Shown here in pieces: positions 1-64,000 of a stretch of DNA of 64,000 nucleotides. Where the stretch lies: contig NZ_LT608328.1 of the NCBI RefSeq assembly GCF_900095795.1, positions 1,109,001-1,173,000 on the forward strand, in the 5' to 3' direction. The notes under the pieces were generated by a model, which saw nothing but the letters and a program-made list of their open reading frames with translations, made no database searches and was not told the origin of the DNA. Every line of letters begins with the position of its first letter. The first letter of the stretch is position 1. Both the position numbers and the translations under genes were made by a program. This DNA is from Petrimonas mucosa. GTDB lineage: Bacteria > Bacteroidota > Bacteroidia > Bacteroidales > Dysgonomonadaceae.

Positions 1-204
1 TACGGCATAAGGAATGGTGTCGGTATCCGGACTGAGCTGCACCATCCCGAAGGGGACAGTGGCGCCGGGAAAGACATGCCCCATCTCCTGGGTGCCGATC
101 ATCGGGTTCACATATCGGGTCAGATCCTCTGTCTGATTCTGAGAGGATAACGGTCCGCAGGCGACAGCCGTGCATAAAAGTAAAATCGATAATTTCCTGA
201 ACAT
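1..204 (-). CDS. GH92 family glycosidase, N-terminal part (cut by window edge)
   Basis: The first 68 residues are visible and the rest lies beyond the left edge. They begin with a lipoprotein-type signal peptide (hydrophobic LLLCTAVA then Cys at about residue 15), followed by YVNPMIGTQEMGHVFPGA and VPFGMVQLSPDT. These are the hallmark opening motifs of GH92, a family of calcium-dependent exo-alpha-mannosidases. It is the last visible gene of the PUL and starts 12 bases after the beta-helix gene, so co-transcription is likely. An alpha-mannosidase beside pectin enzymes suggests a mixed or decorated plant glycan (inference). GH92 assignment is firm; linkage specificity cannot be told from this part. 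Confidence 0.85.
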   Translation of the reverse strand, partial: MFRKLSILLLCTAVACGPLSSQNQTEDLTRYVNPMIGTQEMGHVFPGATVPFGMVQLSPDTDTIPYAV

Positions 205-215
205 ATTCTTCTGTT

Positions 216-2321
216 TTATTGGTCTGTTTCTCTTCCCATCTTTTCAAACGGAACCGGTTCAAATCGGGGTATCTTTTCAAATACCGCGGATCCCGGTCTG
301 AGGGTAAAGTTTTGATTCTCCTTGTCGACGAACCCGGGATCTTCATGGGTAATCCAGTTGTCACGGGTGAAATCGAGAAACGGTTTGTTGGCATTCACCC
401 CTTCATGCACTTTCAGGATAACCTGGTTGACATTGACGAAAAGGTTCCTGTCGACCCGGTTTCTCTTGGGAAAGGCGGGGTCCTCGTTCCAGTAATTGGC
501 CAGTTCGGGATAACGTACACTGTATGGGGGCTGGTCATGCCTGATCTCTGCCAGTCGTTGTTCGATGACACCTCCCGGGGCAATCATCCCTTTGGCCCAT
601 TCAAAAGCCTCCATGCGATTGTCAACCTTGATGGCTACCTGACAGTCGATGAAGATGTTGTTGGTGTAGCTGTTGTCGCTACCTCCCCCGATCAATACCG
701 GAAAGCGGCCGGCCCGGTAAAAGATGTTGCCATGAACCGTCATGCCGCATGCCCCATCGTCATGATAGACGGCGGTGGTACGGAAGTTGTCACCCAGGTC
801 ATGAATGTAGTTGTACCGAACGATATTGCTCCTTTCCGAGGGATTCCGGCCATAATAGATGGCTCCCACATCATCGGTCTCCAGACATACATGATCTATC
901 TCATTGTATTCAATCAGGTGATCGTTCCCGGTGAGCAGGATGGCCACATGAGGAGAGTTGTATATCTCATTGTGGGTAATACGGTTCCCCACTCCTGAAA
1001 TGGTAACGGCACCACAATAGGTTTTCGCGATCCGGTTAAAGTCGTGAATGGAGCAGTTCTCAACATAGTTGAGTCCCGGTTCAAGGGTTTGGCGGTCGCC
1101 TCCCGACAATATGACTCCTCCCCGGCCGGTATTGTGGATGGTACAGTTCACCACACCATTCTCCCTGCTGGCAAGCAGCATTCCATCCGCCGACGGCGTT
1201 GTGCTGTCCTGGATGCTGATGGCATATCCGCCCAGGTTTCTGAAGGTGCACTCCTTGATGATACATCGGCGTGTCCCCTGCAGTTCCACTCCGTTCAGCC
1301 TGCTGTTTTCGAACAGAATTCCCCGAATGGTCACATCCACCGAACCGTTCATCACGATGAAGGGCTCTTCCAGCAGGGAAAGTTCAATCTCCCCCACACT
1401 GCCCGGGTTGAAGAAATAGAGGATCCCCTCCTCCCGGTCGATATAGTATTCGCCGGCCATATCCATCTCCTCCTTCACGTTGTAGGCATACCAGCGGCTC
1501 CAAGGTTTGCCCGATTCAAATCCGTAACGGTGGGGATGTAGAGTGGTGATCATTTTTTTTACCGTATCGATGGAGGCCAGCCCGATCGCGTCGTCCGCCC
1601 AACCGTACCTGAAATAGCCCGATATCCAGATCTCCTCCGGGGTTGACCAGCCTGAAGGTTGCTCCGTTTCATAGGTGAAAACAGCACCCCGGTTGCTCTG
1701 ATCGCCCTCTGCTGCAACTGCACCCCTGTCGAGCACCTTCCCGATGGCGATCATCGAGTCGTTGGGCCATCGTGCCAGCTGTCCCGGTTGCCCGTCAATG
1801 AAGAGCTCCATTCCCGCGGGGGTGACCGGCCTTTGAAACCCGACAGGGTGGAGGGTGCCGTAGTCGGTAATATTCAGCTCCTTGAGCGGGACCATTAAAA
1901 TATCTCCCCCTTTCTCCTCACCAGACAGCTGATCTTTCTCAGTACCGGAAACCGGCAGGATGGAAGAGGGATCGATGGATATGCTCCCCTTGAAGGTAAC
2001 CCTTTCATCACGGTAGGGGAGTATCTGCAAGCCACTGTCCTGTTCGGTAAACCGAAGAGCCTCCCTGATAAAATAGTCTCCTTCCCGGAGTATGATGGCA
2101 TAATTGCCCCTCTCTCCCAGGACTCTTTTTTTCCTGACATGATCCCTTGCTGCCTCAATGGTGGAAAAGGGATCCTTTTTCGATCCTGTTCCACCCCCTT
2201 CTGCCCGTGCAGAAACGTACACCTGGTAACGTTCTGCACAGGAGAGAAGCATCAGTGACAAAAGTAGTAAAAAAGATGATCTAAAAGCTCTTTTGGTCAT
2301 TTCCTTTGGAGTTGCAGTCAC
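216..2321 (-). CDS. Right-handed beta-helix lipoprotein, probable glycan-active enzyme (GH141-like)
   Basis: A 701-residue protein with a lipoprotein signal (LLLLSLMLLSC, Cys near residue 28), so it is predicted at the cell surface or periplasm. The N-terminal YVSARAEGGGTGSKKDPF and a following DPFSTIEAARDHVR stretch are typical of DUF1565/GH141-like beta-helix proteins. Residues about 330-560 carry many short Asn-rich rungs (VENCSIHDFN, ITHNEIYNSP, IVRYNYIHD) as in parallel beta-helices. The GTG start overlaps the stop of the upstream gene (GTGA), suggesting translational coupling; an internal ATG seven codons later (base 2300) also fits the signal peptide. Known GH141 members act on fucose or xylose in plant glycans, but the exact family here is unproven; a lyase-type helix is an alternative. 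Confidence 0.7.
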   Translation of the reverse strand: MTATPKEMTKRAFRSSFLLLLSLMLLSCAERYQVYVSARAEGGGTGSKKDPFSTIEAARDHVRKKRVLGERGNYAIILREGDYFIREALRFTEQDSGLQILPYRDERVTFKGSISIDPSSILPVSGTEKDQLSGEEKGGDILMVPLKELNITDYGTLHPVGFQRPVTPAGMELFIDGQPGQLARWPNDSMIAIGKVLDRGAVAAEGDQSNRGAVFTYETEQPSGWSTPEEIWISGYFRYGWADDAIGLASIDTVKKMITTLHPHRYGFESGKPWSRWYAYNVKEEMDMAGEYYIDREEGILYFFNPGSVGEIELSLLEEPFIVMNGSVDVTIRGILFENSRLNGVELQGTRRCIIKECTFRNLGGYAISIQDSTTPSADGMLLASRENGVVNCTIHNTGRGGVILSGGDRQTLEPGLNYVENCSIHDFNRIAKTYCGAVTISGVGNRITHNEIYNSPHVAILLTGNDHLIEYNEIDHVCLETDDVGAIYYGRNPSERSNIVRYNYIHDLGDNFRTTAVYHDDGACGMTVHGNIFYRAGRFPVLIGGGSDNSYTNNIFIDCQVAIKVDNRMEAFEWAKGMIAPGGVIEQRLAEIRHDQPPYSVRYPELANYWNEDPAFPKRNRVDRNLFVNVNQVILKVHEGVNANKPFLDFTRDNWITHEDPGFVDKENQNFTLRPGSAVFEKIPRFEPVPFEKMGRETDQ

Positions 2322-3067
2322 TTTCTGAACTGGAGTTTCTTACCGGCAGCGTTGATGGACTGCTTGACCGTCACTCTCTTTGAAGGCTTGTCTGAAACCA
2401 GTTCGCTACCGGAGGTGTCGAAATAGGAGTCGCCGAGGGTTACGCCGTCGCAGCCGGAGATGACCATCCCCTTGCTTCCGGGCAGCGCCTTGCTCTCCAC
2501 GGTGATGTTGTTGACGGTGACATCTTTGCAATCGGTATAGACCTGGGCATCACCACAGGCATCACGCAGGATAATACCCTCCAGCTTGACATTGTTGCAA
2601 CCGTTGAAGTGGATCAATGCCGGTCTGGTTTGTAAGTCGCTCTCCTTGAGAAACCCTTTTTCAACCTGGGTAGAGATGCTTTTCAATACCCCCTGGCCAT
2701 GCCCCTCGATAACACCCTTACCGGTGATACCGATATTTTCGACACTGTCTGCCAGGATGAGGGCCGGAGTGCCATTAAGACTCAAGTAATCGTAGGCCGA
2801 TTGAAAGGCCACCAGTATGGCTCCTTCGTGCAGCTGGATCGTTACATTGGGTTTCAGTTGGAAACTGCCGGTAAGGTAGCGTCCCACATAGAAGTTGAGC
2901 TGGCCGCCGCCATTGGCACTAATATGGTCGATTGCATACTGGATTGACGCGGTATTCAGGGTCACCCCATCCGATTTGATGCCAAACAGCGAAGCCTTGT
3001 AATCCTTTGCATGGATGGTCAGCGACAGGATGAGAGCAGTGAAGATGATAGCTATTTTTTTATTCAT
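2318..3067 (-). CDS. Truncated, catalytically degenerate GH28-like beta-helix protein
   Basis: About 249 residues from the ATG at 3067, with signal peptide KKIAIIFTALILSLTIHA. It aligns with the N-terminal half of the two GH28 proteins just upstream (YKASLFGIKSDGVTLNT, NGGGQLNFYVGRYLTG, ITGKGVIEGHGQG). Where the neighbours have NNDG(I/L)DIVDC and DA(A/S)DD it has PGSKGMVISGC and DTSGSE, so all the catalytic Asp positions are gone. The C-terminal GIKFG and KIK regions are missing too; the protein stops after 249 residues instead of about 490. It keeps an open frame and overlaps the next gene by four bases. It is probably a binding or structural paralogue, or an early pseudogene. I chose 3067 because the ORF extension upstream lacks signal-peptide character. 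Confidence 0.7.
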   Translation of the reverse strand: MNKKIAIIFTALILSLTIHAKDYKASLFGIKSDGVTLNTASIQYAIDHISANGGGQLNFYVGRYLTGSFQLKPNVTIQLHEGAILVAFQSAYDYLSLNGTPALILADSVENIGITGKGVIEGHGQGVLKSISTQVEKGFLKESDLQTRPALIHFNGCNNVKLEGIILRDACGDAQVYTDCKDVTVNNITVESKALPGSKGMVISGCDGVTLGDSYFDTSGSELVSDKPSKRVTVKQSINAAGKKLQFRK

Positions 3068-3108
3068 TTTCTTCTTCTGATTAAATGGTTGAATGATCAA
3101 AACGAACC

Positions 3109-4596
3109 TTACCGGATCGTCACATTTTTGGAACGGTGTTGAATGATCTGTTCTTTCCCTTTACTGTCGGGTTCAACAAACTCAACGTTTTGGAAAGTGG
3201 CGCCATCTACGTTGTCGATGACAATCGAGGGACGGTAATCCTTCTTCTCGGCAACCAACCTTACATTGTCGAATACCACGCCGTCGGCATGACGCACATA
3301 GAATCCCCAGGCCGGCAACTCTTTCCATTGTGAGAATTCGGGATAGCGGTCACGCATGTCGGGGATGCTGTCCAGTTCAGCCGGAGTTATTCCACGGTAT
3401 GCATAGAGGGGGTTGCCGGCACCGGGATGGACAATCTCGATGTTTTTCAATACCACATCCTGGATTTTATGGTCTGGGAGACCGAATATCACTGCAGGAG
3501 AGATGTTGCGAGGATTGTCCTCCACCGGTCCCTCGTAGCTGTATCCAGCGTCGGGTTTGTTAAAGGGAACCTCGGCATAGACGTTGGAGATGCGGACATT
3601 CTTCATGCTGGGTTGTTTGCCGCTGCTCCAGCGGTCCCCGATGCGTAGGAAGATCACATTTCCAGTATTGATGGAACGGATGCTGTCCACCTCGATATCC
3701 TCAACTATTCCACCGTCCACGGCAGCAAAAGTGATGGCTGAGCGGAAGGTGTCGAATATGGTTACATTTTTGATCTTAAAGTTCCGGAACCCACCACGTG
3801 ATACGGTGCCGAACTTGATCCCATTTGCGCTGGAGCGTCCCACGCAGTTCTCCACTACCACGTTCTGGCAAATGCTGTTGGCATCGTGCGACTTGAAACA
3901 GATCACATCGTCCGCCGCATCGAAGTAGGAGTTCTTGATGATTACCCCGTCACAATCCACGATATCGATTCCGTCGTTGTTCCAGTAGGCTTTGCTGTCC
4001 ACGTAGATGCCATCCACATATACATTCTTGCACTGGTCATATGTCTGGTTCCAGCTTGCCGGGTCACGAAGGGTGATGCCGGTGATGGTGACGTTGACAC
4101 ACTCCCGGAAATAGATATTCTCGGGGCGTCTCCACTCCCTCGGTCTGTCCAGCATAAGCTCATCCTCAAAAACACCGCGGTGAATCAGGCTGACCAGGTT
4201 GTTGGCCGTAGTGAATCCGCGGCCGTTGATGGTTCCCTTGCCGGTAATGCCGATATTTTCCTGGTTGATGGCAAAGATCATGGAAGACCATTTCACCTTG
4301 GGGTCGATCACATAATCGAGGGGATTGGTAGATCCCAGGATGGTTGCTCCAGGTTCCAGGTGCAACGTTACGTTCGATTTCAGATAGATGGTGCCGGTAA
4401 CGTAATTGCCAACCTGGAAGACGAGACGGCCACCGCCATTTTGGTTGATGTAATCGATTGCCCGTTGAATGGTTCGCGTGTTGACCGTAATTCCGTCGGC
4501 TTTGGCGCCAAAATCGGCTACATAGTAATCTTTTGCCGGGAGATGCGTGGCAAACAGGACAAATATAAGTGAGAAAATCAGGTTTATCTTATTCAT
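3109..4596 (-). CDS. GH28 polygalacturonase family glycosidase
   Basis: A 495-residue secreted protein (signal peptide ending near LPAKDYY). Family GH28 hydrolyses galacturonosyl bonds in homogalacturonan or rhamnogalacturonan. Visible catalytic motifs are NNDGIDIVDC at 206-215, the DD pair at 229-230 in FDAADDVICFKS, the SSANGIKFG loop at 255-263 in place of the classical GHG, and KIK at 274-276. Beta-helix rungs cover most of the chain. It lies 12-36 bases from its neighbours in the PUL operon and is a clear paralogue of the gene that precedes it. Exo- versus endo-action and backbone (galacturonan or rhamnogalacturonan) cannot be told from sequence alone. Confidence 0.88.
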   Translation of the reverse strand: MNKINLIFSLIFVLFATHLPAKDYYVADFGAKADGITVNTRTIQRAIDYINQNGGGRLVFQVGNYVTGTIYLKSNVTLHLEPGATILGSTNPLDYVIDPKVKWSSMIFAINQENIGITGKGTINGRGFTTANNLVSLIHRGVFEDELMLDRPREWRRPENIYFRECVNVTITGITLRDPASWNQTYDQCKNVYVDGIYVDSKAYWNNDGIDIVDCDGVIIKNSYFDAADDVICFKSHDANSICQNVVVENCVGRSSANGIKFGTVSRGGFRNFKIKNVTIFDTFRSAITFAAVDGGIVEDIEVDSIRSINTGNVIFLRIGDRWSSGKQPSMKNVRISNVYAEVPFNKPDAGYSYEGPVEDNPRNISPAVIFGLPDHKIQDVVLKNIEIVHPGAGNPLYAYRGITPAELDSIPDMRDRYPEFSQWKELPAWGFYVRHADGVVFDNVRLVAEKKDYRPSIVIDNVDGATFQNVEFVEPDSKGKEQIIQHRSKNVTIR

Positions 4597-4632
4597 GATT
4601 ATTGCTGTTTGATAAATGAATCTGGCTTTTGC

Positions 4633-6108
4633 TTATTTTTGGATGATCTGGGTAGATTTGTGCTTGACAAGCTTCTTTCCTCCACCCGGAACATTGTACT
4701 TGACACCGGACAAGGCTGCTCTCTTCACGTCGTCAAATACAACTGCCGCACGATACTCCTTCTCCTTTGCCGTGAACGTTACATTCTCGAGGGTGAGGTT
4801 GCTGGCATGGCGCACATAGAGTCCCCAGGCCGGCAACTCTTTCCATTGTGAAAATTCGGGATAGGCTTCAACCATTTCGGGAATTCCATCCAGATCTGCT
4901 GGTTTAGTTCCGCGATAGGCATAGTTTGGATTGCTGCCACCCGGGTATACGATCTCGATGTTGCGCAAAGTGACATTGTTGATATCAACACCCGGAATAC
5001 CGTGGATGATGGCCGGAGAAACATTCCGGGGAAGATCCTCGATCGGACCCTCGTAGCCGTAGCCGGTGTCGGGTTTGGTGGCCGGGATCTCCACGTACAT
5101 ATTCTGGATGGTGACATTGTCGATGGTCCCTTGCCGGTCGGTGTTCCACCGTTTCCCGATGCGCAGGAAAATGGCATTGCCGGTATTGTAGGCATAGAGG
5201 CTGTCGACAAAGATATTTTCCACTTTGCCACCGTCGGGGGCGGCAATGGTGAAGGCTGAGCGGAACGTATCGTACACCTTGTTATTGATGATGCGGATAT
5301 TTTTGTATCCACCCGAGGTGACGGTGCCGAACTTGATACCGTTGGCGCTTGAGCGGGCCACACAATTGCGGACTTCGATATTTTCACACCGCTTGTTCTT
5401 GTCGTGCGATTTGAAACAGATGGCATCATCCGATGCATCGATAAAGGAGTTGCTCACCACAACATCTTTACAGTCGACGATATCGAGCCCGTCGTTGTTC
5501 CAGAACACCTTGCTGTCGACGGTAATCTTGTCGATCAACAGCTTCTCGCACTGATCATAGACCTGAACCCAGTCTGCCGTATTCTTGATGGTGATCTCTT
5601 TTATTTCCACATTCTTGCACTCGCGCAGATAGATCCCTTTCGGCCTTCTCTGTGCGGGACGGTCGAGTTTCAGCTCATCCTCGATGATCCCTTTATGTAC
5701 CTGATCAACCAGGTTGTACGCCACCGAAGCCCCCTGGCCGTCGATCACCCCTTTGCCGCTGATCGAGATATTTGAGGCATTTTTGGCATAGACCAGTGCA
5801 GTGTAGGGTGGATTGTCGATATTGTAATCGTAGATGTTGGTCGATCCCACCAGTATGGCACCCTCCTTGAGCACGATATGGACGTTGGATTTCAGTTCGA
5901 TGGTGCCTGTAAGGTACCGTCCCACGTAGAAAACCAGCGTGCCACCTCCCTTTTCGTGGATATAGTCGATCGCTTTCTGTATGGAGGTGGTGTTCAGTGT
6001 TGTTCCGTTGGATTTAATACCGAAGTAGGATGCTTTATATTCCGCTGCCGACAGGTGCAGAACAGAGAGCAGTGCCAGTGTTAGAAAGATAGCTTTTATT
6101 CTTTTCAT
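4633..6108 (-). CDS. GH28 polygalacturonase family glycosidase
   Basis: A 491-residue secreted GH28 enzyme. The start at 6108 (MKRIKAIFLTLALLSVLHL) gives a proper signal peptide; the 22-residue upstream extension is hydrophilic and unlikely. Motifs match the next gene: WNNDGLDIVDC, IDASDDAICFKS, RSSANGIKFG and NIRI. It follows the GH106 gene by about 70 bases in the same operon, so a depolymerase acting on the galacturonic-acid part works next to a rhamnosidase acting on rhamnose, the expected pair for rhamnogalacturonan. A short stretch near its 3' end is almost identical in DNA to the next GH28 gene, suggesting recent duplication or conversion. Confidence 0.88.
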   Translation of the reverse strand: MKRIKAIFLTLALLSVLHLSAAEYKASYFGIKSNGTTLNTTSIQKAIDYIHEKGGGTLVFYVGRYLTGTIELKSNVHIVLKEGAILVGSTNIYDYNIDNPPYTALVYAKNASNISISGKGVIDGQGASVAYNLVDQVHKGIIEDELKLDRPAQRRPKGIYLRECKNVEIKEITIKNTADWVQVYDQCEKLLIDKITVDSKVFWNNDGLDIVDCKDVVVSNSFIDASDDAICFKSHDKNKRCENIEVRNCVARSSANGIKFGTVTSGGYKNIRIINNKVYDTFRSAFTIAAPDGGKVENIFVDSLYAYNTGNAIFLRIGKRWNTDRQGTIDNVTIQNMYVEIPATKPDTGYGYEGPIEDLPRNVSPAIIHGIPGVDINNVTLRNIEIVYPGGSNPNYAYRGTKPADLDGIPEMVEAYPEFSQWKELPAWGLYVRHASNLTLENVTFTAKEKEYRAAVVFDDVKRAALSGVKYNVPGGGKKLVKHKSTQIIQK

Positions 6109-6178
6109 TGGTTTATATTTTATGTTTGTTATGATTGCATGAAATTTTCGGTTTGATTTGGGGTACCTTTTCATTAAT

Positions 6179-9040
6179 TTAATAGACCATTACGGGCCCG
6201 ATCAGCCCCATCGATTGAATCTCCTGTTCCCGGCCCTTCCGGTTGGTGTATTTCTGAGCAGTGGGGTTATCGGTCAATGTCTGCATGTAATTACCCATGG
6301 TTGTGACGACATGTACCTCAATCTCATTTTCGCCGATCTTCACATCATCCAGCTTGTAGATGCGGTTGCCATACCACTTGACCCCTTGCGATTTGCCGTT
6401 GACAAACAGCTCCGATACGCCGGCCACCTTGCCCAGGTTCAGGATTGTTCCTTTCTTGCGGATATTGATCCGTTTCTTGTAGACCGCCGTGCCGGTGAAA
6501 CGGAGATAGTCGGTATCCTTGAGGTCTTTCAGTTCCGTCATCTTGAGGTTTGTCACCCAATTCTCCCGGCTGTGGCGTAACTCTACCTCCCAGTTGTCGT
6601 TCTGTTGTTCTGCGGCAGGATGGTTTAAAGGGAGCTCTTCCCAGTAGGAGCCGTTCTTCTCCTTATTGAAGACGATAATTCGGGATTCTGCCGGGCCCAG
6701 GTTGAGTTGCAGGCTGTTCCCCTCAAGTTTCAGCCGGTATGATCTGCCCGTTTCCGGGTCCAGTAGCCAGGGGTAACGTCCATTGGTTATCTCCCGTGAG
6801 AAGGTGATGCGGCTGCTTCTGCCTTCATGTTTGTGGGCATTGGCAAAGAAGAAGATCTCGCTCTTGTCGTCCGCCTGATAACGTGTCTGCATCAGGTAAC
6901 GGTCGGGCTGTCCGATCTCCAGGTAGTGCGGTAGCCTATATTGCTGCTGCAAACCGGTATACCACTCCAGATAGCGAAGGTCATCCGGTTTGGAGATTAG
7001 CACGAAACGGTCGGGAAAGGCACGGAGCTTTTCAACCAATCGGCTTACTTTCTTGTCATTCTCCTGGTAATTGTTCAGACCAAGGGATTTTTCCGGCAGA
7101 CATCCGATGGAGTAGATCTTGCCACCCTTGCTGACAAACTCATACAGTTTGGCCATGGTCTCCGGAAACATGCTCTTTACCTCCGGCAAAAAGAGAATGC
7201 CATATTTCTTGGGTCCATAGCAAAGTTTTCCTTTTTCGACCGTCGCATCCTGAATAATCTTCTCGGTTACGTAATCGGCGGCACCTCCGTTCTTGTTGAT
7301 CGATTCCCAGAGGATGGAGGTGTAGGGCACATTCAGTTTCTCGGGGAAAGGATCGGTCTGGACACCTATCTCCCCCCACATGTCGTAGTTGGCCGGCAGT
7401 ATGGCCATGTCGGTATACATGTCGGCCTGCTGCAGCAAGGATGAGATGCGAGCCTTATACTGGTTGAGGTACTTGAAATAGGGCCACCAGTTGTTGTTTT
7501 CGTTGTAGTAGGAACCATACTGTACCCATCCAGGGAAGGGTGCTTCCGGTGGAGAGTAGTTGAATCCGTGCCAGATGGAGTGGGTGATTCCAGACATGAT
7601 GGCCTGGTCGGAACCGATTTTCAACAGCTCTAACGTAGCGTTAAAGACAAGATAGGTATTGGTCATCTCCTCACAGCTGACTACCCTTTTGCCAGTAAGA
7701 TGTGCTGCCGATGAGACATATTTGTTGATCATGGTGTAACCCCGACCCCTGCGGTAGTCTTGGTCGGACATCTCTTCACCCAGTTTGTGACGCAGCCAGT
7801 TGGTTGTCCACGATTCTCCTTCAGGGATGTCATACCCCAGACTTGTTTCCAGCGGGAAGAAACCTCTTCCGTAGGCCTGCGCCCTCGATTTTACATTCTG
7901 CTCGCGGCACCATTCCAGGTAGGTTTCGGTAAATCTTTCATAGAGCAGTTCAGCTTTGGTATACTCAAAATCGAAACGCACCCGGCGAATGATCTCTTCA
8001 AATTCCGGGCTTTTGGTCACGCCATACTTCTCGTCCACCACTGCTCCCAGTCGCCCTACCTTAAACATGGTAAAGGGAAGGTAGGGCATCAGGTCGTAAC
8101 CCCTTCTCTTTTTGAACTCATCGGCAAAATCTTCGCACCAGTTGCAACCCTCCAGCTCCATCGAATCGGTGAAGAGCGCCCTCAGGTGGTTGGAAAGCGG
8201 ACCAATCTTTTTCTGGATGGTATCGGACATGTGATTCAGGTATTTTTTCACCGCTGCCTTGTCCATATGGTTTAGTATAGGACCTGCGGCACCCGGCGCA
8301 CCGTTGATGACAGAGGCAAAAGAGTTCACTTTCACCAGAGCGTAAAAAACATGTTTGCCTTCCGGTACCTTGATCACGAAGCGTTCCTGATCGCGCCAAT
8401 CAGATAATTCGATCACCTGGTTGAGGCTCTCCATAGGATCTGGTACAAGTTTAAGGGAGAGAATCTCGAATGTTCTACCGGGGAAGGTGTCGGTAACCCC
8501 CGGATCTGTTTCGCGGAAGATATGGTAACGCGATACCTCATACTCCATAGGGCCTTCGAGGGTTTCAGCGAAGATCAACGCTACTTGGGCCCGTTCGTCC
8601 GGAGGTAATGTTTCGGAACCGAAAGGCCAGCCCGAACCTACGATCAGGTCACAGGTCATGCCCAATCTTTTGGCCTCACTGAAGGCTACCTGCAGCATCT
8701 CGATCCACTCGTCGCTAAGCCATCGTAGCGACTTGATACCGAGGTCGTCGCCTGTTGAGGGGAAAGAGATGGGATTGATTTCCACTCCTCCCACACCTGC
8801 CTCTTTTAACAGGCGTAACTCCCTGATAATTTCATTTTTTTCTACCTTGTTGCCGTTCCACCACCATCTTACAAAGGGATGGAATCTGGCATCCGGCTCA
8901 CTGAATGTGGAATAGATGTCGCCTGCACCTTTTCCACTGTTCACCTCGGCAGCGTCTGCCCCCAGCAACGGGATGCCGCCAGTGACCACGAGACCTGCAG
9001 AGAGTGCCGCACTGCGAATGATAAAGGATCGTCTGTCCAT
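6179..9040 (-). CDS. GH106-like alpha-L-rhamnosidase
   Basis: A 953-residue protein with a Tat-like N-terminus (MDRRSFIIRSAALSAG, then a hydrophobic stretch), so export is likely. The segment FHPFVRWWWNGNKVEKNEI followed by RELRLLKEAGVGGVEI is the typical opening of GH106 rhamnosidases. LIVGSGWPFGSETLPP and VVSCEEMTN follow in the catalytic half. The last 150 residues (LRFTGTAVYKKRINI, LFVNGKSQGVKWYGN) form a galactose-binding-like jelly roll common in this family. GH106 enzymes remove alpha-L-rhamnose from rhamnogalacturonans or glycoproteins. It is the first enzyme gene after susD, separated from it by 227 bases that contain a hairpin. Confidence 0.85.
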   Translation of the reverse strand: MDRRSFIIRSAALSAGLVVTGGIPLLGADAAEVNSGKGAGDIYSTFSEPDARFHPFVRWWWNGNKVEKNEIIRELRLLKEAGVGGVEINPISFPSTGDDLGIKSLRWLSDEWIEMLQVAFSEAKRLGMTCDLIVGSGWPFGSETLPPDERAQVALIFAETLEGPMEYEVSRYHIFRETDPGVTDTFPGRTFEILSLKLVPDPMESLNQVIELSDWRDQERFVIKVPEGKHVFYALVKVNSFASVINGAPGAAGPILNHMDKAAVKKYLNHMSDTIQKKIGPLSNHLRALFTDSMELEGCNWCEDFADEFKKRRGYDLMPYLPFTMFKVGRLGAVVDEKYGVTKSPEFEEIIRRVRFDFEYTKAELLYERFTETYLEWCREQNVKSRAQAYGRGFFPLETSLGYDIPEGESWTTNWLRHKLGEEMSDQDYRRGRGYTMINKYVSSAAHLTGKRVVSCEEMTNTYLVFNATLELLKIGSDQAIMSGITHSIWHGFNYSPPEAPFPGWVQYGSYYNENNNWWPYFKYLNQYKARISSLLQQADMYTDMAILPANYDMWGEIGVQTDPFPEKLNVPYTSILWESINKNGGAADYVTEKIIQDATVEKGKLCYGPKKYGILFLPEVKSMFPETMAKLYEFVSKGGKIYSIGCLPEKSLGLNNYQENDKKVSRLVEKLRAFPDRFVLISKPDDLRYLEWYTGLQQQYRLPHYLEIGQPDRYLMQTRYQADDKSEIFFFANAHKHEGRSSRITFSREITNGRYPWLLDPETGRSYRLKLEGNSLQLNLGPAESRIIVFNKEKNGSYWEELPLNHPAAEQQNDNWEVELRHSRENWVTNLKMTELKDLKDTDYLRFTGTAVYKKRINIRKKGTILNLGKVAGVSELFVNGKSQGVKWYGNRIYKLDDVKIGENEIEVHVVTTMGNYMQTLTDNPTAQKYTNRKGREQEIQSMGLIGPVMVY

Positions 9041-9166
9041 ATTTTTTTGAATAATATTCCTGTTTTTATTTGTTAAGCAAAATCGTTCTCATCTCACATC
9101 TCCGTACCTCCGCACTAAAAGAGCTTTTGATTAGCCACGGTATTTTCTGAGCGTGAAAAGATAAAA

Positions 9167-9213
9167 ATAATAGGAGCAATTGAGCAGCAGACTGTTCAAA
9201 AAGCTCCTATTAT
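9167..9213. promoter_or_regulatory. Hairpin between susD and the glycosidase genes
   Basis: A perfect 11-bp inverted repeat, ATAATAGGAGC (9167-9177) and GCTCCTATTAT (9203-9213), with a 25-base loop. It lies 55 bases after the susD stop and about 125 bases before the GH106 start. No clear U-tract follows on the minus strand, so it may act as a partial terminator, a processing site or an mRNA 3'-end stabiliser, keeping susCD mRNA above enzyme mRNA (inference). Confidence 0.5.
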
Positions 9214-9267
9214 CAGATTAATGGGTTTATATCATTCTATACAAATCCCTGTTGTAGATGATATGGA

Positions 9268-10881
9268 TTAGTTCTGTTCACAATATGGGTTGTAGAACAT
9301 CTCGTCATCGGGTATATCCAACGTCATGTCAGCTACACTGTATGTACCCTTGTTGACGTGGTTGGCCGAGCTGGTTCTGTCTACAGGGATATTCCACCTT
9401 TTGTTGTTGTAGAATTCATATCCTCCTTCGCCCCAAAGCTCGATTCTGTACTGTAGCTGTACCATTTGCATTGCGGTCAGCCCTTGCATTGCAGGGTAGT
9501 TGTCGCACGTAAGGGTAGGAGCTCCCTCTTTGGTTCTGGCTGCCAGCAGAGTGTTCAGTACATTTTTGGCCTCTGTGTCATTTCCCTGCTGGGCATATGC
9601 TTCAGCTTTCATCAACAGCAATTCGGAGGTTCTCATATAGATGTCGGTAACCCTTCCTACTTGTGTACGATCTGAAATATTGCTTCCCATACCGTGGGTT
9701 GCGGCAAACTTCAGGTTGATATAGGAGGGAATTTGCCCTTCTACATTGTTGGGAGGATAGATATAGCTTCCAAAAGCGGTATTACCCAGGAATGCATCTT
9801 TTCTGAAGTCGTTATCCGAAATCTTTTCGTATAGCCTGTTGTCGATGCGTTGATAGAGGCCTGAAAGACCTCCCTGGCTTGTTCCAAAAGGATTCATCCA
9901 GGCGTTGTGAGTGGTGTTGGCTTCTCCAACCGGCCAACCCAGCATCACTTCAGGATTGATCGTGTTATTGAGAAAACCGTTGCTTTCAGGCAGAAATACC
10001 GGGTTGTCGTCCGTGCCGGTATTTTTGCCACCATACATCTCCTGCGTCATCAATGACGGTTTTTCAGCCAGGATGACATTCGTAGCCTCGATAACTTTAG
10101 CCCAATCGCCGGTCCAGAGAGAAACACGTGCCAGGATGAAGTTTGCAACCCCCAGGTCGATGTCGGTCGTCTTTTCCGTGATGCCGATATTTGCTGACTT
10201 GAAAAGAGCGATAGCATCATTCAGGTCTTTCTTGATAAAGCTATAGGTCTCATCGCTGCTTGCTCTCGCTTTCATCTGCTGTGTGGGCGAGAAGGTGTCG
10301 TACAGCATGATTCCCAATTTGTTTTTACCACCTTGCAAATAGGCATCCTGGTAGTTTTCCATCAGGAAGTTGTATGCATATGCCCGCATGGTCAATGCTC
10401 TTGCCTTATAATCCTTCAATTTGTTGTTTGCATTCACTACGTTATCATCTTGCAGATAAAAAAGCAGTTTATTGGCTGTGGTGATGATGTTCCAAGCAAA
10501 AAACCAGTAGGGTTTGTTCTTGTCGATTGAGCTGGAGGTAAAATCCCTGAAATTGTATTCATCTGCACCGAATGCGGTGGAGTGTGCTGTGCCAAAGACG
10601 ATGTCGTTGGCTTCCAGGTTACGCATCACCATCAGGCCCTGCGGTGTATTGTAACGGATATCGCTTCCGGTATCCTTGATACCGCCTGCCTTAAACAACA
10701 GTGGCATCTGGTTGGCCATACCTCCCAGGATCATGTCAATTTGGGCCTCATTGCCTGATTCCAACAGTTTCATGATCTGCTCATCCGTGATGCTGTTAGG
10801 GGGAGTAATTTCCAATTGGTCAGCACATCCAATCAAAAGAAAGGAGAGTGCAACAATTAAGGATAGAACTTTATTTTTCAT
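9268..10881 (-). CDS. SusD/RagB-type surface glycan-binding lipoprotein
   Basis: A 537-residue lipoprotein (SFLLIGCADQLEITPP, Cys at residue 19) exported to the outer membrane surface. It forms the lid of the SusC channel and binds the target glycan. Typical SusD features are the helical TPR-like core (ARALTMRAYAYNFLMENYQDAY; FILARVSLWTGDWAKVIEATN), the late MRTSELLLMKAEAYAQQGN segment and the ending GYEFYNNKRWNIPVDR. It follows susC by 19 bases in the same transcript. Length is usual for the family. Ligand specificity is inferred only from the pectin-type enzymes downstream. Confidence 0.93.
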   Translation of the reverse strand: MKNKVLSLIVALSFLLIGCADQLEITPPNSITDEQIMKLLESGNEAQIDMILGGMANQMPLLFKAGGIKDTGSDIRYNTPQGLMVMRNLEANDIVFGTAHSTAFGADEYNFRDFTSSSIDKNKPYWFFAWNIITTANKLLFYLQDDNVVNANNKLKDYKARALTMRAYAYNFLMENYQDAYLQGGKNKLGIMLYDTFSPTQQMKARASSDETYSFIKKDLNDAIALFKSANIGITEKTTDIDLGVANFILARVSLWTGDWAKVIEATNVILAEKPSLMTQEMYGGKNTGTDDNPVFLPESNGFLNNTINPEVMLGWPVGEANTTHNAWMNPFGTSQGGLSGLYQRIDNRLYEKISDNDFRKDAFLGNTAFGSYIYPPNNVEGQIPSYINLKFAATHGMGSNISDRTQVGRVTDIYMRTSELLLMKAEAYAQQGNDTEAKNVLNTLLAARTKEGAPTLTCDNYPAMQGLTAMQMVQLQYRIELWGEGGYEFYNNKRWNIPVDRTSSANHVNKGTYSVADMTLDIPDDEMFYNPYCEQN

Positions 10882-10900
10882 TGTTTATAGTCTTTTTAAA

Positions 10901-13900
10901 TTAGAAACTTAAGTCAATACCAAATGAGATAGTCCGCATGTAGGGGAAAGCATAAGCTCCTACTTCCAATCCACCTACCAGTGACATGCGCGGGTCGAAT
11001 CCTGCATGTCCAGTGAACATGAATACGTTGTCGGCAGTAGCGAAAAGGCGTGCGTTGGAAAGGCTGAGTTTGCCGAGAAGATTTTTGGGAAGTGAATATC
11101 CCAGTGTAATATTCTTCACATTCAGGTAAGACGAATCAAAAAGTGCCATGTCTGTATAAGCCCAGCTACCAATTGTTGCTCCATCTCCGTAGGTATTGCC
11201 ATACATCACCATCGGGAAATATGCATCAGTGCGTTCGGGTGTCCAGGTATTACCAATCAGTTCAGCAGAGAGTGCCGAGCCGATTTTGTCACTTCTGTAA
11301 AGACCGTTTGCGTACTCCACGCTCAGGAATTTACCTCCAATCTGGTAGGCCAGATTGACCATCAGGTCGAACTCCTTGTAGTTGACCGAGGTTGTGAAAC
11401 CGCCAATCCAGTCGGGTGTGGCGCTACCCATCTCGAATCTGTCTGCAAGACTGTAGTTGGTGGTTTTAACCACGTCTCCCACTGCATATTCAGCAAAGTG
11501 TCCGTCATTTTTCTTCTTTTCAGTTACCCTTGCGTAGAATAAGGGAAGACCGGTCTCTTGATCCACACCTCCGTATTTGTAGAAGTAGAGGTTGAAGAAG
11601 TCTTTGCCAACACCCCTGAGATAGGCGATATTGCCACCAGTGTTTGCTCCTCCGGTTGCACCCCAAGAGTCAATACCGGCAGTGAAATTGCCGTCCAGTT
11701 CAGCGGTGCCTACACCGGCAGGTACTGCAGTCAGGATGGTCCTGTAGTGAACACCGTTCAAAGAGACGTTCCAGTAGAAATCCTTGTTTTTGATGATATC
11801 GATGCCCAATTCAACTTCAACACCTCTGTTGCGCAGTTTTGCACTGTTCTTGTCCAGACTCGACTGTCCCAAAGAGTATGGGATGGGTTGTGACCATACA
11901 GAGTTGACCGTATTCTTCAAGAAATAGTCCACCGTACCGTGTACCCTGTCGAATACATTGAAGTCGATACCGACATCAAACGTATGTACATTTTCCCAGG
12001 TAAGTGCATCGTTTACAAAGCTACCTTTAGTTATATTGTAACTGGCGGGTATACCTGTACCTGCGGTTGTCTGTTGGTACGAAGCGCTATAACCCCATGT
12101 CTGGTAGCCGGAATGGTCGGAAATACCGCTTTGGTTACCGATTACGCCGTAGCTTCCCCTGAGTTTCATGTTGTTTAACCAGTGGCTGGTACCTTGCATG
12201 AACTCTTCCTGGCTGATTCTCCAGCCTGCACCAACCGACCAGAAGGTACCCCATCTGTTTTCTTTATATTTGAATTTCGAGGAGCCGTCTCTTCTCAACG
12301 ACAATTCACCGTAGTATTTGTCGTTGTAGATATAGTTTGCCCTTCCAAAATAGCTCTCCATTGCATTAACGGAATAACCCCCGCCCGGAGTTGAGAAGGT
12401 ACCGCCAGTATATCTTCCTACAAAGTTGACATATCCCAGAAAGTCGGGAATCAGTGAGTAGGCCGAGTTGTAGTTCAGGTTGTCGCGGTTGTACTTGTTG
12501 AACTCATGTCCCAACATTACATCAACATGATGGAGATCGATCTCCTTGTTGTAGTTGAGCAACTGTTGTGTATTCAGGACTGTGAAGTTCTGGTAAACCT
12601 TACCGAGAGCACCACCTTCACTGACTGAGCTTCCTGTCTCCTTGTTCCAATATCTTGTTCTGATTTCGCCTACGCGATCCAACGACATATTGGTGGTAAA
12701 GGTGAAGTCTTTCAAAAACTTGACTTCTGCATAACCTCTCATGGAGAGATCATTCGAAACGGTCTCGTCAAGGTCCTTGTCCAGAATCTGAATCAGGTTG
12801 GCCGTAGTGAGAGGACCTGCTGTCGGACCCAGCGGAGAGTAGGTCATGCCCGGTGCCTCATGCACCTTCTTTGAACCATCTGCATTGTAAATAATCTTGC
12901 CGTTCTCGTCGTGTGCATATAACGGGGTCAGCTGATTCTGTCCGTTGATCCAGCGGAAGACGTTGGCTACGGCCGACCCTGGGTTACGTCCATAACGGGT
13001 AGCGGGAGATTGGGTTCTCCTGTTGGTGTAAGACATGTTTGCACCTATCTTCAACCAGTCGAGCAGCTGCGAATTCAGGTTGGAACGGACATTGTAGCGT
13101 TCAAATTCCGAACCGCGGATGTATGAAGGATCTTCCAGATAGCCCAACGAAACGAAATAGTCGGATTTATCGGAACCGCCGCTGGCGTTGATATTGTACT
13201 CCTGACGCTGTCTGTTTTCGAGGAAGAAGTCATCATAATGATCCCTGTAAAGCAGTTCTGCATTGGGATTCAATTTACCGTCGGGGTTGACCAGATATGC
13301 TCCGCTCATGGTAGAACTGGCTGTGGCTCCTTCACCGGTGGGGGTGTAGACTGCACCAGGTACCCTGTATGGCATGAAGTTGCCCAAAGCATTGCGTTGG
13401 AAATTGGTCATCGATCCGGTATAGTCAAAGAGGTGCTGGCTGGCGAACAATGCAGCCTCCTCGTGTGACATGTTCGGATTTTTTACATTGGTTGTATAGT
13501 TCTGGGTGCTTCCGTATCTCACCTTGTTGTAGATAGCCAACCAGGCATGTTCGTAAATATCCTTGGGATCTGAAATTTTCTCATATTTGAAAGGGCCAAT
13601 CTGGTTGATACCCCAACGTCCTTCAAATGCGATCTTGGCTTTCCCCTTGTTTCCCTTCTTGGTGGTTACCAACACAACACCGTTTGCACCGCGAGAACCG
13701 TAAAGTGCTGTTGATGCAGCATCCTTCAATACGGTGATGTTCTCGATATCCTTTGGATTGATGGAGGAGAGTGCGTTGTTGGTCTGAGCCGGTACTCCGT
13801 CAATCACGACGAGCGCGGTTGAACTGTTCTGGCTGGCGGAACTTGCACCCCTGATACGGATACCCATGTCAACACCGGGCTGTCCGTCGATAGATGCAAC

Positions 13901-14695
13901 CTGAATACCGGGAGCAGCACCTTCCAATGCCCTGGAGACTGTCGAGTTGGACTGTTTGCTGATAACGCCCGGGTCGACCGAAGATACTGCACCTGTCAGG
14001 TCTTTCTTCTTGACAGAACCGTATGCGATCACCACAACTTCATCCAGTGCCTGAGTGTCTTCCAATAGGATGATGCTGAAGTTCGACTTGCCTGCGGTCT
14101 GGATCGTCTGGTTCAGGTAACCGATATAGGTAACGGTGATTGTTGCATTGTCCGCTACATTCAGAACGAAGTTACCGTCGATATCGGTAATGGTACCGTT
14201 GGTGGTACCCACTTCCAGAATGTTGGCTCCGATAATGGGCATTCCTGTATTGTCAACCACAGTACCGGTAATTCTCCTCTTCTGTTGTTCGATTGAGGCA
14301 ACCTCTTTTGCAGGCGACACCTCTTCACTCTTTTTGGCGAGGATGATGTGACTGCCTTCCATGGTATAGTCGACATCCTGATCTTTCAAAAGAGAGTTGA
14401 GTACTTTGGATACAGCCTGCTGCTTAGCCTTCACCGATACTTTCTCGTTCGTATTTATTTCGTTGCTGTAAACGAAAAGGTAATCAGTCTGTTTCTCAAT
14501 TTCGTTCAATACTTCCTTGAGAGTTGCATTCTGTTTATTGATAGTTACCCGGGCATTTTGCGTGTAACTCAATTCGGCCATTGAGCAAAAGACACAGGTA
14601 AACAATAAAATAACGGTTGTTCGCATAATCAATAAAAAATGTTTAATGGGTACTTTTCCGGTTAAATGATTACCCAATGAATAGTTTTTCTTCAT
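10901..14695 (-). CDS. SusC/RagA TonB-dependent transporter with STN signalling domain
   Basis: A 1264-residue outer-membrane importer. Order of domains: signal peptide (about 20-45), STN domain (about 50-120, ATLKEVLNEIEKQTDYLFVY), carboxypeptidase-like beta-sandwich (142-212, GTVVDNTGMPIIGANI), the LDEVVVIAYGS motif at 218-227, plug with GSRGANGVVLVTTKKG, then a long beta-barrel ending in Phe (GIDLSF). The STN domain contacts FecR-type anti-sigma factors, so binding of ligand outside can switch on the sigma factor encoded two genes upstream. It pairs with SusD immediately downstream. The start used leaves a longer-than-usual N-terminus; MRTTVILLFTC at residue 24 is an alternative start. Confidence 0.94.
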   Translation of the reverse strand: MKKNYSLGNHLTGKVPIKHFLLIMRTTVILLFTCVFCSMAELSYTQNARVTINKQNATLKEVLNEIEKQTDYLFVYSNEINTNEKVSVKAKQQAVSKVLNSLLKDQDVDYTMEGSHIILAKKSEEVSPAKEVASIEQQKRRITGTVVDNTGMPIIGANILEVGTTNGTITDIDGNFVLNVADNATITVTYIGYLNQTIQTAGKSNFSIILLEDTQALDEVVVIAYGSVKKKDLTGAVSSVDPGVISKQSNSTVSRALEGAAPGIQVASIDGQPGVDMGIRIRGASSASQNSSTALVVIDGVPAQTNNALSSINPKDIENITVLKDAASTALYGSRGANGVVLVTTKKGNKGKAKIAFEGRWGINQIGPFKYEKISDPKDIYEHAWLAIYNKVRYGSTQNYTTNVKNPNMSHEEAALFASQHLFDYTGSMTNFQRNALGNFMPYRVPGAVYTPTGEGATASSTMSGAYLVNPDGKLNPNAELLYRDHYDDFFLENRQRQEYNINASGGSDKSDYFVSLGYLEDPSYIRGSEFERYNVRSNLNSQLLDWLKIGANMSYTNRRTQSPATRYGRNPGSAVANVFRWINGQNQLTPLYAHDENGKIIYNADGSKKVHEAPGMTYSPLGPTAGPLTTANLIQILDKDLDETVSNDLSMRGYAEVKFLKDFTFTTNMSLDRVGEIRTRYWNKETGSSVSEGGALGKVYQNFTVLNTQQLLNYNKEIDLHHVDVMLGHEFNKYNRDNLNYNSAYSLIPDFLGYVNFVGRYTGGTFSTPGGGYSVNAMESYFGRANYIYNDKYYGELSLRRDGSSKFKYKENRWGTFWSVGAGWRISQEEFMQGTSHWLNNMKLRGSYGVIGNQSGISDHSGYQTWGYSASYQQTTAGTGIPASYNITKGSFVNDALTWENVHTFDVGIDFNVFDRVHGTVDYFLKNTVNSVWSQPIPYSLGQSSLDKNSAKLRNRGVEVELGIDIIKNKDFYWNVSLNGVHYRTILTAVPAGVGTAELDGNFTAGIDSWGATGGANTGGNIAYLRGVGKDFFNLYFYKYGGVDQETGLPLFYARVTEKKKNDGHFAEYAVGDVVKTTNYSLADRFEMGSATPDWIGGFTTSVNYKEFDLMVNLAYQIGGKFLSVEYANGLYRSDKIGSALSAELIGNTWTPERTDAYFPMVMYGNTYGDGATIGSWAYTDMALFDSSYLNVKNITLGYSLPKNLLGKLSLSNARLFATADNVFMFTGHAGFDPRMSLVGGLEVGAYAFPYMRTISFGIDLSF

Positions 14696-14758
14696 ACATT
14701 TGTAATTGTTTTTAGTTAATACATAGAAAATTTCCAGGTTGTGTTGACGAAAACACGT

Positions 14759-14788
14759 AATCGGTGAGCGTTGCAGCGCTTGCCGATT
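14759..14788. promoter_or_regulatory. Stem-loop in the susC leader
   Basis: AATCGG and CCGATT close a hairpin with an inner AGCG/CGCT pair, between the fecR stop (14911) and the susC start (14695). Read on the minus strand it is not followed by a U-run, so it is more likely a 5'-leader structure or processing site than a terminator. On the plus strand it is followed by a T-rich stretch, but no plus-strand gene ends here. Confidence 0.4.
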
Positions 14789-14910
14789 TCTTTTTGTCTT
14801 CTTTCGTTTTTATAAGTAGGTTTCACTTCATAGGCAAATCCAGATTATATGTTTTGAACGTTTATTTTTTTTGGCACTAGCAGGATCGGAGAGTGCTTCT
14901 TCGGCCCAGT

Positions 14911-15828
14911 TTAACGCCTGATATAGATTATTCCCGTCTCATCATCCCTGTCGTATCTGAAATGGATACTCCGTTGCAATACCCGTAATGCATGGTCAAT
15001 ACCGTCAGATTGACGGAATTTTCCAGTGTATGTATGTTGGGGTAAACTTTTCAGTTCAAGTTCAATTTTTGTATCGAAATATTTCTCGAGCGATAGGAGA
15101 ATCTCGTGCAGCGGCTTGTTGTTGAAAGCAATCAATCCATCTTTCCATAGGAAGTGGTCGGTATCCTCGATTGCCGATACAACCAGTTTATTGTTGGAGA
15201 GGATCGCCTTTTGATTCGGTTGCAGTGCGGCAATCCTTGTCTCGTTTCTGTAAATCTCCACTCCCCCCTCAAAGAGGCTGGTCTCAAATGTATTGAACTG
15301 CGAGTATGCCTCCACGTTGAACGATGTGCCGGTTACCCGGATATCTCCCTGACCGGTTCTGACAATAAATGGCTTTTCTACGTTTTTGCTTACTTCGAAA
15401 TAGGCTTCACCATTAAGGTATACTGTCCTCTCCTTCTTTGAGAATACTGTCGGATAGCGGAATTCGGTATTTGAATTGAGCCAGACGTTCGAATTGTCGG
15501 AGAGGATAAGGTTGATCCGTTGACCGGGCGGTACAATCAGCCTGTTGTACGACTCTGCCGCTCTATTTTGGCCGAGCAGATACAATCCTCCAAGTATGAT
15601 CAACAGGAGAGCAGCAGCGGCACCGCTAGTCCAGGGCGACAAGAGGGCACTCCGATTCTTTTTCTGTGTACTGTCATGGGTTGTCAGCAGGATAGCATCA
15701 TACATTTTTCGTTCCAGAAAAAATATATGACGGTTATCTTCAGAGGCATCCAGCCACTCTTTTATCTGTTTCTCCTCACTAACAGAAGTCTTCCCCTCAA
15801 AAAAACGGTATAGAAGTTCTTTATTCAC
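14911..15828 (-). CDS. FecR-family anti-sigma factor
   Basis: A 305-residue inner-membrane protein. The cytoplasmic N-terminus (1-60, FFEGKTSVSEEKQIKEWLDAS) binds the sigma factor. One membrane helix lies at about 67-86 (SGAAAALLLIILGGLYLLG). The periplasmic FecR domain follows (RLIVPPGQRINLILSDNSNVW, NGEAYFEVSKN, GTSFNVEAY), then a C-terminal DUF4974 domain (PLHEILLSLEKYFD, YTGKFRQSDGIDHALRVLQ) that contacts the STN domain of SusC. It sits directly after the sigma gene and before susC, the standard trans-envelope signalling order in Bacteroidetes PULs. Confidence 0.93.
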   Translation of the reverse strand: MNKELLYRFFEGKTSVSEEKQIKEWLDASEDNRHIFFLERKMYDAILLTTHDSTQKKNRSALLSPWTSGAAAALLLIILGGLYLLGQNRAAESYNRLIVPPGQRINLILSDNSNVWLNSNTEFRYPTVFSKKERTVYLNGEAYFEVSKNVEKPFIVRTGQGDIRVTGTSFNVEAYSQFNTFETSLFEGGVEIYRNETRIAALQPNQKAILSNNKLVVSAIEDTDHFLWKDGLIAFNNKPLHEILLSLEKYFDTKIELELKSLPQHTYTGKFRQSDGIDHALRVLQRSIHFRYDRDDETGIIYIRR

Positions 15829-15895
15829 GTGTTTTTTTCATCCTGTATATAGAAAACAGTTCAGGATCACTTTACCCTAATAAAAATGTATACTT

Positions 15896-16462
15896 TTAAT
15901 GAAAATAAAGTAAAAAAAGAAGCAGGTAGATAAAGTCCCTTAATGAAAAACGGAGTTGGGATAGGGCTTTCGAGATGTGGAACTCAATGGCTTTAATGCT
16001 CAGATCCATCTGGCTGGCAATGTCCCTGTACGATAATCCCTGATATCGGTTCAGCATGAACACCTGACGGGTTTTTTGAGGAAGACTCTCGAGGGTGGAG
16101 GCAACGATTTTCTCGATCTCATCGGAGAAGATAAAATCGGGATCACAGGCTTGCAATGAATTTATCTTTATGGATAATAACCACTCGGTATGCTCGTTAA
16201 TCTCTTTCTCCGCGCGCTGACGGACCTGGATGTGTTGCAGGTGATTGAGGCATCTGTTCTTGACAACCGACAGGATATAAGCTGGGGGATTTGAATCGGG
16301 AGAGAGATTCTTCCTGTTCTCCCAATAAACTGTAAAGGCTTCAGATACAATATCTTCAGCGACCTGTCTCTCTCTTACATATCCCGATGCGAAACGGACG
16401 AAACGATCGTAATAGTCGTTAAACAATTTATTAAAATAGTGTACCGAAGAGAATGAATCCAT
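15896..16462 (-). CDS. ECF RNA polymerase sigma factor of the PUL
   Basis: A 188-residue ECF sigma-70 protein. Region 2 is seen at 10-80 (YYDRFVRFASGYVRERQVAEDIVSEAF) and region 4 at 120-175 (LESLPQKTRQVFMLNRYQGLSYRDIA, then IKAIEFHISKALSQLR). The hydrophobic tail (LLLFLLYFH) is common in Bacteroides PUL sigma factors. It is held by the FecR protein encoded next and is expected to drive the susC promoter. Its own promoter region contains a -7 box and two copies of a 13-bp palindrome. Confidence 0.93.
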   Translation of the reverse strand: MDSFSSVHYFNKLFNDYYDRFVRFASGYVRERQVAEDIVSEAFTVYWENRKNLSPDSNPPAYILSVVKNRCLNHLQHIQVRQRAEKEINEHTEWLLSIKINSLQACDPDFIFSDEIEKIVASTLESLPQKTRQVFMLNRYQGLSYRDIASQMDLSIKAIEFHISKALSQLRFSLRDFIYLLLFLLYFH

Positions 16463-16481
16463 CAGACGTCGCTTTGTGGAG

Positions 16482-16489
16482 CAAATTTA
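16482..16489 (-). promoter_or_regulatory. Promoter -7 box of the ECF sigma gene
   Basis: Minus-strand TAAATTTG matches the Bacteroidetes -7 consensus TAnnTTTG and lies 20 bases upstream of the sigma factor ATG. No good TTTG is seen at the -33 spacing, which fits a promoter needing help or under control of the flanking palindromes. Confidence 0.5.
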
Positions 16490-16491
16490 GG

Positions 16492-16531
16492 AACAAAAAT
16501 TGTTTATTGAAATAATTTAACAAAAATTGTT
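16492..16531. repeat. Two identical 13-bp palindromic repeats upstream of the ECF sigma gene
   Basis: AACAAAAATTGTT occurs at 16492-16504 and again at 16519-16531, 27 bases apart start to start. Each copy is itself an inverted repeat (AACAA-3-TTGTT). The first lies between the -7 box and the expected -33 position, the second just upstream. This is the arrangement of a dimer-binding operator pair (inference). Confidence 0.5.
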
Positions 16532-16562
16532 CTGAAACCGTAAAGGATAGATTCAACCAGGA

Positions 16563-18278
16563 TTATTCACCGGGCGTTTTTTCGTTTGGGTATTCTTGCC
16601 TGAATCCGCTCCAGTAATCCCTGATAGTAGATTTTACCTCTTTGTGAAGCACCAAGAGTCCAAAGAGGTTGGGAGCCGCCATAAATGCTACGGTAAGCAA
16701 TGATACGTTCCAGATAATGGTGGTATCGGTAAATGATGCGAAAAAGAATGCTGCGACAAAGATTATCCGGTAGGCCATCACATACCTGGCACCGAAGAGA
16801 TAGGTCACAGCCCTGTCGCCGTAATAGGACCAGGCAATGGCGGTGGAGAAGGCGAAGAGAAGCAGTCCGATGGAGACGATATATTTCCCGAAATCACCAA
16901 GAAAGCTTTTGCTGAAGGCTGTTGCAGTAAGAGGTGCGCTGTGGATAAGTGATGTTCCCTGGAACGTTATGGTGTTGGAGGTGTTGGTCACTTTTCCGTT
17001 GATAACATCGATTTGGCCGGTGTAGGGTTGCCCCGATTCCAATACCCGCACATCGTCTGCCAGTGAACGGGCGTGGATGATGGATACATTCTCCCTGATC
17101 TCTCCCTTCTCAACATAAAGCGTTCCGTTGAAAAGCGGCAGTTTGTCACCCCGGTTAAGGTGATTTCCGAGGTTCAATGCATCGGACGGATTGTTTTCAC
17201 TGTATAATGTAGCCAGTACCTCAATATCCGTTTTTTGAAACTGATTGGGCATTTTTTCCTTCCATACCCCTGACGATAACAGCACAATCCCGGTCAGGAA
17301 GCAGATAATGATGGTGTCGATAAAGGGTTCCAGAATTGCGACCATCCCCTCGGAGGCTGGTTCATGCGCCTTGGCTGCAGCGTGAGCAATCGGAGCAGAC
17401 CCCTGTCCCGATTCGTTGGAGAACAACCCCCTGTTGACACCCTGGTTAAAAGCGAAAGCAAAACCTGCTCCCAGAAAGCCGCCGGTAGCTGCCGTTCCGG
17501 TAAAAATGTCACTGAATATTGAGATAAAGGAGGGAAGAATGTTTTGATAATTAAACAAGATAACACCTATTGCCCCTGCAAAATAGAGGGTGGCCATAAA
17601 AGGCACCAGCCGTTCGGTCACCTTGGCTATCCGTTTGATCCCGCCGATAATTATCATGGCAAGGAGAATGGCCATCACGGCTCCGGTAAGAAGATGGCTG
17701 ATGCCGAAAGTAGCGAAGATGGAGTTGGAGATACTGTTTATCTGAGGCAGATTACCCGATCCGAACGAGGAGAGGATTGTCGCAACTGCAAAGAAACCTC
17801 CAATCCAGTAGCCGGTTTTAATTTGATATCCCTTTTTAGTGGTAATGTTGAGCCGTTTCTTCATGAAGTACATCGGGCCACCTGCAACCATGCCCTTCTC
17901 GTCGAAATCGCGATACTTGTGCGACAGTGTCACCTCTACAAATTTTGTACACATGCCCAGAAATGCGGTAAGCAGCATCCAGAAGATAGCTGCGGGTCCC
18001 CCCAGGTGGATGGCCAGTGCCACTCCGGCAATATTTCCAGTGCCGACCGTCCCCGATAGCGCGGTTGCCAGTGCCTGAAAATGAGATGTATCCCCTTTGT
18101 CGGTCGTTTTGTCGTATCGCCCCCTTAGAATTCGGATAGCATGTCGGAAATAACGGATTTGGGGAAACCTGAGGTAGATGGTAAAAAAGGCGCCAGTACC
18201 CAGCAGAAGAAAAACGAACCAGTAGTGCCCCCCGATATAGTTGTGCAGCGTGATCAGGAAATCATTAATTATTTCCAT
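16563..18278 (-). CDS. AGCS-family sodium:alanine (amino acid) symporter
   Basis: A 571-residue inner-membrane transporter that imports alanine or glycine with Na+. Signature segments are ALATALSGTVGTGNIAGVA (about 68-86), MCTKFVEVTLSHKYRD and NQGVNRGLFSNESGQGSAP, the last being the AGCS family signature. About ten membrane helices are visible. Between the helix ending LLSSGVWKEKM and the one starting GKYIVSIGLLLFAF there is an extra polar segment of roughly 110 residues, which explains why the protein is longer than the usual 450. It stands alone, with a -7 box (TATATTTG, minus strand) at 18341-18348. Confidence 0.9.
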   Translation of the reverse strand: MEIINDFLITLHNYIGGHYWFVFLLLGTGAFFTIYLRFPQIRYFRHAIRILRGRYDKTTDKGDTSHFQALATALSGTVGTGNIAGVALAIHLGGPAAIFWMLLTAFLGMCTKFVEVTLSHKYRDFDEKGMVAGGPMYFMKKRLNITTKKGYQIKTGYWIGGFFAVATILSSFGSGNLPQINSISNSIFATFGISHLLTGAVMAILLAMIIIGGIKRIAKVTERLVPFMATLYFAGAIGVILFNYQNILPSFISIFSDIFTGTAATGGFLGAGFAFAFNQGVNRGLFSNESGQGSAPIAHAAAKAHEPASEGMVAILEPFIDTIIICFLTGIVLLSSGVWKEKMPNQFQKTDIEVLATLYSENNPSDALNLGNHLNRGDKLPLFNGTLYVEKGEIRENVSIIHARSLADDVRVLESGQPYTGQIDVINGKVTNTSNTITFQGTSLIHSAPLTATAFSKSFLGDFGKYIVSIGLLLFAFSTAIAWSYYGDRAVTYLFGARYVMAYRIIFVAAFFFASFTDTTIIWNVSLLTVAFMAAPNLFGLLVLHKEVKSTIRDYWSGFRQEYPNEKTPGE

Positions 18279-18340
18279 ATGTTTAAGGTGATTTAGCAGT
18301 CACACGACAGTAGATTTACCACACTGTGTTAAATGATTCG

Positions 18341-18348
18341 CAAATATA
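18341..18348 (-). promoter_or_regulatory. -7 box for the AGCS symporter gene
   Basis: Minus-strand TATATTTG, matching TAnnTTTG, 63 bases upstream of the symporter ATG. No matching -33 element is obvious. Confidence 0.4.
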
Positions 18349-18420
18349 CATATTTCATTCAAAGTGTTATCGGATGGCTCAATAATTAATAAAAAAATGT
18401 ACGTAATAATACAAAGTTTT

Positions 18421-18428
18421 TATCTTTG
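18421..18428 (+). promoter_or_regulatory. -7 box almost touching the DUF4884 start codon
   Basis: TATCTTTG fits TAnnTTTG and ends four bases before the ATG at 18433. Transcription would start at or just after the ATG, so either the message is leaderless, the true start is a later codon, or this match is fortuitous. Confidence 0.35.
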
Positions 18429-18432
18429 CATC

Positions 18433-18741
18433 ATGAAAATCTTTACCAGAATATTGATATTTACCATGATTGTGACCGTAATGTCCGGTTGTGCCATCTT
18501 CTACCCTTCTCCAGTCACTACGGAAATTCCCGAAAACAACCGGTCGTATCAGGTGGATTACCTGTTTGAACACGATGGTTGCAAGGTTTACCGGTTTTAT
18601 GATATGGGGCACTATGTCTATTTCACGAACTGCAATGGTGAGGCGACAAGCATACTGAACGATTCTTCAGCAAACATGGTGACCAACTCTGTCCGGATAA
18701 CGTACGACAATTTAAACACAATAGAGAAAAATGTAGAATAA
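18433..18741 (+). CDS. DUF4884-like small lipoprotein
   Basis: About 102 residues. MKIFTRILIFTMIVTVMSGC gives a short lipoprotein signal with Cys at 20. The mature part contains YQVDYLFEHDGCKVYRFYD and GHYVYFTNCNGEATS, a pattern I recognise from Bacteroidetes DUF4884 lipoproteins of unknown function. The two conserved Cys may pair. The longer upstream ORF was rejected because it adds hydrophilic residues ahead of the signal peptide. It ends four bases before the DUF5009 gene, so the two are co-transcribed. Confidence 0.7.
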   Translation: MKIFTRILIFTMIVTVMSGCAIFYPSPVTTEIPENNRSYQVDYLFEHDGCKVYRFYDMGHYVYFTNCNGEATSILNDSSANMVTNSVRITYDNLNTIEKNVE

Positions 18742-18745
18742 CATC

Positions 18746-19864
18746 ATGGAAAAAATTGAAAAGCAGCAACCCGAAAGATTAAAATCGCTGGATGCCCTTC
18801 GCGGATTTGATATGTTCTGGATCATGGGGGCGGAAGAGGTATTCATTTTATTGGGATCACTGACAGGTATCCCTGCATTGCAATGGTGGGCCAATCAGAT
18901 GTCACACGTGGCGTGGCACGGATTTCATGCATATGATATGATCTTTCCACTGTTTTTGTTTATAGCAGGCGTCTCTTTCCCATTCTCGGCTAAGAAACGT
19001 TTGAGTGCCGACGGCGGAAGCAGATCGCTATACCGTCATATCTTCAAGCGGGGATTGTTGCTGGTCCTGATAGGGATAATCTATAACAACGGATTGAGTT
19101 TCGATCTGGTCCATATGCGTTATGCAAGTGTGCTTGGGAGAATTGGACTGGCCTGGATGTTTGCGGCGCTTCTCTTTATGAACACGAAGAGTACGAAGAT
19201 CCGTCTGCTGTGGTTCGGCGCAATCCTGATTTTCTACTGGCTGTTGTTTGTGTTGTTCAAAGCGCCCGACCTGGGTGACCCCGATCACTATTCCATGAGG
19301 GGAAATATCTCGAGTTATGTCGACCGGCTCCTGTTGCCCGGCAGGTTCTGTTGCTACGAGATTGGCGACAATGAAGGGATATTGCCTACCATTGCAGCTG
19401 TAGGTACTGCTCTACTGGGGATGCTTACCGGCGAGTTTCTGATGACTGGTTTGAAACCGATGAAGAAGGTGTTATATCTCGCCGTGGCGGCAGTGCTGCT
19501 TATGGTTATAGGTCAGGTGTGGAATCTGGCTTTTCCGATTAACAAGAACTTGTGGTCGAGCTCCTTCGTCTGCTGGGTGGGTGGTTTGAGCATGCTGCTG
19601 CTGGCAATTTTCTACCTGATCATCGACGTATGGAAATTTCAGAAGTGGGCATTTTTCTTTGTAGTGATTGGCATGAATCCCATTACCATCTATCTTGCGA
19701 ACAAGATTATTGGATGGGATAGTGCAACCAGGTTCTTCTTCAAGGGGCTTGCCTCCCTGTTTCCTGAAACTTGGGCTCCGTTGATCATGGCTGCAGGTTA
19801 TGTGGTAATCGGCTGGCTCTTCTTATATATCCTTTATAAGAAAAAGATCTTTTTAAAGATATAA
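18746..19864 (+). CDS. DUF5009/HGSNAT-like multi-pass membrane acyltransferase
   Basis: A 372-residue integral membrane protein with about ten helices. The opening RLKSLDALRGFDMFWIMGAE and the HGFHAYDMIFPLFLFIAGVS motif define the YeiB/HGSNAT-like group (DUF5009). Human HGSNAT moves an acetyl group across a membrane to a terminal glucosamine; the bacterial proteins are thought to acetylate amino sugars, but substrate is unknown. The His in the WHGFHAYD segment is the likely active-site residue by analogy. Usual length for the family. Operonic with the DUF4884 lipoprotein. Confidence 0.85.
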   Translation: MEKIEKQQPERLKSLDALRGFDMFWIMGAEEVFILLGSLTGIPALQWWANQMSHVAWHGFHAYDMIFPLFLFIAGVSFPFSAKKRLSADGGSRSLYRHIFKRGLLLVLIGIIYNNGLSFDLVHMRYASVLGRIGLAWMFAALLFMNTKSTKIRLLWFGAILIFYWLLFVLFKAPDLGDPDHYSMRGNISSYVDRLLLPGRFCCYEIGDNEGILPTIAAVGTALLGMLTGEFLMTGLKPMKKVLYLAVAAVLLMVIGQVWNLAFPINKNLWSSSFVCWVGGLSMLLLAIFYLIIDVWKFQKWAFFFVVIGMNPITIYLANKIIGWDSATRFFFKGLASLFPETWAPLIMAAGYVVIGWLFLYILYKKKIFLKI

Positions 19865-19977
19865 TAGAGTGACGCAGCCTTGCCGGAGGTAATATCCATA
19901 CAGTATGTCTGGATTGATAATCCGGTGTGAAAGTTATACCAGGAATAACGGAACTGACTGATATATGCAGATTTGAA

Positions 19978-20030
19978 CAGATTGTGCCGATCGTTGATCC
20001 CCGGATTGAGATCGGGACAATCTGTTTTAT
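19978..20030 (+). terminator. Terminator hairpin after the DUF5009 gene
   Basis: CAGATTGTGCCGATC (19978-19992) pairs with GATCGGGACAATCTG (20010-20024), 14 of 15 positions, with a 17-base loop and a following TTTTAT. It lies about 110 bases after the stop codon of the plus-strand operon. Confidence 0.65.
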
Positions 20031-20139
20031 GTTTGTAATGTGCAGATATTCACATGGATAGTCGATTTTGTCTCCTTTTGTAATACCCTCTTTCAGGATT
20101 CTTTTTTTTGAAAAAACCATAAAGATTTTTTTTATATAT

Positions 20140-20179
20140 AAGCATCACATATATAGATATTTATATATGTAATATGCTT
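20140..20179. repeat. AT-rich imperfect palindrome
   Basis: AAGCAT (20140-20145) and CATATATA pair with TATATATG and ATGCTT (20174-20179) around a GATATT loop, with a small internal bulge. It lies about 220 bases upstream of the short peptide gene. Its role is unknown; an operator or DNA cruciform is possible. Confidence 0.35.
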
Positions 20180-20396
20180 CTGTAGTTATAATTTAACAAC
20201 CTTTTTTGATTAGAAAATACAAAAAAATGTCCGTTCAGTCCTAACATCTCTCCATGTTGGCATATTACTTTTACCGCACTAAATGAAGCACGCTTTATCT
20301 TTAACATTTATACAACAAATAGATGAGCATGCAGCACACATTTGTTACGATAGTTTTACGTTTAACAATTTTATAAATCTACTAAAGAGTATCGTT

Positions 20397-20570
20397 ATGC
20401 ACAACAATTTGCAAATTATGCCGGGCGTTGGAGAGAGATTCCTGCTTGTACAGGATCTGCCGGAAACTTATGTTGCTCCCGAGATCGACGTGATTGATAT
20501 TGAAACCGAACAGACCTTTCTGGCCAGTACTGGCGGTAATGGTGGTGATATGGACGGAGAGCTATGGTGA
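20397..20570 (+). CDS. Short peptide (57 residues) preceding a fimbrillin gene
   Basis: The ATG at 20397 gives MHNNLQIMPGVGERFLLVQ, then a YVAPEIDVIDIE motif and a tail of Gly, Asn, Asp and a final Trp. Short proteins with a YxAPExxVIDIE core and a glycine/acid-rich end are common in Bacteroidales, often beside fimbrillin or other surface genes, and have no known function. The 38-codon upstream extension is less likely. It ends 36 bases before the fimbrillin gene. There is no signal peptide, so it is either cytoplasmic or exported by a leader-independent route. Identification is by pattern only. Confidence 0.5.
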   Translation: MHNNLQIMPGVGERFLLVQDLPETYVAPEIDVIDIETEQTFLASTGGNGGDMDGELW

Positions 20571-20606
20571 TATGGGATCAATTTTAACCCTACTAAAAAA
20601 CTGAAA

Positions 20607-21650
20607 ATGAATATGAAATTTAGATTATTTCTTTTGGCAGCCGTAGCTCTTGTTCTGGCCGGCTGCAGCAGCGAGACAATTGAATATTGGAACGATCAGC
20701 TTCCCGACCTGCCTAAGGGCAAGGTGCTGCAGGTAACCGCTTCATTCGATGAACCTGTAGGGACACGTGGCTCTTTGGAGGAGTATGGAACTACCATCGT
20801 CAAAACGATTGGATTCCGATGGGACACGACCGATATAATTCAGTACAGCTTTGAACAGGACGGCACTAAATACAGCAATATTGCGAATGTTGACAGTGTA
20901 GGTGTTGAGGGTAAGACAGCCTTCTTTACCGTTGAGATTCCCGTTGGAATCGATACCGAAAGCCCATATACACTCTATGGATTCAGAAGTGGCAGATGGC
21001 CCTTCAAAACTGTAGGGAGCGTCTTGGACGCCGGAGATCCTACCATAGCCATCCTGCCGACGGACCAATATGACTACAAGTCGACCCTTGCCGACCAGGC
21101 CATAGTTTTCTCCCTCTGGGGTAAGAAGGTGATTGAACCCGATATGGAGAACATATCAATCCCTTTCCAGCATTTTGGATCGATGATGACACTACACCTG
21201 AAGAATGTGGGCACAACACCTGTAACTGACCTCCATTCGGTTGCACTGCAAACCAATCCTTCAACGAATTGGATCCTAAACCGCCAGAGCGGAGAAGGAT
21301 TGGCAACCTTTAATATGGCCACCGGCAATTATGTCACATTATCTGAGTCAACAACACTGACTTTTTTCCCCACGGATTCAATTATCGAACCCGATGAGGT
21401 ACAGACCTACTACGCCTGGTTTATTCCCAAGACAGATTATCTGGTGGGTAATCTGAGGATAGCCACGATAAAAAGCCCTGGAGCGACAATGAGTGATGCC
21501 ACCGGAATCAGCGAAGGAAAGGTAATCAACCGTACAATGCAAACCGGCAAGAACTACATTTTGTTCTCAAGTATCAGTGTTGACACTACTGCTGTTCCAC
21601 CGCTACCCTATCTGGTGCATTTCACCGACTCTACTTTTGCCATCCCCTGA
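20607..21650 (+). CDS. Fimbrillin family lipoprotein (Mfa/FimA-type)
   Basis: A 347-residue lipoprotein (FLLAAVALVLAGCSSETIEYW, Cys near residue 20). Early in the mature part TRGSLEEYGTT has the arginine site at which Bacteroidales fimbrillins are often cleaved, after which donor-strand exchange builds a fimbria. Later beta-rich repeats (TSTNWILNRQSGEGLATF-like, ITLTFFPTDS) and the near-terminal INRTMQTGKNYILF are typical of the fimbrillin fold, where the T.GKNY motif ends the second domain. It could be a shaft or tip subunit of a surface fimbria. No anchoring or chaperone genes lie beside it, so it may be a stand-alone surface lipoprotein. Confidence 0.75.
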   Translation: MNMKFRLFLLAAVALVLAGCSSETIEYWNDQLPDLPKGKVLQVTASFDEPVGTRGSLEEYGTTIVKTIGFRWDTTDIIQYSFEQDGTKYSNIANVDSVGVEGKTAFFTVEIPVGIDTESPYTLYGFRSGRWPFKTVGSVLDAGDPTIAILPTDQYDYKSTLADQAIVFSLWGKKVIEPDMENISIPFQHFGSMMTLHLKNVGTTPVTDLHSVALQTNPSTNWILNRQSGEGLATFNMATGNYVTLSESTTLTFFPTDSIIEPDEVQTYYAWFIPKTDYLVGNLRIATIKSPGATMSDATGISEGKVINRTMQTGKNYILFSSISVDTTAVPPLPYLVHFTDSTFAIP

Positions 21651-21660
21651 TGGTTTGAAC

Positions 21661-22209
21661 TCAGAAGCTGTTTACCCAGGAGGCGTAGGCGTCCATATAT
21701 CTTTTAAGGAAAGCGCGAGTATCATCGTTGACAAGAACTCCCTTTTCATCAAAGAGTGTATGGGCGCCTCCTATATACCCCTCCGGTTGTTGCATCATGG
21801 GTACATCGAGGAATACCATCGATTGACGCAGGATGTGGTTGGCTCCGAACCCTCCGATAGGGCTTACAGATACACTGACCACCGCACCCGGTTTTCCTCC
21901 CCAGACGCTCTGACCGTAAGGCCTCGACCCTACATCGATGGCATTCTTCAATACGCCGGGAATCGATCTGTTGTACTCAGGCGTAACGAACAGAACCCCG
22001 TCGGCTGCTTTTACCTTGTTGCGAAAATCGACATATTCGGCGGGCGGATTCTGATCGATATCCTCATCATAGTGTGGCAGTTTTCCTATCTCCACTATCT
22101 CCAGCTCCAACGAATCGGGCGCCAGCTGAATAAGCTGTTTGGCTACTTTTCTGTTAAATGACTCTTTTCTAAGGCTGCCTACCAATACGGCAATTTTTTT
22201 CTTGTTCAT
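21661..22209 (-). CDS. NAD(P)H-dependent FMN reductase (ChrR/YieF-like)
   Basis: A 182-residue flavodoxin-like protein. GSLRKESFNRKVAKQL (12-27) is the phosphate-binding loop for FMN, and FVTPEYNRSIPGVLKNAID (about 75-93) is the second signature of the family. Such enzymes reduce quinones, chromate or azo dyes with NAD(P)H and limit oxidative stress. Normal length. It is convergent with the fimbrillin gene, with only 10 bases between stops. Confidence 0.9.
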   Translation of the reverse strand: MNKKKIAVLVGSLRKESFNRKVAKQLIQLAPDSLELEIVEIGKLPHYDEDIDQNPPAEYVDFRNKVKAADGVLFVTPEYNRSIPGVLKNAIDVGSRPYGQSVWGGKPGAVVSVSVSPIGGFGANHILRQSMVFLDVPMMQQPEGYIGGAHTLFDEKGVLVNDDTRAFLKRYMDAYASWVNSF

Positions 22210-22296
22210 ACTTGTCTTGTTTAATGATTTTGTGATTTCTTTCTTAACAACAAACTGAACAAAAAGTTCTTAACCGGTTTGGTCTCGATTGTCGAT

Positions 22297-23499
22297 CTAG
22301 TCAGTTCTACCCTTTACCAGTTCGTCAAATGCTACCTGTTGAAATTCGGCACGGATATTACTTGCATCTGAATTGAAACCGGGACGTTGTATCATCAGAA
22401 TGTAGGCCACCCCCTTTACAGGATCTATCCATGCTTGCGTGCCCCAGGCACCGCCGTGACCAAACGATCCGGGCGACAACATGGCTGCCACTCCGGGATG
22501 CGGAGCCCTCAGGATGCAGGTGCCGATTCCCCAACCATAGTTAGCTCCGCGGCTTCCATATTGTGCTTCCTGTAGAAAACCGCAATCCAGGTCGCCCGTC
22601 ACCACCGTGGTGAGACGGGAGTAGGCCTCGTCGCTGAGGTAGCGTTTGCCGTTATAGATACCCTCTCCCAAAAGCAGTTGTGTAAAACGGGCATAATCGG
22701 GAGCGGTGGAAAAGAGCCCCCCATTTCCCAGCGGAACACTTTCCGGTTTGCCGAAGATCTCGCTAACTTCGGTTCTCTCATACTGACCATTTTCGTTGTT
22801 TCTTATGTAGCCTGCAGCACGCCGGGCTTCCTTAAGCTGCAGAGGATAAAAGGTGGTATGCTTCATCCCGAGCGGTTCGAATATCCGTTGCTGAAGGAAC
22901 TGGTCGAAACGTAATCCGCTGACCACCTCCACAATTCTGGCACCCGTATTGATTCCCGACTGGCAATAACTCCATCTGCTGCCCGGTTCGAATTGTGTGG
23001 GTCCATTCAGGTATGACGGAATCAGGTCGGCAAGCTCCTTTGCTTTCCGGGCTGTTTGGGCATCCGCCTCACGCAGACCCGAGGTATGGCTCATGATCTG
23101 AGAAATGGTGAGGTTGGCCGCTTTACCTGAAGGGGTTTTTAACGCCCCAAATTCGGGAATATATTTTGAAACCGGGTCGTCAACTGAAAGGCTGCCTTTA
23201 TCCTGCAGCATCAATAAGGCAACTGCGGTGAGCGGCTTTGTCATTGATGCAATCCAGAAAAGTTGTTCGGGCTCCATGGGTGATCCAGTTTCGTAATCTG
23301 CGACACCTACAGCTCCGAGATGCAGGATCTTCTCCCTGGTGACTACCGCGGTGACCGCTCCGGGGATATAGCCTGAATCGACAAATGCCAGCATCGCCTG
23401 GTCAATAGCTTCTACCTGGGGAAAGGTGTCACTGTTGCCCTGGTGTGAACCGCAGGCGAAAAGAAGGAGAGCGGAAAGTAATAGGCAAAATGTTTTCAT
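22297..23499 (-). CDS. Class C beta-lactamase-fold serine hydrolase lipoprotein
   Basis: A 400-residue lipoprotein (SALLLFACGSH, Cys16). The active serine lies in SMTK (85-88) within FWIASMTKPLTAVALLML. The second motif, normally YxN, reads YCQ here (RWSYCQSGINTGA), and the third is HGG in GHGGAWGTQAW. The family includes esterases, D-aminopeptidases and penicillin-binding hydrolases; true beta-lactamase activity is not implied. The Asn-to-Gln change at motif 2 may alter substrate range. Stands alone, 16 bases after tadA ends on the same strand. Confidence 0.82.
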   Translation of the reverse strand: MKTFCLLLSALLLFACGSHQGNSDTFPQVEAIDQAMLAFVDSGYIPGAVTAVVTREKILHLGAVGVADYETGSPMEPEQLFWIASMTKPLTAVALLMLQDKGSLSVDDPVSKYIPEFGALKTPSGKAANLTISQIMSHTSGLREADAQTARKAKELADLIPSYLNGPTQFEPGSRWSYCQSGINTGARIVEVVSGLRFDQFLQQRIFEPLGMKHTTFYPLQLKEARRAAGYIRNNENGQYERTEVSEIFGKPESVPLGNGGLFSTAPDYARFTQLLLGEGIYNGKRYLSDEAYSRLTTVVTGDLDCGFLQEAQYGSRGANYGWGIGTCILRAPHPGVAAMLSPGSFGHGGAWGTQAWIDPVKGVAYILMIQRPGFNSDASNIRAEFQQVAFDELVKGRTD

Positions 23500-23518
23500 G
23501 ATAATGGGTTTTAGGTGA

Positions 23519-23953
23519 TTATCGTTTCTTCTCGAAGAAATGCTTCATCAACGTTGCACACTCCTCTGCCAACACTCCATATGAAGCAGTTGTTTTGGGG
23601 TGCAAAACCCCTGCGGCCAGTCTCGAGTAGCCCCGTTTCTCATCCCCGGCGCCGTAAACAATCCGTGAAATCTGCGACCAGCCCAGGGCGGCGGCACACA
23701 TGGGACAGGGTTCGATGGTGACGTAAAGGGTGCAATTGGTCAGGTACTTTCCTCCCAGCACGTTGGCAGCTGCGGTTATTGCCTGCATTTCTGCATGGGC
23801 AGTTACATCGTTCAGCGTCTCTACCAGATTGTGTGCCCGGGCAATGATCCGGTTGTTGGCAACAACTACCGCACCCACAGGTACCTCATCCTTGTCGAAA
23901 GCCTTCTGTGCCTCGGCCAGCGCCTGACGCATGAAATAAGTATCGTCCAGCAT
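23519..23953 (-). CDS. tadA: tRNA-specific adenosine deaminase
   Basis: A 144-residue zinc deaminase that converts the wobble A34 of tRNA-Arg(ACG) to inosine. The catalytic site is HAE (53-55, in DVTAHAEMQAI) and PCPMC (82-86), which bind zinc with the Glu as proton shuttle. The start MLDDTYFMRQALAEAQKA is typical of bacterial TadA. It begins three bases after the ribbon-helix-helix gene and is probably co-transcribed with it. Confidence 0.92.
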   Translation of the reverse strand: MLDDTYFMRQALAEAQKAFDKDEVPVGAVVVANNRIIARAHNLVETLNDVTAHAEMQAITAAANVLGGKYLTNCTLYVTIEPCPMCAAALGWSQISRIVYGAGDEKRGYSRLAAGVLHPKTTASYGVLAEECATLMKHFFEKKR

Positions 23954-23956
23954 CTT

Positions 23957-24184
23957 TTATCTTCTCATCTCATTTTCCCCGAAAAGAGTGGGGTAGTCCA
24001 TATCCATGGTTTTTAGAACGTGATTCAGGATGGTTTCCCTGAACCAGCGAGAACGGTTGCTGATTTTATACTTCTTCAAATAGAAACTGATCACATCGTA
24101 TTCCTCTTCGCTCAGTGTAAACCCCGCTTTTATCGATCGCGGGGAGGGTCGTCCCTTTAACATGTACTTTTTAGTCGTTCTCAT
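23957..24184 (-). CDS. Small basic DNA-binding-like protein (ribbon-helix-helix type)
   Basis: 75 residues from the ATG at 24184. It opens with a basic stretch (MRTTKKYMLKGRPSPRS), then FTLSEEEYDVISFYLKKYKI and NRSRWFRETILNHVL, a strand-helix-helix pattern like that of Arc/MetJ-type repressors. I do not recognise a named family. The upstream ORF extension of 54 codons is rich in Cys, Ile and Phe and looks non-coding. It lies immediately upstream of tadA and divergent from yraN; autoregulation of this intergenic region is possible but not shown. Confidence 0.6.
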   Translation of the reverse strand: MRTTKKYMLKGRPSPRSIKAGFTLSEEEYDVISFYLKKYKISNRSRWFRETILNHVLKTMDMDYPTLFGENEMRR

Positions 24185-24277
24185 CTCCTTTTGAAGAAAG
24201 TATTCTGAAAAATGTCCTACATCCTTTTCAGGCACAAAAAAACAAAATATTTTAACACGAAAGAAAATAATAATGCA

Positions 24278-24285
24278 TAAATTTG
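24278..24285 (+). promoter_or_regulatory. -7 box for the yraN gene
   Basis: TAAATTTG matches the consensus and is 47 bases upstream of the yraN ATG (24333). It supports that ATG over the earlier in-frame ATG at 24273, which precedes the box. Confidence 0.45.
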
Positions 24286-24332
24286 TATCAGTAACTATCT
24301 GTTGGTCGGAGACCACCGGTATTTCACAAGTT

Positions 24333-24695
24333 ATGGCACAACACAACGAGTTAGGTAGAAGAGGTGAGGAAGAGGCCGTAAACTATTTAAAATCGAAAAA
24401 TTACAGGATCCTCTGTCGCAACTGGAGATTTTACGGTTATGAGATTGATGTTGTTGCGGAAAATGAAGAGTTCATTGTCTTTGTGGAGGTAAAGACCAGA
24501 ACCTCTACACAATGGGGAAATCCGGTCAGTTATGTCGATATGTCCCGCATGCGTAGAATGGTCGATGCCGCCAATCACTATCTGATTGAGATGGATATCG
24601 ATAAACCTGCCCGGTTCGACATTATCGGACTGGTGTGGAACGGGGAGAGATTCGACCTGGAACATATCGATGATGCCTTCCTGCCGTTTCTTTGA
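24333..24695 (+). CDS. YraN/UPF0102 endonuclease-like protein
   Basis: 120 residues, usual length. Family signature: NELGRRGEEEAVNYLKSKNY, then YEIDVVAENEEFIVFVEVKTR, which holds the E-x-D-(x)n-EVK core of the restriction-endonuclease-like fold. The family is universal in bacteria and its role is unclear (Holliday-junction-like nuclease suggested). The start at 24333 follows a -7 box; the track-length ORF starting at 24273 would overlap the promoter. Confidence 0.88.
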   Translation: MAQHNELGRRGEEEAVNYLKSKNYRILCRNWRFYGYEIDVVAENEEFIVFVEVKTRTSTQWGNPVSYVDMSRMRRMVDAANHYLIEMDIDKPARFDIIGLVWNGERFDLEHIDDAFLPFL

Positions 24696-24754
24696 ACATC
24701 GTCAGCAAAAGCTTCAGTTGCATGGATGCCTCCTCATAAAGTTGAGTTGTTGAT

Positions 24755-25120
24755 ATGAATATAGAAGAGCTTTACAACTATTGTCTTTCCATACCGGGAG
24801 CAGAGGCGACCACGCCGTTTGACGATGTAACATTGGTGATGAAGGTGTGCGACAAGATGTTTGCCCTTATCCCGCTCGATGCGGAGAGATTGTGCATAGC
24901 GCTCAAATGCGATCCGGACAAAGCGGCTCAGTTACGTGAAGAGTACAATTGTGTGGAGCCTGCATTCCATATGAATAAAACCTATTGGAATACCATCTAC
25001 CTTACCGGCGAGATGGCGGATGAAGAGGTGAAGAGATGGGTCAGGCATTCGGTTGACGAGGTTATAAAAAAACTCCCCAAAAAGAGACAAAAAGAGTATT
25101 ATGGATCAGTTGAGCAGTAA
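24755..25120 (+). CDS. MmcQ/YjbR family DNA-binding-fold protein
   Basis: 121 residues. MNIEELYNYCLSIPGAEATTPFDD and VMKVCDKMFALI with a later YWNTIYL match the YjbR/CyaY-like fold found in MmcQ/YjbR proteins, usually about 115-120 residues. Function is not established. Its 3' end overlaps the start of birA by 20 bases, so the two are translated together. Confidence 0.85.
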   Translation: MNIEELYNYCLSIPGAEATTPFDDVTLVMKVCDKMFALIPLDAERLCIALKCDPDKAAQLREEYNCVEPAFHMNKTYWNTIYLTGEMADEEVKRWVRHSVDEVIKKLPKKRQKEYYGSVEQ

Positions 25121-25862
25121 CAGGAAAATTGTACGGTTGGAGGAGACGGAATCGACAAATTCCTACATGAAGGAGCTGTTGAAAAGTGAGTCCCTCGATG
25201 AGGGTTCTATCGTGATGGCCGATTTTCAGACGGCTGGCCGCGGGCAAACAGGGAACAGCTGGTATTCAGAAAAAGGGAAAAACTTGCTGTTTAGCCTGCT
25301 GATTCATCCGACCGGAATTCCGGCCAACGAGCAGTTTATCATCTCGCGGATAACCTCACTGGCAATAAAGAATACCCTGGATCAATTTGTCAACGATATA
25401 CGGATTAAATGGCCCAACGACATTTACTGGGAGGAACGGAAAATTGCAGGGGTGCTCATTGAGAACAGTATACAGGGAAAGAGAATCGAAAATTCCATTA
25501 TAGGAATAGGGTTGAACCTCAACCAGCGTGATTTTCCGGCGGAACTGCCCAATCCGATATCGTTGAGACAGATCACGGGAACGGAGGTCGACAGGGAGTA
25601 TGTTCTGGAGATGTTACTGAAGGAGTTTTTCCTCTTGTACAGGGGATTGCAACGGGGAGATAAGCAGCTTATCGAAGATGAATACATGCTTGATCTTTAC
25701 CGGGTGAACGGTTACTACTGGTATGAAGATGCTAATGGCAGGTTCCAGGCCCGGATCGATAACGTCCTTCCCTCGGGACACCTTGTGCTGAAGACGCTTG
25801 AGACCAATGAGGAGAGGTTGTATGCGTTCAAGGAGGTGCAGTTTGTATTGTATCGGGAGTGA
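25101..25862 (+). CDS. birA: Biotin--[acetyl-CoA carboxylase] ligase (monofunctional)
   Basis: 253 residues. It activates biotin with ATP and attaches it to the biotin carboxyl carrier protein. Motifs: ETESTNSYMKEL, ADFQTAGRGQTGNSW (the biotinoyl-AMP loop GRGQxGxxW), IRIKWPNDIYW and IAGVLIENS. There is no N-terminal helix-turn-helix, so it is not the repressor form. The C-terminal SH3-like cap is present (GYYWYEDANGRFQARIDN). Overlaps mmcQ-like; pyrH follows 26 bases later. Confidence 0.93.
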   Translation: MDQLSSNRKIVRLEETESTNSYMKELLKSESLDEGSIVMADFQTAGRGQTGNSWYSEKGKNLLFSLLIHPTGIPANEQFIISRITSLAIKNTLDQFVNDIRIKWPNDIYWEERKIAGVLIENSIQGKRIENSIIGIGLNLNQRDFPAELPNPISLRQITGTEVDREYVLEMLLKEFFLLYRGLQRGDKQLIEDEYMLDLYRVNGYYWYEDANGRFQARIDNVLPSGHLVLKTLETNEERLYAFKEVQFVLYRE

Positions 25863-25888
25863 TTCAGATTAATTGAATAACATAATAT

Positions 25889-26596
25889 ATGAAATACAAC
25901 AGAATTTTACTGAAGCTCAGCGGTGAATCGCTGGCAGGAGAAAAGAGAAACGGAATAGATGAGATAAGGTTGGAAGAATATGCCCGGCAGATCAAAGAGG
26001 CTGTAGCGATGGGCGTGCAGATAGGCATAGTAATTGGAGGTGGAAATATTTTCAGGGGCCTGAGCGGTTCGAAGAAAGGGTTCGACCGGGTGAAAGGCGA
26101 CCAGATGGGGATGCTTGCCACCGTTATTAACAGTTTGGCATTGAGTTCTGCCTTGTCGGCCATTGGCCAGAAGAACAGGGTGTTTACCTCCATTCGCATG
26201 GAACCGGTTGGTGAGCTTTACTCTAAATGGAAAGCGATTGAGTCGATGCAAAACGGCGAGGTGGCCATCATCTCCGGAGGAACTGGAAATCCGTTCTTTA
26301 CTACCGACACCGCTTCCGCCTTACGTGCAATCGAGATCGAGGCCGATGCCATGTTAAAAGGTACCCGCGTGGATGGTGTCTACACGGCCGACCCGGAAAA
26401 AGACCCGTCAGCTACCCGGTTCGACACGATCTCGTTTGATGAGGTTTACAATCGCGGTCTGCAGGTGATGGATCTCACGGCAACCACGATGTGTAAGGAG
26501 AACGGTCTGCCTATCGTGGTTTTTGATATGGATCGTTATGGAAACCTCCTGAAACTCCTTTCCGGAGAGAATGTCGGGACCCTGGTGCACGTATAG
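25889..26596 (+). CDS. pyrH: Uridylate kinase
   Basis: 235 residues. It phosphorylates UMP to UDP as a hexamer. Motifs: RILLKLSGESLAG at the N-terminus, IVIGGGNIFRG, GTGNPFFTTDTASALRA and VDGVYTADPEKDP. Full length and no anomalies. It is followed by frr, the widely conserved pyrH-frr order. Confidence 0.96.
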   Translation: MKYNRILLKLSGESLAGEKRNGIDEIRLEEYARQIKEAVAMGVQIGIVIGGGNIFRGLSGSKKGFDRVKGDQMGMLATVINSLALSSALSAIGQKNRVFTSIRMEPVGELYSKWKAIESMQNGEVAIISGGTGNPFFTTDTASALRAIEIEADAMLKGTRVDGVYTADPEKDPSATRFDTISFDEVYNRGLQVMDLTATTMCKENGLPIVVFDMDRYGNLLKLLSGENVGTLVHV

Positions 26597-26619
26597 GGGA
26601 TTTATTCAAAAAAAATCAC

Positions 26620-26627
26620 TATTTTTG
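26620..26627 (+). promoter_or_regulatory. -7 box between pyrH and frr
   Basis: TATTTTTG fits TAnnTTTG, 27 bases before the frr ATG, in a 57-base gap. The -33 region is poor, so it may be a secondary promoter. Confidence 0.4.
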
Positions 26628-26653
26628 TTTACATAACATCAAACAAAACATAT

Positions 26654-27211
26654 ATGGATATTACGACAATCAAAAAAGATGCCGAGGAAAAGATGCAGAT
26701 GACCTTGGAGTTTCTGGATGAGACTTTTGCGCGGATTCGTGCAGGGAGAGCCAATGTACGTATCCTTGACGGAGTGAAGGTGGAATATTATGGAAGTCTC
26801 GTTCCGTTATCGAACGTATCAACAGTAACGACTCCCGATGCCAAGACAATTCTGATTCAGCCGTGGGAGAAAAATATCTTGAAAGTGATCGAGAAGGCGA
26901 TCATGGATTCGGATGTGGGTATCACGCCTGAGAATAACGGTGAAGTTATCCGCCTCGGAATTCCGCCACTTACCGAGGAGAGACGCAGGCAGCTGGTGAA
27001 ACAGACCAAGCAGGAGGCGGAAGATGCCAAGATCAGTATCCGTAATACCCGTCGTGAAGGGATCGATGAGGTGCGTAAAGCCGTGAAAGAGGGGTTGCCC
27101 GAAGATATGGGTAAAGATGTAGAGAACGAACTTCAGAAACTCCACGACAAATACATCAAAAAGATTGACGATAAGTTCACGGAGAAGGAGAAAGAAATAC
27201 TTACCGTATAA
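26654..27211 (+). CDS. frr: Ribosome recycling factor
   Basis: 185 residues. With EF-G it splits post-termination ribosomes. Signature: [22 protein letters not shown] near the start and [20 protein letters not shown] in the coiled-coil domain. Full length. Begins 57 bases after pyrH and ends six bases before the rsgA start. Confidence 0.96.
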
Positions 27212-27217
27212 GCAGTG

Positions 27218-28159
27218 ATGAGCGAGGGGGGAAGCAAGTGGGGTCTGGTAATCAGGAATACGGGCAATAATTATCTGGTAAGGACGGACGATGGAGATGA
27301 TATTCCTTGCCTGGCGAAAGGGAGTTTTCGCCTTAAGGGCATCCGGAGCACAAGTCCGGTGGTTGTGGGAGACAAGGTAAGGATCGGGACGAATTCCGAG
27401 GGAACTGCCTATATTACCGAAATCGAAGACCGAAAAAATTACATTGTCCGTCGTGCGTCCAATCTTTCCAAACAGGCGCACATCCTTGCTGCCAATATAG
27501 ATCTGGCCCTGCTCTGCATCACTGTACGGTTTCCTGAAACGACCACTGTCTTTATCGACAGGTTTCTGGTTACTGCGGAGGCGTACAGTGTTCCCGTCCA
27601 TCTCGTTTTCAACAAAACGGATATCTATGACTCCGATGATCAGGAGTATGTTGAGGGGTTGATCCATCTCTATTCTACAATCGGGTATGGCAGCATCAAA
27701 ACTTCGGTGCTGACGGGGAAGGGGATGGATGAACTGCGTGAACAGGTGCGGGGTAAGATTACATTGCTTGCCGGACATTCCGGCGTCGGAAAATCGAGTA
27801 TCGTAAACGCGTTGCAAAAAGAGGCGGCACGGAAAGTGGGAAAGATATCCGACTACCATAATAAGGGGATGCATACGACCACATTTTCCGAGATGATTGA
27901 ACTTAATGGCGGCGGGTTCCTCATTGACACCCCTGGTATCAAAGGTTTTGGAACCATCGATATGACAACTGCCGAAGTATCGCACTATTTTCCCGAGATA
28001 TTCAAGATCTCAGCTAAATGCAAGTTCAACAATTGCCTGCATCTGAATGAACCCGGTTGCGCCGTGATAGAGGCATTGGAGAACAGATATATCAGCCAAA
28101 GCCGTTACCACTCTTATTTGAATATCCTGGAAGACGTAAACGAGGGAAAATACCGGTAA
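27218..28159 (+). CDS. rsgA: Small ribosomal subunit biogenesis GTPase RsgA
   Basis: About 313 residues. It is a circularly permuted GTPase that checks 30S assembly. Order of parts: OB-fold N-terminus, NKTD (G4) before GHSGVGKSS (G1), then DTPGIKGF (G3), and a zinc-binding end ([14 protein letters not shown], Cys-Cys-His-Cys). An in-frame GTG lies directly before the ATG at 27218; I take the ATG. Confidence 0.95.
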
Positions 28160-28227
28160 TCATTCTGGTGTTGTCTGGCTGTATGGGCATGATCCCGTCG
28201 GCCGTGAGGATTACAAGTTGAATAGCT

Positions 28228-29646
28228 ATGAACAGTGTATTGATGCTTATTCTGGAGATTCTTTACGCATTGACTATCATCAGTGTGGTTATTGTGGTGA
28301 TTTCGGAGAATAGGAACCCCATCAAGACACTTTCGTGGGTGATGGTACTTGTGTTTCTCCCTTTTGTAGGGTTGATCTGGTACCTTATCTTCGGACAGGA
28401 CTTTACCAGAAAACAGGTCATAAACAAGCGGATGTACAGTAAACTTAAGAAGCGGCCGCTCGATGAGATCGGTACGCTTGAGGAGTTCTCATATCCGCCG
28501 GAGCATGCCAGCTTGATACGCTTGTTGCGAAATCTCGACCATACCCCGTTGCTTGGCGGTAACGATGTTCGTTTCTATACCCGGGCAGCAGAGAAGTTTG
28601 AAGAGCTGCTTCGCGATATCGAGAATGCCAAGCAGCACATCCACGTAGAGTACTATGTGTTTGAAGGTGACAATATCGGTAGAAGGATTCGGGATGCGCT
28701 GATCAGAAAATCGCTTGAAGGTGTTGAGGTGCGTGTTATCTACGATAGCTTTGGTTCACGGAAAACCAGCCGGGCATTCTTCGAGGAGTTCAGAAAAGCG
28801 GGTATCGAAGCCGAGCCCTTTCTGAAAGTGGTACTGCCAAAGTTTACTTCACGCTTGAATTTCAGAAATCACAGGAAAATTATTGTTATTGACGGACAGA
28901 TTGGCTATGTGGGTGGCATCAATATTGCGGACCGCTACATCGACGGTTTGAAGTGGGGTATCTGGCGCGATACCCATGTTCGCATCGAAGGGAAAGGGGT
29001 ACAGGGATTGCAGTCGATCTTTCTTATCGACTGGTTTTTTGTCAGCCAGACCCTTATCACTTCGAGAAGATATTTCCCGGAGCTTCCCGTCTATGGTGAC
29101 ATATCCCTGCAAATGGTAAACAGCGGTCCGTTTCGTGAGGAGAGGGAGATCTATCATGGTATTCTTCAGGCAATTTACGATGCCCAGAAGAGTATCTTCA
29201 TCCAGACACCCTATTTTATACCTCCCGAATCGATGATCGAAGCATTGCAGGCAGCTGCTATCCGGGGATTGGATGTCAGGCTGATCATCTCAAAAAGGTC
29301 GGATGTCCCCCTGGTGCAGATGGCGTCGCGTTCGTTTGTAAAGGAGATGCTGGAGAGCGGTGTGAAGGTGTACATGTATGAAAAGGGATTCCTTCATTCC
29401 AAGCTGATGGTGTTTGATGATTCCCTCACGTTGATCGGTTCGGTGAATTTCGATTCACGCAGTTTTGAACACAACTTTGAGGTGGAGGCATTTATATACG
29501 ATCATGTTGTGGCGGAGAGGGCCATTGAGATTTTTGTTGAGGATCAGCGCGATTCCCAGGTCGTGTCGTTGCGCGAATGGGTGAAGCGGCCGATAAGACT
29601 CCGTTTTTTCGAGTCACTGATGCGATTGTTTGCTCCATTGATGTAA
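28228..29646 (+). CDS. cls: Cardiolipin synthase
   Basis: 472 residues, inner membrane. It joins two phosphatidylglycerols into cardiolipin. Two N-terminal membrane helices (about 3-24 and 34-56) precede two phospholipase-D motifs: NHRKIIVIDGQIGYVGG and FLHSKLMVFDDSLTLIGS, each HxKxxxxD. Full length for the Cls A/B type. Confidence 0.93.
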   Translation: MNSVLMLILEILYALTIISVVIVVISENRNPIKTLSWVMVLVFLPFVGLIWYLIFGQDFTRKQVINKRMYSKLKKRPLDEIGTLEEFSYPPEHASLIRLLRNLDHTPLLGGNDVRFYTRAAEKFEELLRDIENAKQHIHVEYYVFEGDNIGRRIRDALIRKSLEGVEVRVIYDSFGSRKTSRAFFEEFRKAGIEAEPFLKVVLPKFTSRLNFRNHRKIIVIDGQIGYVGGINIADRYIDGLKWGIWRDTHVRIEGKGVQGLQSIFLIDWFFVSQTLITSRRYFPELPVYGDISLQMVNSGPFREEREIYHGILQAIYDAQKSIFIQTPYFIPPESMIEALQAAAIRGLDVRLIISKRSDVPLVQMASRSFVKEMLESGVKVYMYEKGFLHSKLMVFDDSLTLIGSVNFDSRSFEHNFEVEAFIYDHVVAERAIEIFVEDQRDSQVVSLREWVKRPIRLRFFESLMRLFAPLM

Positions 29647-29665
29647 TACAACCGGCTTTAACAAT

Positions 29666-30202
29666 ATGATAAGGATCTATTTAATCGGATATATGGGGGT
29701 TGGGAAAACCACAGTCGGCAAGAAGCTGGCACAGTTATTCGATATCGGGTTTGTTGATCTGGACAAGTTTATCGAGAACAGGTACCACAAGACTGTTCCC
29801 GAGATTTTTGCAGAACGTGGTGAAGAGGAGTTCCGGCTGATTGAACAAAAGGCACTGATCGAGGTCTCATCAATTGAGGATGTCGTGATCTCGACCGGTG
29901 GCGGGACCCCATGCTTTTTCGATAATGTGGGGTTGATGAATGAGACCGGTATCACTGTTTACATCCATGCGGAACCCGATGAGCTTGCCGCCAGACTGAG
30001 GGCGTCAAAAAATATCCGTCCTGTCGTAGCCGGAAAAAGTGGGGAGGAGTTGACAGCATTCATTGCCAGTCACCTGAAAGATAGGGAGAAATTTTACAAT
30101 CAGGCACAGATCGTTTACAAGACCGATCGTCTGATTACAAAGGATGAGATTCACCTTACCGTAGAGGGGATTGCTCACGAAATAAAAAAACTGCTAAAAT
30201 GA
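29666..30202 (+). CDS. aroK: Shikimate kinase
   Basis: 178 residues. Catalyses ATP-dependent phosphorylation of shikimate in aromatic amino-acid synthesis. Walker A is GYMGVGKTTVGKKLA (8-22), the shikimate site is FVDLDKFIE, and the GGGTPCF loop follows. It overlaps the next gene by four bases (ATGA), so both are translated together. Confidence 0.93.
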   Translation: MIRIYLIGYMGVGKTTVGKKLAQLFDIGFVDLDKFIENRYHKTVPEIFAERGEEEFRLIEQKALIEVSSIEDVVISTGGGTPCFFDNVGLMNETGITVYIHAEPDELAARLRASKNIRPVVAGKSGEELTAFIASHLKDREKFYNQAQIVYKTDRLITKDEIHLTVEGIAHEIKKLLK

Positions 30203-31407
30203 TATACGAACCTTTAAGAAGCGCTCAATTTGTTGTCCGTGAATTGTTGTTGAAGGCCGACAAACACAATGTCTCGCTTGTAATCGGCGTACCCAAGGAG
30301 AATCAAAAAGTTGAGAAGCGGCTGGCAATCACCCCCGAAACAACCACCCTGCTTGTTGAGTCGGGTTATCAGGTGGTGATTGAGAGCAAGGCAGGGTTGG
30401 CCATCAACTATTCCGACCGGTACTATTCCGAATCGGGAGCCCGAATCGCCGACTCAAAAGCAGATGTTTTTCAGGCAGATATCATTCTGAAGATCTCACC
30501 ACCCACCTACGAGGAGGTGGCGATGATGAAACCCCGCAGCAGTGTCTTCTCGTTTCTGTATTTACACCTTATCTCGTCAGAAACTTTGGAGCTGATGGCC
30601 GAAAAGCGTATAAATGCATTGGCTTACGAATTGATTCATGACGACAATTGGGTCTCTCCCTTTGTGACTGCCATCAGCGAGATCGAAGGAGCCTGCTCCA
30701 TCTCTATTGCCTCCGAGTTGCTCAGCAGTGCACATGGAGGAAAGGGTATCTTGCTTGGTGGAGTTCCGGGAATCTCTCCCACCGAGGTGGTTATAATCGG
30801 CGCAGGTGTTGCCGGAACGGTGGCAGCCCGGGCTGCGCTGGCCCTGGGTGCGGCTGTAAAAGTTTTTGACAACGACATCAATAACCTGCGAAAGATTCAG
30901 CACGAACTGGGAAGGACGGTCTTTACATCTACCCTGCAACCCAATGTGCTGAGGAACGTTTTTCGTTCTGCCGACGTGGTAATCGGCGCCATGCAATATG
31001 TAAACAAAAAAGATCTCTACCGTATTTCGGCCGACCTGATCCGGGAGATGAAAAAGGGTGCTCTTATCATCGATTTACGTATGTCGCATGGCGGATGTTT
31101 TGAAACTACGATGGAGGCCTGTCTTCCAGGTCATCCCCAAGTGTTCGAACGGTTTGGAATCCTCCATTTTTGTGAATTGAGCATCAGCTCACGTGTTGCA
31201 CGCACTGCCTCCATTGCGCTGAGCAATATCTTCATTTCGATCTTCTCGGCAATGGCAGAGTGTGGCGGAATAGGCCGCCTTGCCCGTTTTGATATTGGTT
31301 TTGCATCCGGTTTCTATATGTTTGCAGGAAAGATGGTCAACTCGTATGTAGCCAACCATTTTAATCGGCCTGTCAACGATATAGGACTGTTTCTTCCCGG
31401 ATTGTAG
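30199..31407 (+). CDS. ald: Alanine dehydrogenase (Ald/PntA superfamily)
   Basis: 402 residues. It interconverts alanine and pyruvate with NAD. Seen: VIGVPKENQKVEKRLAITPET, then the Rossmann segment VVIIGAGVAGTVAARAALALGA and KVFDNDINNLR. About 30 extra N-terminal residues precede the usual start compared with 370-residue family members. Coupled to aroK by a four-base overlap. The neighbouring superfamily, transhydrogenase alpha subunit, is less likely because no PntB partner is present. Confidence 0.85.
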   Translation: MIYEPLRSAQFVVRELLLKADKHNVSLVIGVPKENQKVEKRLAITPETTTLLVESGYQVVIESKAGLAINYSDRYYSESGARIADSKADVFQADIILKISPPTYEEVAMMKPRSSVFSFLYLHLISSETLELMAEKRINALAYELIHDDNWVSPFVTAISEIEGACSISIASELLSSAHGGKGILLGGVPGISPTEVVIIGAGVAGTVAARAALALGAAVKVFDNDINNLRKIQHELGRTVFTSTLQPNVLRNVFRSADVVIGAMQYVNKKDLYRISADLIREMKKGALIIDLRMSHGGCFETTMEACLPGHPQVFERFGILHFCELSISSRVARTASIALSNIFISIFSAMAECGGIGRLARFDIGFASGFYMFAGKMVNSYVANHFNRPVNDIGLFLPGL

Positions 31408-31640
31408 AGAGACGACACTTTGATTTTTTTTACCAATGCCCCTCTGTTTTATCTTTCTCCTGACCGTTTTTGTTCCCCGGTCTGAATCCCTCCTTGTGGC
31501 GAAAGTTATTCTTGAAATGGATATTTCCCTCTTAGCCACCCATTTTTGTCAATAATAATCAAACAACATCTTTTTCTTATAATTACTACTTTTTTGTTGA
31601 TATCACAACTCCATTATTCTCTTCTTTCCGTAGTTTTGTC
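31408..31640. other. Intergenic stretch upstream of an uncertain ORF
   Basis: No gene seen. TAGTTTTG at 31631-31638 fits the -7 consensus, but no matching -33 element stands 20 bases upstream. The whole space from ald to sixA-like gene (31408-31983) has only the doubtful ORF listed next. Confidence 0.4.
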
Positions 31641-31997
31641 TTGCATACCCACTGTAAACCGTCCAGTCGCATACAATACAAAATCTTTAAGTATGGACTA
31701 CGAAAAACATTTATCTACACCCAAGATCCCCAAAAAGAGAGGCTTTATCCTCTCCCTGTTATTAATGAACATATTGACGCGTGGCGACAATCCTTTCTGT
31801 GCGAACCTGAAGAGCTGACTGTCGCCTACGATCCTGAGGACAAACCGTGCAGGTTGCAATGGAGTAGAACGGATGCCGACAAATGGGCTTGCTCCTGCTC
31901 ATTGCCGTTCTATTTTTCTGACGGCGAGGGTATACTACAAAAGCTGAAAGAGAAAAGAAAGCGAGTTGAATACTCCCTCCTGTTTATATCTCCTTAG
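31641..31997 (+). CDS. Hypothetical protein, doubtful
   Basis: A 118-codon open frame whose only possible start is TTG; there is no internal Met. Its middle and end (DAWRQSFLCEPEELTVAYD, ADKWACSCSLPFYFSDGEG) look protein-like, with balanced composition. A competing frame (31546-31818) has ATG codons but an unlikely composition. It may be a remnant whose start has been lost, or a frameshifted gene. It overlaps the end of the convergent sixA-like gene by 14 bases. I do not recognise a family. Confidence 0.25.
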   Translation: MHTHCKPSSRIQYKIFKYGLRKTFIYTQDPQKERLYPLPVINEHIDAWRQSFLCEPEELTVAYDPEDKPCRLQWSRTDADKWACSCSLPFYFSDGEGILQKLKEKRKRVEYSLLFISP

Positions 31998-32472
31998 CCT
32001 GCTTCAACCATTGAAAACGTGCTTTATCCGGGGTAATCTCCTTCCACCTCTGCACCTCAAATGTAAAGCAGGCGGTTGATGCAGTTGGCAGATTGTCGAG
32101 CCTTATTCCAAAGTGGTTGATCAGGTATGTCAATCCAGGATTGTGCCCGACAACCAGACAACTGCCAATGGTGTCGGGGACCTTTGAGATAGAGCGCAGA
32201 ATGTCGTCTATCCAAGCCAAATAGAGCTCTTTGTCCGTTACGATTTTTTCTTTCGGATAACCCATGACTTCTGTGGCAACAACAGCAGTGGTGAAAGCGC
32301 GCTTGGCAGGAGAGGAGAGAACCAGATCAGGGATGCCGGTTTTCCCAAGCAGGAAGGCACCCATATCTGCAGCATTTCTCCTGCCCCGTTCATTCAATGG
32401 ACGGTCGTAATCATCCAGGTTACAATCTTCCCATGATGATTTTCCATGTCTCATCAGAATAAGTAGTTTCAT
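31984..32472 (-). CDS. SixA-like histidine phosphatase
   Basis: 162 residues of the histidine phosphatase superfamily. LILMRHGKSSW (4-14) carries the catalytic RHG; RPLNERGRRNA and VLSSPAKRAFTTA follow, with the second His in VVGHNPGL. SixA-type enzymes remove phosphate from phosphohistidine or small substrates. Normal length, monocistronic or with the DUF2024 gene upstream (37 bases). Confidence 0.88.
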   Translation of the reverse strand: MKLLILMRHGKSSWEDCNLDDYDRPLNERGRRNAADMGAFLLGKTGIPDLVLSSPAKRAFTTAVVATEVMGYPKEKIVTDKELYLAWIDDILRSISKVPDTIGSCLVVGHNPGLTYLINHFGIRLDNLPTASTACFTFEVQRWKEITPDKARFQWLKQAKEI

Positions 32473-32509
32473 CTTCCCGATCTGTCATTTGCGTGAAAGC
32501 AAGATCCGT

Positions 32510-32773
32510 TCAGTCACAGTTCTCCATCTCGCTGATGAAATATCCCTTTTCTCTAATATCAGCTTCCCACGTTGATTTTATCTTTTCCGTATGGCAGTAT
32601 TTGCTCTCCTCGGATGTAAGCGGTTGGCCCTCCTGACCTTTGGTCTTGAGATACTCCCTCCCGTAGGCAAGGATTATCTTCTCATCCGTCAAGTCTGCCG
32701 GAACAATAATATCAAAGTGCATTACCTTGCCATCTTTTCTTGTTACGTAGGTATCCCAAACAGCTACTTCCAT
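32510..32773 (-). CDS. DUF2024 family protein
   Basis: 87 residues from the ATG at 32773 (MEVAVWDTYVTRKDGKVMHF). The pattern VWDTYV then HFDIIVP and a late YCHTEK matches DUF2024, a small family of unknown function. A -7 box at 32816-32823 (minus TATATTTG) lies inside the longer ORF, so the longer start at 32851 is unlikely. Confidence 0.8.
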   Translation of the reverse strand: MEVAVWDTYVTRKDGKVMHFDIIVPADLTDEKIILAYGREYLKTKGQEGQPLTSEESKYCHTEKIKSTWEADIREKGYFISEMENCD

Positions 32774-32815
32774 AAAGAGGGATTTTAACTTGATTATTGG
32801 CACTATTGCACTCGG

Positions 32816-32823
32816 CAAATATA
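32816..32823 (-). promoter_or_regulatory. -7 box for the DUF2024 gene
   Basis: Minus-strand TATATTTG, 42 bases upstream of the chosen ATG; it helps to fix that start. Confidence 0.45.
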
Positions 32824-32855
32824 ACCAGGTTAACCAACTAAAACAAACCAATCTC

Positions 32856-33545
32856 TTATTTTAACTTCATCCGCTTTATCCTGATCGCCTTTCTGGGCCT
32901 GTCGTCCTCGTTCGTCTCAGTCTTGGATATCTTTTCCACGACATCCATCCCTTTCACAACCTCGCCAAAGACGGTATAGTTACCGTCGAGATGCGGTGTC
33001 CCGCCAACCGTCATATAGTCCTGTCTCGCCTCTGCACTGAACGGTGCCCTCCTTCTCTCTTCCAGTCTATCCAGCTCTTCGGCGGTAAACTTTTTCCCAA
33101 CCACGATATAAAACTGACATCCGGACGATGCTTTCTGCGGATTGACGTCGTCACCTTCGCGAGCTGCTGCCAGACTCCCATACTTGTGATAGATGCCCGG
33201 AGTCCTGAATTCGGCCGGTATGGAATAGCCCACGTCGCCATCCCCCAGCAATGCATCCGGTGCGGCACTCCTGGAATTGGGGTCACCTCCTTGGATCATA
33301 AACTCCTCTATTACACGGTGAAAGAGCAATCCATCATAAAATCTTGCCTTTACCAGTTTAATAAAGTTGTCGCGGTGTAACGGGGTCTCATTGTGGAGTC
33401 TCAGTGTGATATCACCTTCAGTTGTCTGGATGATTACCTGTCGGTTCCGAAGATGATGTTGCTTAAGCGTGGAGCAGGAGGAACCGAGCAGGATGATTGC
33501 GACGAGTAGAAGTGTTGATAAGTGGAGTTTCATAGGTGAATTCAT
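32856..33545 (-). CDS. Peptidyl-prolyl isomerase, cyclophilin type, lipoprotein
   Basis: About 229 residues. The signal LLLVAIILLGSSCSTLK gives a lipoprotein (Cys near residue 21). The cyclophilin domain follows: IIQTTEGDITLRLHNETPLH, FYDGLLFHRVIEEFMIQGGD (catalytic Arg in FHRV, Gln in MIQGGD), SSGCQFYIVVG and YTVFGEVVKGMDVVEKI. It helps fold exported proteins. The ATG at 33545 forms an ATGA overlap with the stop of the MATE gene, so translation is coupled; ATG 33533 is an alternative. Confidence 0.88.
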   Translation of the reverse strand: MNSPMKLHLSTLLLVAIILLGSSCSTLKQHHLRNRQVIIQTTEGDITLRLHNETPLHRDNFIKLVKARFYDGLLFHRVIEEFMIQGGDPNSRSAAPDALLGDGDVGYSIPAEFRTPGIYHKYGSLAAAREGDDVNPQKASSGCQFYIVVGKKFTAEELDRLEERRRAPFSAEARQDYMTVGGTPHLDGNYTVFGEVVKGMDVVEKISKTETNEDDRPRKAIRIKRMKLK

Positions 33546-34903
33546 TTCAATTTCCGTTGTGAGAGATAGAACCACAAAGCTGAACATACACCTTTTATGA
33601 TTGAAGTGATCGAGATGGCCCACCAGACGCCGTTGACCCCCATGGCCGATGCCATGAAGATGGCGAGCGGAACCCGCAAGGTGTTGAACCCGATGCTTAC
33701 CACGGCGGGTGGGGCGGTCTTCCCAATCCCGTTAAACATACCCTGTGTGGTGATTTCAAGCATCATGAAGAGTTGAGATATGCCAATGATGAAGAGATAA
33801 TCGCCACCGGCGAGGTAGGCTGCCTTTTCGGGGATAAAAACGGCAAAGATCTCACTGCCAAACAACATGAACGATGCTGTCACCACCAGTCCCAATGCCA
33901 TCATGGTCATCAATGTATACCGGTAGGCGTGTCTGGCTCTGTCCATTCTTCCGGCAGCGAAGTTTTGTGCGACAAAGCTTCCCAGTGCAGTGGCAAATCC
34001 CTGCGACGTATTCCACGTCACTCCCTCTATCTGTCCACCTGTGGTTTGGCTTGTAACGCCAAGGTGTCCCCCGTGAATCGACGCGATACGGGTCAGGTTC
34101 ATATTGATTAAGGAAAAGTAGACATTCATGGCAGCCACGGGAATGCCAAGCTTCAGGATATTGACCGTATACCCTCTCCTCGGTTTTATCCAGAAGGCAA
34201 ATCGCCCGATTGCTCCCGTGTTGCCACGCAGGTGGCGAATGAAGAGTACCGTAACTACTCCCTGTGAAAGGGTGGTAGCCAGTGCAGCTCCTTTCGACCC
34301 CATCATGGGGATAGGCCCCAAACCGAAAATAAAGAGGGGGTCTAGCACGATATTGAGGAGCAATCCTGCTGCATTGAAATAAAAGGGGATATCGCTCCTG
34401 CCACTTCCGATATAGATGCCCGAAAAGTTCAAAATCAAGAAGATGAAGGGGATGCAGAAGGAGACAATCTTGAGGTAGTCGACAGCTTCCGCCGTAATGT
34501 CGGCATCCAGTCTGAAAAAAGCGAGTATAAGCTGAGGAGAGAGGAAGAAGAAAACGGCAAAAGTGATGCCAAGAATTATGGCAATTGTGGTGGTGTGTGA
34601 TGCATAGATGGCTGCCTTGTCCAATCTTTTTGCTCCGATGGACTGACCGATGGATACCTCGGCACTGACTTTGGAGAGAAGAGCGAAAGAGTTGATCATC
34701 CAAATCAGCATGCCAACTGTCCCCACGGCTGCAACCGATTTGCTGCCCAACCTCCCGATCCAGATGATATCAACCATGCTGTAGGTCATCTGGATAAAGC
34801 TGACAGCCATTAATGGCATTGCCAGAATAATGAGCTGGCGGAATATAGTTCCCCGAGTGAAATCCCGAATCACAGGCCTATCAAGTTTATCGGTTGTCAC
34901 CAT
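33542..34903 (-). CDS. MATE family efflux transporter
   Basis: 453 residues with about twelve membrane helices in two halves. LAMPLMAVSFIQMTYSMVDIIWIGRLGSKSVAAVG (read across about 30-63) is the typical first-helix signature. It exports cationic drugs or metabolites in exchange for Na+ or H+. Full length; substrate unknown. Coupled to the cyclophilin gene downstream. Confidence 0.9.
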   Translation of the reverse strand: MVTTDKLDRPVIRDFTRGTIFRQLIILAMPLMAVSFIQMTYSMVDIIWIGRLGSKSVAAVGTVGMLIWMINSFALLSKVSAEVSIGQSIGAKRLDKAAIYASHTTTIAIILGITFAVFFFLSPQLILAFFRLDADITAEAVDYLKIVSFCIPFIFLILNFSGIYIGSGRSDIPFYFNAAGLLLNIVLDPLFIFGLGPIPMMGSKGAALATTLSQGVVTVLFIRHLRGNTGAIGRFAFWIKPRRGYTVNILKLGIPVAAMNVYFSLINMNLTRIASIHGGHLGVTSQTTGGQIEGVTWNTSQGFATALGSFVAQNFAAGRMDRARHAYRYTLMTMMALGLVVTASFMLFGSEIFAVFIPEKAAYLAGGDYLFIIGISQLFMMLEITTQGMFNGIGKTAPPAVVSIGFNTLRVPLAIFMASAMGVNGVWWAISITSIIKGVCSALWFYLSQRKLK

Positions 34904-34948
34904 TAGTTTGAAAAAAAGGAGTAACTATTTAATAGCTACTCCTTTTAG

Positions 34949-35021
34949 AGCGGAAGACGGGACTCAAACCCGCGACCCTCAGCTTGGAAGGCTAATGCTC
35001 TATCAACTGAGCTACTTCCGC
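34949..35021 (-). tRNA. tRNA-Gly (anticodon TCC)
   Basis: 73 bases. Acceptor GCGGAAG pairs with CTTCCGC; D-arm GCTCAGTTGATAGAGC; anticodon loop CTTCCAA with TCC at 34-36; T-loop GGTTTGAGTCCC-type. Discriminator U, as usual for tRNA-Gly. No encoded CCA. Sixteen bases from tRNA-Tyr and co-transcribed. Confidence 0.95.
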
Positions 35022-35036
35022 GATCTTTATTGTGTG

Positions 35037-35119
35037 TGGGCAGTGATGGATTCGAACCACCGAAGGCGTAAGCCAGCTGAGTTACAGTCAGCCCCATTTG
35101 GCCACTCTGGTAACTGCCC
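35037..35119 (-). tRNA. tRNA-Tyr (anticodon GTA)
   Basis: 83 bases with a long variable arm. Acceptor GGGCAGT pairs with ACTGCCC; anticodon stem GCTGA/TCAGC with loop CTGTAAC, anticodon GTA. Discriminator A. First gene of the tRNA pair. Confidence 0.95.
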
Positions 35120-35132
35120 TGAATTCGGGAGA

Positions 35133-35140
35133 CAAAGATA
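35133..35140 (-). promoter_or_regulatory. -7 box of the tRNA-Tyr/tRNA-Gly unit
   Basis: Minus-strand TATCTTTG, 13 bases upstream of the tRNA-Tyr 5' end. The -33 position falls inside the end of ribH and is weak. Confidence 0.55.
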
Positions 35141-35146
35141 ATAAAA

Positions 35147-35638
35147 TTATTTGTATTTTTCGTTAAGCGCAACCATTTTTAATAGAGTAATTGCAGCTTC
35201 ATCTCCCTTGTTTCCGTGCCTGCCGCCCGATCGGGCTTTAGCCTGCTCCAACGTATTGGTTGTCAGTAATCCAAAAATTACTGGAATGTTGTAGCGAATG
35301 TTGAGTTCGGTAACCCCCTGCGTGACGCTGTCGCATACAAATGTGAAGTGAGGGGTCTCTCCCTGGATAACGCAGCCGATCACAATCACACCGTCGATAT
35401 CGGCTTTTTCAATCAGCTTTTTGGCTCCAAAGGTGAGTTCAAAACTTCCAGGAACATATTCAACCACAATATCCTTCTCATTGACGCCGAACTTCAGCAG
35501 TGTCTGTACAGTTCCTTCCAGAAGATTGCCTGTGACAGGTCTGTTCCATTCCGAGACGACAATGCCAATTCTCTTTCCTTCGCCACTCGGGACGGAACCG
35601 TGATCGTACGACGATAAGTTATGCAGTTCAGTAGCCAT
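35147..35638 (-). CDS. ribH: 6,7-dimethyl-8-ribityllumazine synthase
   Basis: 163 residues. Condenses 5-amino-6-ribitylaminouracil with dihydroxybutanone phosphate in riboflavin synthesis. Motifs: [31 protein letters not shown] and [19 protein letters not shown] (catalytic His in TPHF). Its ATG shares one base with the stop of the upstream TPR gene (TAATG). Confidence 0.95.
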
Positions 35639-36348
35639 TAATTTCCTGCTTGTTGAAGTTTGGCGGCCTCAATATATTTGTCTGCTTCCTGACCTTGAGG
35701 TGAGTTGAGGTATTTCTCCTTGATCATCTCAAAAGTCTCGATAGCCTTGGCGTAGTTCTTGAGTGACAGGTATGCGACCCCGGCCTTATTATAGTAGATG
35801 GGGCTCAGCATCTCGTCGTTGGCCTTTTTGGCCGCGCTGTTGAAGTGGGAGATCGCCTTTTCGGTTTCACCCATATTCATGTAAACATCACCAATGGCAC
35901 CTTCAATAGCGGGAGAGATAAGCAGATCACCACCTTTGAAACTGTTGAGGTGTTCCAGTGCTTTTTCATTGTTCCCCAGTCGGCTATAGCTGATTCCGGC
36001 ATAAGCATGGGCAAGTGAGGCTGTTTTGGTGCCACTGAACTCCTTGATGATCTTTTCAAACCCGATATAATCGTTTCCGTTTCCGAAAAGTGCAAGAGAA
36101 TCTTCCTGATTCTGGAAATAGCGTTCACCCTTGTAGATGGCAGCCTGGGCCTTCTCGTTTCGTGGATTTTTGTATAAGTAATTGAAGGCGATGACAGCGC
36201 CGACAACTAAAACGATAACTGCCAATGCGGTTAAAATGGTTTTTTGATTCTTTTCGATAAAACGTTCCGATGAGGTCAACACTTCCTCGATATTCTCAAA
36301 ACCTTTTTCGGCTTTACTTTCCTGGTGTTTATTGGACATGTTGTTCAA
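35638..36348 (-). CDS. Membrane-anchored TPR protein (YfgM-like)
   Basis: 236 residues. A cytoplasmic N-terminus is followed by one helix (about 38-58, [22 protein letters not shown]) and about four tetratricopeptide repeats ([58 protein letters not shown]). The layout resembles YfgM, an inner-membrane protein that associates with the secretion machinery. A -7 box (minus TACTTTTG) lies at 36376-36383. Confidence 0.82.
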
Positions 36349-36375
36349 AAAATTATGTTATCAATTTTCGAGTTG

Positions 36376-36383
36376 CAAAAGTA
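36376..36383 (-). promoter_or_regulatory. -7 box for the TPR-ribH operon
   Basis: Minus-strand TACTTTTG fits TAnnTTTG, 28 bases before the TPR gene start. No strong -33. Confidence 0.4.
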
Positions 36384-36434
36384 ATGGTTTTTAAGTGATA
36401 AATAAAATAAATTGGATATTTTTTCTACAAACCG

Positions 36435-36466
36435 TTTGCCGCTGATTAATCTTTTCAGTAAGTTTG
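36435..36466 (+). promoter_or_regulatory. Full Bacteroidetes promoter of the DUF4468 gene
   Basis: TTTG at 36435-36438, 20-base spacer, TAAGTTTG at 36459-36466. Both boxes match consensus. The predicted transcript starts near 36472, giving a leader of about 45 bases. Confidence 0.75.
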
Positions 36467-36517
36467 TAGTCATATAGGCTGTATAAAGGAGATTTATACA
36501 ATTCTAAAACGAATATT

Positions 36518-37087
36518 ATGAAGAAAACTATTTTTACAGCACTTTTTTTTGCTTCACTATTGATTCAGGTAAGGGCTCAGTCTGTTTTCACTACTGTTCC
36601 TGTGGTAAACGGCAAGGTGGTGTTTCAGCAGTTTATACATATTGATCAGGCCCTAACTGCCGATCAGCGTTATGCCATGCTTTACAAGTGGGGAAAAGAT
36701 AACTATGCGGGCAATCCGCTGTTGTCGGGGATCCGTTTCGACGACAAGGCCAAAAGTATCACCGTTGGCTCAAAAATTGAACTCCTGTTGCCACAGAACA
36801 GCAGCGGGGTAAGGGAAAAGGTGATCATGAATTATCGCTTCGATGCCTCCATTACCAATTCCGGCTGTATGCTGGTGATAAGGGATATCACCTATCAGAA
36901 TAGCCAATCGTCTGGTTCCGCCTTTTTCCCGAAGACATTTACAGCGGAGGAGACCATTACTCCGGCTGCGATTTCGGCCGTATCTGGAACCGATAAGGAG
37001 TTTAGGACAAATACCCAGAAGAGTACGCTGTTTTACCTGAACGAGCTCTATAATGAGCTGAGCAAGGTATTCAGTCTCAATAAATGA
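36518..37087 (+). CDS. DUF4468 secreted protein with TBP-like fold
   Basis: 189 residues with a signal peptide (MKKTIFTALFFASLLIQVRAQ). The mature part (VVNGKVVFQQFIHIDQALTADQ, then LLSGIRFDDKAKSITVGSKIE and YRFDASITNSGCMLVIRDI) matches the DUF4468 pattern common in Bacteroidetes. Function unknown; probably periplasmic. It has its own consensus promoter and stands apart from the ribosomal-protein operon. Confidence 0.75.
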   Translation: MKKTIFTALFFASLLIQVRAQSVFTTVPVVNGKVVFQQFIHIDQALTADQRYAMLYKWGKDNYAGNPLLSGIRFDDKAKSITVGSKIELLLPQNSSGVREKVIMNYRFDASITNSGCMLVIRDITYQNSQSSGSAFFPKTFTAEETITPAAISAVSGTDKEFRTNTQKSTLFYLNELYNELSKVFSLNK

Positions 37088-37127
37088 AATAATCACCTTA
37101 TCTAGAAGAAATTTATTTGCCGATTTT

Positions 37128-37159
37128 CTTGGTAGATACATTTTTTATGGTTAATTTTG
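37128..37159 (+). promoter_or_regulatory. Promoter of the rpmB-rpmG-DUF4295 operon
   Basis: CTTG at 37128-37131 (one mismatch to TTTG), 20-base spacer, TAATTTTG at 37152-37159. This places the transcript start near 37166 and rules out the earlier in-frame start at 37157. Confidence 0.65.
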
Positions 37160-37219
37160 CGCCCTGATTTATCCGAAAAGGGCAGAATTTTATCGAAATC
37201 AATAAAATACAACATAGCA

Positions 37220-37459
37220 ATGTCTAAGATTTGTCAAATAACCGGAAAAAGGGCAATGGTTGGAAACAACGTTTCTCACTCCAACAGAAGAACAAAACGT
37301 AAATTCAACGTCAATTTGTTCAGAAAGAAATTCTATTGGGTAGAAGAAGATTGCTGGATTAGCCTGAATATTTCTGCTTCAGGTTTACGTACCGTTAATA
37401 AAATAGGATTGGATGCCGCTTTGAAGCAGGCTGCTGCAAAAGGGTATTTAAACGCTTAA
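37220..37459 (+). CDS. rpmB: 50S ribosomal protein L28
   Basis: 79 residues, basic. [18 protein letters not shown] and [14 protein letters not shown] are diagnostic of bL28. The start at 37220 gives the usual N-terminus MSKIC; the upstream extension overlaps the promoter. First gene of the small ribosomal operon. Confidence 0.96.
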
Positions 37460-37478
37460 TCATCAGGAGAGAAGAACA

Positions 37479-37667
37479 ATGTCGAAAAAAGCTAAAGGTA
37501 ACAGGGTTCAGGTAATATTAGAGTGTACCGAACATAAGGATAGCGGAATGCCCGGAACTTCGAGATATATCACTACGAAGAACAGGAAGAATACGACCGA
37601 GAGATTGGAGTTGAAAAAATACAACCCCATCCTGAAGAGAATGACCGTTCATAAAGAAATTAAATAA
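37479..37667 (+). CDS. rpmG: 50S ribosomal protein L33
   Basis: 62 residues. [15 protein letters not shown] and [20 protein letters not shown] match bL33. It retains a single Cys, so it is a zinc-free type. Between rpmB and the DUF4295 gene. Confidence 0.95.
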
Positions 37668-37678
37668 AGGAATAGACT

Positions 37679-37840
37679 ATGGCAAAGAAAGCAGTCGCAG
37701 GGTTCCGCGATAAAACATCAACTACAGGACGGAGTCACACCAAGGTAATCAAAATGGTGAAGTCTGAAAAAACAGGGGCTTACTGTTTCAAGGAAGAGAT
37801 GGTCCTGAACGATCAGGTGCAAGATTTTTTCAAGAAATAA
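37679..37840 (+). CDS. DUF4295 ribosome-associated small protein
   Basis: 53 residues, too short for usual ORF filters. Starts MAKKAVAGFRDKTS and ends DQVQDFFKK. The family DUF4295 is restricted to Bacteroidetes and almost always sits after rpmB and rpmG, as here (11 bases after rpmG). From memory, a Flavobacterium ribosome structure identified this protein as an extra large-subunit protein (bL38); I cannot check this here. Strongly basic, as expected for an rRNA-binding protein. Confidence 0.88.
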   Translation: MAKKAVAGFRDKTSTTGRSHTKVIKMVKSEKTGAYCFKEEMVLNDQVQDFFKK

Positions 37841-37857
37841 GCTTGTTAAAAATATCT

Positions 37858-37895
37858 AAAAACTTCCCTGCAAGAACTTGTGGGGAAGTTTTTTA
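37858..37895 (+). terminator. Rho-independent terminator after the DUF4295 gene
   Basis: AAAAACTTCCC (37858-37868) pairs with GGGAAGTTTTT (37883-37893), with an inner CAAG/CTTG stem, followed by a T-run. It lies 18 bases after the operon's last stop. Confidence 0.85.
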
Positions 37896-37907
37896 TTTAC
37901 TATTTTG

Positions 37908-37915
37908 TAGATTTG
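37908..37915 (+). promoter_or_regulatory. -7 box for the ftsY operon
   Basis: TAGATTTG fits the consensus, 69 bases upstream of the ftsY ATG and just past the terminator. Confidence 0.45.
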
Positions 37916-37983
37916 TAAGATATTGTGATAACCTTGCAGTAATTGGTGCAAAGGGAAATTGAATAAGTAAAAACTGCCTAAGT

Positions 37984-38937
37984 ATGGGATTGTTCGAGAT
38001 ATTTTCGAAGAAAAAAAAGGAGACGCTGGATCAGGGGCTGGAGAAGACCAAGGAGAATATCTTTTCACGATTGACCCGTGCCGTTGCCGGGAAATCGAGT
38101 GTCGACGACGATGTGCTCGATCAACTTGAGGAGATATTGGTTACCTCAGATGTCGGGGTTGATACTACATTAAAGATCATCGAGCGTATAGAGAAGCGGG
38201 TTGCACGCGATAAATATGTGGGGACGGACGAACTTACCCGGATTCTTAGAGAGGAGATTGCAGAATTGCTGACCGAGAATAATTCAGCTGATATGGCTGA
38301 ATTTACCGTGCCCGACTCACAAAAACCATACGTTATTATGGTGGTAGGTGTGAACGGAGTAGGGAAGACCACTACCATCGGGAAACTGGCATACCAGTTT
38401 AAACAGAACGGATTGTCTGTATATTTGGGTGCAGCAGATACTTTCCGTGCGGCGGCTGTAGAGCAGCTTGATATCTGGGGAAAGCGGGTTGGGGTTCCTG
38501 TCATAAAGCAGAAGATGGGAGCAGATCCTGCCTCAGTCGCTTTCGATACGCTAAGTTCAGCCAAAGCGAACGGTGCCGATGTCGTGATAATCGATACGGC
38601 TGGACGGCTCCACAACAAGGTAAACCTGATGAATGAGCTCACCAAAATTAAGAATGTGATGAGCAAGGTAGTTCCAGGAACACCAAACGAGGTGCTCCTG
38701 GTCCTGGATGGTTCTACCGGGCAAAATGCATTTGAACAGGCCAAGCAGTTTACCGCAGCCACGGAAGTTACAGCCTTGGCCATCACCAAACTGGATGGAA
38801 CTGCAAAGGGTGGGGTTGTTATCGGCATCTCCGATCAGTTCAAGATTCCTGTAAAATATATCGGATTGGGTGAAGGGATGGAAGACCTGCAGGTTTTCAG
38901 AAGGAAAGAATTTGTGGATTCGTTATTTGGAGAATGA
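37984..38937 (+). CDS. ftsY: Signal recognition particle receptor FtsY
   Basis: 317 residues. It docks the SRP-ribosome complex at the inner membrane. The acidic A domain is very short, as in many Bacteroidetes. N domain about 20-95, then the GTPase domain: GVNGVGKTTTIGKLA (G1), DTFRAAAVEQL, DTAGRLHNK (G3), TKLDGTAKGG (G4). Its stop overlaps the rimO start by four bases. Confidence 0.95.
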   Translation: MGLFEIFSKKKKETLDQGLEKTKENIFSRLTRAVAGKSSVDDDVLDQLEEILVTSDVGVDTTLKIIERIEKRVARDKYVGTDELTRILREEIAELLTENNSADMAEFTVPDSQKPYVIMVVGVNGVGKTTTIGKLAYQFKQNGLSVYLGAADTFRAAAVEQLDIWGKRVGVPVIKQKMGADPASVAFDTLSSAKANGADVVIIDTAGRLHNKVNLMNELTKIKNVMSKVVPGTPNEVLLVLDGSTGQNAFEQAKQFTAATEVTALAITKLDGTAKGGVVIGISDQFKIPVKYIGLGEGMEDLQVFRRKEFVDSLFGE

Positions 38938-40229
38938 AGAACAGAATTGATGTTATAACCCTGGGTTGTTCCAAAAATCTGGTAGATTCCGAGTTGTTGA
39001 TGCGGCAACTGGTTGCCAATGGCTACACGGTGGATCACGATCCGGCCGACCCTAGAGGTGATATTGCAGTAATAAATACATGCGGTTTCATTGGTGACGC
39101 CAAGGAGGAGTCGATAAACATGATCCTGGAGTTCGCCGAGGCGAAGAAGGCGAACAGGTTGAAGAAACTGTTCGTGATGGGATGTTTGTCTGAGCGTTAC
39201 ATGAATGAGCTGCAGGCTGAGATTCCGGAAGTGGACAAGTTTTACGGGAAGTTTGCATGGAAAAACCTGATTGCTGACCTGGGAAAATCCTATTACAAGG
39301 ATCTCGCGTTTGACCGCTCCCTTTCCACACCGCCCCATTATGCCTATGTAAAGATCTCGGAGGGGTGCGATCGTACCTGCTCCTACTGCTCCATTCCCAT
39401 CATGACCGGAAAATATAAATCGCGTCCGGTAGAAGAGATCGAGGAGGAGGTGAAGCGCCTGGTATCGCAAGGTGTCAGGGAGTTTCAGTTCATTGCTCAG
39501 GATCTCACCTATTACGGACTCGACAGATACCGGAAGATGATGTTACCCGGGCTGGTTGAGCGGATAGCTGATATTGAAGGGGCTGAATGGATTCGCTTGC
39601 ATTATGCCTATCCGGCGCATTTCCCCTTTGAACTGCTGCGGGTGATGCGAGAACGGGATAACGTTTGCAACTATCTCGACATCGCCCTGCAACATATCAG
39701 TGACAATATGTTGTCGAAGATGAGACGTAACATTACCAAGCAGCAGACGGTAGACCTGATTGCCCGTTTTAGGGAGGAGGTTCCCGGAATTCATCTGCGA
39801 ACAACGATGATGGTGGGACACCCTGGCGAAACTGAACAGGATTTCGAAGAGCTCCTGGAATTTGTAAAAGAGACCCGGTTCGAGCGTTTGGGTGCTTTCC
39901 CATACTCACATGAGGAGGATACTTATTGTGACAGGAACTATACAGACGATGTGCCGGCAGGCATAAAACAGGAGCGAATGAATATGTTGATGGAGCTGCA
40001 GGAGTCGATTGCATCCTCCATCAACGAATCGAAAGTGGGACAAACCCTAAAGGTGATTATTGACCGGGAAGATCCCGACTATTTCGTGGGTCGGACCGAA
40101 TTCGATTCACCCGAAGTGGATGGGGAGGTATTGATTGAAAAAGGAGGCCTGTTGCAAGTGGGCGAGTTTTATGAGGTAAGAATCACATCGGCCATGCCGT
40201 TTGATTTAATGGGAATTGTTGCTTCATGA
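38934..40229 (+). CDS. rimO: Ribosomal protein S12 methylthiotransferase
   Basis: 431 residues. It is a radical SAM enzyme that methylthiolates Asp of ribosomal protein S12. N-terminal UPF0004 domain with cluster cysteines (TLGCSKNLVDSE, NTCGFI, GCLSERY), then the radical SAM CDRTCSYCSIP (CxxxCxxC), and a C-terminal TRAM domain. Coupled by ATGA overlaps to ftsY before and the HU/LysM gene after. Confidence 0.95.
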   Translation: MKNRIDVITLGCSKNLVDSELLMRQLVANGYTVDHDPADPRGDIAVINTCGFIGDAKEESINMILEFAEAKKANRLKKLFVMGCLSERYMNELQAEIPEVDKFYGKFAWKNLIADLGKSYYKDLAFDRSLSTPPHYAYVKISEGCDRTCSYCSIPIMTGKYKSRPVEEIEEEVKRLVSQGVREFQFIAQDLTYYGLDRYRKMMLPGLVERIADIEGAEWIRLHYAYPAHFPFELLRVMRERDNVCNYLDIALQHISDNMLSKMRRNITKQQTVDLIARFREEVPGIHLRTTMMVGHPGETEQDFEELLEFVKETRFERLGAFPYSHEEDTYCDRNYTDDVPAGIKQERMNMLMELQESIASSINESKVGQTLKVIIDREDPDYFVGRTEFDSPEVDGEVLIEKGGLLQVGEFYEVRITSAMPFDLMGIVAS

Positions 40230-41329
40230 CACACCAGGAACTGATTGATGAATTGGGCCGGCGGCTTGGAAAGACTCCGCCGGAGGTGACCGGTCTGCTG
40301 GAGGCGACGGTACGGGAAGTGACCGATAAATTATCGGCGGGGAACCCCATATCTATTCCCCATATCGGCACCCTCACTACCCTAAAGAGGGCTGAACATA
40401 TTTTGGTAGATGCCTCAACAAAAGAGCGCCATCTTATTCCTCCCTCCATCGTGCCCCATTTCGATGCGAAACTGGCTACCGGTGAAGAGGGGCTGACCCA
40501 ACTGACGGCATGGCTGTCGGAACGGACCGCCATATCGAGTGGCGAAGCCGAAAATTTTCTGAGCCAACTGTTCGGTCTTGTAAAGGATAGGGTCGTTAAC
40601 GGCGGAAGAGTCGAGATTGAAAAATTGGGGGTCTTTCAGACTTCACCGGCTCCGGTCGGGGAGAATGAACAGCCTACACCGCTCTTTTTTCCAGCAAATG
40701 AGCTGAAAGAGTCGGTCAACAAACCGTTCGCCCATTTTGAAGCGATCCGGTTAAACGATGGAGTTGTCCTCGAGGGCATAGAGGAGGTGATGGAAGAGCC
40801 GGCTCCGGCACCCGAGATGATGGTGACCGAAGAGGTGGAACCCAATCCCGAAAGTTTCCCCACAGGTACTACTCTGCGAAAACGTTCAGCAGGCCCTGTC
40901 TGGATACCTATCCTGGGTGGAATGGCCATTGCGTTGGCCGCGCTTTTTTTTTTCGTCCGGTGGCAAGAACCAAAACCTCCAGTGACTCCTCCTCATGCTG
41001 AGCCTGTAAATGTCGAGGTCTCACACCCACAACCCCCTGTCGCCGAAACCATGCCGTTGCCGTCAGACGCCGGGATAGCGCCGGTGCCCCCCCCTTTGCA
41101 GGTGGTGGTGCTGCCGGGTAAAACCCTCAGGCTGATTGCGGAGGAGCAGTATGGCAGTCGCGAGTTCTGGATCTATATCTACCTGAAAAATAGGGATAAA
41201 ATAGAGAATCCCAACGTTGTAGCCGTTGGGACCCCATTAATTATCCCAGATCCTTCAGAGTATGGTATCGATGCTTCCGACACCCTCTCCATAGCCAAGG
41301 CCAAGGCCTTGGGTAAAAGGTTTCTATAA
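40226..41329 (+). CDS. Membrane protein with two HU-like domains and a LysM domain
   Basis: 367 residues. Residues about 1-85 ([34 protein letters not shown]) and 90-175 ([34 protein letters not shown]) look like tandem HU/IHF-fold repeats. A Pro/Glu-rich linker leads to one helix at about 228-248 ([20 protein letters not shown]), then another Pro-rich linker and a C-terminal LysM domain ([32 protein letters not shown]). This predicts DNA-binding modules in the cytoplasm and a peptidoglycan-binding module outside, so it could link nucleoid and wall. A run of ten T at 40944-40953 encodes part of the helix. Start and end overlap rimO and the convergent sucD by four and six bases. Confidence 0.75.
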
Positions 41330-42190
41330 TCTGCTTTTCAATAGTACCGGAATCTGGCTCGGTTCTTTGGCCACTGGAACACCTACCGCTTCGAAGGCTG
41401 CAATTTTTTCTGCGGCAGTCCCTTTTCCACTGGAGATAATTGCACCGGCATGTCCCATCTGTTTCCCCGGAGGAGCCTGTTGGCCTGCAATAAATACGGC
41501 AACTGGTTTGGTAATATGCTCCTTGATGAATTCGGCAGCACGCTCTTCCGCATCCCCTCCAATTTCACCTATCAGTGCGATGGAATCGGTTTCCGGGTCA
41601 TTCTGGAACATCTCCAACAATTCCTGATAGTATAACCCTACAATCGGATCGCCGCCAACGCCTACAGCTGTGGATTGCCCCATCCCTTTGGATGTGAGGT
41701 TGTAGACCACCTCATAGGTGAGGGTTCCGCTGCGACTGATTACGCCGGTTCCTCCCTGCTTGAAGATTGCAGTAGGCATTATGCCCACCGAACTTTTTCC
41801 GGGAGAGATCAGACCGGGACAATTGGGACCGATAAGGTTGGCTCCCTTGAGACTGATGTAGCGATAGGCTTCTACCACATCGAGGGTAGGTACACCTTCG
41901 GTAATGCAGATAATAAGCTTTACTCCCGCATCTGCTGCCTCCATCATTGCATCCTTGGCAAATGGTGCCGGAACAAAGATAACCGATGTATTGGCATCCG
42001 TCTCACTTACTGCTTCACGCACCGTGTCGAAAACAGGGATTCCCTCCACCATCTCTCTGCCTTTTCCGGGAGATGTTCCACCAACAATGTTGGTGCCGTA
42101 TGCTTTCATCTTGGCTGTGTGGAATCCACCGTCGCGTCCGGTAATTCCCTGAACGATCAATCGTGTATTTTTATCGATTAGAATACTCAT
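41324..42190 (-). CDS. sucD: Succinate--CoA ligase, alpha subunit
   Basis: 288 residues from ATG 42190 ([21 protein letters not shown]). With SucC it interconverts succinyl-CoA and succinate with ATP or GTP formation. The phosphorylated His lies in [32 protein letters not shown] is also diagnostic. The longer ORF start was rejected because it runs into the sucC end. Follows sucC by 31 bases. Confidence 0.95.
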
Positions 42191-42221
42191 ATTTCTAGAC
42201 GTTAATTGTGTGAAGTTGAAC

Positions 42222-43355
42222 TTAATTTGCCAGCTCAACGGCTTTCTTACCTGCTTCACCCATGGTTTCTGCAAGGTGGAATCTGCTTCCTTCCAGCAAG
42301 GCCCGACCCTCTTTCTCGTTGGTTCCGGTCAACCGAATAACAATGGGTATATCGGTTTTAATCTGATTGAACGCTTCAAGCAATCCTCTGGCCACATCAT
42401 CGCAACGGGTGATCCCCCCAAAAATATTGATGAGAACCACCTTCACATTCTTGTCGCTTAGCAAAAGTCTCATGGCTTCAATCACCTTGGTGGGGTTTGA
42501 ACTGCCTCCAATATCGAGGAAATTGGCCGGTTCGCCCCCATACAGCTTGATCATGTCCATCGTAGCCATGGCCAATCCTGCACCGTTCACCATACACCCG
42601 ATCTGACCGCCTAGATGAACATAGCTGAATCCCTTGCTCTTGGCGTTCTGTTCCTTCTTCTCCTCCTCGGTGGGTTCATAAAGTGCGGCAATCTTGGGAT
42701 GACGATAGATGGCATTGTCGTCGAACGTCATTTTTGCATCGATTGCCTTAATCTCCCCTTCCTCGGTGAGTACCAGGGGATTGATCTCTGCCAGCGAGGC
42801 GTCGGTATCGATAAACAGCTTGTAGAGCTTTTGGAAGATGGTGGCAGTCTTACGGACAAGTTTGATGTCGTCGAACAGTTTGAATGCAGCTTCACGTGCC
42901 AAGTAGTCCGGCACGCCAATTAGAGGATCGATCGGAATCTTGTGGATTTTCTCAGGTGAAGTGCGGGCAACCTCCTCGATATCCATTCCCCCCTCGCGGC
43001 TCACCATCAGTATGGTAGATTTGGTCTTTCTGTCTATTACATAACTTACGTAATATTCCGATGCAATATTGACCGCTTTGCCGATAAGTACCCTGTCGAC
43101 GATAAATCCGTTGATATCCATCCACAGGATGTTGGCTACATGTTGCCGCAGCTCTATCTCATCCTTGGCCAATTTTACTCCCCCTGCCTTTCCTCTTCCT
43201 CCAGTATGGACTTGAGCTTTTACCACTACCAATGGGGCATCCAGATCGTGGTAGGCCCGAACGGCATCCTCAACATTGCGGCAGATATAGGCCTGGTCTA
43301 CCGGTAACCCATATGCTGCAAATAACTCTCTTGCCTGGTACTCATGAATTTTCAT
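42222..43355 (-). CDS. sucC: Succinate--CoA ligase, beta subunit
   Basis: 377 residues. [19 protein letters not shown] opens the ATP-grasp domain; [21 protein letters not shown] binds nucleotide; [13 protein letters not shown]-like segment ([19 protein letters not shown]) forms the C-terminal CoA-side domain. Upstream of sucD in an operon. Confidence 0.95.
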
Positions 43356-43392
43356 GGGCTTTTCAAATTTTTTGTATTGTAAATTGAACTGT

Positions 43393-43408
43393 CGTAAGGT
43401 TACTTACG
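43393..43408. promoter_or_regulatory. Inverted repeat upstream of sucC
   Basis: CGTAAG-GTTA-CTTACG, 38 bases before the sucC ATG. It could be an operator or a 5'-leader hairpin. No consensus -7 box was found here. Confidence 0.35.
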
Positions 43409-43497
43409 GCAAATTGTAATCTCTGCAAATTTTTAAAATGATAATAATCTCGTAAAAATAGATATTTTTTCTGATTGGAGAAAAATAATGTTATTTT

Positions 43498-44598
43498 TTA
43501 CCGGTTCAACTTTATCACTTCACTTCCGGCAAGCAAAAAAGCACCCGTTCCGTATACCTCCCAGCTGTTCTCGTCGAAATTCTTTCTTGGATCGGCACCA
43601 ATGGGTTGCACCCATCCCACGCGTCCCTCCTCATTCACGCATCTATTCAACGCGATCCACGCCTTTTTGACGGCAGGAAGATAGCTCTTCTCGTCGAGCA
43701 ACCTGTTGTTTATTCCCCATGCAAGGGCATAGCAGAAAAATCCCGACCCGCTTACTTCGCCACCCGGGTAAGATGCAGGATCAAGCAGACTGGCCCGCCA
43801 TAAGCCGTCTTCCTGTTGCAAGGTGATGATCCGGGAAGAGATCTCTTTGAATAAACCTTCATAAAATGGGCGTGCTGGATAGTTCTTGGGTAGCTCCTGG
43901 AGAATACGGACCAATCCGCCCATTACCCAGCCGTTACCGCGTGACCAGAATATTTTTTGACCATTGGCTTCCAGGCGTCCGGTGCCATCGGGGCCGATCA
44001 CGTAGTTCAGGTCGCGGGCAAACAGATGCTCCTCTTTATTGTAAAGCAGATCATAGCACTCCTTGAAATAGGTGTCGTTGATCTCGAGAAGCGACCGGTC
44101 GCCGGTCTCCACTCCAAACTTCACCAGTGTGGGTGGAGCCATGAAGAGGGCATCGCACCACCAGTATTTGATGAGATCAATCTTCCCTTGTGTGGGGTAA
44201 GGTCTGCTGGTATATAGTTTTAAAGTATCCAGGGTAGGCTGTATCATCTCAGCTCTTTTTTCGTGACGGTACATGTCGAGATACATCTGACTGATAACGA
44301 TGTCGTCGGCATGATACCAGCGCCTGTATGGCGTCCAGCCTACAGAATTTCCCATATCCATCATCGCCTGGTAGATTCCATCTGCTTTAGTGGTTTCCCA
44401 GGCGGCATAAAGTCCGGCATAGAAGGCCCCGTTAGTCCAGTCTCTCGGCTCATGTTTGGGATGATGCAGCTGCCAGTTGGCCGTTTTGATCATGATTGTC
44501 TTGATGTACCTTTTGTCAAACAGGTTGTCGTTGATATCCTGTGCATTAGCGGTTAAAATAAAGGCTGACAAACACAGCAGGGTTAAGTTTCTCTTCAT
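43498..44598 (-). CDS. GH105 unsaturated (rhamno)galacturonyl hydrolase
   Basis: 366 residues with a signal peptide (LLCLSAFILTANAQ). GH105 (YteR/YesR type) removes the unsaturated uronic acid left by pectate or rhamnogalacturonan lyases. Motifs: YHADDIVISQMYLD (catalytic Asp region), FWSRGNGWVMGGLVRIL and CYALAWGINN in an (alpha/alpha)6 fold. It is far from the PUL at the left end but fits the same pathway. A -7 box (minus TATATTTG) lies at 44633-44640. Confidence 0.9.
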   Translation of the reverse strand: MKRNLTLLCLSAFILTANAQDINDNLFDKRYIKTIMIKTANWQLHHPKHEPRDWTNGAFYAGLYAAWETTKADGIYQAMMDMGNSVGWTPYRRWYHADDIVISQMYLDMYRHEKRAEMIQPTLDTLKLYTSRPYPTQGKIDLIKYWWCDALFMAPPTLVKFGVETGDRSLLEINDTYFKECYDLLYNKEEHLFARDLNYVIGPDGTGRLEANGQKIFWSRGNGWVMGGLVRILQELPKNYPARPFYEGLFKEISSRIITLQQEDGLWRASLLDPASYPGGEVSGSGFFCYALAWGINNRLLDEKSYLPAVKKAWIALNRCVNEEGRVGWVQPIGADPRKNFDENSWEVYGTGAFLLAGSEVIKLNR

Positions 44599-44632
44599 AG
44601 TCGTGTAATCGGATTAGAAATATTATCAGATA

Positions 44633-44640
44633 CAAATATA
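44633..44640 (-). promoter_or_regulatory. -7 box for the GH105 gene
   Basis: Minus-strand TATATTTG fits TAnnTTTG and lies 34 bases upstream of the GH105 ATG. Confidence 0.45.
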
Positions 44641-44821
44641 TATATTTTAGTTCACTACTACCCGATTTAAGGTATCTCATTTGAATAATATCATCACATT
44701 ATGGGATTGTGAGGGATCTGGTTTTGCAGTTCCTTTGTCCCTCGAAGTAAAGACTGGGTGATGGATCTACACTAACACTCGATTGCTGCTGCTTTTACGA
44801 CCCATTATCCGCTTGTCCGCG

Positions 44822-44862
44822 AAAAGAAAAGAACTTGTTTCGCTTCGAACAGCTTTTCTTTT
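44822..44862. promoter_or_regulatory. Long hairpin upstream of the TonB receptor gene
   Basis: AAAAGAAAAG (44822-44831) pairs with CTTTTCTTTT (44853-44862) with further inner pairing (TTGTT-TCGCTTC-GAACA). It is followed by TTTG on the plus strand, so it could be a weak terminator or a leader structure for the iron-type receptor. Confidence 0.35.
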
Positions 44863-44962
44863 TGCCGCAGACTTCTCGGAATGTCTCCCCGCAATAGAGC
44901 AGGATTACCTCGTTGTTGGTGTAGCGTTAAGATAGCAAATATTTGTAAATTAAACAATTATA

Positions 44963-47383
44963 GTGAAAAAGATGATCAATAAGATTGTATTGTCGATAAT
45001 TGCCGGGTTGCTGGCAAGTACGTTGACACTCTTTTCTCAACGGGAAAGCCATCTGTTGACGGGAAAGGTGACTGATGAAAAGTACAAGGAGCTGGTTGGG
45101 GCAACCATCTATTTTGAAGAGCTGGGTATAGGTGGCAGTACAGATATATCAGGAAATTTCCGTATCGAGCAGATACCGGCTGGACGACATCGCGTTGTGG
45201 TAAGTTACATGGGTTACAGGTCAGATACCCGGGAGATCGAATTTCAACGAGGGAAACAGCATCGGGAGGAAAATTTCAATCTGCAACCCGATGACCGCCT
45301 ATTGTTGGAAGTGGAGGTGTTTGGAGTTCGTCGTGAGCGTCCGGAAAAGATGGAGGCACTTACAAGGATACCGTTGCGGCTGGATGAACAGGTGCAGAGC
45401 GTATCGGTAATTTCGCAAAAGATGATAACCGAACAGGGGGCGATGACACTCAATGATGCGGTGCGCAATGCTCCGGGATTAGGCACTTTTGCCACATACG
45501 GCAATACGTCGGAAAGTATAACTTCGAGGGGTTACCGCGGTATTCCAGTAGTGAAGAACGGCGTACGTATCCATTCCGACTTTCGGGGACAGGGTTTCCT
45601 GTCTGACATGCAGGGTGTTGAGACTGTGCAGGTGCTGCGTGGTTCGGCAGCCATTGCACAAGGGATTGGAAATGACATCGGATCGGCAGGCGGTGTAGTA
45701 AATGTTGCCACCAAGACACCCCGTTTTATCAACAGAGGGAACTTGGGGGTGCGTATGGGCAGTTGGGGGCAGTTTCGTCCCACGTTTGATCTTCAACGCG
45801 TGTTAGATGCTCGCGGACATACCGCTTTTCGGATCAACGGTGCCTATGAGCAGGCCGACAACTACCGCAAGCATGTCTCAAAAGATCGGGTTTATCTGAA
45901 TCCTTCGTTCGCATGGAATCCCGATGACAAGACAAACGTCGTGCTGGAGATGGATTACCTGCACGATTCGCGCACACCCGACCAGGGAACCGTCAACCTT
46001 AGCGCAGACAGTGTGAACAATATCTACAAAATGCCGCACGACAGATTTCTGGGTTTCTCAACCGACCGGCAGTTTACCAATACGTTAACCTACATGACGC
46101 ACCTTACACGCGATCTTGGAAATGGTTTTACCGTACGCCTGGCATATGCAGGAGCCGACCTGAACCTTCGTTCGATCAGGGGGCATGCCGCTGCACTACG
46201 GTCGGCGGCAACAACCGGTAATTATAATCTTCGTTCGAGAAGTTATAGTGGTAGCCGGCGGAGCGATAAGAACGGCGTTTTTCAGGCAGATCTTATCGGT
46301 AAGGATATCCTGACCGGTTCGGTAAAGCATACATTCAATGTGGGGTTTGATTACCGCTGGACGGATGTTGCCACCATCAGCACCAATTCGGTCATCGTGG
46401 ATACGGTTGATGTGCTGCAACCCATCTCCAATATTCTGCCCGATGTAACGCTCAAGGATGGGGATCCCACCACCTCTCAAACCTATTCATACGGTCTGCT
46501 GCTGCAGGAGGTGATGACGTTCAACAGATACCTGAAGCTGTCGCTCGGGTTGCGATACAGTCAGGTGAACGGATTGAGCGACAATGTAGTCTCATCCACA
46601 GGCGGAGATGTCTGGGATCCGCTCTTCGGCATTATCATTACGCCGATCGAGAATATCAACTTTTTTGCATCGTACACCACTACCACTTCGTTGCGTGGAG
46701 CTGCCGACCTGCTGGAGGACCGTGTTACTCCCGTCGGTCCCACACGTGAGAAGCAGGTGGAGGCCGGTATGAAAACCGAATGGTTCGATAACCGCCTGCG
46801 CTTTAACGCCACCTATTTCCATATCCTGAACAACAACCTGACCTATGCGTTGTTGAACGAATCGGGACAAAACACCGGCTACTACATGAAGGCAGGGAAC
46901 CTGAAACGGAAAGGGGTTGAGTTGGAACTGACCGGACGGCTGTTGAAAAATCTGGATGTGGTGGGTGGATACTCATATCTAGATGCGGCCTATCACGACA
47001 GTCCCTATTACCATGAGGAATCTGCACCGATGAACACGGCCAAACATACTGCCAACGGCTGGATAAACTATACCCTGTTTGATGGGTTGCTACGCAACCT
47101 CTCCTTCGGTCTGGGCATCTATTATGTAGGTGAGCGGCCATTGGCCGAGTATACCTATCAGGTAATCCCCGGTCACGCCATACAGCCCAATACCCCTCCC
47201 TTCCTGGCAGACGCCTATTCAACGGTAAATGCGCAGGTTGGCTACCGTTTCCGGAACTACCGTGTCCGTCTGTTTATGAATAACCTGCTCAATTCTACCG
47301 GATATACGGCATATTATCGGGGAGGTTACCTCAATCCTACCGATCCCCGAAATTTCTCAGTGGCACTCAATTATCAATTCTAA
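44963..47383 (+). CDS. TonB-dependent siderophore-type receptor
   Basis: About 806 residues (GTG at 44963, or ATG at 44972, giving MINKIVLSIIAGLLAS). Outer-membrane importer: signal peptide, carboxypeptidase-like domain (about 30-105, TGKVTDEKYKELVGATIYF), plug (RIPLRLDEQVQSVSVISQKM; LRGSAAIAQGIGNDIGSAGG) and a barrel ending NFSVALNYQF. The ESITSRGYRG and TVQVLRGSAAI patterns resemble siderophore receptors rather than SusC. It is followed 15 bases later by a PepSY-type membrane gene, as in many ferric-siderophore systems. Iron control is inferred; no Fur box was identified. Confidence 0.87.
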   Translation: MKKMINKIVLSIIAGLLASTLTLFSQRESHLLTGKVTDEKYKELVGATIYFEELGIGGSTDISGNFRIEQIPAGRHRVVVSYMGYRSDTREIEFQRGKQHREENFNLQPDDRLLLEVEVFGVRRERPEKMEALTRIPLRLDEQVQSVSVISQKMITEQGAMTLNDAVRNAPGLGTFATYGNTSESITSRGYRGIPVVKNGVRIHSDFRGQGFLSDMQGVETVQVLRGSAAIAQGIGNDIGSAGGVVNVATKTPRFINRGNLGVRMGSWGQFRPTFDLQRVLDARGHTAFRINGAYEQADNYRKHVSKDRVYLNPSFAWNPDDKTNVVLEMDYLHDSRTPDQGTVNLSADSVNNIYKMPHDRFLGFSTDRQFTNTLTYMTHLTRDLGNGFTVRLAYAGADLNLRSIRGHAAALRSAATTGNYNLRSRSYSGSRRSDKNGVFQADLIGKDILTGSVKHTFNVGFDYRWTDVATISTNSVIVDTVDVLQPISNILPDVTLKDGDPTTSQTYSYGLLLQEVMTFNRYLKLSLGLRYSQVNGLSDNVVSSTGGDVWDPLFGIIITPIENINFFASYTTTTSLRGAADLLEDRVTPVGPTREKQVEAGMKTEWFDNRLRFNATYFHILNNNLTYALLNESGQNTGYYMKAGNLKRKGVELELTGRLLKNLDVVGGYSYLDAAYHDSPYYHEESAPMNTAKHTANGWINYTLFDGLLRNLSFGLGIYYVGERPLAEYTYQVIPGHAIQPNTPPFLADAYSTVNAQVGYRFRNYRVRLFMNNLLNSTGYTAYYRGGYLNPTDPRNFSVALNYQF

Positions 47384-47398
47384 CGGTTAATTATTGAA

Positions 47399-47929
47399 AT
47401 GATGAAAAACGAAGAGAAGAAGTTGAACATTTATAAAATCATGCGGGTGTTACACCGCGATATCGGCTTCCTGACCATCGGACTTACCCTGGTGTATGTC
47501 CTCTCGGGGGTGCTGCTCATTTATCGGAATACCGATTTCATGAAGATGGAGAAGACGGAGGAGAAACAGTTGGCAGCCAGTCTATCAGGCAGCGAAGTTG
47601 CACAGCAGCTCAGGATCCGTAATTTCAAGGTTGAGCGGGAAGAGGGGGCGGTCATCTATTTTAAGGAGGGCCATTACAATGGTGATACCGGGATGTCGGT
47701 GATTACACGGAAGGTTTACATTCCCCCGTTCGACAAGCTGGTGAACCTGCACAAGGTTACCGGTGCCCACAGTCTCTCCGTCTTGTCTCTGATTTACGGT
47801 TGCATGCTCTTCTTTCTGGCATTCTCCTCGCTGTTCATGTTCCGGTTCGGAAGCCGGAAAAGCAAGCGCGGAATAGTGATGATCATCATCAGCATTGTGC
47901 TTACGGTGGTGATTGTGGCGTTTGTATAG
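47399..47929 (+). CDS. PepSY-type membrane protein
   Basis: 176 residues with three membrane helices (about 20-43, 120-143, 155-175). RVLHRDIGFLTIGLTLVYVL opens with the conserved His of PepSY_TM proteins, and KLVNLHKVTGAHSLSVLSLI carries further helix-flanking His residues that may hold heme. Such proteins often act with TonB siderophore receptors, perhaps in ferric reduction. Shorter than the usual 350-500-residue form, as in some Bacteroidetes. Confidence 0.72.
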   Translation: MMKNEEKKLNIYKIMRVLHRDIGFLTIGLTLVYVLSGVLLIYRNTDFMKMEKTEEKQLAASLSGSEVAQQLRIRNFKVEREEGAVIYFKEGHYNGDTGMSVITRKVYIPPFDKLVNLHKVTGAHSLSVLSLIYGCMLFFLAFSSLFMFRFGSRKSKRGIVMIIISIVLTVVIVAFV

Positions 47930-47934
47930 GATGT

Positions 47935-48543
47935 TCAGTGGGCCTGGGGACTCACATCCTCAATCTGGACGATCTTTTTGGAGATGGCGTAGATGGTCAA
48001 ACCCGACTGGCTCCGGATTCCGGTCTTGGCCGCAATATTTTTCCGGTGGGTCATCACCGTGTGGATGCTGATGTTGAGTGAATCGGCAATCTCCTTGTTG
48101 GAATGGCCGTGAACCAGTTGGGTGAGGACGTCCAGTTCCCTTTCGGTGAGATTGTCATCATTCGTCGGAAGCTTCGACTCGTTGCCGGTTCCCGTTTTTT
48201 CAAGCCTGGACAAGATCTGTTCAGCCGTATCAAAAAGGGTGAACGAGGAGTCTAGTAATGCGAGTGACTGGTTATCGACAATTCCCAGATGGATTCCCAC
48301 TATGGAGAAGTCGGGATGATTCTTCCTGATTCTTTTGATCTCCTTTTCTCTGTTGACCAGAAGAAGGGGGTTGACGATCAGCAGGTCCACCCTTCTAGAC
48401 GGGAGAATCTCCTCCAGATCGTCGAGCGAGTCCACTTTGCAGATGATACAGCCGATATCCGATTGCGAAAGGATGGCGTACACTCCCTCGTAGATGATCT
48501 GCGAATTGACCATGATGGCGATATGTAACCGTTGCCTGTTCAT
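47935..48543 (-). CDS. LuxR-type regulator with pseudo-receiver domain
   Basis: 202 residues. The N-terminal half has receiver-like layout (IAIMVNSQIIYEGVYAIL; VDLLIVNPLLLVNRE), but the phospho-acceptor Asp is replaced by Asn, and the acidic pair at the start is absent, so normal phosphorylation is unlikely. The C-terminal half is a GerE/LuxR helix-turn-helix (LTERELDVLTQLVHGHSNKEIA, SIHTVMTHRKNIAAKTG). Its start overlaps the hemerythrin gene by four bases, and the two gene products probably work together in sensing nitrosative or oxidative stress (inference). Confidence 0.82.
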   Translation of the reverse strand: MNRQRLHIAIMVNSQIIYEGVYAILSQSDIGCIICKVDSLDDLEEILPSRRVDLLIVNPLLLVNREKEIKRIRKNHPDFSIVGIHLGIVDNQSLALLDSSFTLFDTAEQILSRLEKTGTGNESKLPTNDDNLTERELDVLTQLVHGHSNKEIADSLNISIHTVMTHRKNIAAKTGIRSQSGLTIYAISKKIVQIEDVSPQAH

Positions 48544-49241
48544 GCTTTCTCCATGTTGTAGCCGAAAGGAATGAGAATGGTCTCTTCAATCAGTGAATGG
48601 ACATAGAGATCATACTCCAGTTCATACAATGCGAAAAGCAGTTTGCGGCGCAGCCCGAGATCATCCTCGATAGTCACATATTTCAGTAACAAATTTTTAA
48701 TATCGCGTATCTTCAACTCGATGTCCGAGTGGTGTTCGCTGTACTCCAGGGCAGAGTAGGAGGTGTTTTGGGGGTTATCCCTCTTCACGCTGAATTCAAT
48801 GAAATAGGGGAAGGCTATGTTATCCTCGTAATCCAGGTGATCAATAACCTCAGCAAAGTATTCGTTAAAGAACTGTTCCAGCAATTTCAACTCCTTTTCG
48901 GGATGGTTCTCCTGCAGTTGCTTTATATATGCACTTATCTGCGGATATTTGTCATTACGGTAGTAGTTATGGCTGTTCTTCAAAAAGCGGACAATCTGTT
49001 CCACATCGTCAATCGAATCAATGGGATTCTCTTTGGGCTTGAAACCGTTGTAGAGATTGGCGATCGATATGAAGAGCCTTTCGCTGATTCCTTTCTCTTG
49101 GCAGAGCTGACTGACAGTCAGGTCGCCAACCCTGAAATCAATGTCGAAATGCTGCATCACTAGTAGCAGCGCCGGATTTTCCTCTATCAGGTCAAACAAC
49201 TTCATTCCCGGTTTTACGTATGTTCTGCAGACGTGATACAT
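48540..49241 (-). CDS. Hemerythrin-domain protein (RIC/YtfE-like)
   Basis: About 233 residues from ATG 49241 (MYHVCRTYVKPGMKL). An N-terminal ScdA-like part (MKLFDLIEENPALLLVMQHFDID) precedes a four-helix hemerythrin domain with iron ligands in SHNYY, FFNEYFAEVIDHLDYEDN, EHHSDIE and VHSLIEETI. RIC proteins deliver iron to damaged Fe-S centres after NO or peroxide stress. The start seven codons earlier overlaps the -7 box at 49260-49267, so I use 49241. Coupled to the LuxR gene. Confidence 0.82.
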   Translation of the reverse strand: MYHVCRTYVKPGMKLFDLIEENPALLLVMQHFDIDFRVGDLTVSQLCQEKGISERLFISIANLYNGFKPKENPIDSIDDVEQIVRFLKNSHNYYRNDKYPQISAYIKQLQENHPEKELKLLEQFFNEYFAEVIDHLDYEDNIAFPYFIEFSVKRDNPQNTSYSALEYSEHHSDIELKIRDIKNLLLKYVTIEDDLGLRRKLLFALYELEYDLYVHSLIEETILIPFGYNMEKA

Positions 49242-49259
49242 ATATCCCTGTTTTGGATA

Positions 49260-49267
49260 CAAAGATA
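49260..49267 (-). promoter_or_regulatory. -7 box of the hemerythrin-luxR operon
   Basis: Minus-strand TATCTTTG, 18 bases before the chosen ATG. It fixes the start of the hemerythrin gene. Confidence 0.5.
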
Positions 49268-49386
49268 ACCAATTTTATTTAGATTGATTCTAATTGAACT
49301 CTTCTTAACCGGTTTTTGAGCAGAGGGTAGAGTCTGCAAAAGCAAAATTGCAATTTAACTTCTTTCCGATTCTTAATTTTTATGGC

Positions 49387-49394
49387 TATTTTTG
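49387..49394 (+). promoter_or_regulatory. -7 box for the nitroreductase gene
   Basis: TATTTTTG fits the consensus; at the right spacing upstream is TTTC (49363-49366), one base off TTTG. Leader about 15 bases. Confidence 0.5.
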
Positions 49395-49414
49395 TGAGTC
49401 GAAAGAGATGAACT

Positions 49415-49948
49415 ATGCAAGATTTTAACACACTTCTTGTCAATCGGAGAAGTTACAGGAAATTTACAGGTGAACCCTTACCGGGTGATGCTGTTCAGCT
49501 TATTCTTGAAGCCGCTCTGCTTTCACCCACCTCAAAAAATAGGCACTCGTGGGAGTTTGTGGTGGTAGAAGAGCGGGAGATGCTGTCGAAACTCTCCAGA
49601 TGCAAGCCCCAGAGCGCCGCTTTTATTGCCGATGCGGCATTGGCGGTCGTGGTACTGGGTAATCCGCTCGAGAGCGATGCCTGGGTTGAGGATGCCTCCA
49701 TAGCTGCCATCAATATGCAGTTGCAGGCCGAGGAACTGGGGATTGGGAGTTGTTGGGTACAGGTAAGGAACCGTGACTTTTCCGAAACGATAAGTTCGGG
49801 AGCATATATCAATGAGCTTCTTGATATCCCGATGCCTCTGGAGGTGCTTTGCGTTATTGCTTTCGGTAACAGGGAGAAATCACGCACTCCAAACAACGTA
49901 GATACCCTGTTGTGGGAAAAAGTTCACCTGGGGAAGTATAAACACTGA
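49415..49948 (+). CDS. Nitroreductase family protein
   Basis: 177 residues. NRRSYRKFTGEPLPGDAVQLIL and AALLSPTSKNRHSWEFVVV are the FMN-binding signatures, and LQAEELGIGSCWVQVRNR is the family's dimer-interface segment. Such enzymes reduce nitro-compounds or quinones with NAD(P)H. Its own -7 box is present. Divergent from the hemerythrin operon, which also fits a redox stress theme. Confidence 0.88.
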   Translation: MQDFNTLLVNRRSYRKFTGEPLPGDAVQLILEAALLSPTSKNRHSWEFVVVEEREMLSKLSRCKPQSAAFIADAALAVVVLGNPLESDAWVEDASIAAINMQLQAEELGIGSCWVQVRNRDFSETISSGAYINELLDIPMPLEVLCVIAFGNREKSRTPNNVDTLLWEKVHLGKYKH

Positions 49949-49972
49949 AATATACCCAATCTTTTAATTTGA

Positions 49973-50494
49973 ATGAGCACAATCAATTACGATCTTACCA
50001 AGATAAAATCATTTATTTTTGATGTAGACGGCGTTCTGTCCTGTCAAACCGTACCGCTCTCCGAAGATGGTCAACCATTGCGAACGACCAACGTACGGGA
50101 CGGTTATGCCATTCACCATGCTGTACGTTCTGGATTTGATGTTGCAGTGATTACAGGAGGACGTTCGGAAATTGTCCGTCGGCGTCTCGAGTCGCTTGGT
50201 GTAAGGCATATCTATCTGAAGTCGCGCGACAAAACAGTGCAGTTGAAGGAGTATATGGAGGAGACCGGTTTTGTCCGGGAGGAGATTGTCTACGTTGGTG
50301 ACGATATTATCGACTATCTGGTAATGAAGGAGGTAGGATTGCCGGTTGCACCTGCCGATGCCTGTCCGGAGATCAAGGAGATCTCCATTTATATTTCGCC
50401 CGTGAAAGGGGGAGAGGGAGTTGCCCGCGATGTCATTGAACAGGTATTGAAGGTGCAGGGCAAATGGATGGTCGATGATGCGTTCTATTGGTAA
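49973..50494 (+). CDS. KdsC-like HAD phosphatase
   Basis: 173 residues. The HAD motif I is FDVDGVLS (about 15-22), motif II lies in VAVITGGRSEIV, motif III in YVGDDIIDYLVM. These match KDO-8-phosphate phosphatase (KdsC), which makes free KDO for lipid A. The family fits well; a few members act on other sugar acid phosphates. 25 bases after the nitroreductase. Confidence 0.82.
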   Translation: MSTINYDLTKIKSFIFDVDGVLSCQTVPLSEDGQPLRTTNVRDGYAIHHAVRSGFDVAVITGGRSEIVRRRLESLGVRHIYLKSRDKTVQLKEYMEETGFVREEIVYVGDDIIDYLVMKEVGLPVAPADACPEIKEISIYISPVKGGEGVARDVIEQVLKVQGKWMVDDAFYW

Positions 50495-50665
50495 AAAATA
50501 GGCGTCAAATTATATTTCATTCATTTTTCTGGTGGTTGAGCTTCTGTTTCCTGTTTTTTTATAAAAATAGTAAATTTTTTGAAGGAAATTTCCGGTTTTT
50601 TACGATAATCAAACTTCTATTGGGGTAATAGTAAAAGAGTTATGCGGAAAATTTAACACGTAAAA

Positions 50666-50697
50666 GTTGAAAACAAGTGAAACATCGATTAAATTTG
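50666..50697 (+). promoter_or_regulatory. Promoter of the 2-oxoacid oxidoreductase operon
   Basis: GTTG at 50666-50669 (TTG core), 20-base spacer, TAAATTTG at 50690-50697. Transcript start near 50703, 27 bases before the ferredoxin ATG (50730). Confidence 0.65.
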
Positions 50698-50729
50698 CAA
50701 AAACCAACAGAAACCACAAACAAGCAGAA

Positions 50730-50963
50730 ATGGCAAAAGTACAAGGTTATGTAGTTGTTAATACACAACGCTGCAAAGGGTGTAACCTTTGCGTTGTATC
50801 GTGTCCGACGGATGTGTTGGAGTTACAACCGCGGGAGGTGAATGATCGCGGTTACCATTACGTTTACATGAAGAATCCGGGGGAGTGCATCGGTTGCTTC
50901 AATTGTGGTACCGTTTGCCCCGAAGGATGCCTGACCGTTTACCGGAAACGTCTGGACCGATAA
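50730..50963 (+). CDS. 2-oxoacid:ferredoxin oxidoreductase, 4Fe-4S ferredoxin (delta) subunit
   Basis: 77 residues from ATG 50730 (MAKVQGYVVVNTQRCKGC). Two cluster motifs: CKGCNLCVVSCP and CIGCFNCGTVCPEGC. It carries electrons from the TPP subunit to free ferredoxin. First gene of an operon encoding delta, alpha, a small membrane protein, beta and gamma. The upstream extension overlaps the promoter. Confidence 0.9.
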   Translation: MAKVQGYVVVNTQRCKGCNLCVVSCPTDVLELQPREVNDRGYHYVYMKNPGECIGCFNCGTVCPEGCLTVYRKRLDR

Positions 50964-51024
50964 CCAAATGTTTTGTTTCTTAAGTCTCATACTCATTGAA
51001 AGATCAAAAAACGGAGATTGAATC

Positions 51025-52110
51025 ATGACAGAAGATGTAACATTAATGAAGGGAAACGAAGCTGTTGCCCATGCTGCCATCCGTTATGGCGTGGATGGAT
51101 ACTTCGGATATCCCATTACTCCCCAATCAGAGATAATTGAAACCCTTATGGAGGCTGCTCCCTGGAAAACGACGGGAATGGTGGTGCTCCAGGCGGAGAG
51201 CGAAGTGGCGGCCATCAACATGGTCTATGGAGGTGCCGCCTGCGGTAAATATGCCATGACCTCTTCGTCGAGTCCTGGAATTAGCCTCAAACAGGAGGGA
51301 ATATCATACCTGGCCGGTGCTGAACTGCCCTGCCTGATCGTGAATGTGCAGCGGGGAGGCCCGGGGTTGGGCACAATCCAGCCGTCGCAGTCCGACTACT
51401 TCCAAACTGTCAAGGGTGGGGGACACGGCGACTACCGGTTGATCACACTGGCTCCCAATTCGGTTCAGGAGATGGCCGACTTTGTGGCGTTGGGTTTCGA
51501 TCTGGCGTTCAAGTACCGCAATCCGGCAATGATTCTGACCGACGGTGTTATCGGCCAGATGATGGAGAAAGTGAAGCTTCCCGATTACCGCCCACGCCGT
51601 ACCGAACAGCAGATACGGGAAGAGTGCCCCTGGGCAACGCTCGGTAAAACAAAAGAGCGAGGTCCCAACATCATCACCTCGTTGGAACTGGATGCGGCGC
51701 TTATGGAGAAGAACAATGAACGCTTCCAGGCCAAATACAGGAGAATCGAAGAGATGGAGGTCCGTTATCAGGAGGTGGCATGTGAAGATGCCGACTATCT
51801 GCTGGTGGCTTTCGGCTCTGCAGCCCGTATCTGCCTCAAGGCGGTAGACATGGCCAGAGAGGAAGGGATAAAGGTGGGGCTCCTTCGGCCCATAACATTG
51901 TGGCCCTTCCCGACCGGGATACTCCGTTCATATGCCGACAAGGTGAAGGGAATGCTGACTGTAGAGCTCAATGCGGGTCAGATGGTGGAAGATGTGCGTT
52001 TGGCTGTAAATGGTAAGGTCCCTGTGGAGCATTACGGTCGCCTCGGTGGAATTGTACCAACTCCCGACGGAGTGTTGGATGCGTTGAAGGAAAAAATAGT
52101 AATGAAATAA
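51025..52110 (+). CDS. vorB: 2-oxoacid:ferredoxin oxidoreductase, alpha subunit (VorB type)
   Basis: 361 residues. MKGNEAVAHAAIRYGVDGYFGYPITPQSEI-type start and TSSSSPGISLKQEGISYLAG belong to the alpha subunit; the C-terminal half has the transketolase-like VAFGSAARICLKAVDM and LLRPITLWPFPT. It oxidatively decarboxylates a 2-oxoacid to the acyl-CoA with TPP and reduces ferredoxin. Branched-chain 2-oxoacids are the usual substrate of the VorB annotation in this phylum, but 2-oxoglutarate cannot be excluded. Confidence 0.88.
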   Translation: MTEDVTLMKGNEAVAHAAIRYGVDGYFGYPITPQSEIIETLMEAAPWKTTGMVVLQAESEVAAINMVYGGAACGKYAMTSSSSPGISLKQEGISYLAGAELPCLIVNVQRGGPGLGTIQPSQSDYFQTVKGGGHGDYRLITLAPNSVQEMADFVALGFDLAFKYRNPAMILTDGVIGQMMEKVKLPDYRPRRTEQQIREECPWATLGKTKERGPNIITSLELDAALMEKNNERFQAKYRRIEEMEVRYQEVACEDADYLLVAFGSAARICLKAVDMAREEGIKVGLLRPITLWPFPTGILRSYADKVKGMLTVELNAGQMVEDVRLAVNGKVPVEHYGRLGGIVPTPDGVLDALKEKIVMK

Positions 52111-52123
52111 AAAAACTAGAGTC

Positions 52124-52285
52124 GTGAGTCCAAAATTGCAACAACTGTTTTCGGTGCTGTTCTTGCTTTTCTTCCTAGCAACGATAGCCGTCTATTTTGT
52201 TACCGACAAGGATATGAAACTAACGTGGATCACAGGGGCTTGCGCCGTTGTTTGTTATTTTTTGTACAGATTTTCAAGAAGATAG
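52124..52285 (+). CDS. Small two-helix membrane protein in the 2-oxoacid oxidoreductase operon
   Basis: 53 residues from a GTG at 52124, below usual length cut-offs. Two predicted membrane helices (about 8-26, LFSVLFLLFFLATIAVYFV, and 33-50, TWITGACAVVCYFLYRF) flank a short polar loop (TDKDMKL). It ends SRR, positive-inside. It fits exactly between the alpha gene (stop 52110) and the beta gene (ATG 52290), leaving four bases on its 3' side. I do not recognise a family. It may tether the soluble complex to the membrane (inference). Confidence 0.65.
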   Translation: MSPKLQQLFSVLFLLFFLATIAVYFVTDKDMKLTWITGACAVVCYFLYRFSRR

Positions 52286-52289
52286 GATT

Positions 52290-53051
52290 ATGGACATAAA
52301 CAGTATAGTTAGCCCCGAAAACCTGGTTTACGCCAAGCCGGAAATCATGAACGACAACCACATGCATTATTGCCCCGGCTGCTCGCACGGTGTTGTCCAC
52401 AAAGTCATAGCCGAAGTTATCAAGGAGCTCGACCTGCAGGAGAAAACCATCGGGATCGCCCCGGTGGGGTGCGCGGTTTTCGCGTACAAGTATCTGGATA
52501 TCGACTGGCAGGAGGCAGCCCATGGAAGGGCTCCCGCCGTGGCTACTGCAGTGAAGCGGTTGAATCCCGACAAGATGGTCTTTACCTACCAGGGAGATGG
52601 CGACCTGGCTGCAATTGGAACTGCGGAAACCATTCATGCTGCCAATCGTGGAGAGAATATTGCGATTGTCTTCATCAATAACGGAATTTACGGAATGACC
52701 GGAGGTCAAATGGCACCTACCACCCTCAACAAGATGGTCACCTCCACCAGTCCCGATGGACGAGATGTCCGAACAATGGGTGCACCGTTGAAGATTCTGG
52801 ATATGCTTGCAATGCTCGACGGTGTATGTCTGGCTACCCGCGTGAGCGTTCATACCGCAGCTGCCGTCAAAAAGACCAAGCGGATGATCAAGCAGGCGTT
52901 CGAGAATGCCATGGCCGGCAAAGGTACATCAATCGTTGAGGTTGTTTCTACCTGTAACTCAGGCTGGAAAATGACGCCTACCGAAGCCAACGACTGGATG
53001 GTTGAGAATATGTTTCCCGTTTTCCCGATAGGAGATTTAAAGAATATTTAA
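52290..53051 (+). CDS. 2-oxoacid:ferredoxin oxidoreductase, beta (TPP-binding) subunit
   Basis: 253 residues from ATG 52290 (MDINSIVSPENLVYAKPEIM). TPP site: TYQGDGDLAAIGTAETIHAA with IVFINNGIYGMTGGQ (GDG...NN motif), preceded by CPGCSHGVVHKV. It forms the catalytic core with the alpha subunit. The longer ORF start overlaps the small membrane gene and was rejected. Confidence 0.9.
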   Translation: MDINSIVSPENLVYAKPEIMNDNHMHYCPGCSHGVVHKVIAEVIKELDLQEKTIGIAPVGCAVFAYKYLDIDWQEAAHGRAPAVATAVKRLNPDKMVFTYQGDGDLAAIGTAETIHAANRGENIAIVFINNGIYGMTGGQMAPTTLNKMVTSTSPDGRDVRTMGAPLKILDMLAMLDGVCLATRVSVHTAAAVKKTKRMIKQAFENAMAGKGTSIVEVVSTCNSGWKMTPTEANDWMVENMFPVFPIGDLKNI

Positions 53052-53061
53052 AGTGAAGAGT

Positions 53062-53619
53062 ATGCTACAAGAGATCGTTATTTCGGGATTTGGCGGTCAG
53101 GGGGTTTTATCGATGGGTAAAATTCTGGCCATTTCCGGTATTTTGGAAGAGAAGGAGGTATCCTGGTTTCCTGCCTACGGACCCGAACAACGCGGCGGAA
53201 CAGCCAACGTTACCGTTATAATCAGTGATAAACCTATCAGTTCACCGGTGATAAACCAGTACGACGTGGCCATCGTGTTGAACCAGCCCTCATTAGACAA
53301 GTTCGAGGGGAAGGTTAAACCGGGTGGAGCTCTGATCTACGATGACTACGGCATACGCCACAAGGTGAGCCGCAAGGATATCAACGTCTACCGGATCAAG
53401 GCCATGGATGAATCCTTGAAGATGAACAACACAAAGGTGTTCAATATGATTGTATTGGGTGGATTACTCAAGATTTCACCCATGGTTCAGCTTGAAAACG
53501 TGATGAAGGGATTGCAGAAGACATTGCCCGAACGTCACCATAAACTTCTACCCATGAATCAGGAAGCCATTCTGAAAGGAATGGAGATCATTGAACAGGA
53601 GCAGCAGGCAACCTTGTAG
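53062..53619 (+). CDS. 2-oxoacid:ferredoxin oxidoreductase, gamma subunit
   Basis: About 185 residues. EIVISGFGGQGVLSMGKILA and FPAYGPEQRGGTANVTVIIS identify the gamma subunit (POR_N family). Either GTG 53053 or ATG 53062 could start; the ATG gives the usual N-terminus. Last gene of the operon; convergent with the DEAD-box gene, 13 bases apart. Confidence 0.9.
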   Translation: MLQEIVISGFGGQGVLSMGKILAISGILEEKEVSWFPAYGPEQRGGTANVTVIISDKPISSPVINQYDVAIVLNQPSLDKFEGKVKPGGALIYDDYGIRHKVSRKDINVYRIKAMDESLKMNNTKVFNMIVLGGLLKISPMVQLENVMKGLQKTLPERHHKLLPMNQEAILKGMEIIEQEQQATL

Positions 53620-53632
53620 ACTGAAAAGAGAT

Positions 53633-54955
53633 TCAGGAGCCGGTCTGATCTTTCTTGTTGGGCCGGCTTTGTTTTCTCTTTGAAGAGGTTTTTTTCCCTT
53701 TTTTCTCTCCCGACGGTTGGGCATGTTTCTTCTCTTTCCCCTTGTTTCCCTTGTTTTTTGAAGGCTTGTCGCTCCGTCTCCTCCCCTCCTTGCGCTGTTG
53801 TTCGGGATTGTATTCGGGAACCTCCCCCAACTCAGGAGGAACAGGAATTTTGTAGATCGTCTTTTTCAGGAACCGCTCAATTTTGGAGAAGCGGAACTGT
53901 TCCTCGGGCGATACAAATGTTATTGCCATCCCGGAATCGCCTGCGCGTGCCGTTCGTCCGATACGGTGGACATAATCCTCCACGTCGTGGGGTACATCGA
54001 AGTTTATGACGAGCGTGATGTCGTCAATATCGATTCCCCTCGAGACAATATCGGTAGCCACCAGGATATTTACCCTTTCATTCCGGAATTCGTGCATTAC
54101 TGAGTTTCGCTCAGACTGTTCCAGGTCGGAATGCATGGCGTCGGCCGACAGCCCCATCTTCTGGAGTGTCTTGGCAATCTCTTTTACCTTCTGTTTCTTT
54201 CCGGAGAAAAGGATCACCTTGTTGGGTTTCTTCTCCGAGAAGAGTTGTTTGACGATCTCGATCTTTTGTGCTTCGTAACAGATATAGGCCGTCTGTAAAA
54301 TGGTCTCTGGCGGACGAGCTACTGCAATGGTGATCTCCACGGGATTTCGCAGGATAGTCTTGGCCAGTTGCTGGATCTTTGGCGGCATCGTAGCTGAAAA
54401 CATGATTGTCTGCCTATCTTTCGGCAGCAATTTCTCAATCTTCATGATGTCGTCGTAGAATCCCATGTCGAGCATCCGGTCTGCCTCGTCCAGAATAAAA
54501 TACTTCACCCCGGAAAAATCGATGTTGTAGAGGTTGATATGTGAAAGCAGCCTACCAGGTGTGGCGATCACCACATCGGCCCCGCTAAGCAATCCTCTCT
54601 TCTGTACCTCCCAGGCATCCCCATCATTGCCTCCGTAAACGGCTACCGATGAGAAGGGGGTAAAATAGGAGAAGCCCTCCATCTGTTGGTCGATCTGTTG
54701 CGCCAACTCTCTGGTAGGAGCCATGATGATGGCATTTACCTTGTTGGCTTCGTGCGGTTCGGTTAGTAGGTTGTTCAGCAGTGGGAGCAGGAAAGCTGCA
54801 GTTTTACCTGTCCCTGTCTGTGCACAGGCGATCACATCTTTATGTTCTAGAATAACCGGTATGGCTTGTTCCTGGATGGGTGTAGTCTCTTTGAAGTTCA
54901 TTGCCTGTAACCCATCCAGCAGGTTATCGCACAGCGGAAGTTCGGTAAATAACAT
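53633..54955 (-). CDS. DEAD-box RNA helicase, RhlE subfamily
   Basis: 440 residues. Motifs in order: Q motif FKETTPIQEQAIP, AQTGTGKT (I), PTRELAQQ (Ia), VIATPGRLLSH (Ib), LDEADRMLDMGF (II, DEAD), FSATMPP (III), FSGKKQKV (IV), ATDIVSRGIDI (V) and HRIGRTARAGDSG (VI). The last 70 residues are basic and low complexity (KGNKGKEKKH-type), an RNA-binding tail. It unwinds RNA, likely in ribosome assembly or cold adaptation. A -7 box (minus TATCTTTG) is at 54977-54984. Confidence 0.93.
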   Translation of the reverse strand: MLFTELPLCDNLLDGLQAMNFKETTPIQEQAIPVILEHKDVIACAQTGTGKTAAFLLPLLNNLLTEPHEANKVNAIIMAPTRELAQQIDQQMEGFSYFTPFSSVAVYGGNDGDAWEVQKRGLLSGADVVIATPGRLLSHINLYNIDFSGVKYFILDEADRMLDMGFYDDIMKIEKLLPKDRQTIMFSATMPPKIQQLAKTILRNPVEITIAVARPPETILQTAYICYEAQKIEIVKQLFSEKKPNKVILFSGKKQKVKEIAKTLQKMGLSADAMHSDLEQSERNSVMHEFRNERVNILVATDIVSRGIDIDDITLVINFDVPHDVEDYVHRIGRTARAGDSGMAITFVSPEEQFRFSKIERFLKKTIYKIPVPPELGEVPEYNPEQQRKEGRRRSDKPSKNKGNKGKEKKHAQPSGEKKGKKTSSKRKQSRPNKKDQTGS

Positions 54956-54976
54956 TGCTATTTTCTAAAGTTTTGG

Positions 54977-54984
54977 CAAAGATA
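54977..54984 (-). promoter_or_regulatory. -7 box for the DEAD-box helicase gene
   Basis: Minus-strand TATCTTTG, 21 bases before the ATG. Confidence 0.45.
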
Positions 54985-55069
54985 GTGTTTATTTTCCTTT
55001 TTTTATCTCCTGAACTGCTCTCCAGTAAAATAAATTTTACTGAACCTTTTTTCTTTACAAAAATAGTTT

Positions 55070-55077
55070 TACCTTTG
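55070..55077 (+). promoter_or_regulatory. -7 box for tRNA-Ser
   Basis: TACCTTTG fits TAnnTTTG, 23 bases upstream of the tRNA 5' end; upstream is a T-rich tract without a perfect -33. Confidence 0.55.
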
Positions 55078-55100
55078 CACTCGCTTTTAACAAAAAGCAA

Positions 55101-55186
<86 letters not shown>

Positions 55187-55222
55187 AATAAATGCTGAAA
55201 TTCAGTAATATACATTATCTAA

Positions 55223-55268
55223 GCACAGTTTTACGCACATTTTCCGCGTTGGCTGTGCGTTTTTTTTT
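55223..55268 (+). terminator. Terminator after tRNA-Ser
   Basis: GCACAG (55223-55228) pairs with CTGTGC (55253-55258), followed by a run of nine or more T. Medium-length loop. Confidence 0.65.
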
Positions 55269-55364
55269 ATGTCCATTCGATGAAAAACTGAATCAATAAA
55301 TTGTGTTATATTAGCCCTCAAAAAAACCGAGCAGTAAAAAATAAAAGTTATTTTTACAACTGCT

Positions 55365-55647
55365 ATGGAAAAGAGGAAGAATTTTTACATCGAAAATCAA
55401 GGCTGAAATAGTTTTATCCTTGTTGCGTGGAGAAGATCCTGAGTTGCTTAGCCGTGAATACGGAGTTACTCTGGCTGATATCAACCTTTGGCGGGATCAA
55501 TTTATCGAGAGTGGTACCGACGGGTTCAAGCGTAACCCCGACGATTCGAAGCTGAGTGCAGCCGAGCGTAAGATCGGGCAACTGCAGATGGAGCTTGAAC
55601 TCACAAAAAAAAAGAACGAATTGGCAGCAAAACTAAGAAGGAAATAA
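55365..55647 (+). pseudogene. IS3 OrfA, frameshifted near its start
   Basis: The N-terminus begins at ATG 55365 (MEKRKNF) but runs to a stop after 13 codons. Moving one base forward at the TTTTT run (55382-55386) restores TSKIKAEIVLSLLRGEDPE and the rest of OrfA, a helix-turn-helix protein that binds the IS ends (YGVTLADINLWRDQF) with a C-terminal leucine-zipper-like coil. So either the gene is broken, or it is read through slippage on the T-run, or a TTG at 55420 serves as start of a shorter form. Near the 3' end AAAAAAG at 55608-55614 in phase A AAA AAG is the classic -1 slippery site that fuses OrfA to OrfB. Confidence 0.65.
55608..55614 (+). promoter_or_regulatory. -1 ribosomal frameshift site of the IS3 element
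   Basis: A AAA AAG in the OrfA frame, within a run of nine A (55605-55613). OrfB is in the -1 frame and open across it. This is the standard device for making the IS3 OrfAB transposase. Confidence 0.7.
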
Positions 55648-55652
55648 TCTCC

Positions 55653-56702
55653 ATGCTGATAGAGGAGCATTATCCATTAACCGGGAAGCCATACCCGAAG
55701 CGTTTGATATTCAAGGTTGTTGGCTACAGCAGCAGCACCTGGTATGAAAACCCTACCCCCAAAACAGGGAAACGGGGCAGAAAACCCAAGCATAGCGATG
55801 AAGAAGTTTTACAAGAGATTAAAACTGAAATTATGAAAAGTACATTCAACGCTGAAGGTTATCTGAAAGTGAAGAAGCGCATGGGTAAAAGGAAGATAAA
55901 CGCTCTGGTAGCCGGCAAGGCATGTGTGAACCGCATCATGCGGGAACACAACCTGCTGAGCCCCTACAGAAGGCCAGGGAAGAGGAATAAGCGCGAACAT
56001 GATGGCACTATAATCACGGATGCACCCAATGTAATGTGGGCCACTGACGGGAAGAAGTTCTGGATTGAAGGGTCAGGCTGGCATTGGTTCTTTGGTGTGA
56101 TCGATCACTTTAACGATGAGATTATATCGTGGCATATTGCAAAGAAAGGCAACCGTTTTGCTGCCATTAAGCCTGTTAGGGCCGCTGTACGAAAGACTTT
56201 CGGTTCGGTAGGTAAGGATGTATGTAAAGGAATGAAGTTGCAATTAAGAAGCGACCATGGCTCGCAGTATGACTCTGCTGATTTTATGAATGAAATGAAA
56301 TTCCTGGGATTGGAGATGTCCAAAGCGTTTGTACGGTCACCAGAGTGCAACGGGATAATAGAGCGGTTTCACCGCACCCTGGAAGAACAGGTGCTGCAAA
56401 CAGAAACATTTTCTTCCTTTGAGGAAGCTTATAACAGTATTGATCAATTTATTAATGACTACAACACGGATTGGATACTTCATAGACTGGAATACTGTTC
56501 ACCTGTAGAATACAGGGAAAAGTACGCTGAAAGCCAGCGAAAAGTAAAAGATGATATACCATCGGGCAATAAGGATCCTGAGGTTCAGCTTGTCCTCATT
56601 TCAAGTGGCTCAATGCCACGAAGAAATGAAATAGCTCTTCAGGCAATGGTAAAAGGGGCAATTACTTACAGTAACACCCCTTCTATAAATCCTTCGGTAT
56701 AA
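55653..56702 (+). CDS. IS3-family transposase OrfB (rve integrase core)
   Basis: 349 residues. It has the N-terminal HTH_21 region (YLKVKKRMGKRKINALVAGK) and the DDE core: first Asp in VMWATDGKKF, second in RSDHGSQYDS, Glu in GIIERFHRTLEEQV. The frame is open upstream through the slippery site, so it is normally made as an OrfAB fusion. The C-terminal tail after the core is about 50 residues longer than in short IS3 transposases. The transposase core looks intact. Confidence 0.88.
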   Translation: MLIEEHYPLTGKPYPKRLIFKVVGYSSSTWYENPTPKTGKRGRKPKHSDEEVLQEIKTEIMKSTFNAEGYLKVKKRMGKRKINALVAGKACVNRIMREHNLLSPYRRPGKRNKREHDGTIITDAPNVMWATDGKKFWIEGSGWHWFFGVIDHFNDEIISWHIAKKGNRFAAIKPVRAAVRKTFGSVGKDVCKGMKLQLRSDHGSQYDSADFMNEMKFLGLEMSKAFVRSPECNGIIERFHRTLEEQVLQTETFSSFEEAYNSIDQFINDYNTDWILHRLEYCSPVEYREKYAESQRKVKDDIPSGNKDPEVQLVLISSGSMPRRNEIALQAMVKGAITYSNTPSINPSV

Positions 56703-56857
56703 TATATCACCATCGGATCAGCTTGTCCGATACAAAAGTAATAAAAAAGATTAAATACAATTAATGTGCTCGGTTATTACGGGCTAATACAATCAATAAA
56801 TTGTGTCAAATGATTCTGATTCATACTATATCGAGAAAATCACGTTTTAGATAAGGT

Positions 56858-58225
56858 CAATAGTTCGTTAAAAATATAGTTTGGAGTCAAGCAGCACTTG
56901 CTGCAAACTCAATGAGTTCCTTGACAAGTTTATCATTTAATCTTCTGTTCGGTTTAATGCCGGACACGCAAATAAATCGTTCAAGCAAGTAGGCGTTGTG
57001 TATCATCGTTTTACATGATGCCATCGAAAAAGGAATACCTCTTTCCCTTGCCAGCACCTTTGCCAGGTTGACCGAGGTAAGAGATGCATTAAAGTTGAAC
57101 GATAGCTTTGCTACGTCCCTTGCCTGCGATTGTATCAGTCCTGTGAAGCCTTTGGCATCCCTGAAGCAAAACTCGATCTGAAAACGGGTGCGGTAAAATT
57201 CTATGACATCTTTTCCACTCATCTCAGGATTGGTAGAGAAGAACAGTTTTGGTTTTTTCCCATCTTTGAAATACCAGATGACAAGCCTGACCATCTGTTT
57301 AAGTGATTTGGAATAGGCTACCAAGGTGTAGAGATCACCGTTATCAATATTGATCTTTTGCACTCTGGTTGTATCCAGGTTGGCCATGTCAATCTTTCCG
57401 TCGTAGAGTTTAGGCCTGCCTTTCTTGCCTGTCGGTTTCTGCAGTGTTGGATAATAAAGTGCGGCGTCATCCCTGAAGCGGCTGACCAGATCAAACTTCA
57501 TCTCTTGCAGACCCGTAGCGAAGTTGTTCTTTGCGAAGTAGGCATCGGCAACCACGTGACGGCTTGCCCGATGGAGTTTCTCCCGCATCGATTTAATGAC
57601 CAGCAGGTACCAGTCAGTCAGGTTGGCATCACGACTCTCCAGGGTTTGACGGTCCGGAGTCTGAACGGCCTGTAGACTGATGCAATCCTTGTTGTCGACG
57701 TCTATAAGGCCCACTCCCAGGATTTCCAATCCTCTTTTCGCCTGACCGGCTGCACCCGACCAGAAGTAACCAATCCAAGGGGTATTCTTTCCTGATTTGG
57801 ATATATAACTGGGATCAATGGCAATTGCCTTGCGATCTCCGGTTAATACCCTATCAGACAAAGACAAGTTAAACTCCAGCCAATCAAAATCCTTCGAGAA
57901 GTTCTGGCGAAATCGCTGTTCACACGACTTGCCATATCTCCCCAATTGTAGGAAATTAATCCTGCCGGGAATGACCAGATACAAAATAAGCGTCTCCATA
58001 AGGAATGATTTGAAACTTTTGTTTAACTTCGTAGTTAGTTCACCAAGAACATCACTACAGATACCTTTATATTGGTTAAGTATGCTGGTTCTATCCATCT
58101 TTATTAGACTTTGATCAGCTATAAAGATACTGATAATCAGATACTTAACCATCTTTTTTATGTTAAACTATGTTATGTAAATCATTGAATTTTAATTAGT
58201 TAATTGAATATTTACCGAAGTATTG
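56858..58225 (-). mobile_element. IS4-type insertion sequence, copy 1
   Basis: 1368 bp. Terminal inverted repeats CAATAGTTCGTTAAAAATAT (left) and, read inwards from the right, CAATACTTCGGTAAATATTC: 15 of the first 18 positions match. One transposase gene fills it. The right end touches the ATG of the cargo lipoprotein gene. Confidence 0.85.
56887..58098 (-). CDS. IS4-type transposase, copy 1
   Basis: 403 residues from ATG 58098 (MDRTSILNQYKG). DDE transposase of the IS4/DDE_Tnp_1 type: first Asp in AIAIDPSYISKSGK, second in HVVADAYFAKNNF, and the IS4 signature Y(2)R(3)E(6)K in FYRTRFQIEFCFRDAKGF. Intact and probably the functional copy. It differs from copy 2 by a few substitutions and by keeping the KVLA residues in SVNLAKVLARERG. 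Upstream ATG 58152 was rejected because the second copy lacks it. Confidence 0.9.
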   Translation of the reverse strand: MDRTSILNQYKGICSDVLGELTTKLNKSFKSFLMETLILYLVIPGRINFLQLGRYGKSCEQRFRQNFSKDFDWLEFNLSLSDRVLTGDRKAIAIDPSYISKSGKNTPWIGYFWSGAAGQAKRGLEILGVGLIDVDNKDCISLQAVQTPDRQTLESRDANLTDWYLLVIKSMREKLHRASRHVVADAYFAKNNFATGLQEMKFDLVSRFRDDAALYYPTLQKPTGKKGRPKLYDGKIDMANLDTTRVQKINIDNGDLYTLVAYSKSLKQMVRLVIWYFKDGKKPKLFFSTNPEMSGKDVIEFYRTRFQIEFCFRDAKGFTGLIQSQARDVAKLSFNFNASLTSVNLAKVLARERGIPFSMASCKTMIHNAYLLERFICVSGIKPNRRLNDKLVKELIEFAASAA

Positions 58226-58996
58226 ATGAATAAAAATAAGTTAAAGTATGCAGGATTTTTAGCAAGCATAATAATTGTACTTGCATTCTTTTCTTCAAAT
58301 AGTTGTCAACAAGACTCACTGAATAACGGGTCAAAATTTCTTTCATTTAGTGCTACCAAGCAAAGTTTAGATAAACTATCCAAAGAAGAACTAAACAATT
58401 TTATTCTTGCATTGGAACGTATTCAGATAGTGTCTGAAAACGGTTTTTATGAAATTGTTCAAAAAAATGGACAAGAAATAAATATATCAGAGAATCTTTT
58501 TTCGTATATAAAACAGATTGTTGAAAATTCAAATAGACTTGTTAATGCGAAAAGCAAAAAGTCCACCACCCCTCATCTAAGATCGGATACCGTAGAGTTT
58601 GGTGACAACATTAACTGCGTAGCTCACACCATCCATGCGATATCAAATGACTTGGGCGGGTATTACACATATTCGGGAATTAATGCCTTCCTGAATGACA
58701 GCATAGAAGGCTACGCGGAATATGGAGTACCGTTGGAATTGATGGGGTTTGCAGTTGGTCATTTTTTTAATTACGAATACCAAGCTGGACCTCCTATGTA
58801 TTATAACTATTTAAATGCAGGTAATACCAGAACAATGGCTGTTCTTGATTATTGGGATGGCACAGGGCATGCAGAGGTCTTACTTATTTCAGATGGGGAA
58901 TTGGCATATATTTGGGACGAACAAACTGGCAAAGATGTAGTTATAGAAAATTGGAGAATAAGAAGAAGATATAAGATACTAAATGTTAAATACTGA
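58226..58996 (+). CDS. Cargo lipoprotein with papain/C39-like Cys-His-Asp arrangement
   Basis: 256 residues. A hydrophobic N-terminus (GFLASIIIVLAFFSS, then NSC with Cys27) suggests export, perhaps as a lipoprotein. The C-terminal 130 residues contain INCVAHTIHAI (Cys131), GTGHAEVLLIS (His215) and YIWDEQTGKD (Asp231). This spacing, with a GH before a short strand and DE/DP-like Asp after, recalls the C39/papain-like cysteine peptidase fold, but I do not recognise a named family. The middle (45-110) is helical. The ATG is the first base after the IS copy 1 end, so its original promoter was probably cut away. The stop overlaps the frame of the next gene region by ten bases upstream of its ATG. 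Possibly paired with it. Confidence 0.6.
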   Translation: MNKNKLKYAGFLASIIIVLAFFSSNSCQQDSLNNGSKFLSFSATKQSLDKLSKEELNNFILALERIQIVSENGFYEIVQKNGQEINISENLFSYIKQIVENSNRLVNAKSKKSTTPHLRSDTVEFGDNINCVAHTIHAISNDLGGYYTYSGINAFLNDSIEGYAEYGVPLELMGFAVGHFFNYEYQAGPPMYYNYLNAGNTRTMAVLDYWDGTGHAEVLLISDGELAYIWDEQTGKDVVIENWRIRRRYKILNVKY

Positions 58997-59006
58997 ATTT
59001 GAGATT

Positions 59007-59762
59007 ATGAAAAAAGTAGTATTGTTTTGTCTGTTGGGGCTTATTTTCCTTGTTATAGGTTGTGGCTCCGCTTCCCCTTCAAAAATAAAATTATGGCAAG
59101 AAAGAGTAGCGGAACAAAACACCCGCACATTACCAGAATACGCCAAATTTATGGATGAAAAGTTAGGAATTACCTGCACGATGCCCCGTAACTTTATCGA
59201 CCAAAAACAGCTCAGACAGTGGAGAATTCATCAAAACAGGGATGTAACTTTCGTGTACACTCCCGTATTGAGGTCAAAAGACAAGCAGTGCATAATCTTA
59301 TATCCCTTTTACCCTGTACATACAGATAGAGTCGGAGATACCCCATGCTTTTCTTCACGCGAGAGAAAAGAGATAGAAGAACTTATGAAAAAAGACTCTA
59401 CCATCCTCAAAACCCCCAATTGGAAAGTGGGAATTCCCCGCAGTATTATCTATTCAGAGATCAGAGCGGCGTTGGATATCGATTATCGTGCTTGGATTGA
59501 CCCTGACAAGCATATTACCGTATTGGCAGGAAAAGAGGCGCGAAACCTTTTTAATGCCGACTCCGTTTTTATTTATGATATCCCTATGGACAAACCGTAC
59601 GAAGAAAAATACGTGCACTGTACCGGATTGGCAATAAGCAAGGCCAATAGGCCTGTGTTGTATCTAAAATGGTTCTTCACAAATAAGGGAAAGAAAAAAG
59701 AGAAGAAATACCTTGATTTGATAAAAAAAACAATTTGGTACGGTGATATTCCAAAAAAATAG
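59007..59762 (+). CDS. Cargo lipoprotein of unknown function
   Basis: 251 residues from ATG 59007. Signal LLGLIFLVIGCGSAS with lipobox Cys19. The mature protein has TRTLPEYAKFMDEKLGITC, a Tyr/Pro-rich middle (CIILYPFYPVH) and a basic end. Similar small lipoproteins occur in Bacteroides genomes, but I know no function. It begins ten bases after the stop of the cysteine-peptidase-like gene and is most likely co-transcribed. A partner or inhibitor role is speculation. Confidence 0.6.
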   Translation: MKKVVLFCLLGLIFLVIGCGSASPSKIKLWQERVAEQNTRTLPEYAKFMDEKLGITCTMPRNFIDQKQLRQWRIHQNRDVTFVYTPVLRSKDKQCIILYPFYPVHTDRVGDTPCFSSRERKEIEELMKKDSTILKTPNWKVGIPRSIIYSEIRAALDIDYRAWIDPDKHITVLAGKEARNLFNADSVFIYDIPMDKPYEEKYVHCTGLAISKANRPVLYLKWFFTNKGKKKEKKYLDLIKKTIWYGDIPKK

Positions 59763-59904
59763 ATTCATAACGAGGATGATCGGAGTTATCTCCGGGTGAA
59801 AACCAGCCTTTGTGTTTATGTGCTGAAAACGGACGATATCCACCCACCCAAAACGGGGATATCCGTTCACTTTTCATGCTCTTTACCCTAATGGCGATGC
59901 AAAA
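59763..59904. other. Probable right end of a degenerate IS21-type element
   Basis: About 140 bases between the second lipoprotein gene and the istB stop, containing a GATATCC (59835-59841)/GGATATC (59857-59863) hairpin and several short inverted motifs (GGAGTTATCTCC). IS21 ends carry several short repeats next to istB, and this fits in position; I cannot define the exact tip. Confidence 0.35.
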
Positions 59905-60663
59905 TTAGTCATTTTCTCTGTTTTCAGTTTGATTTGATACTTTTTTCTGCCGTAGAGAGGCACCTTTTAGCTCGAAGCGCACACTTGTGTGCACCAAACG
60001 GTCGAGGATGGCATCCGCGGCCGTAGTGTTTCCCTTCATCACATCGTACCAGTCGGCTACTGGTAACTGTGAGATGATGATGGTAGCTTTTTGGCCGTGC
60101 CTGTCTTCTATGATTTCCATAAAGTCAAGCAGTTGTTGACCATCGAGCACCTTCATGCCGAAGTCATCCAGGATGAGCAGGTCAGTCTGTGCGAGCTTGG
60201 CAAAGAACCGGTGCAGGGTACTGGCGATGCGTGCAAGTGCAATCTCCTCGAAGAGACGGTAGACATTGTAGTATGCCACCTTGAGTCCGTTCATGCAGGC
60301 CTGATGCCCCAGAGCAGTACCGAGCCAGCTCTTGCCTGTTCCTGCCGCTCCTGTGATGAGCACAGATACTCCCTTGCGCACATAGTCGCATGTGGCCAGA
60401 TTGAGCACCTTCTGCTTGTCCACTCCGCGTTTGCTGTCGTAGATGACCTCGCCGATAGAGGCTTGATAGCGGAAGCGGGCTTTCTTCACCAGACGCGTGT
60501 TCCGGCTTGTCGTGCGGTTGTCCAACTCGGCCTGTATAAGCAGTTGCAGGCCATCTTTCAAGGAGATCGAATCATGCTGTCGCGTCTCCATCATGGTAGT
60601 CCAGTAATGCGCCATTCCGGGCATCTTCAGACTTCTCAGGGCGTTTGATATTTCGTCCATCAT
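59905..60663 (-). CDS. Orphan IstB-like ATPase of an IS21-family element
   Basis: 252 residues from ATG 60663 (MMDEISNALRSLKMPGMAHYW). AAA+ helper of IS21 transposition: Walker A GAAGTGKSW, Walker B LLILDDFGMK, sensor motif ATIIISQLPVADWY. Normally it follows istA, the transposase, but here IS4 copy 2 begins 31 bases upstream and no istA is present. The gene itself is intact. It is a leftover of an IS21 element into which the IS4-type element inserted. Confidence 0.88.
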   Translation of the reverse strand: MMDEISNALRSLKMPGMAHYWTTMMETRQHDSISLKDGLQLLIQAELDNRTTSRNTRLVKKARFRYQASIGEVIYDSKRGVDKQKVLNLATCDYVRKGVSVLITGAAGTGKSWLGTALGHQACMNGLKVAYYNVYRLFEEIALARIASTLHRFFAKLAQTDLLILDDFGMKVLDGQQLLDFMEIIEDRHGQKATIIISQLPVADWYDVMKGNTTAADAILDRLVHTSVRFELKGASLRQKKVSNQTENREND

Positions 60664-60693
60664 GTTTGTTGTTTTGGGTGGGTTGATGTATAA

Positions 60694-62049
60694 CAATAGT
60701 TCGTTAAAAATATAGTTTAGAGTCACGCAGCACTTGCTGCAAACTCAATGAGTTCTTTGACAAGTTTATCATTTAATCTTCTGTTCGGTTTAATGCCGGA
60801 CACGCAAATAAATCGTTCAAGCAAGTAGGCATTGTGTATCATCGTTTTACATGATGCCATCGAAAAAGGAATACCTCTTTCCCTTGCCAGGTTGACCGAG
60901 GTAAGAGACGCATTAAAGTTGAACGATAGCTTTGCTACGTCCCTTGCCTGCGATTGCATCAGTCCTGTGAAGCCTTTGGCATCCCTGAAGCAAAACTCGA
61001 TCTGAAAACGGGTGCGGTAAAATTCTATAACATCTTTTCCACTCATCTCAGGATTGGTAGAGAAGAACAGTTTTGGTTTTTTCCCATCCTTGGAATACCA
61101 GATGACAAGCCTGACCATCTGTTTAAATGATTTGGAATAGGCTATCAAGGTGTAGAGATCACCGTTATCAATATTGATCTTTTGCACTCTGGTTGTATCC
61201 AGGTTGGCCATGTCAATCTTTCCGTCGTAGAGTTTGGGCCTGCCTTTCTTGCCTGTCGGTTTCTGCAGTGTTGGATAATAAAGTGCGGCGTCATCCCTGA
61301 AACGGCTGACCAGATCAAACTTCATCTCTTGCAGACCCGTAACGAAGTTGTTCTTTGCGAAGTAGGCATCGGCAACCACGTGACGGCTTGCCCGATGGAG
61401 TTTCTCCTGCATCGATTTAAGGACCAAAAGGTACCAGTCAATCAGGTTGGCATCACGACTCTCCAGGGTTTGACGGTCCGGAGTCTGAACGGCCTGTAGA
61501 TTGATGCAATCCTGGTTGTCGACGTCTATAAGGCCCACTCCCAGGATTTCCAATCCTCTTTTCGCCTGACCGGCTGCACCCGACCAGAAGTAACCAATCC
61601 AAGGGGTATTCTTTCCTGATTTGGATATATAACTGGGATCAATGGCAATTGCCTTGCGATCTCCGGTAAATACCCTATCAGACAAAGACAAGTTAAACTC
61701 CAGCCAATCAAAATCCTTCGAGAAGTTCTGGCGAAATCGCTGTTCACACGACTTGCCATATCTCCCCAATTGTAGGAAATTAATCCTGCCGGGAATGACC
61801 AGATACAAAATAAGCGTCTCCATAAGGAATGATTTGAAACTTTTGTTTAACTTCGTAGTTAGTTCACCAAGAACATCACTACAGATACCTCTATATTGGT
61901 TAAGTATGCTGGTTCTATCCATCTTTATTAGGTTTTGATCAGCTATAAAGATACTGATAATCAGCTACTTAACCATCTTTTTTATGTTAAACTATGCTAT
62001 GTAAATCATTGAATTTTAATTAGTTAATTGAATATTTACCGAAGTATTG
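60694..62049 (-). mobile_element. IS4-type insertion sequence, copy 2
   Basis: 1356 bp with the same ends as copy 1, 12 bp shorter because of one in-frame deletion in the transposase. ATAA (4 bp) lies on both sides of this copy (60690-60693 and 62050-62053), but this forms part of the 7-bp ATAAGGT found outside copy 1, so it may be chance. Confidence 0.85.
60723..61922 (-). CDS. IS4-type transposase, copy 2, with a four-residue deletion
   Basis: 399 residues. Almost identical to copy 1 but SVNLAKVLARERG reads SVNLARERG. At DNA level, 12 bases between two copies of TTGCCAG have been lost, as happens in replication slippage. The deletion is about 60 residues after the IS4 YREK motif, in a helical segment, so activity may be reduced. 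The DDE residues are kept. Confidence 0.85.
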   Translation of the reverse strand: MDRTSILNQYRGICSDVLGELTTKLNKSFKSFLMETLILYLVIPGRINFLQLGRYGKSCEQRFRQNFSKDFDWLEFNLSLSDRVFTGDRKAIAIDPSYISKSGKNTPWIGYFWSGAAGQAKRGLEILGVGLIDVDNQDCINLQAVQTPDRQTLESRDANLIDWYLLVLKSMQEKLHRASRHVVADAYFAKNNFVTGLQEMKFDLVSRFRDDAALYYPTLQKPTGKKGRPKLYDGKIDMANLDTTRVQKINIDNGDLYTLIAYSKSFKQMVRLVIWYSKDGKKPKLFFSTNPEMSGKDVIEFYRTRFQIEFCFRDAKGFTGLMQSQARDVAKLSFNFNASLTSVNLARERGIPFSMASCKTMIHNAYLLERFICVSGIKPNRRLNDKLVKELIEFAASAA

Positions 62050-62090
62050 ATAAGGTTAGATTTTCATCGGGTGACAATTGTTGACCATAC

Positions 62091-62507
62091 TCATTTTTTT
62101 CCCACATGGATTGGGATTAACTCGTCATTGCCAAAACTGTTGCAATCCGTACAGTGTACATGGTTCTCGATACCGCCTATCAATTTGTAGCAGCGTCTGC
62201 AACGAAACCACTCTTTGTCAAACTGTACATTACCACCCTCAATATGAATCACCTTTCCTTCCACCAGTGCCAGTGCAATTGTTCTACGGGCTTGTTCATA
62301 GATACGTGTCAATGTAGGGCGTGAAACATTCATCCGTGCAGCAGTCTGATCCTGGTTTAATCCTTCATAGTCCAATAACCGGATTGCTTCATACTCATCG
62401 TATAGCAATGATACAGAACCCAACTTGTTCCGAGGAATGCCAAAGGGCTTGAATCCCTGCATCAGGGGAGGATTGGATATTTTCCGGTTTTGTTTGGGAC
62501 GAGGCAT
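62091..62507 (-). CDS. DUF134 HTH regulator with zinc ribbon
   Basis: 138 residues. Opening MPRPKQNRKISNPPLMQGFKP, then a sigma-region-4-like helix-turn-helix (DYEGLNQDQTAARMNVSRPTL, TRIYEQARRTIA), and two CxxC pairs at the end (FRCRRCYKLIGG, HCTDCNSF). DUF134 proteins occur beside NifX-like and DUF5320 genes in many anaerobes and are thought to be transcription regulators. Here the gene is divergent from such a cluster and may bind the palindrome at 62721-62738. Confidence 0.88.
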   Translation of the reverse strand: MPRPKQNRKISNPPLMQGFKPFGIPRNKLGSVSLLYDEYEAIRLLDYEGLNQDQTAARMNVSRPTLTRIYEQARRTIALALVEGKVIHIEGGNVQFDKEWFRCRRCYKLIGGIENHVHCTDCNSFGNDELIPIHVGKK

Positions 62508-62713
62508 AATATCAATTCACAGTTAAAAAGTTGATTTTGTCACTTTAAATTTCAAAGATATGGAATAGTTATAAACTTATGCTCATTAATGGGATTTTTT
62601 TGATAAATAATTTCACGATCCTGATTGTTGAATTACCATATTTTTTAGAGTGAGACCGTTTTTATTGCATTGTTTATGCTACAAAAAAAATCACTTAAAA
62701 ATATATCGAATTA

Positions 62714-62745
62714 TTTGCTAAATGAACATATGTTCATTATATTTG
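62714..62745 (+). promoter_or_regulatory. Consensus promoter overlaid by a palindrome
   Basis: TTTG at 62714-62717, 20-base spacer, TATATTTG at 62738-62745: both boxes match exactly. The spacer is almost filled by the 18-bp palindrome at 62721-62738. It drives the short ORF at 62766 and the DUF5320 gene. Confidence 0.8.
62721..62738. promoter_or_regulatory. 18-bp perfect palindromic operator
   Basis: AATGAACATATGTTCATT is a perfect inverted repeat between the -33 and -7 boxes. TGAACA-type half sites are seen with ArsR/SmtB metal repressors, but no ArsR gene is in view; the divergent DUF134 regulator is the nearest candidate. Binding here would block the promoter. Confidence 0.75.
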
Positions 62746-62765
62746 CTGTACGAAATGAGTAGTCC

Positions 62766-62978
62766 ATGTTGGCGATCTCAAAATGGAACGGTGAAAAACA
62801 TCTTTTGAAAGTAGCCATCACCGGACATCTGGGCGACAAGGCAGCATCGGTTGCGAGACAACTCGGTATTGAGATGACCCCGCTCGATGATCGGCAGAGA
62901 AGTGTGGAAGAGGTGATTCTGATGATCAAAAAGAGAAATTTTACATTTAACAAAAGGAGGTTATTATGCCAGGAATGA
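62766..62978 (+). CDS. Short protein, possibly a truncated NifX-like (FeMo-cofactor-binding family) fragment
   Basis: 70 residues. HLLKVAITGHLGDKAASVARQLGIEM and the following RSVEEVILMIKKRNF resemble the second half of PF02579-type proteins (ITG...G..A...L...GI.....VEE), but the N-terminal half is missing. This reading rests partly on context, since DUF134 and DUF5320 genes often flank such proteins. It overlaps the next gene by 13 bases. It may be a real small protein or a remnant. Confidence 0.4.
   Translation: MLAISKWNGEKHLLKVAITGHLGDKAASVARQLGIEMTPLDDRQRSVEEVILMIKKRNFTFNKRRLLCQE
62953..62963 (+). promoter_or_regulatory. Strong Shine-Dalgarno before the DUF5320 gene
   Basis: AAAGGAGG stands six bases before the DUF5320 ATG at 62966. 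Bacteroidetes ribosomes hide the anti-SD sequence and their genes seldom carry such sites, so this is unusual here. Confidence 0.6.
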
Positions 62979-63202
62979 ACAGGAGAGGGCCCGAAGGCGA
63001 AGGTCCGATGAGTGGAAGAGGACGGGGACGTTGTAACCCGTCGAACAGAGAGTCCAACAATTTTGATGCTCCTGCAGGAGCCGAGATAAATGCTCCTTTC
63101 CGACAGGGTGCCGGCAGAGGCCGGGGTGCTATCAGGGGTATGGGCCAGGCTCAAGGCGAAAGAATGAGAAGAAGAGATGGTCACCGGTCTCGATGCCTGT
63201 GA
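62966..63202 (+). CDS. DUF5320 Gly/Arg-rich small protein
   Basis: 78 residues. Starts MPGMNRRGPEGEGPMSGRG and continues RGRCNPSN; MPGxxRxGPxGxGPMTGRG-type starts define DUF5320. Gly and Arg make up most of the chain. Members usually sit beside NifX-like or P-loop (Mrp/NBP35) genes in anaerobes, pointing to metal-cluster handling, but no function is proven. It has a strong ribosome-binding site and lies under the operator-controlled promoter. Confidence 0.8.
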   Translation: MPGMNRRGPEGEGPMSGRGRGRCNPSNRESNNFDAPAGAEINAPFRQGAGRGRGAIRGMGQAQGERMRRRDGHRSRCL

Positions 63203-63630
63203 CTGTCAGTAGTATAGATTCTGTGAAAGCATACACTCACTTCTACTGAGAAAAAAGCGCTTGCCGCTGAGTTGTTCTCACGCTTTCACAATAGGACCCG
63301 TTTTTTCAGTCCCCACTCTCTCAAGAGAACTCTACCGTCTTTTCAGGGAGAAGAGTGGCGTGGCCGATCTTTACAAACAGATCAAGTATGAGAGCAACGA
63401 GCGCCTGCTCGCTGAAGCCAGGAGCTCTTCTTGGAATTGTCCATTCTTCTTTTCCTGAATCCCAGGGAATCCCGATCCAGATCACGGCTTGAGGCAACCG
63501 GCCATCAAAACGTAAAAGTGTTTGAAAACAGCATGATGGCCTGGCCTTATATGCGGAGGTGATAAAATGAGACTCGTGGTATCCTGCCGTCAATCAGGAT
63601 TTTAAGCAACAACTGAAAAAATAAGTCAGG
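63203..63630 (+). pseudogene. Decayed region with a DUF89-like relic
   Basis: In the frame around 63246-63410 I read FSVPTLSRELYRLFREKSG followed by VADLYKQIKYESNERLLA, which resembles the N-terminal region of DUF89/ARMT1-like damage-control phosphatases. The frame has no good start and ends at a stop at 63456-63458. Another frame continues to about 63560 without a recognisable match. At 63555-63563 stands GGAGGTGAT, an ideal Shine-Dalgarno, before a 12-codon ORF (MRLVVSCRQSGF). The stretch looks like one or more genes inactivated by frameshifts and deletions. Confidence 0.4.
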
Positions 63631-64000
63631 ATGAAACAAAAGTGGTGTAATCAATCAAAACTGAACCTGAGCATTGACATCATCATGTTATTACTGCTCA
63701 TGCCCTTGGCGGGAATCGGCTTCCTGATAAAATATGTTCTGATCCCCGGTATTCAGCGGAACGAACGCTACGGGGCTGGTGTTGAACTGGAATTTTGGGG
63801 ACTAACACGTCACCAATGGGGATCCATTCACCTGATCATCAGTATCGTTTTCCTCGTTCTTTTACTTCTTCACATTATTCTGCATTGGAAAATGATCGTT
63901 GGGATCTTCAAACGGATGTTTCCTGATAAAGCTTTATGTGCAATATCGGCCACACTGATTGCCGGTACCGGTCTTCTCATGATTGTATTTCCTCTTTTTG
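63631..64000 (+). CDS. DUF4405-like membrane protein (cut by window edge)
   Basis: 123 codons from ATG 63631 to the edge, no stop. Three helices are visible (about 15-37, 66-90, 110-123). The pattern HQWGSIHLIISIVFLVLL and LHIILHWKMIVGIF carries paired His residues spaced as in DUF4405 proteins, which resemble cytochrome b-type heme-binding membrane proteins. Function unknown. It follows the decayed region and may belong to the same cluster. Confidence 0.72.
   Translation, partial: MKQKWCNQSKLNLSIDIIMLLLLMPLAGIGFLIKYVLIPGIQRNERYGAGVELEFWGLTRHQWGSIHLIISIVFLVLLLLHIILHWKMIVGIFKRMFPDKALCAISATLIAGTGLLMIVFPLF

Follow-up and report, generated by a model that had tools for sequence, protein, structure and literature searches.

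A palindromic promoter site in Petrimonas mucosa as a putative operator of the adjacent DUF134 protein

Which protein reads the 18-bp perfect palindrome AATGAACATATGTTCATT that lies in a promoter spacer of Petrimonas mucosa, and to what effect? We addressed this question in a 64-kb stretch of the genome (the window), and the features discussed are collected in Table 1. Bacteroidota promoters have a -33 box TTTG and, after about 20 bp, a -7 box TAnnTTTG. This housekeeping pattern is satisfied at the palindrome (operator O1), with the layout TTTG-N20-TATATTTG; the spacer is filled by the palindrome, the last base of which (62738) also opens the -7 box. The exact boxes, the 20-bp spacing, and the perfect palindrome described in the sequence-only reading of this DNA were all recovered at these positions. 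The gene for a DUF134 protein is divergent from this rightward promoter, and we propose that the palindrome is a putative operator of this adjacent protein, which would repress both the rightward NifX/DUF5320 operon and itself. We put the probability of this reading at roughly 0.84. The sites, their geometry and conservation, the linkage to DUF134, the phylogenetic-profile co-occurrence, and the partial match between recognition helix and half-site are sequence-based.

Table 1. Features of the DUF134 locus in the window
Feature	Position	Strand	Remarks
DUF134 protein, 138 aa	62091..62507	-	Proposed regulator; helix-turn-helix and CxxC...CxxC C terminus; PF02001, 80.3 bits (cut-off 27)
-7 box TATCTTTG, leftward (DUF134) promoter	62553..62560	-	11 bp from O2
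Operator O2, TGAGCATAAGTTTA	62572..62585	-	Degenerate, 2 mismatches versus TGAACATAAGTTCA; at DUF134's own promoter
-33 box TTTG, rightward promoter	62714..62717	+	Bacteroidota consensus
Operator O1, AATGAACATATGTTCATT	62721..62738	none	18-bp perfect palindrome; core TGAACATATGTTCA at 62723-62736
-7 box TATATTTG, rightward promoter	62738..62745	+	
70-aa ORF	62766..62978	+	Remnant of a NifX-type (Nitro_FeMo-Co) gene, middle missing; no Pfam hit
DUF5320 protein, 78 aa	62966..63202	+	PF17253, 36.6 bits (cut-off 27)
65-aa fragment	63261..63458	+	ARMT1-like (PF01937) in part, by-eye comparison with the L021 ORF; no Pfam hit itself
DUF4405 membrane protein	63631..63999	+	PF14358; extends past the window (genomic length, 248 aa); full ORF in L015

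The 18-bp palindrome was the sole match in the window at up to 3 mismatches (shuffle mean, 0.05). A second copy of the operator, O2, had been overlooked in the earlier reading. Beyond O2 lies a -7 box directed toward the DUF134 gene, at an offset of +25 that falls inside the +24 to +27 class of related sites described below, and the relatives L022 to L024 carry TGAACATAAGTTTA at the place matching O2. O2 together with this box facing DUF134 supports the view that the two divergent promoters, one of them that of DUF134 itself, are both controlled.

Throughout the contig (3,717,632 bases; 3.72-Mb genome), the exact core TGAACATATGTTCA occurred twice, in the window and at 3184836. PF02001 also had exactly two matches, at 1171223-1171501 and 3184280-3184558, both on the minus strand, and each exact copy lay upstream of one of these two DUF134 genes. 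The second copy heads a gene row encoding a DUF5320 protein, DUF134, a metallo-beta-lactamase-fold protein, and a NifX-type protein. At up to 2 mismatches the core had 13 places compared with 8 for a reversed control, so that in this genome weight can be placed only on copies that match the core exactly or nearly so.

The proposal that the same palindrome be sought at other Bacteroidales DUF134 loci gave a strongly positive result, both here and in the order-wide co-occurrence reported below. A scan with the DUF134 protein yielded 49 loci, Bacteroidota by their titles, two of which offered fewer than 400 bp upstream. In the 400 bp before DUF134, TGAAC-N4-GTTCA was found with no more than 1 mismatch at 41 of the 49 loci and was exact at 27. 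TGAAC ranked first among the 1024 possible five-base half-sites, with TTTTT (26 loci) as the runner-up; permutations of TGAAC reached at most 3 loci, and gaps of 0 to 3 and 5 to 10 gave 0 to 2 loci. The loci are partly dependent, with L057 and L062 on one contig. The conserved part of the operator is the 14-bp core, the outer AA/TT being conserved only in part. Six of the 14 core positions were invariant among the 41 sites, partly from the selection of the sites; one of the six, the A at position 8, formed no part of that selection. Among the eight loci that lacked the motif at 1 mismatch, L021, L027, L030, and L045 had degenerate sites and L039 a weak one at best; inspection upstream of L051, L053, and L064 found no convincing degenerate site. 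The recognition helix is altered in L053 (SRST) and L064 (SQST) and is of the usual type in L051.

The -7 boxes kept to two preferred offsets. Around the 41 sites there were 39 occurrences of TAnnTTTG, 38 of them downstream, compared with about 1.9 in shuffled downstream flanks. Counted from the start of the motif, the offset of the -7 box was +15 at 12 sites, +24 at 15, and +25 to +27 at 8. O1 has the offset +15, at which the operator fills the promoter spacer. The earlier description of the palindrome as a repressor site for a dimer is supported, with repression by DUF134 suggested by the promoter geometry. The 23 sites at +24 (15) and +25 to +27 (8) lie over the -33 region, not inside the spacer, and are compatible with a DUF134 protein that, once bound there, acts as an activator or as a switch governed by metal state and not as a simple repressor. 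We consider this unlikely, given that O1 and the 12 related sites occupy the usual repressor position and that the Bacillota-type sites described below cover the TTGACA box or sit near the start codon. A chance origin of the palindrome was ruled out by the window shuffles, the half-site ranking, and the -7 box offsets. As a separate observation, position +16, counted from where the motif starts, was A at 41 of 41 Bacteroidota sites (L020 to L068) in both geometry classes; this invariant A may belong to the promoter or may extend the operator asymmetrically.

In alignments, the window protein had the conserved N terminus and the helix-turn-helix with SR.T that mark the DUF134/UPF0251 family; to our knowledge, DNA binding has been predicted for this family before and is not new here. 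B. subtilis DeoR (7bhy and 8r7y) was the top PDB relative by sequence profile, with E values of 0.0011 and 5.2e-06 for 7bhy in two alignments. When the window protein was modelled with AlphaFold2 (pLDDT, 80.5), DeoR was also the top row in Foldseek (0.6 A over 39 columns; E value, 0.08), and sigma region 4 was among the top matches as well (E value, about 0.08). VIA-align gave a Z of about 8 against sigma region 4, a score of a kind common for small helical domains and no proof of relationship. DeoR, a member of the SorC family, has the helix NISRPTVSR and the window protein NVSRPTLTR, both with an SRPT core. In the available part of the DeoR report (PMC11229326), the operator ATTGAACAAAATTTCAAT has TGAA-N6-TTCA, the same spacing as in the Bacteroidota DUF134 sites; a DeoR tetramer occupies a 39-bp operator, base contacts fall in the TTGAACA of ATTGAACAAAATTTCAAT. 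Two arginines, R34 and R39, are reported to lie close to bases, with caution given on the resolution; being five residues apart, they would map to the arginines of SRPT and TVSR. The Bacteroidota DUF134 proteins retain both (R63 and R68) at 90% or more, whereas other DUF134 helix types are without the second arginine and have different half-sites. DUF134 differs from SorC/DeoR in its short C terminus with CxxC pairs, a CxxC...CxxC arrangement that the alignment showed to be typical of Bacteroidota DUF134. No sugar-phosphate effector domain was found in the window protein by Pfam at an E value of 0.001, which returned only DUF134, Sigma70_r4, and HTH_23.

Our literature search covered DUF134, UPF0251, DUF5320, COG1342, NifX-type regulons, and ORP clusters and found no account of DUF134 as a characterised regulator and no operator or regulon of UPF0251/DUF134. 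In the portion of PMC5886521 available, a UPF0251 gene appears only in a mutation table, and the excerpt of PMC10434189 does not mention DUF134. The operator, the target set, and the helix correspondence thus appear new within the literature searched.

Plasmid and viral sequences gave 17 further DUF134 loci: 12 from among 189 DUF134-matching plasmid records, those examined, and five from viral contigs. Two of the 17 are Bacteroidota (15 lie outside), and two pairs, L199/L200 and L201/L202, are near duplicates. The viral loci came from a search with an 18-row profile; searches with the single Peptoclostridium DUF134 protein found no match in the viral contigs or in phage records. By inspection, a near-palindrome of the CATATG type was present within 150 bp upstream of DUF134 at all 17 loci. 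Each locus was scored by the better of two patterns, both picked after the plasmid loci had been read. At 15 of the 17 loci, no more than 1.7% of 300 shuffles attained this score; the figure was 6% for Dongshaea and 4% for Proteus. Helices with SRPT and an R five residues past the first R went with TGA[AG]CATTTG. Helices of the type [SA]R[TA]T went with TTGAC in at least one half-site, and in L189, L190, L192, and L199 to L202 the right half was CCA (a TGG half, or TTGGC from the other side). SRQT helices went with T.GC and never with TTGAC, and this held in Acetoanaerobium (Bacillota, L187), in which an SRQT helix is accompanied by a site, TTAGCAAATGCCAA, of the type seen in Gammaproteobacteria. 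Some sites depart from these types: the second site of L197 (AACATATGTAA), L194 with one TGAGC half, and L193 with altered centres. Helix and half-site thus correspond clearly when SRPT is set against the other types, and in part among those other types. On the gammaproteobacterial plasmids L195, L197, and L194, genes for DUF134, NifX, and a PaaI-thioesterase occur together with two CATATG-centred sites upstream.

The TTGAC-N4-GTCAA form resembles Crp/Fnr-type boxes, and at one Bacillota locus (L190) a Crp/Fnr-type gene adjoins DUF134; both facts would fit a Crp/Fnr-type regulator (HcpR/FNR-like) that reads TGAAC-N4-GTTCA or TTGAC-N4-GTCAA, with DUF134 merely co-regulated. However, the outer half-site changes along with the helix of DUF134, as it does at the Bacillota locus L187, and the exact core copies in the P. 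mucosa genome are restricted to the two DUF134 loci; we regard such a regulator as very improbable. For DUF134 itself, a broader proposal can be made tentatively, one that we would not back at even odds: DUF134 proteins may form a cross-phylum family of one-component regulators that follow a partial recognition code centred on CATATG, in which SRPT..R would read TGAAC, [SA]R[TA]T would read TTGAC in at least one half and tolerate TTGGC in the other, and SRQT..N would read T.GC. Their targets would be NifX/DUF5320/MrpORP-type genes of anaerobes, and their signal a thiometallate or metal-sulfur cluster sensed via the Cys4 tail or a fused NifX domain. If this were true, one motif would yield regulon maps for unexplained metal-cofactor genes.

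The motif also followed DUF134 across the order. Among 61 relatives searched for the distribution of DUF134, 29 had a match, 24 of them over the cut-off. For the order-wide sample we took 247 genomes, with at least 90% completeness requested, and counted as DUF134 positive those with a match over the Pfam cut-off, so that two genomes with weaker matches were scored negative. The motif TGAACRTANGTTCA was present in 75 of 134 DUF134-positive and 14 of 113 DUF134-negative genomes (odds ratio, 9; p about 5e-13), compared with 21 of 134 and 8 of 113 for a reversed control motif (p = 0.047). The strict motif was absent from 59 of the 134 positive genomes. The suggestion that DUF134 next door is the regulator gains support both from the motif, which tracks DUF134, and from the half-site, which shifts in part with its recognition helix.

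The same sample bears on an ArsR/SmtB-type repressor encoded elsewhere, the other candidate of the sequence-only reading. TGAAC-type palindromes are known at ArsR/SmtB sites, and the ArsR/SmtB repressors share with the proposed system a short palindromic operator overlapping the promoter and, possibly, a metal signal. The P. mucosa genome has two PF01022 genes, one of which (L017) has the imperfect palindrome TAAACATATATTCA upstream (1742-1755). However, no arsR-family gene was found at the regulated locus, both PF01022 genes lying near 2.12 Mb, at least about 0.95 Mb from either DUF134 locus. PF01022 matched in 223 of the 247 genomes, and among these the motif was present in 74 of 132 with DUF134 versus 13 of 91 without; it follows DUF134, a separate family, and not ArsR. 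Four ArsR-negative genomes were identified by elimination between the DUF134 and ArsR match lists, and G137 carries DUF134 and the motif without a PF01022 match. ArsR genes do occur nearby in places: in G185 a motif beside DUF134 has one at a distance of about 360 bp (at least one such case among the places listed), and in L195 one lies about 2 kb downstream of DUF134. Gene distance and the phylogenetic profile, together with a site that differs along with the DUF134 helix, make ArsR a very improbable reader of the site.

The genes beside the motif point the same way. Among the motif places and DUF134 domains listed, 44 of 107 places lay 11 to 582 bp upstream of such a domain. The other 63, covered by 60 genomic regions, comprised 30 sites inside ORFs and 33 intergenic sites, and 19 of the latter were flanked by genes for DUF5320 (9), NifX-type (7), or DUF134 (3) proteins. 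The sequence-only reading had held that DUF134 would be called into question if the site occurred at unrelated genes that have an ArsR regulator; what we found instead was this set of recurring neighbours, with a motif that follows DUF134 among ArsR-positive genomes and flanking genes that, judged by eye, included none recognised as ArsR. The 33 sites are flanked by 46 ORFs, and among the matches listed (25 of 88 Pfam families) there were 9 for DUF5320, 8 for Nitro_FeMo-Co, 3 for DUF134, 2 for Pyr_redox_2, and 1 for rubrerythrin; the L129 protein matches both DUF134 and Nitro_FeMo-Co and is counted in two families at one site. This protein (3065-4021), from the same order, is a DUF134-Nitro_FeMo-Co fusion with an exact operator 23 bp before its ORF. 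Single further sites precede genes for a DUF4405 protein (L177), a 4Fe-4S protein (L178), and a KaiC-like ATPase (L180), and the neighbours of the remaining intergenic sites look unrelated. In two regions (L127, 4325; L160, 7204), operator sites precede a pyridine nucleotide-disulphide oxidoreductase gene, and a DUF5320 site is present in the same regions. From the DUF134-negative genomes 17 sites were listed, from 11 of the 14 motif-bearing genomes, with 10 inside ORFs and 7 intergenic. The intergenic ones include sites at a NifX-type gene (G212) and a DUF5320 gene (G046), which suggests that DUF134 may be missing from the assemblies or that the site outlives the gene.

The simplest reading is that of a homodimeric DUF134 repressor. 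We infer physical binding, a dimer, repression, and a signal, and the steps could be as follows. Each TGAAC half-site would take one of the two recognition helices (NVSRPTLTR) of a DUF134 homodimer. At O1 the homodimer would fill the promoter spacer, from the -33 to the -7 box, and block the rightward operon (NifX remnant, DUF5320, and DUF4405); at the weaker O2 it would overlap the -33 region of its own promoter, giving negative autoregulation. A signal, most likely the metal, iron-sulfur, or thiometallate state, would alter binding and would be sensed by the Cys4 C terminus or, where a DUF134 protein elsewhere carries a fused NifX-type domain, by that domain. Such a fusion of a Nitro_FeMo-Co domain to DUF134 was seen in Roseburia, Treponema, and L129. 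In Peptoclostridium, DUF134 occurs with NifX-type, ATP-binding, and MrpORP genes, which places it among the genes of the ORP/MrpORP clusters of anaerobes; the part of PMC6345978 at hand reports MrpORP in Fe-S biogenesis. A metal-sulfur or redox signal is likely for DUF134 on account of the CxxC...CxxC tail, the NifX-type fusions, and the NifX-type, MrpORP, and redox neighbours and targets, as far as these can be read from sequence. DUF134 probably controls its own gene along with others that handle iron-sulfur or metal cofactors. The domain is widespread, and the operator, the target set, and the partial match of helix and half-site would make it a testable transcription factor family, with DUF5320 and NifX-type genes (DUF4405 in single cases) joined in one candidate regulon.

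The operon in the window is partly decayed. In L020, the DUF134 protein of which is 91% identical to that of the window, an intact NifX-type ORF lies at the same place (415-780, minus); residues 18 to 60 of the 70-aa ORF are 81% identical to the end of this 121-aa ORF, which matches PF02579, and by this comparison the remnant lacks the middle of the gene. The second DUF134 locus of the genome retains its NifX-type gene. The 65-aa fragment is probably decayed too, to judge from an L021 ORF near DUF134 (2356-2964, minus) that matches PF01937, and the DUF5320 and DUF4405 genes appear intact. Near the locus, the window also holds an IS21 IstB gene (59905-60726) and two near-identical transposase-type ORFs (56887-58152 and 60723-61922), the latter of which, when tested, had DDE domains.
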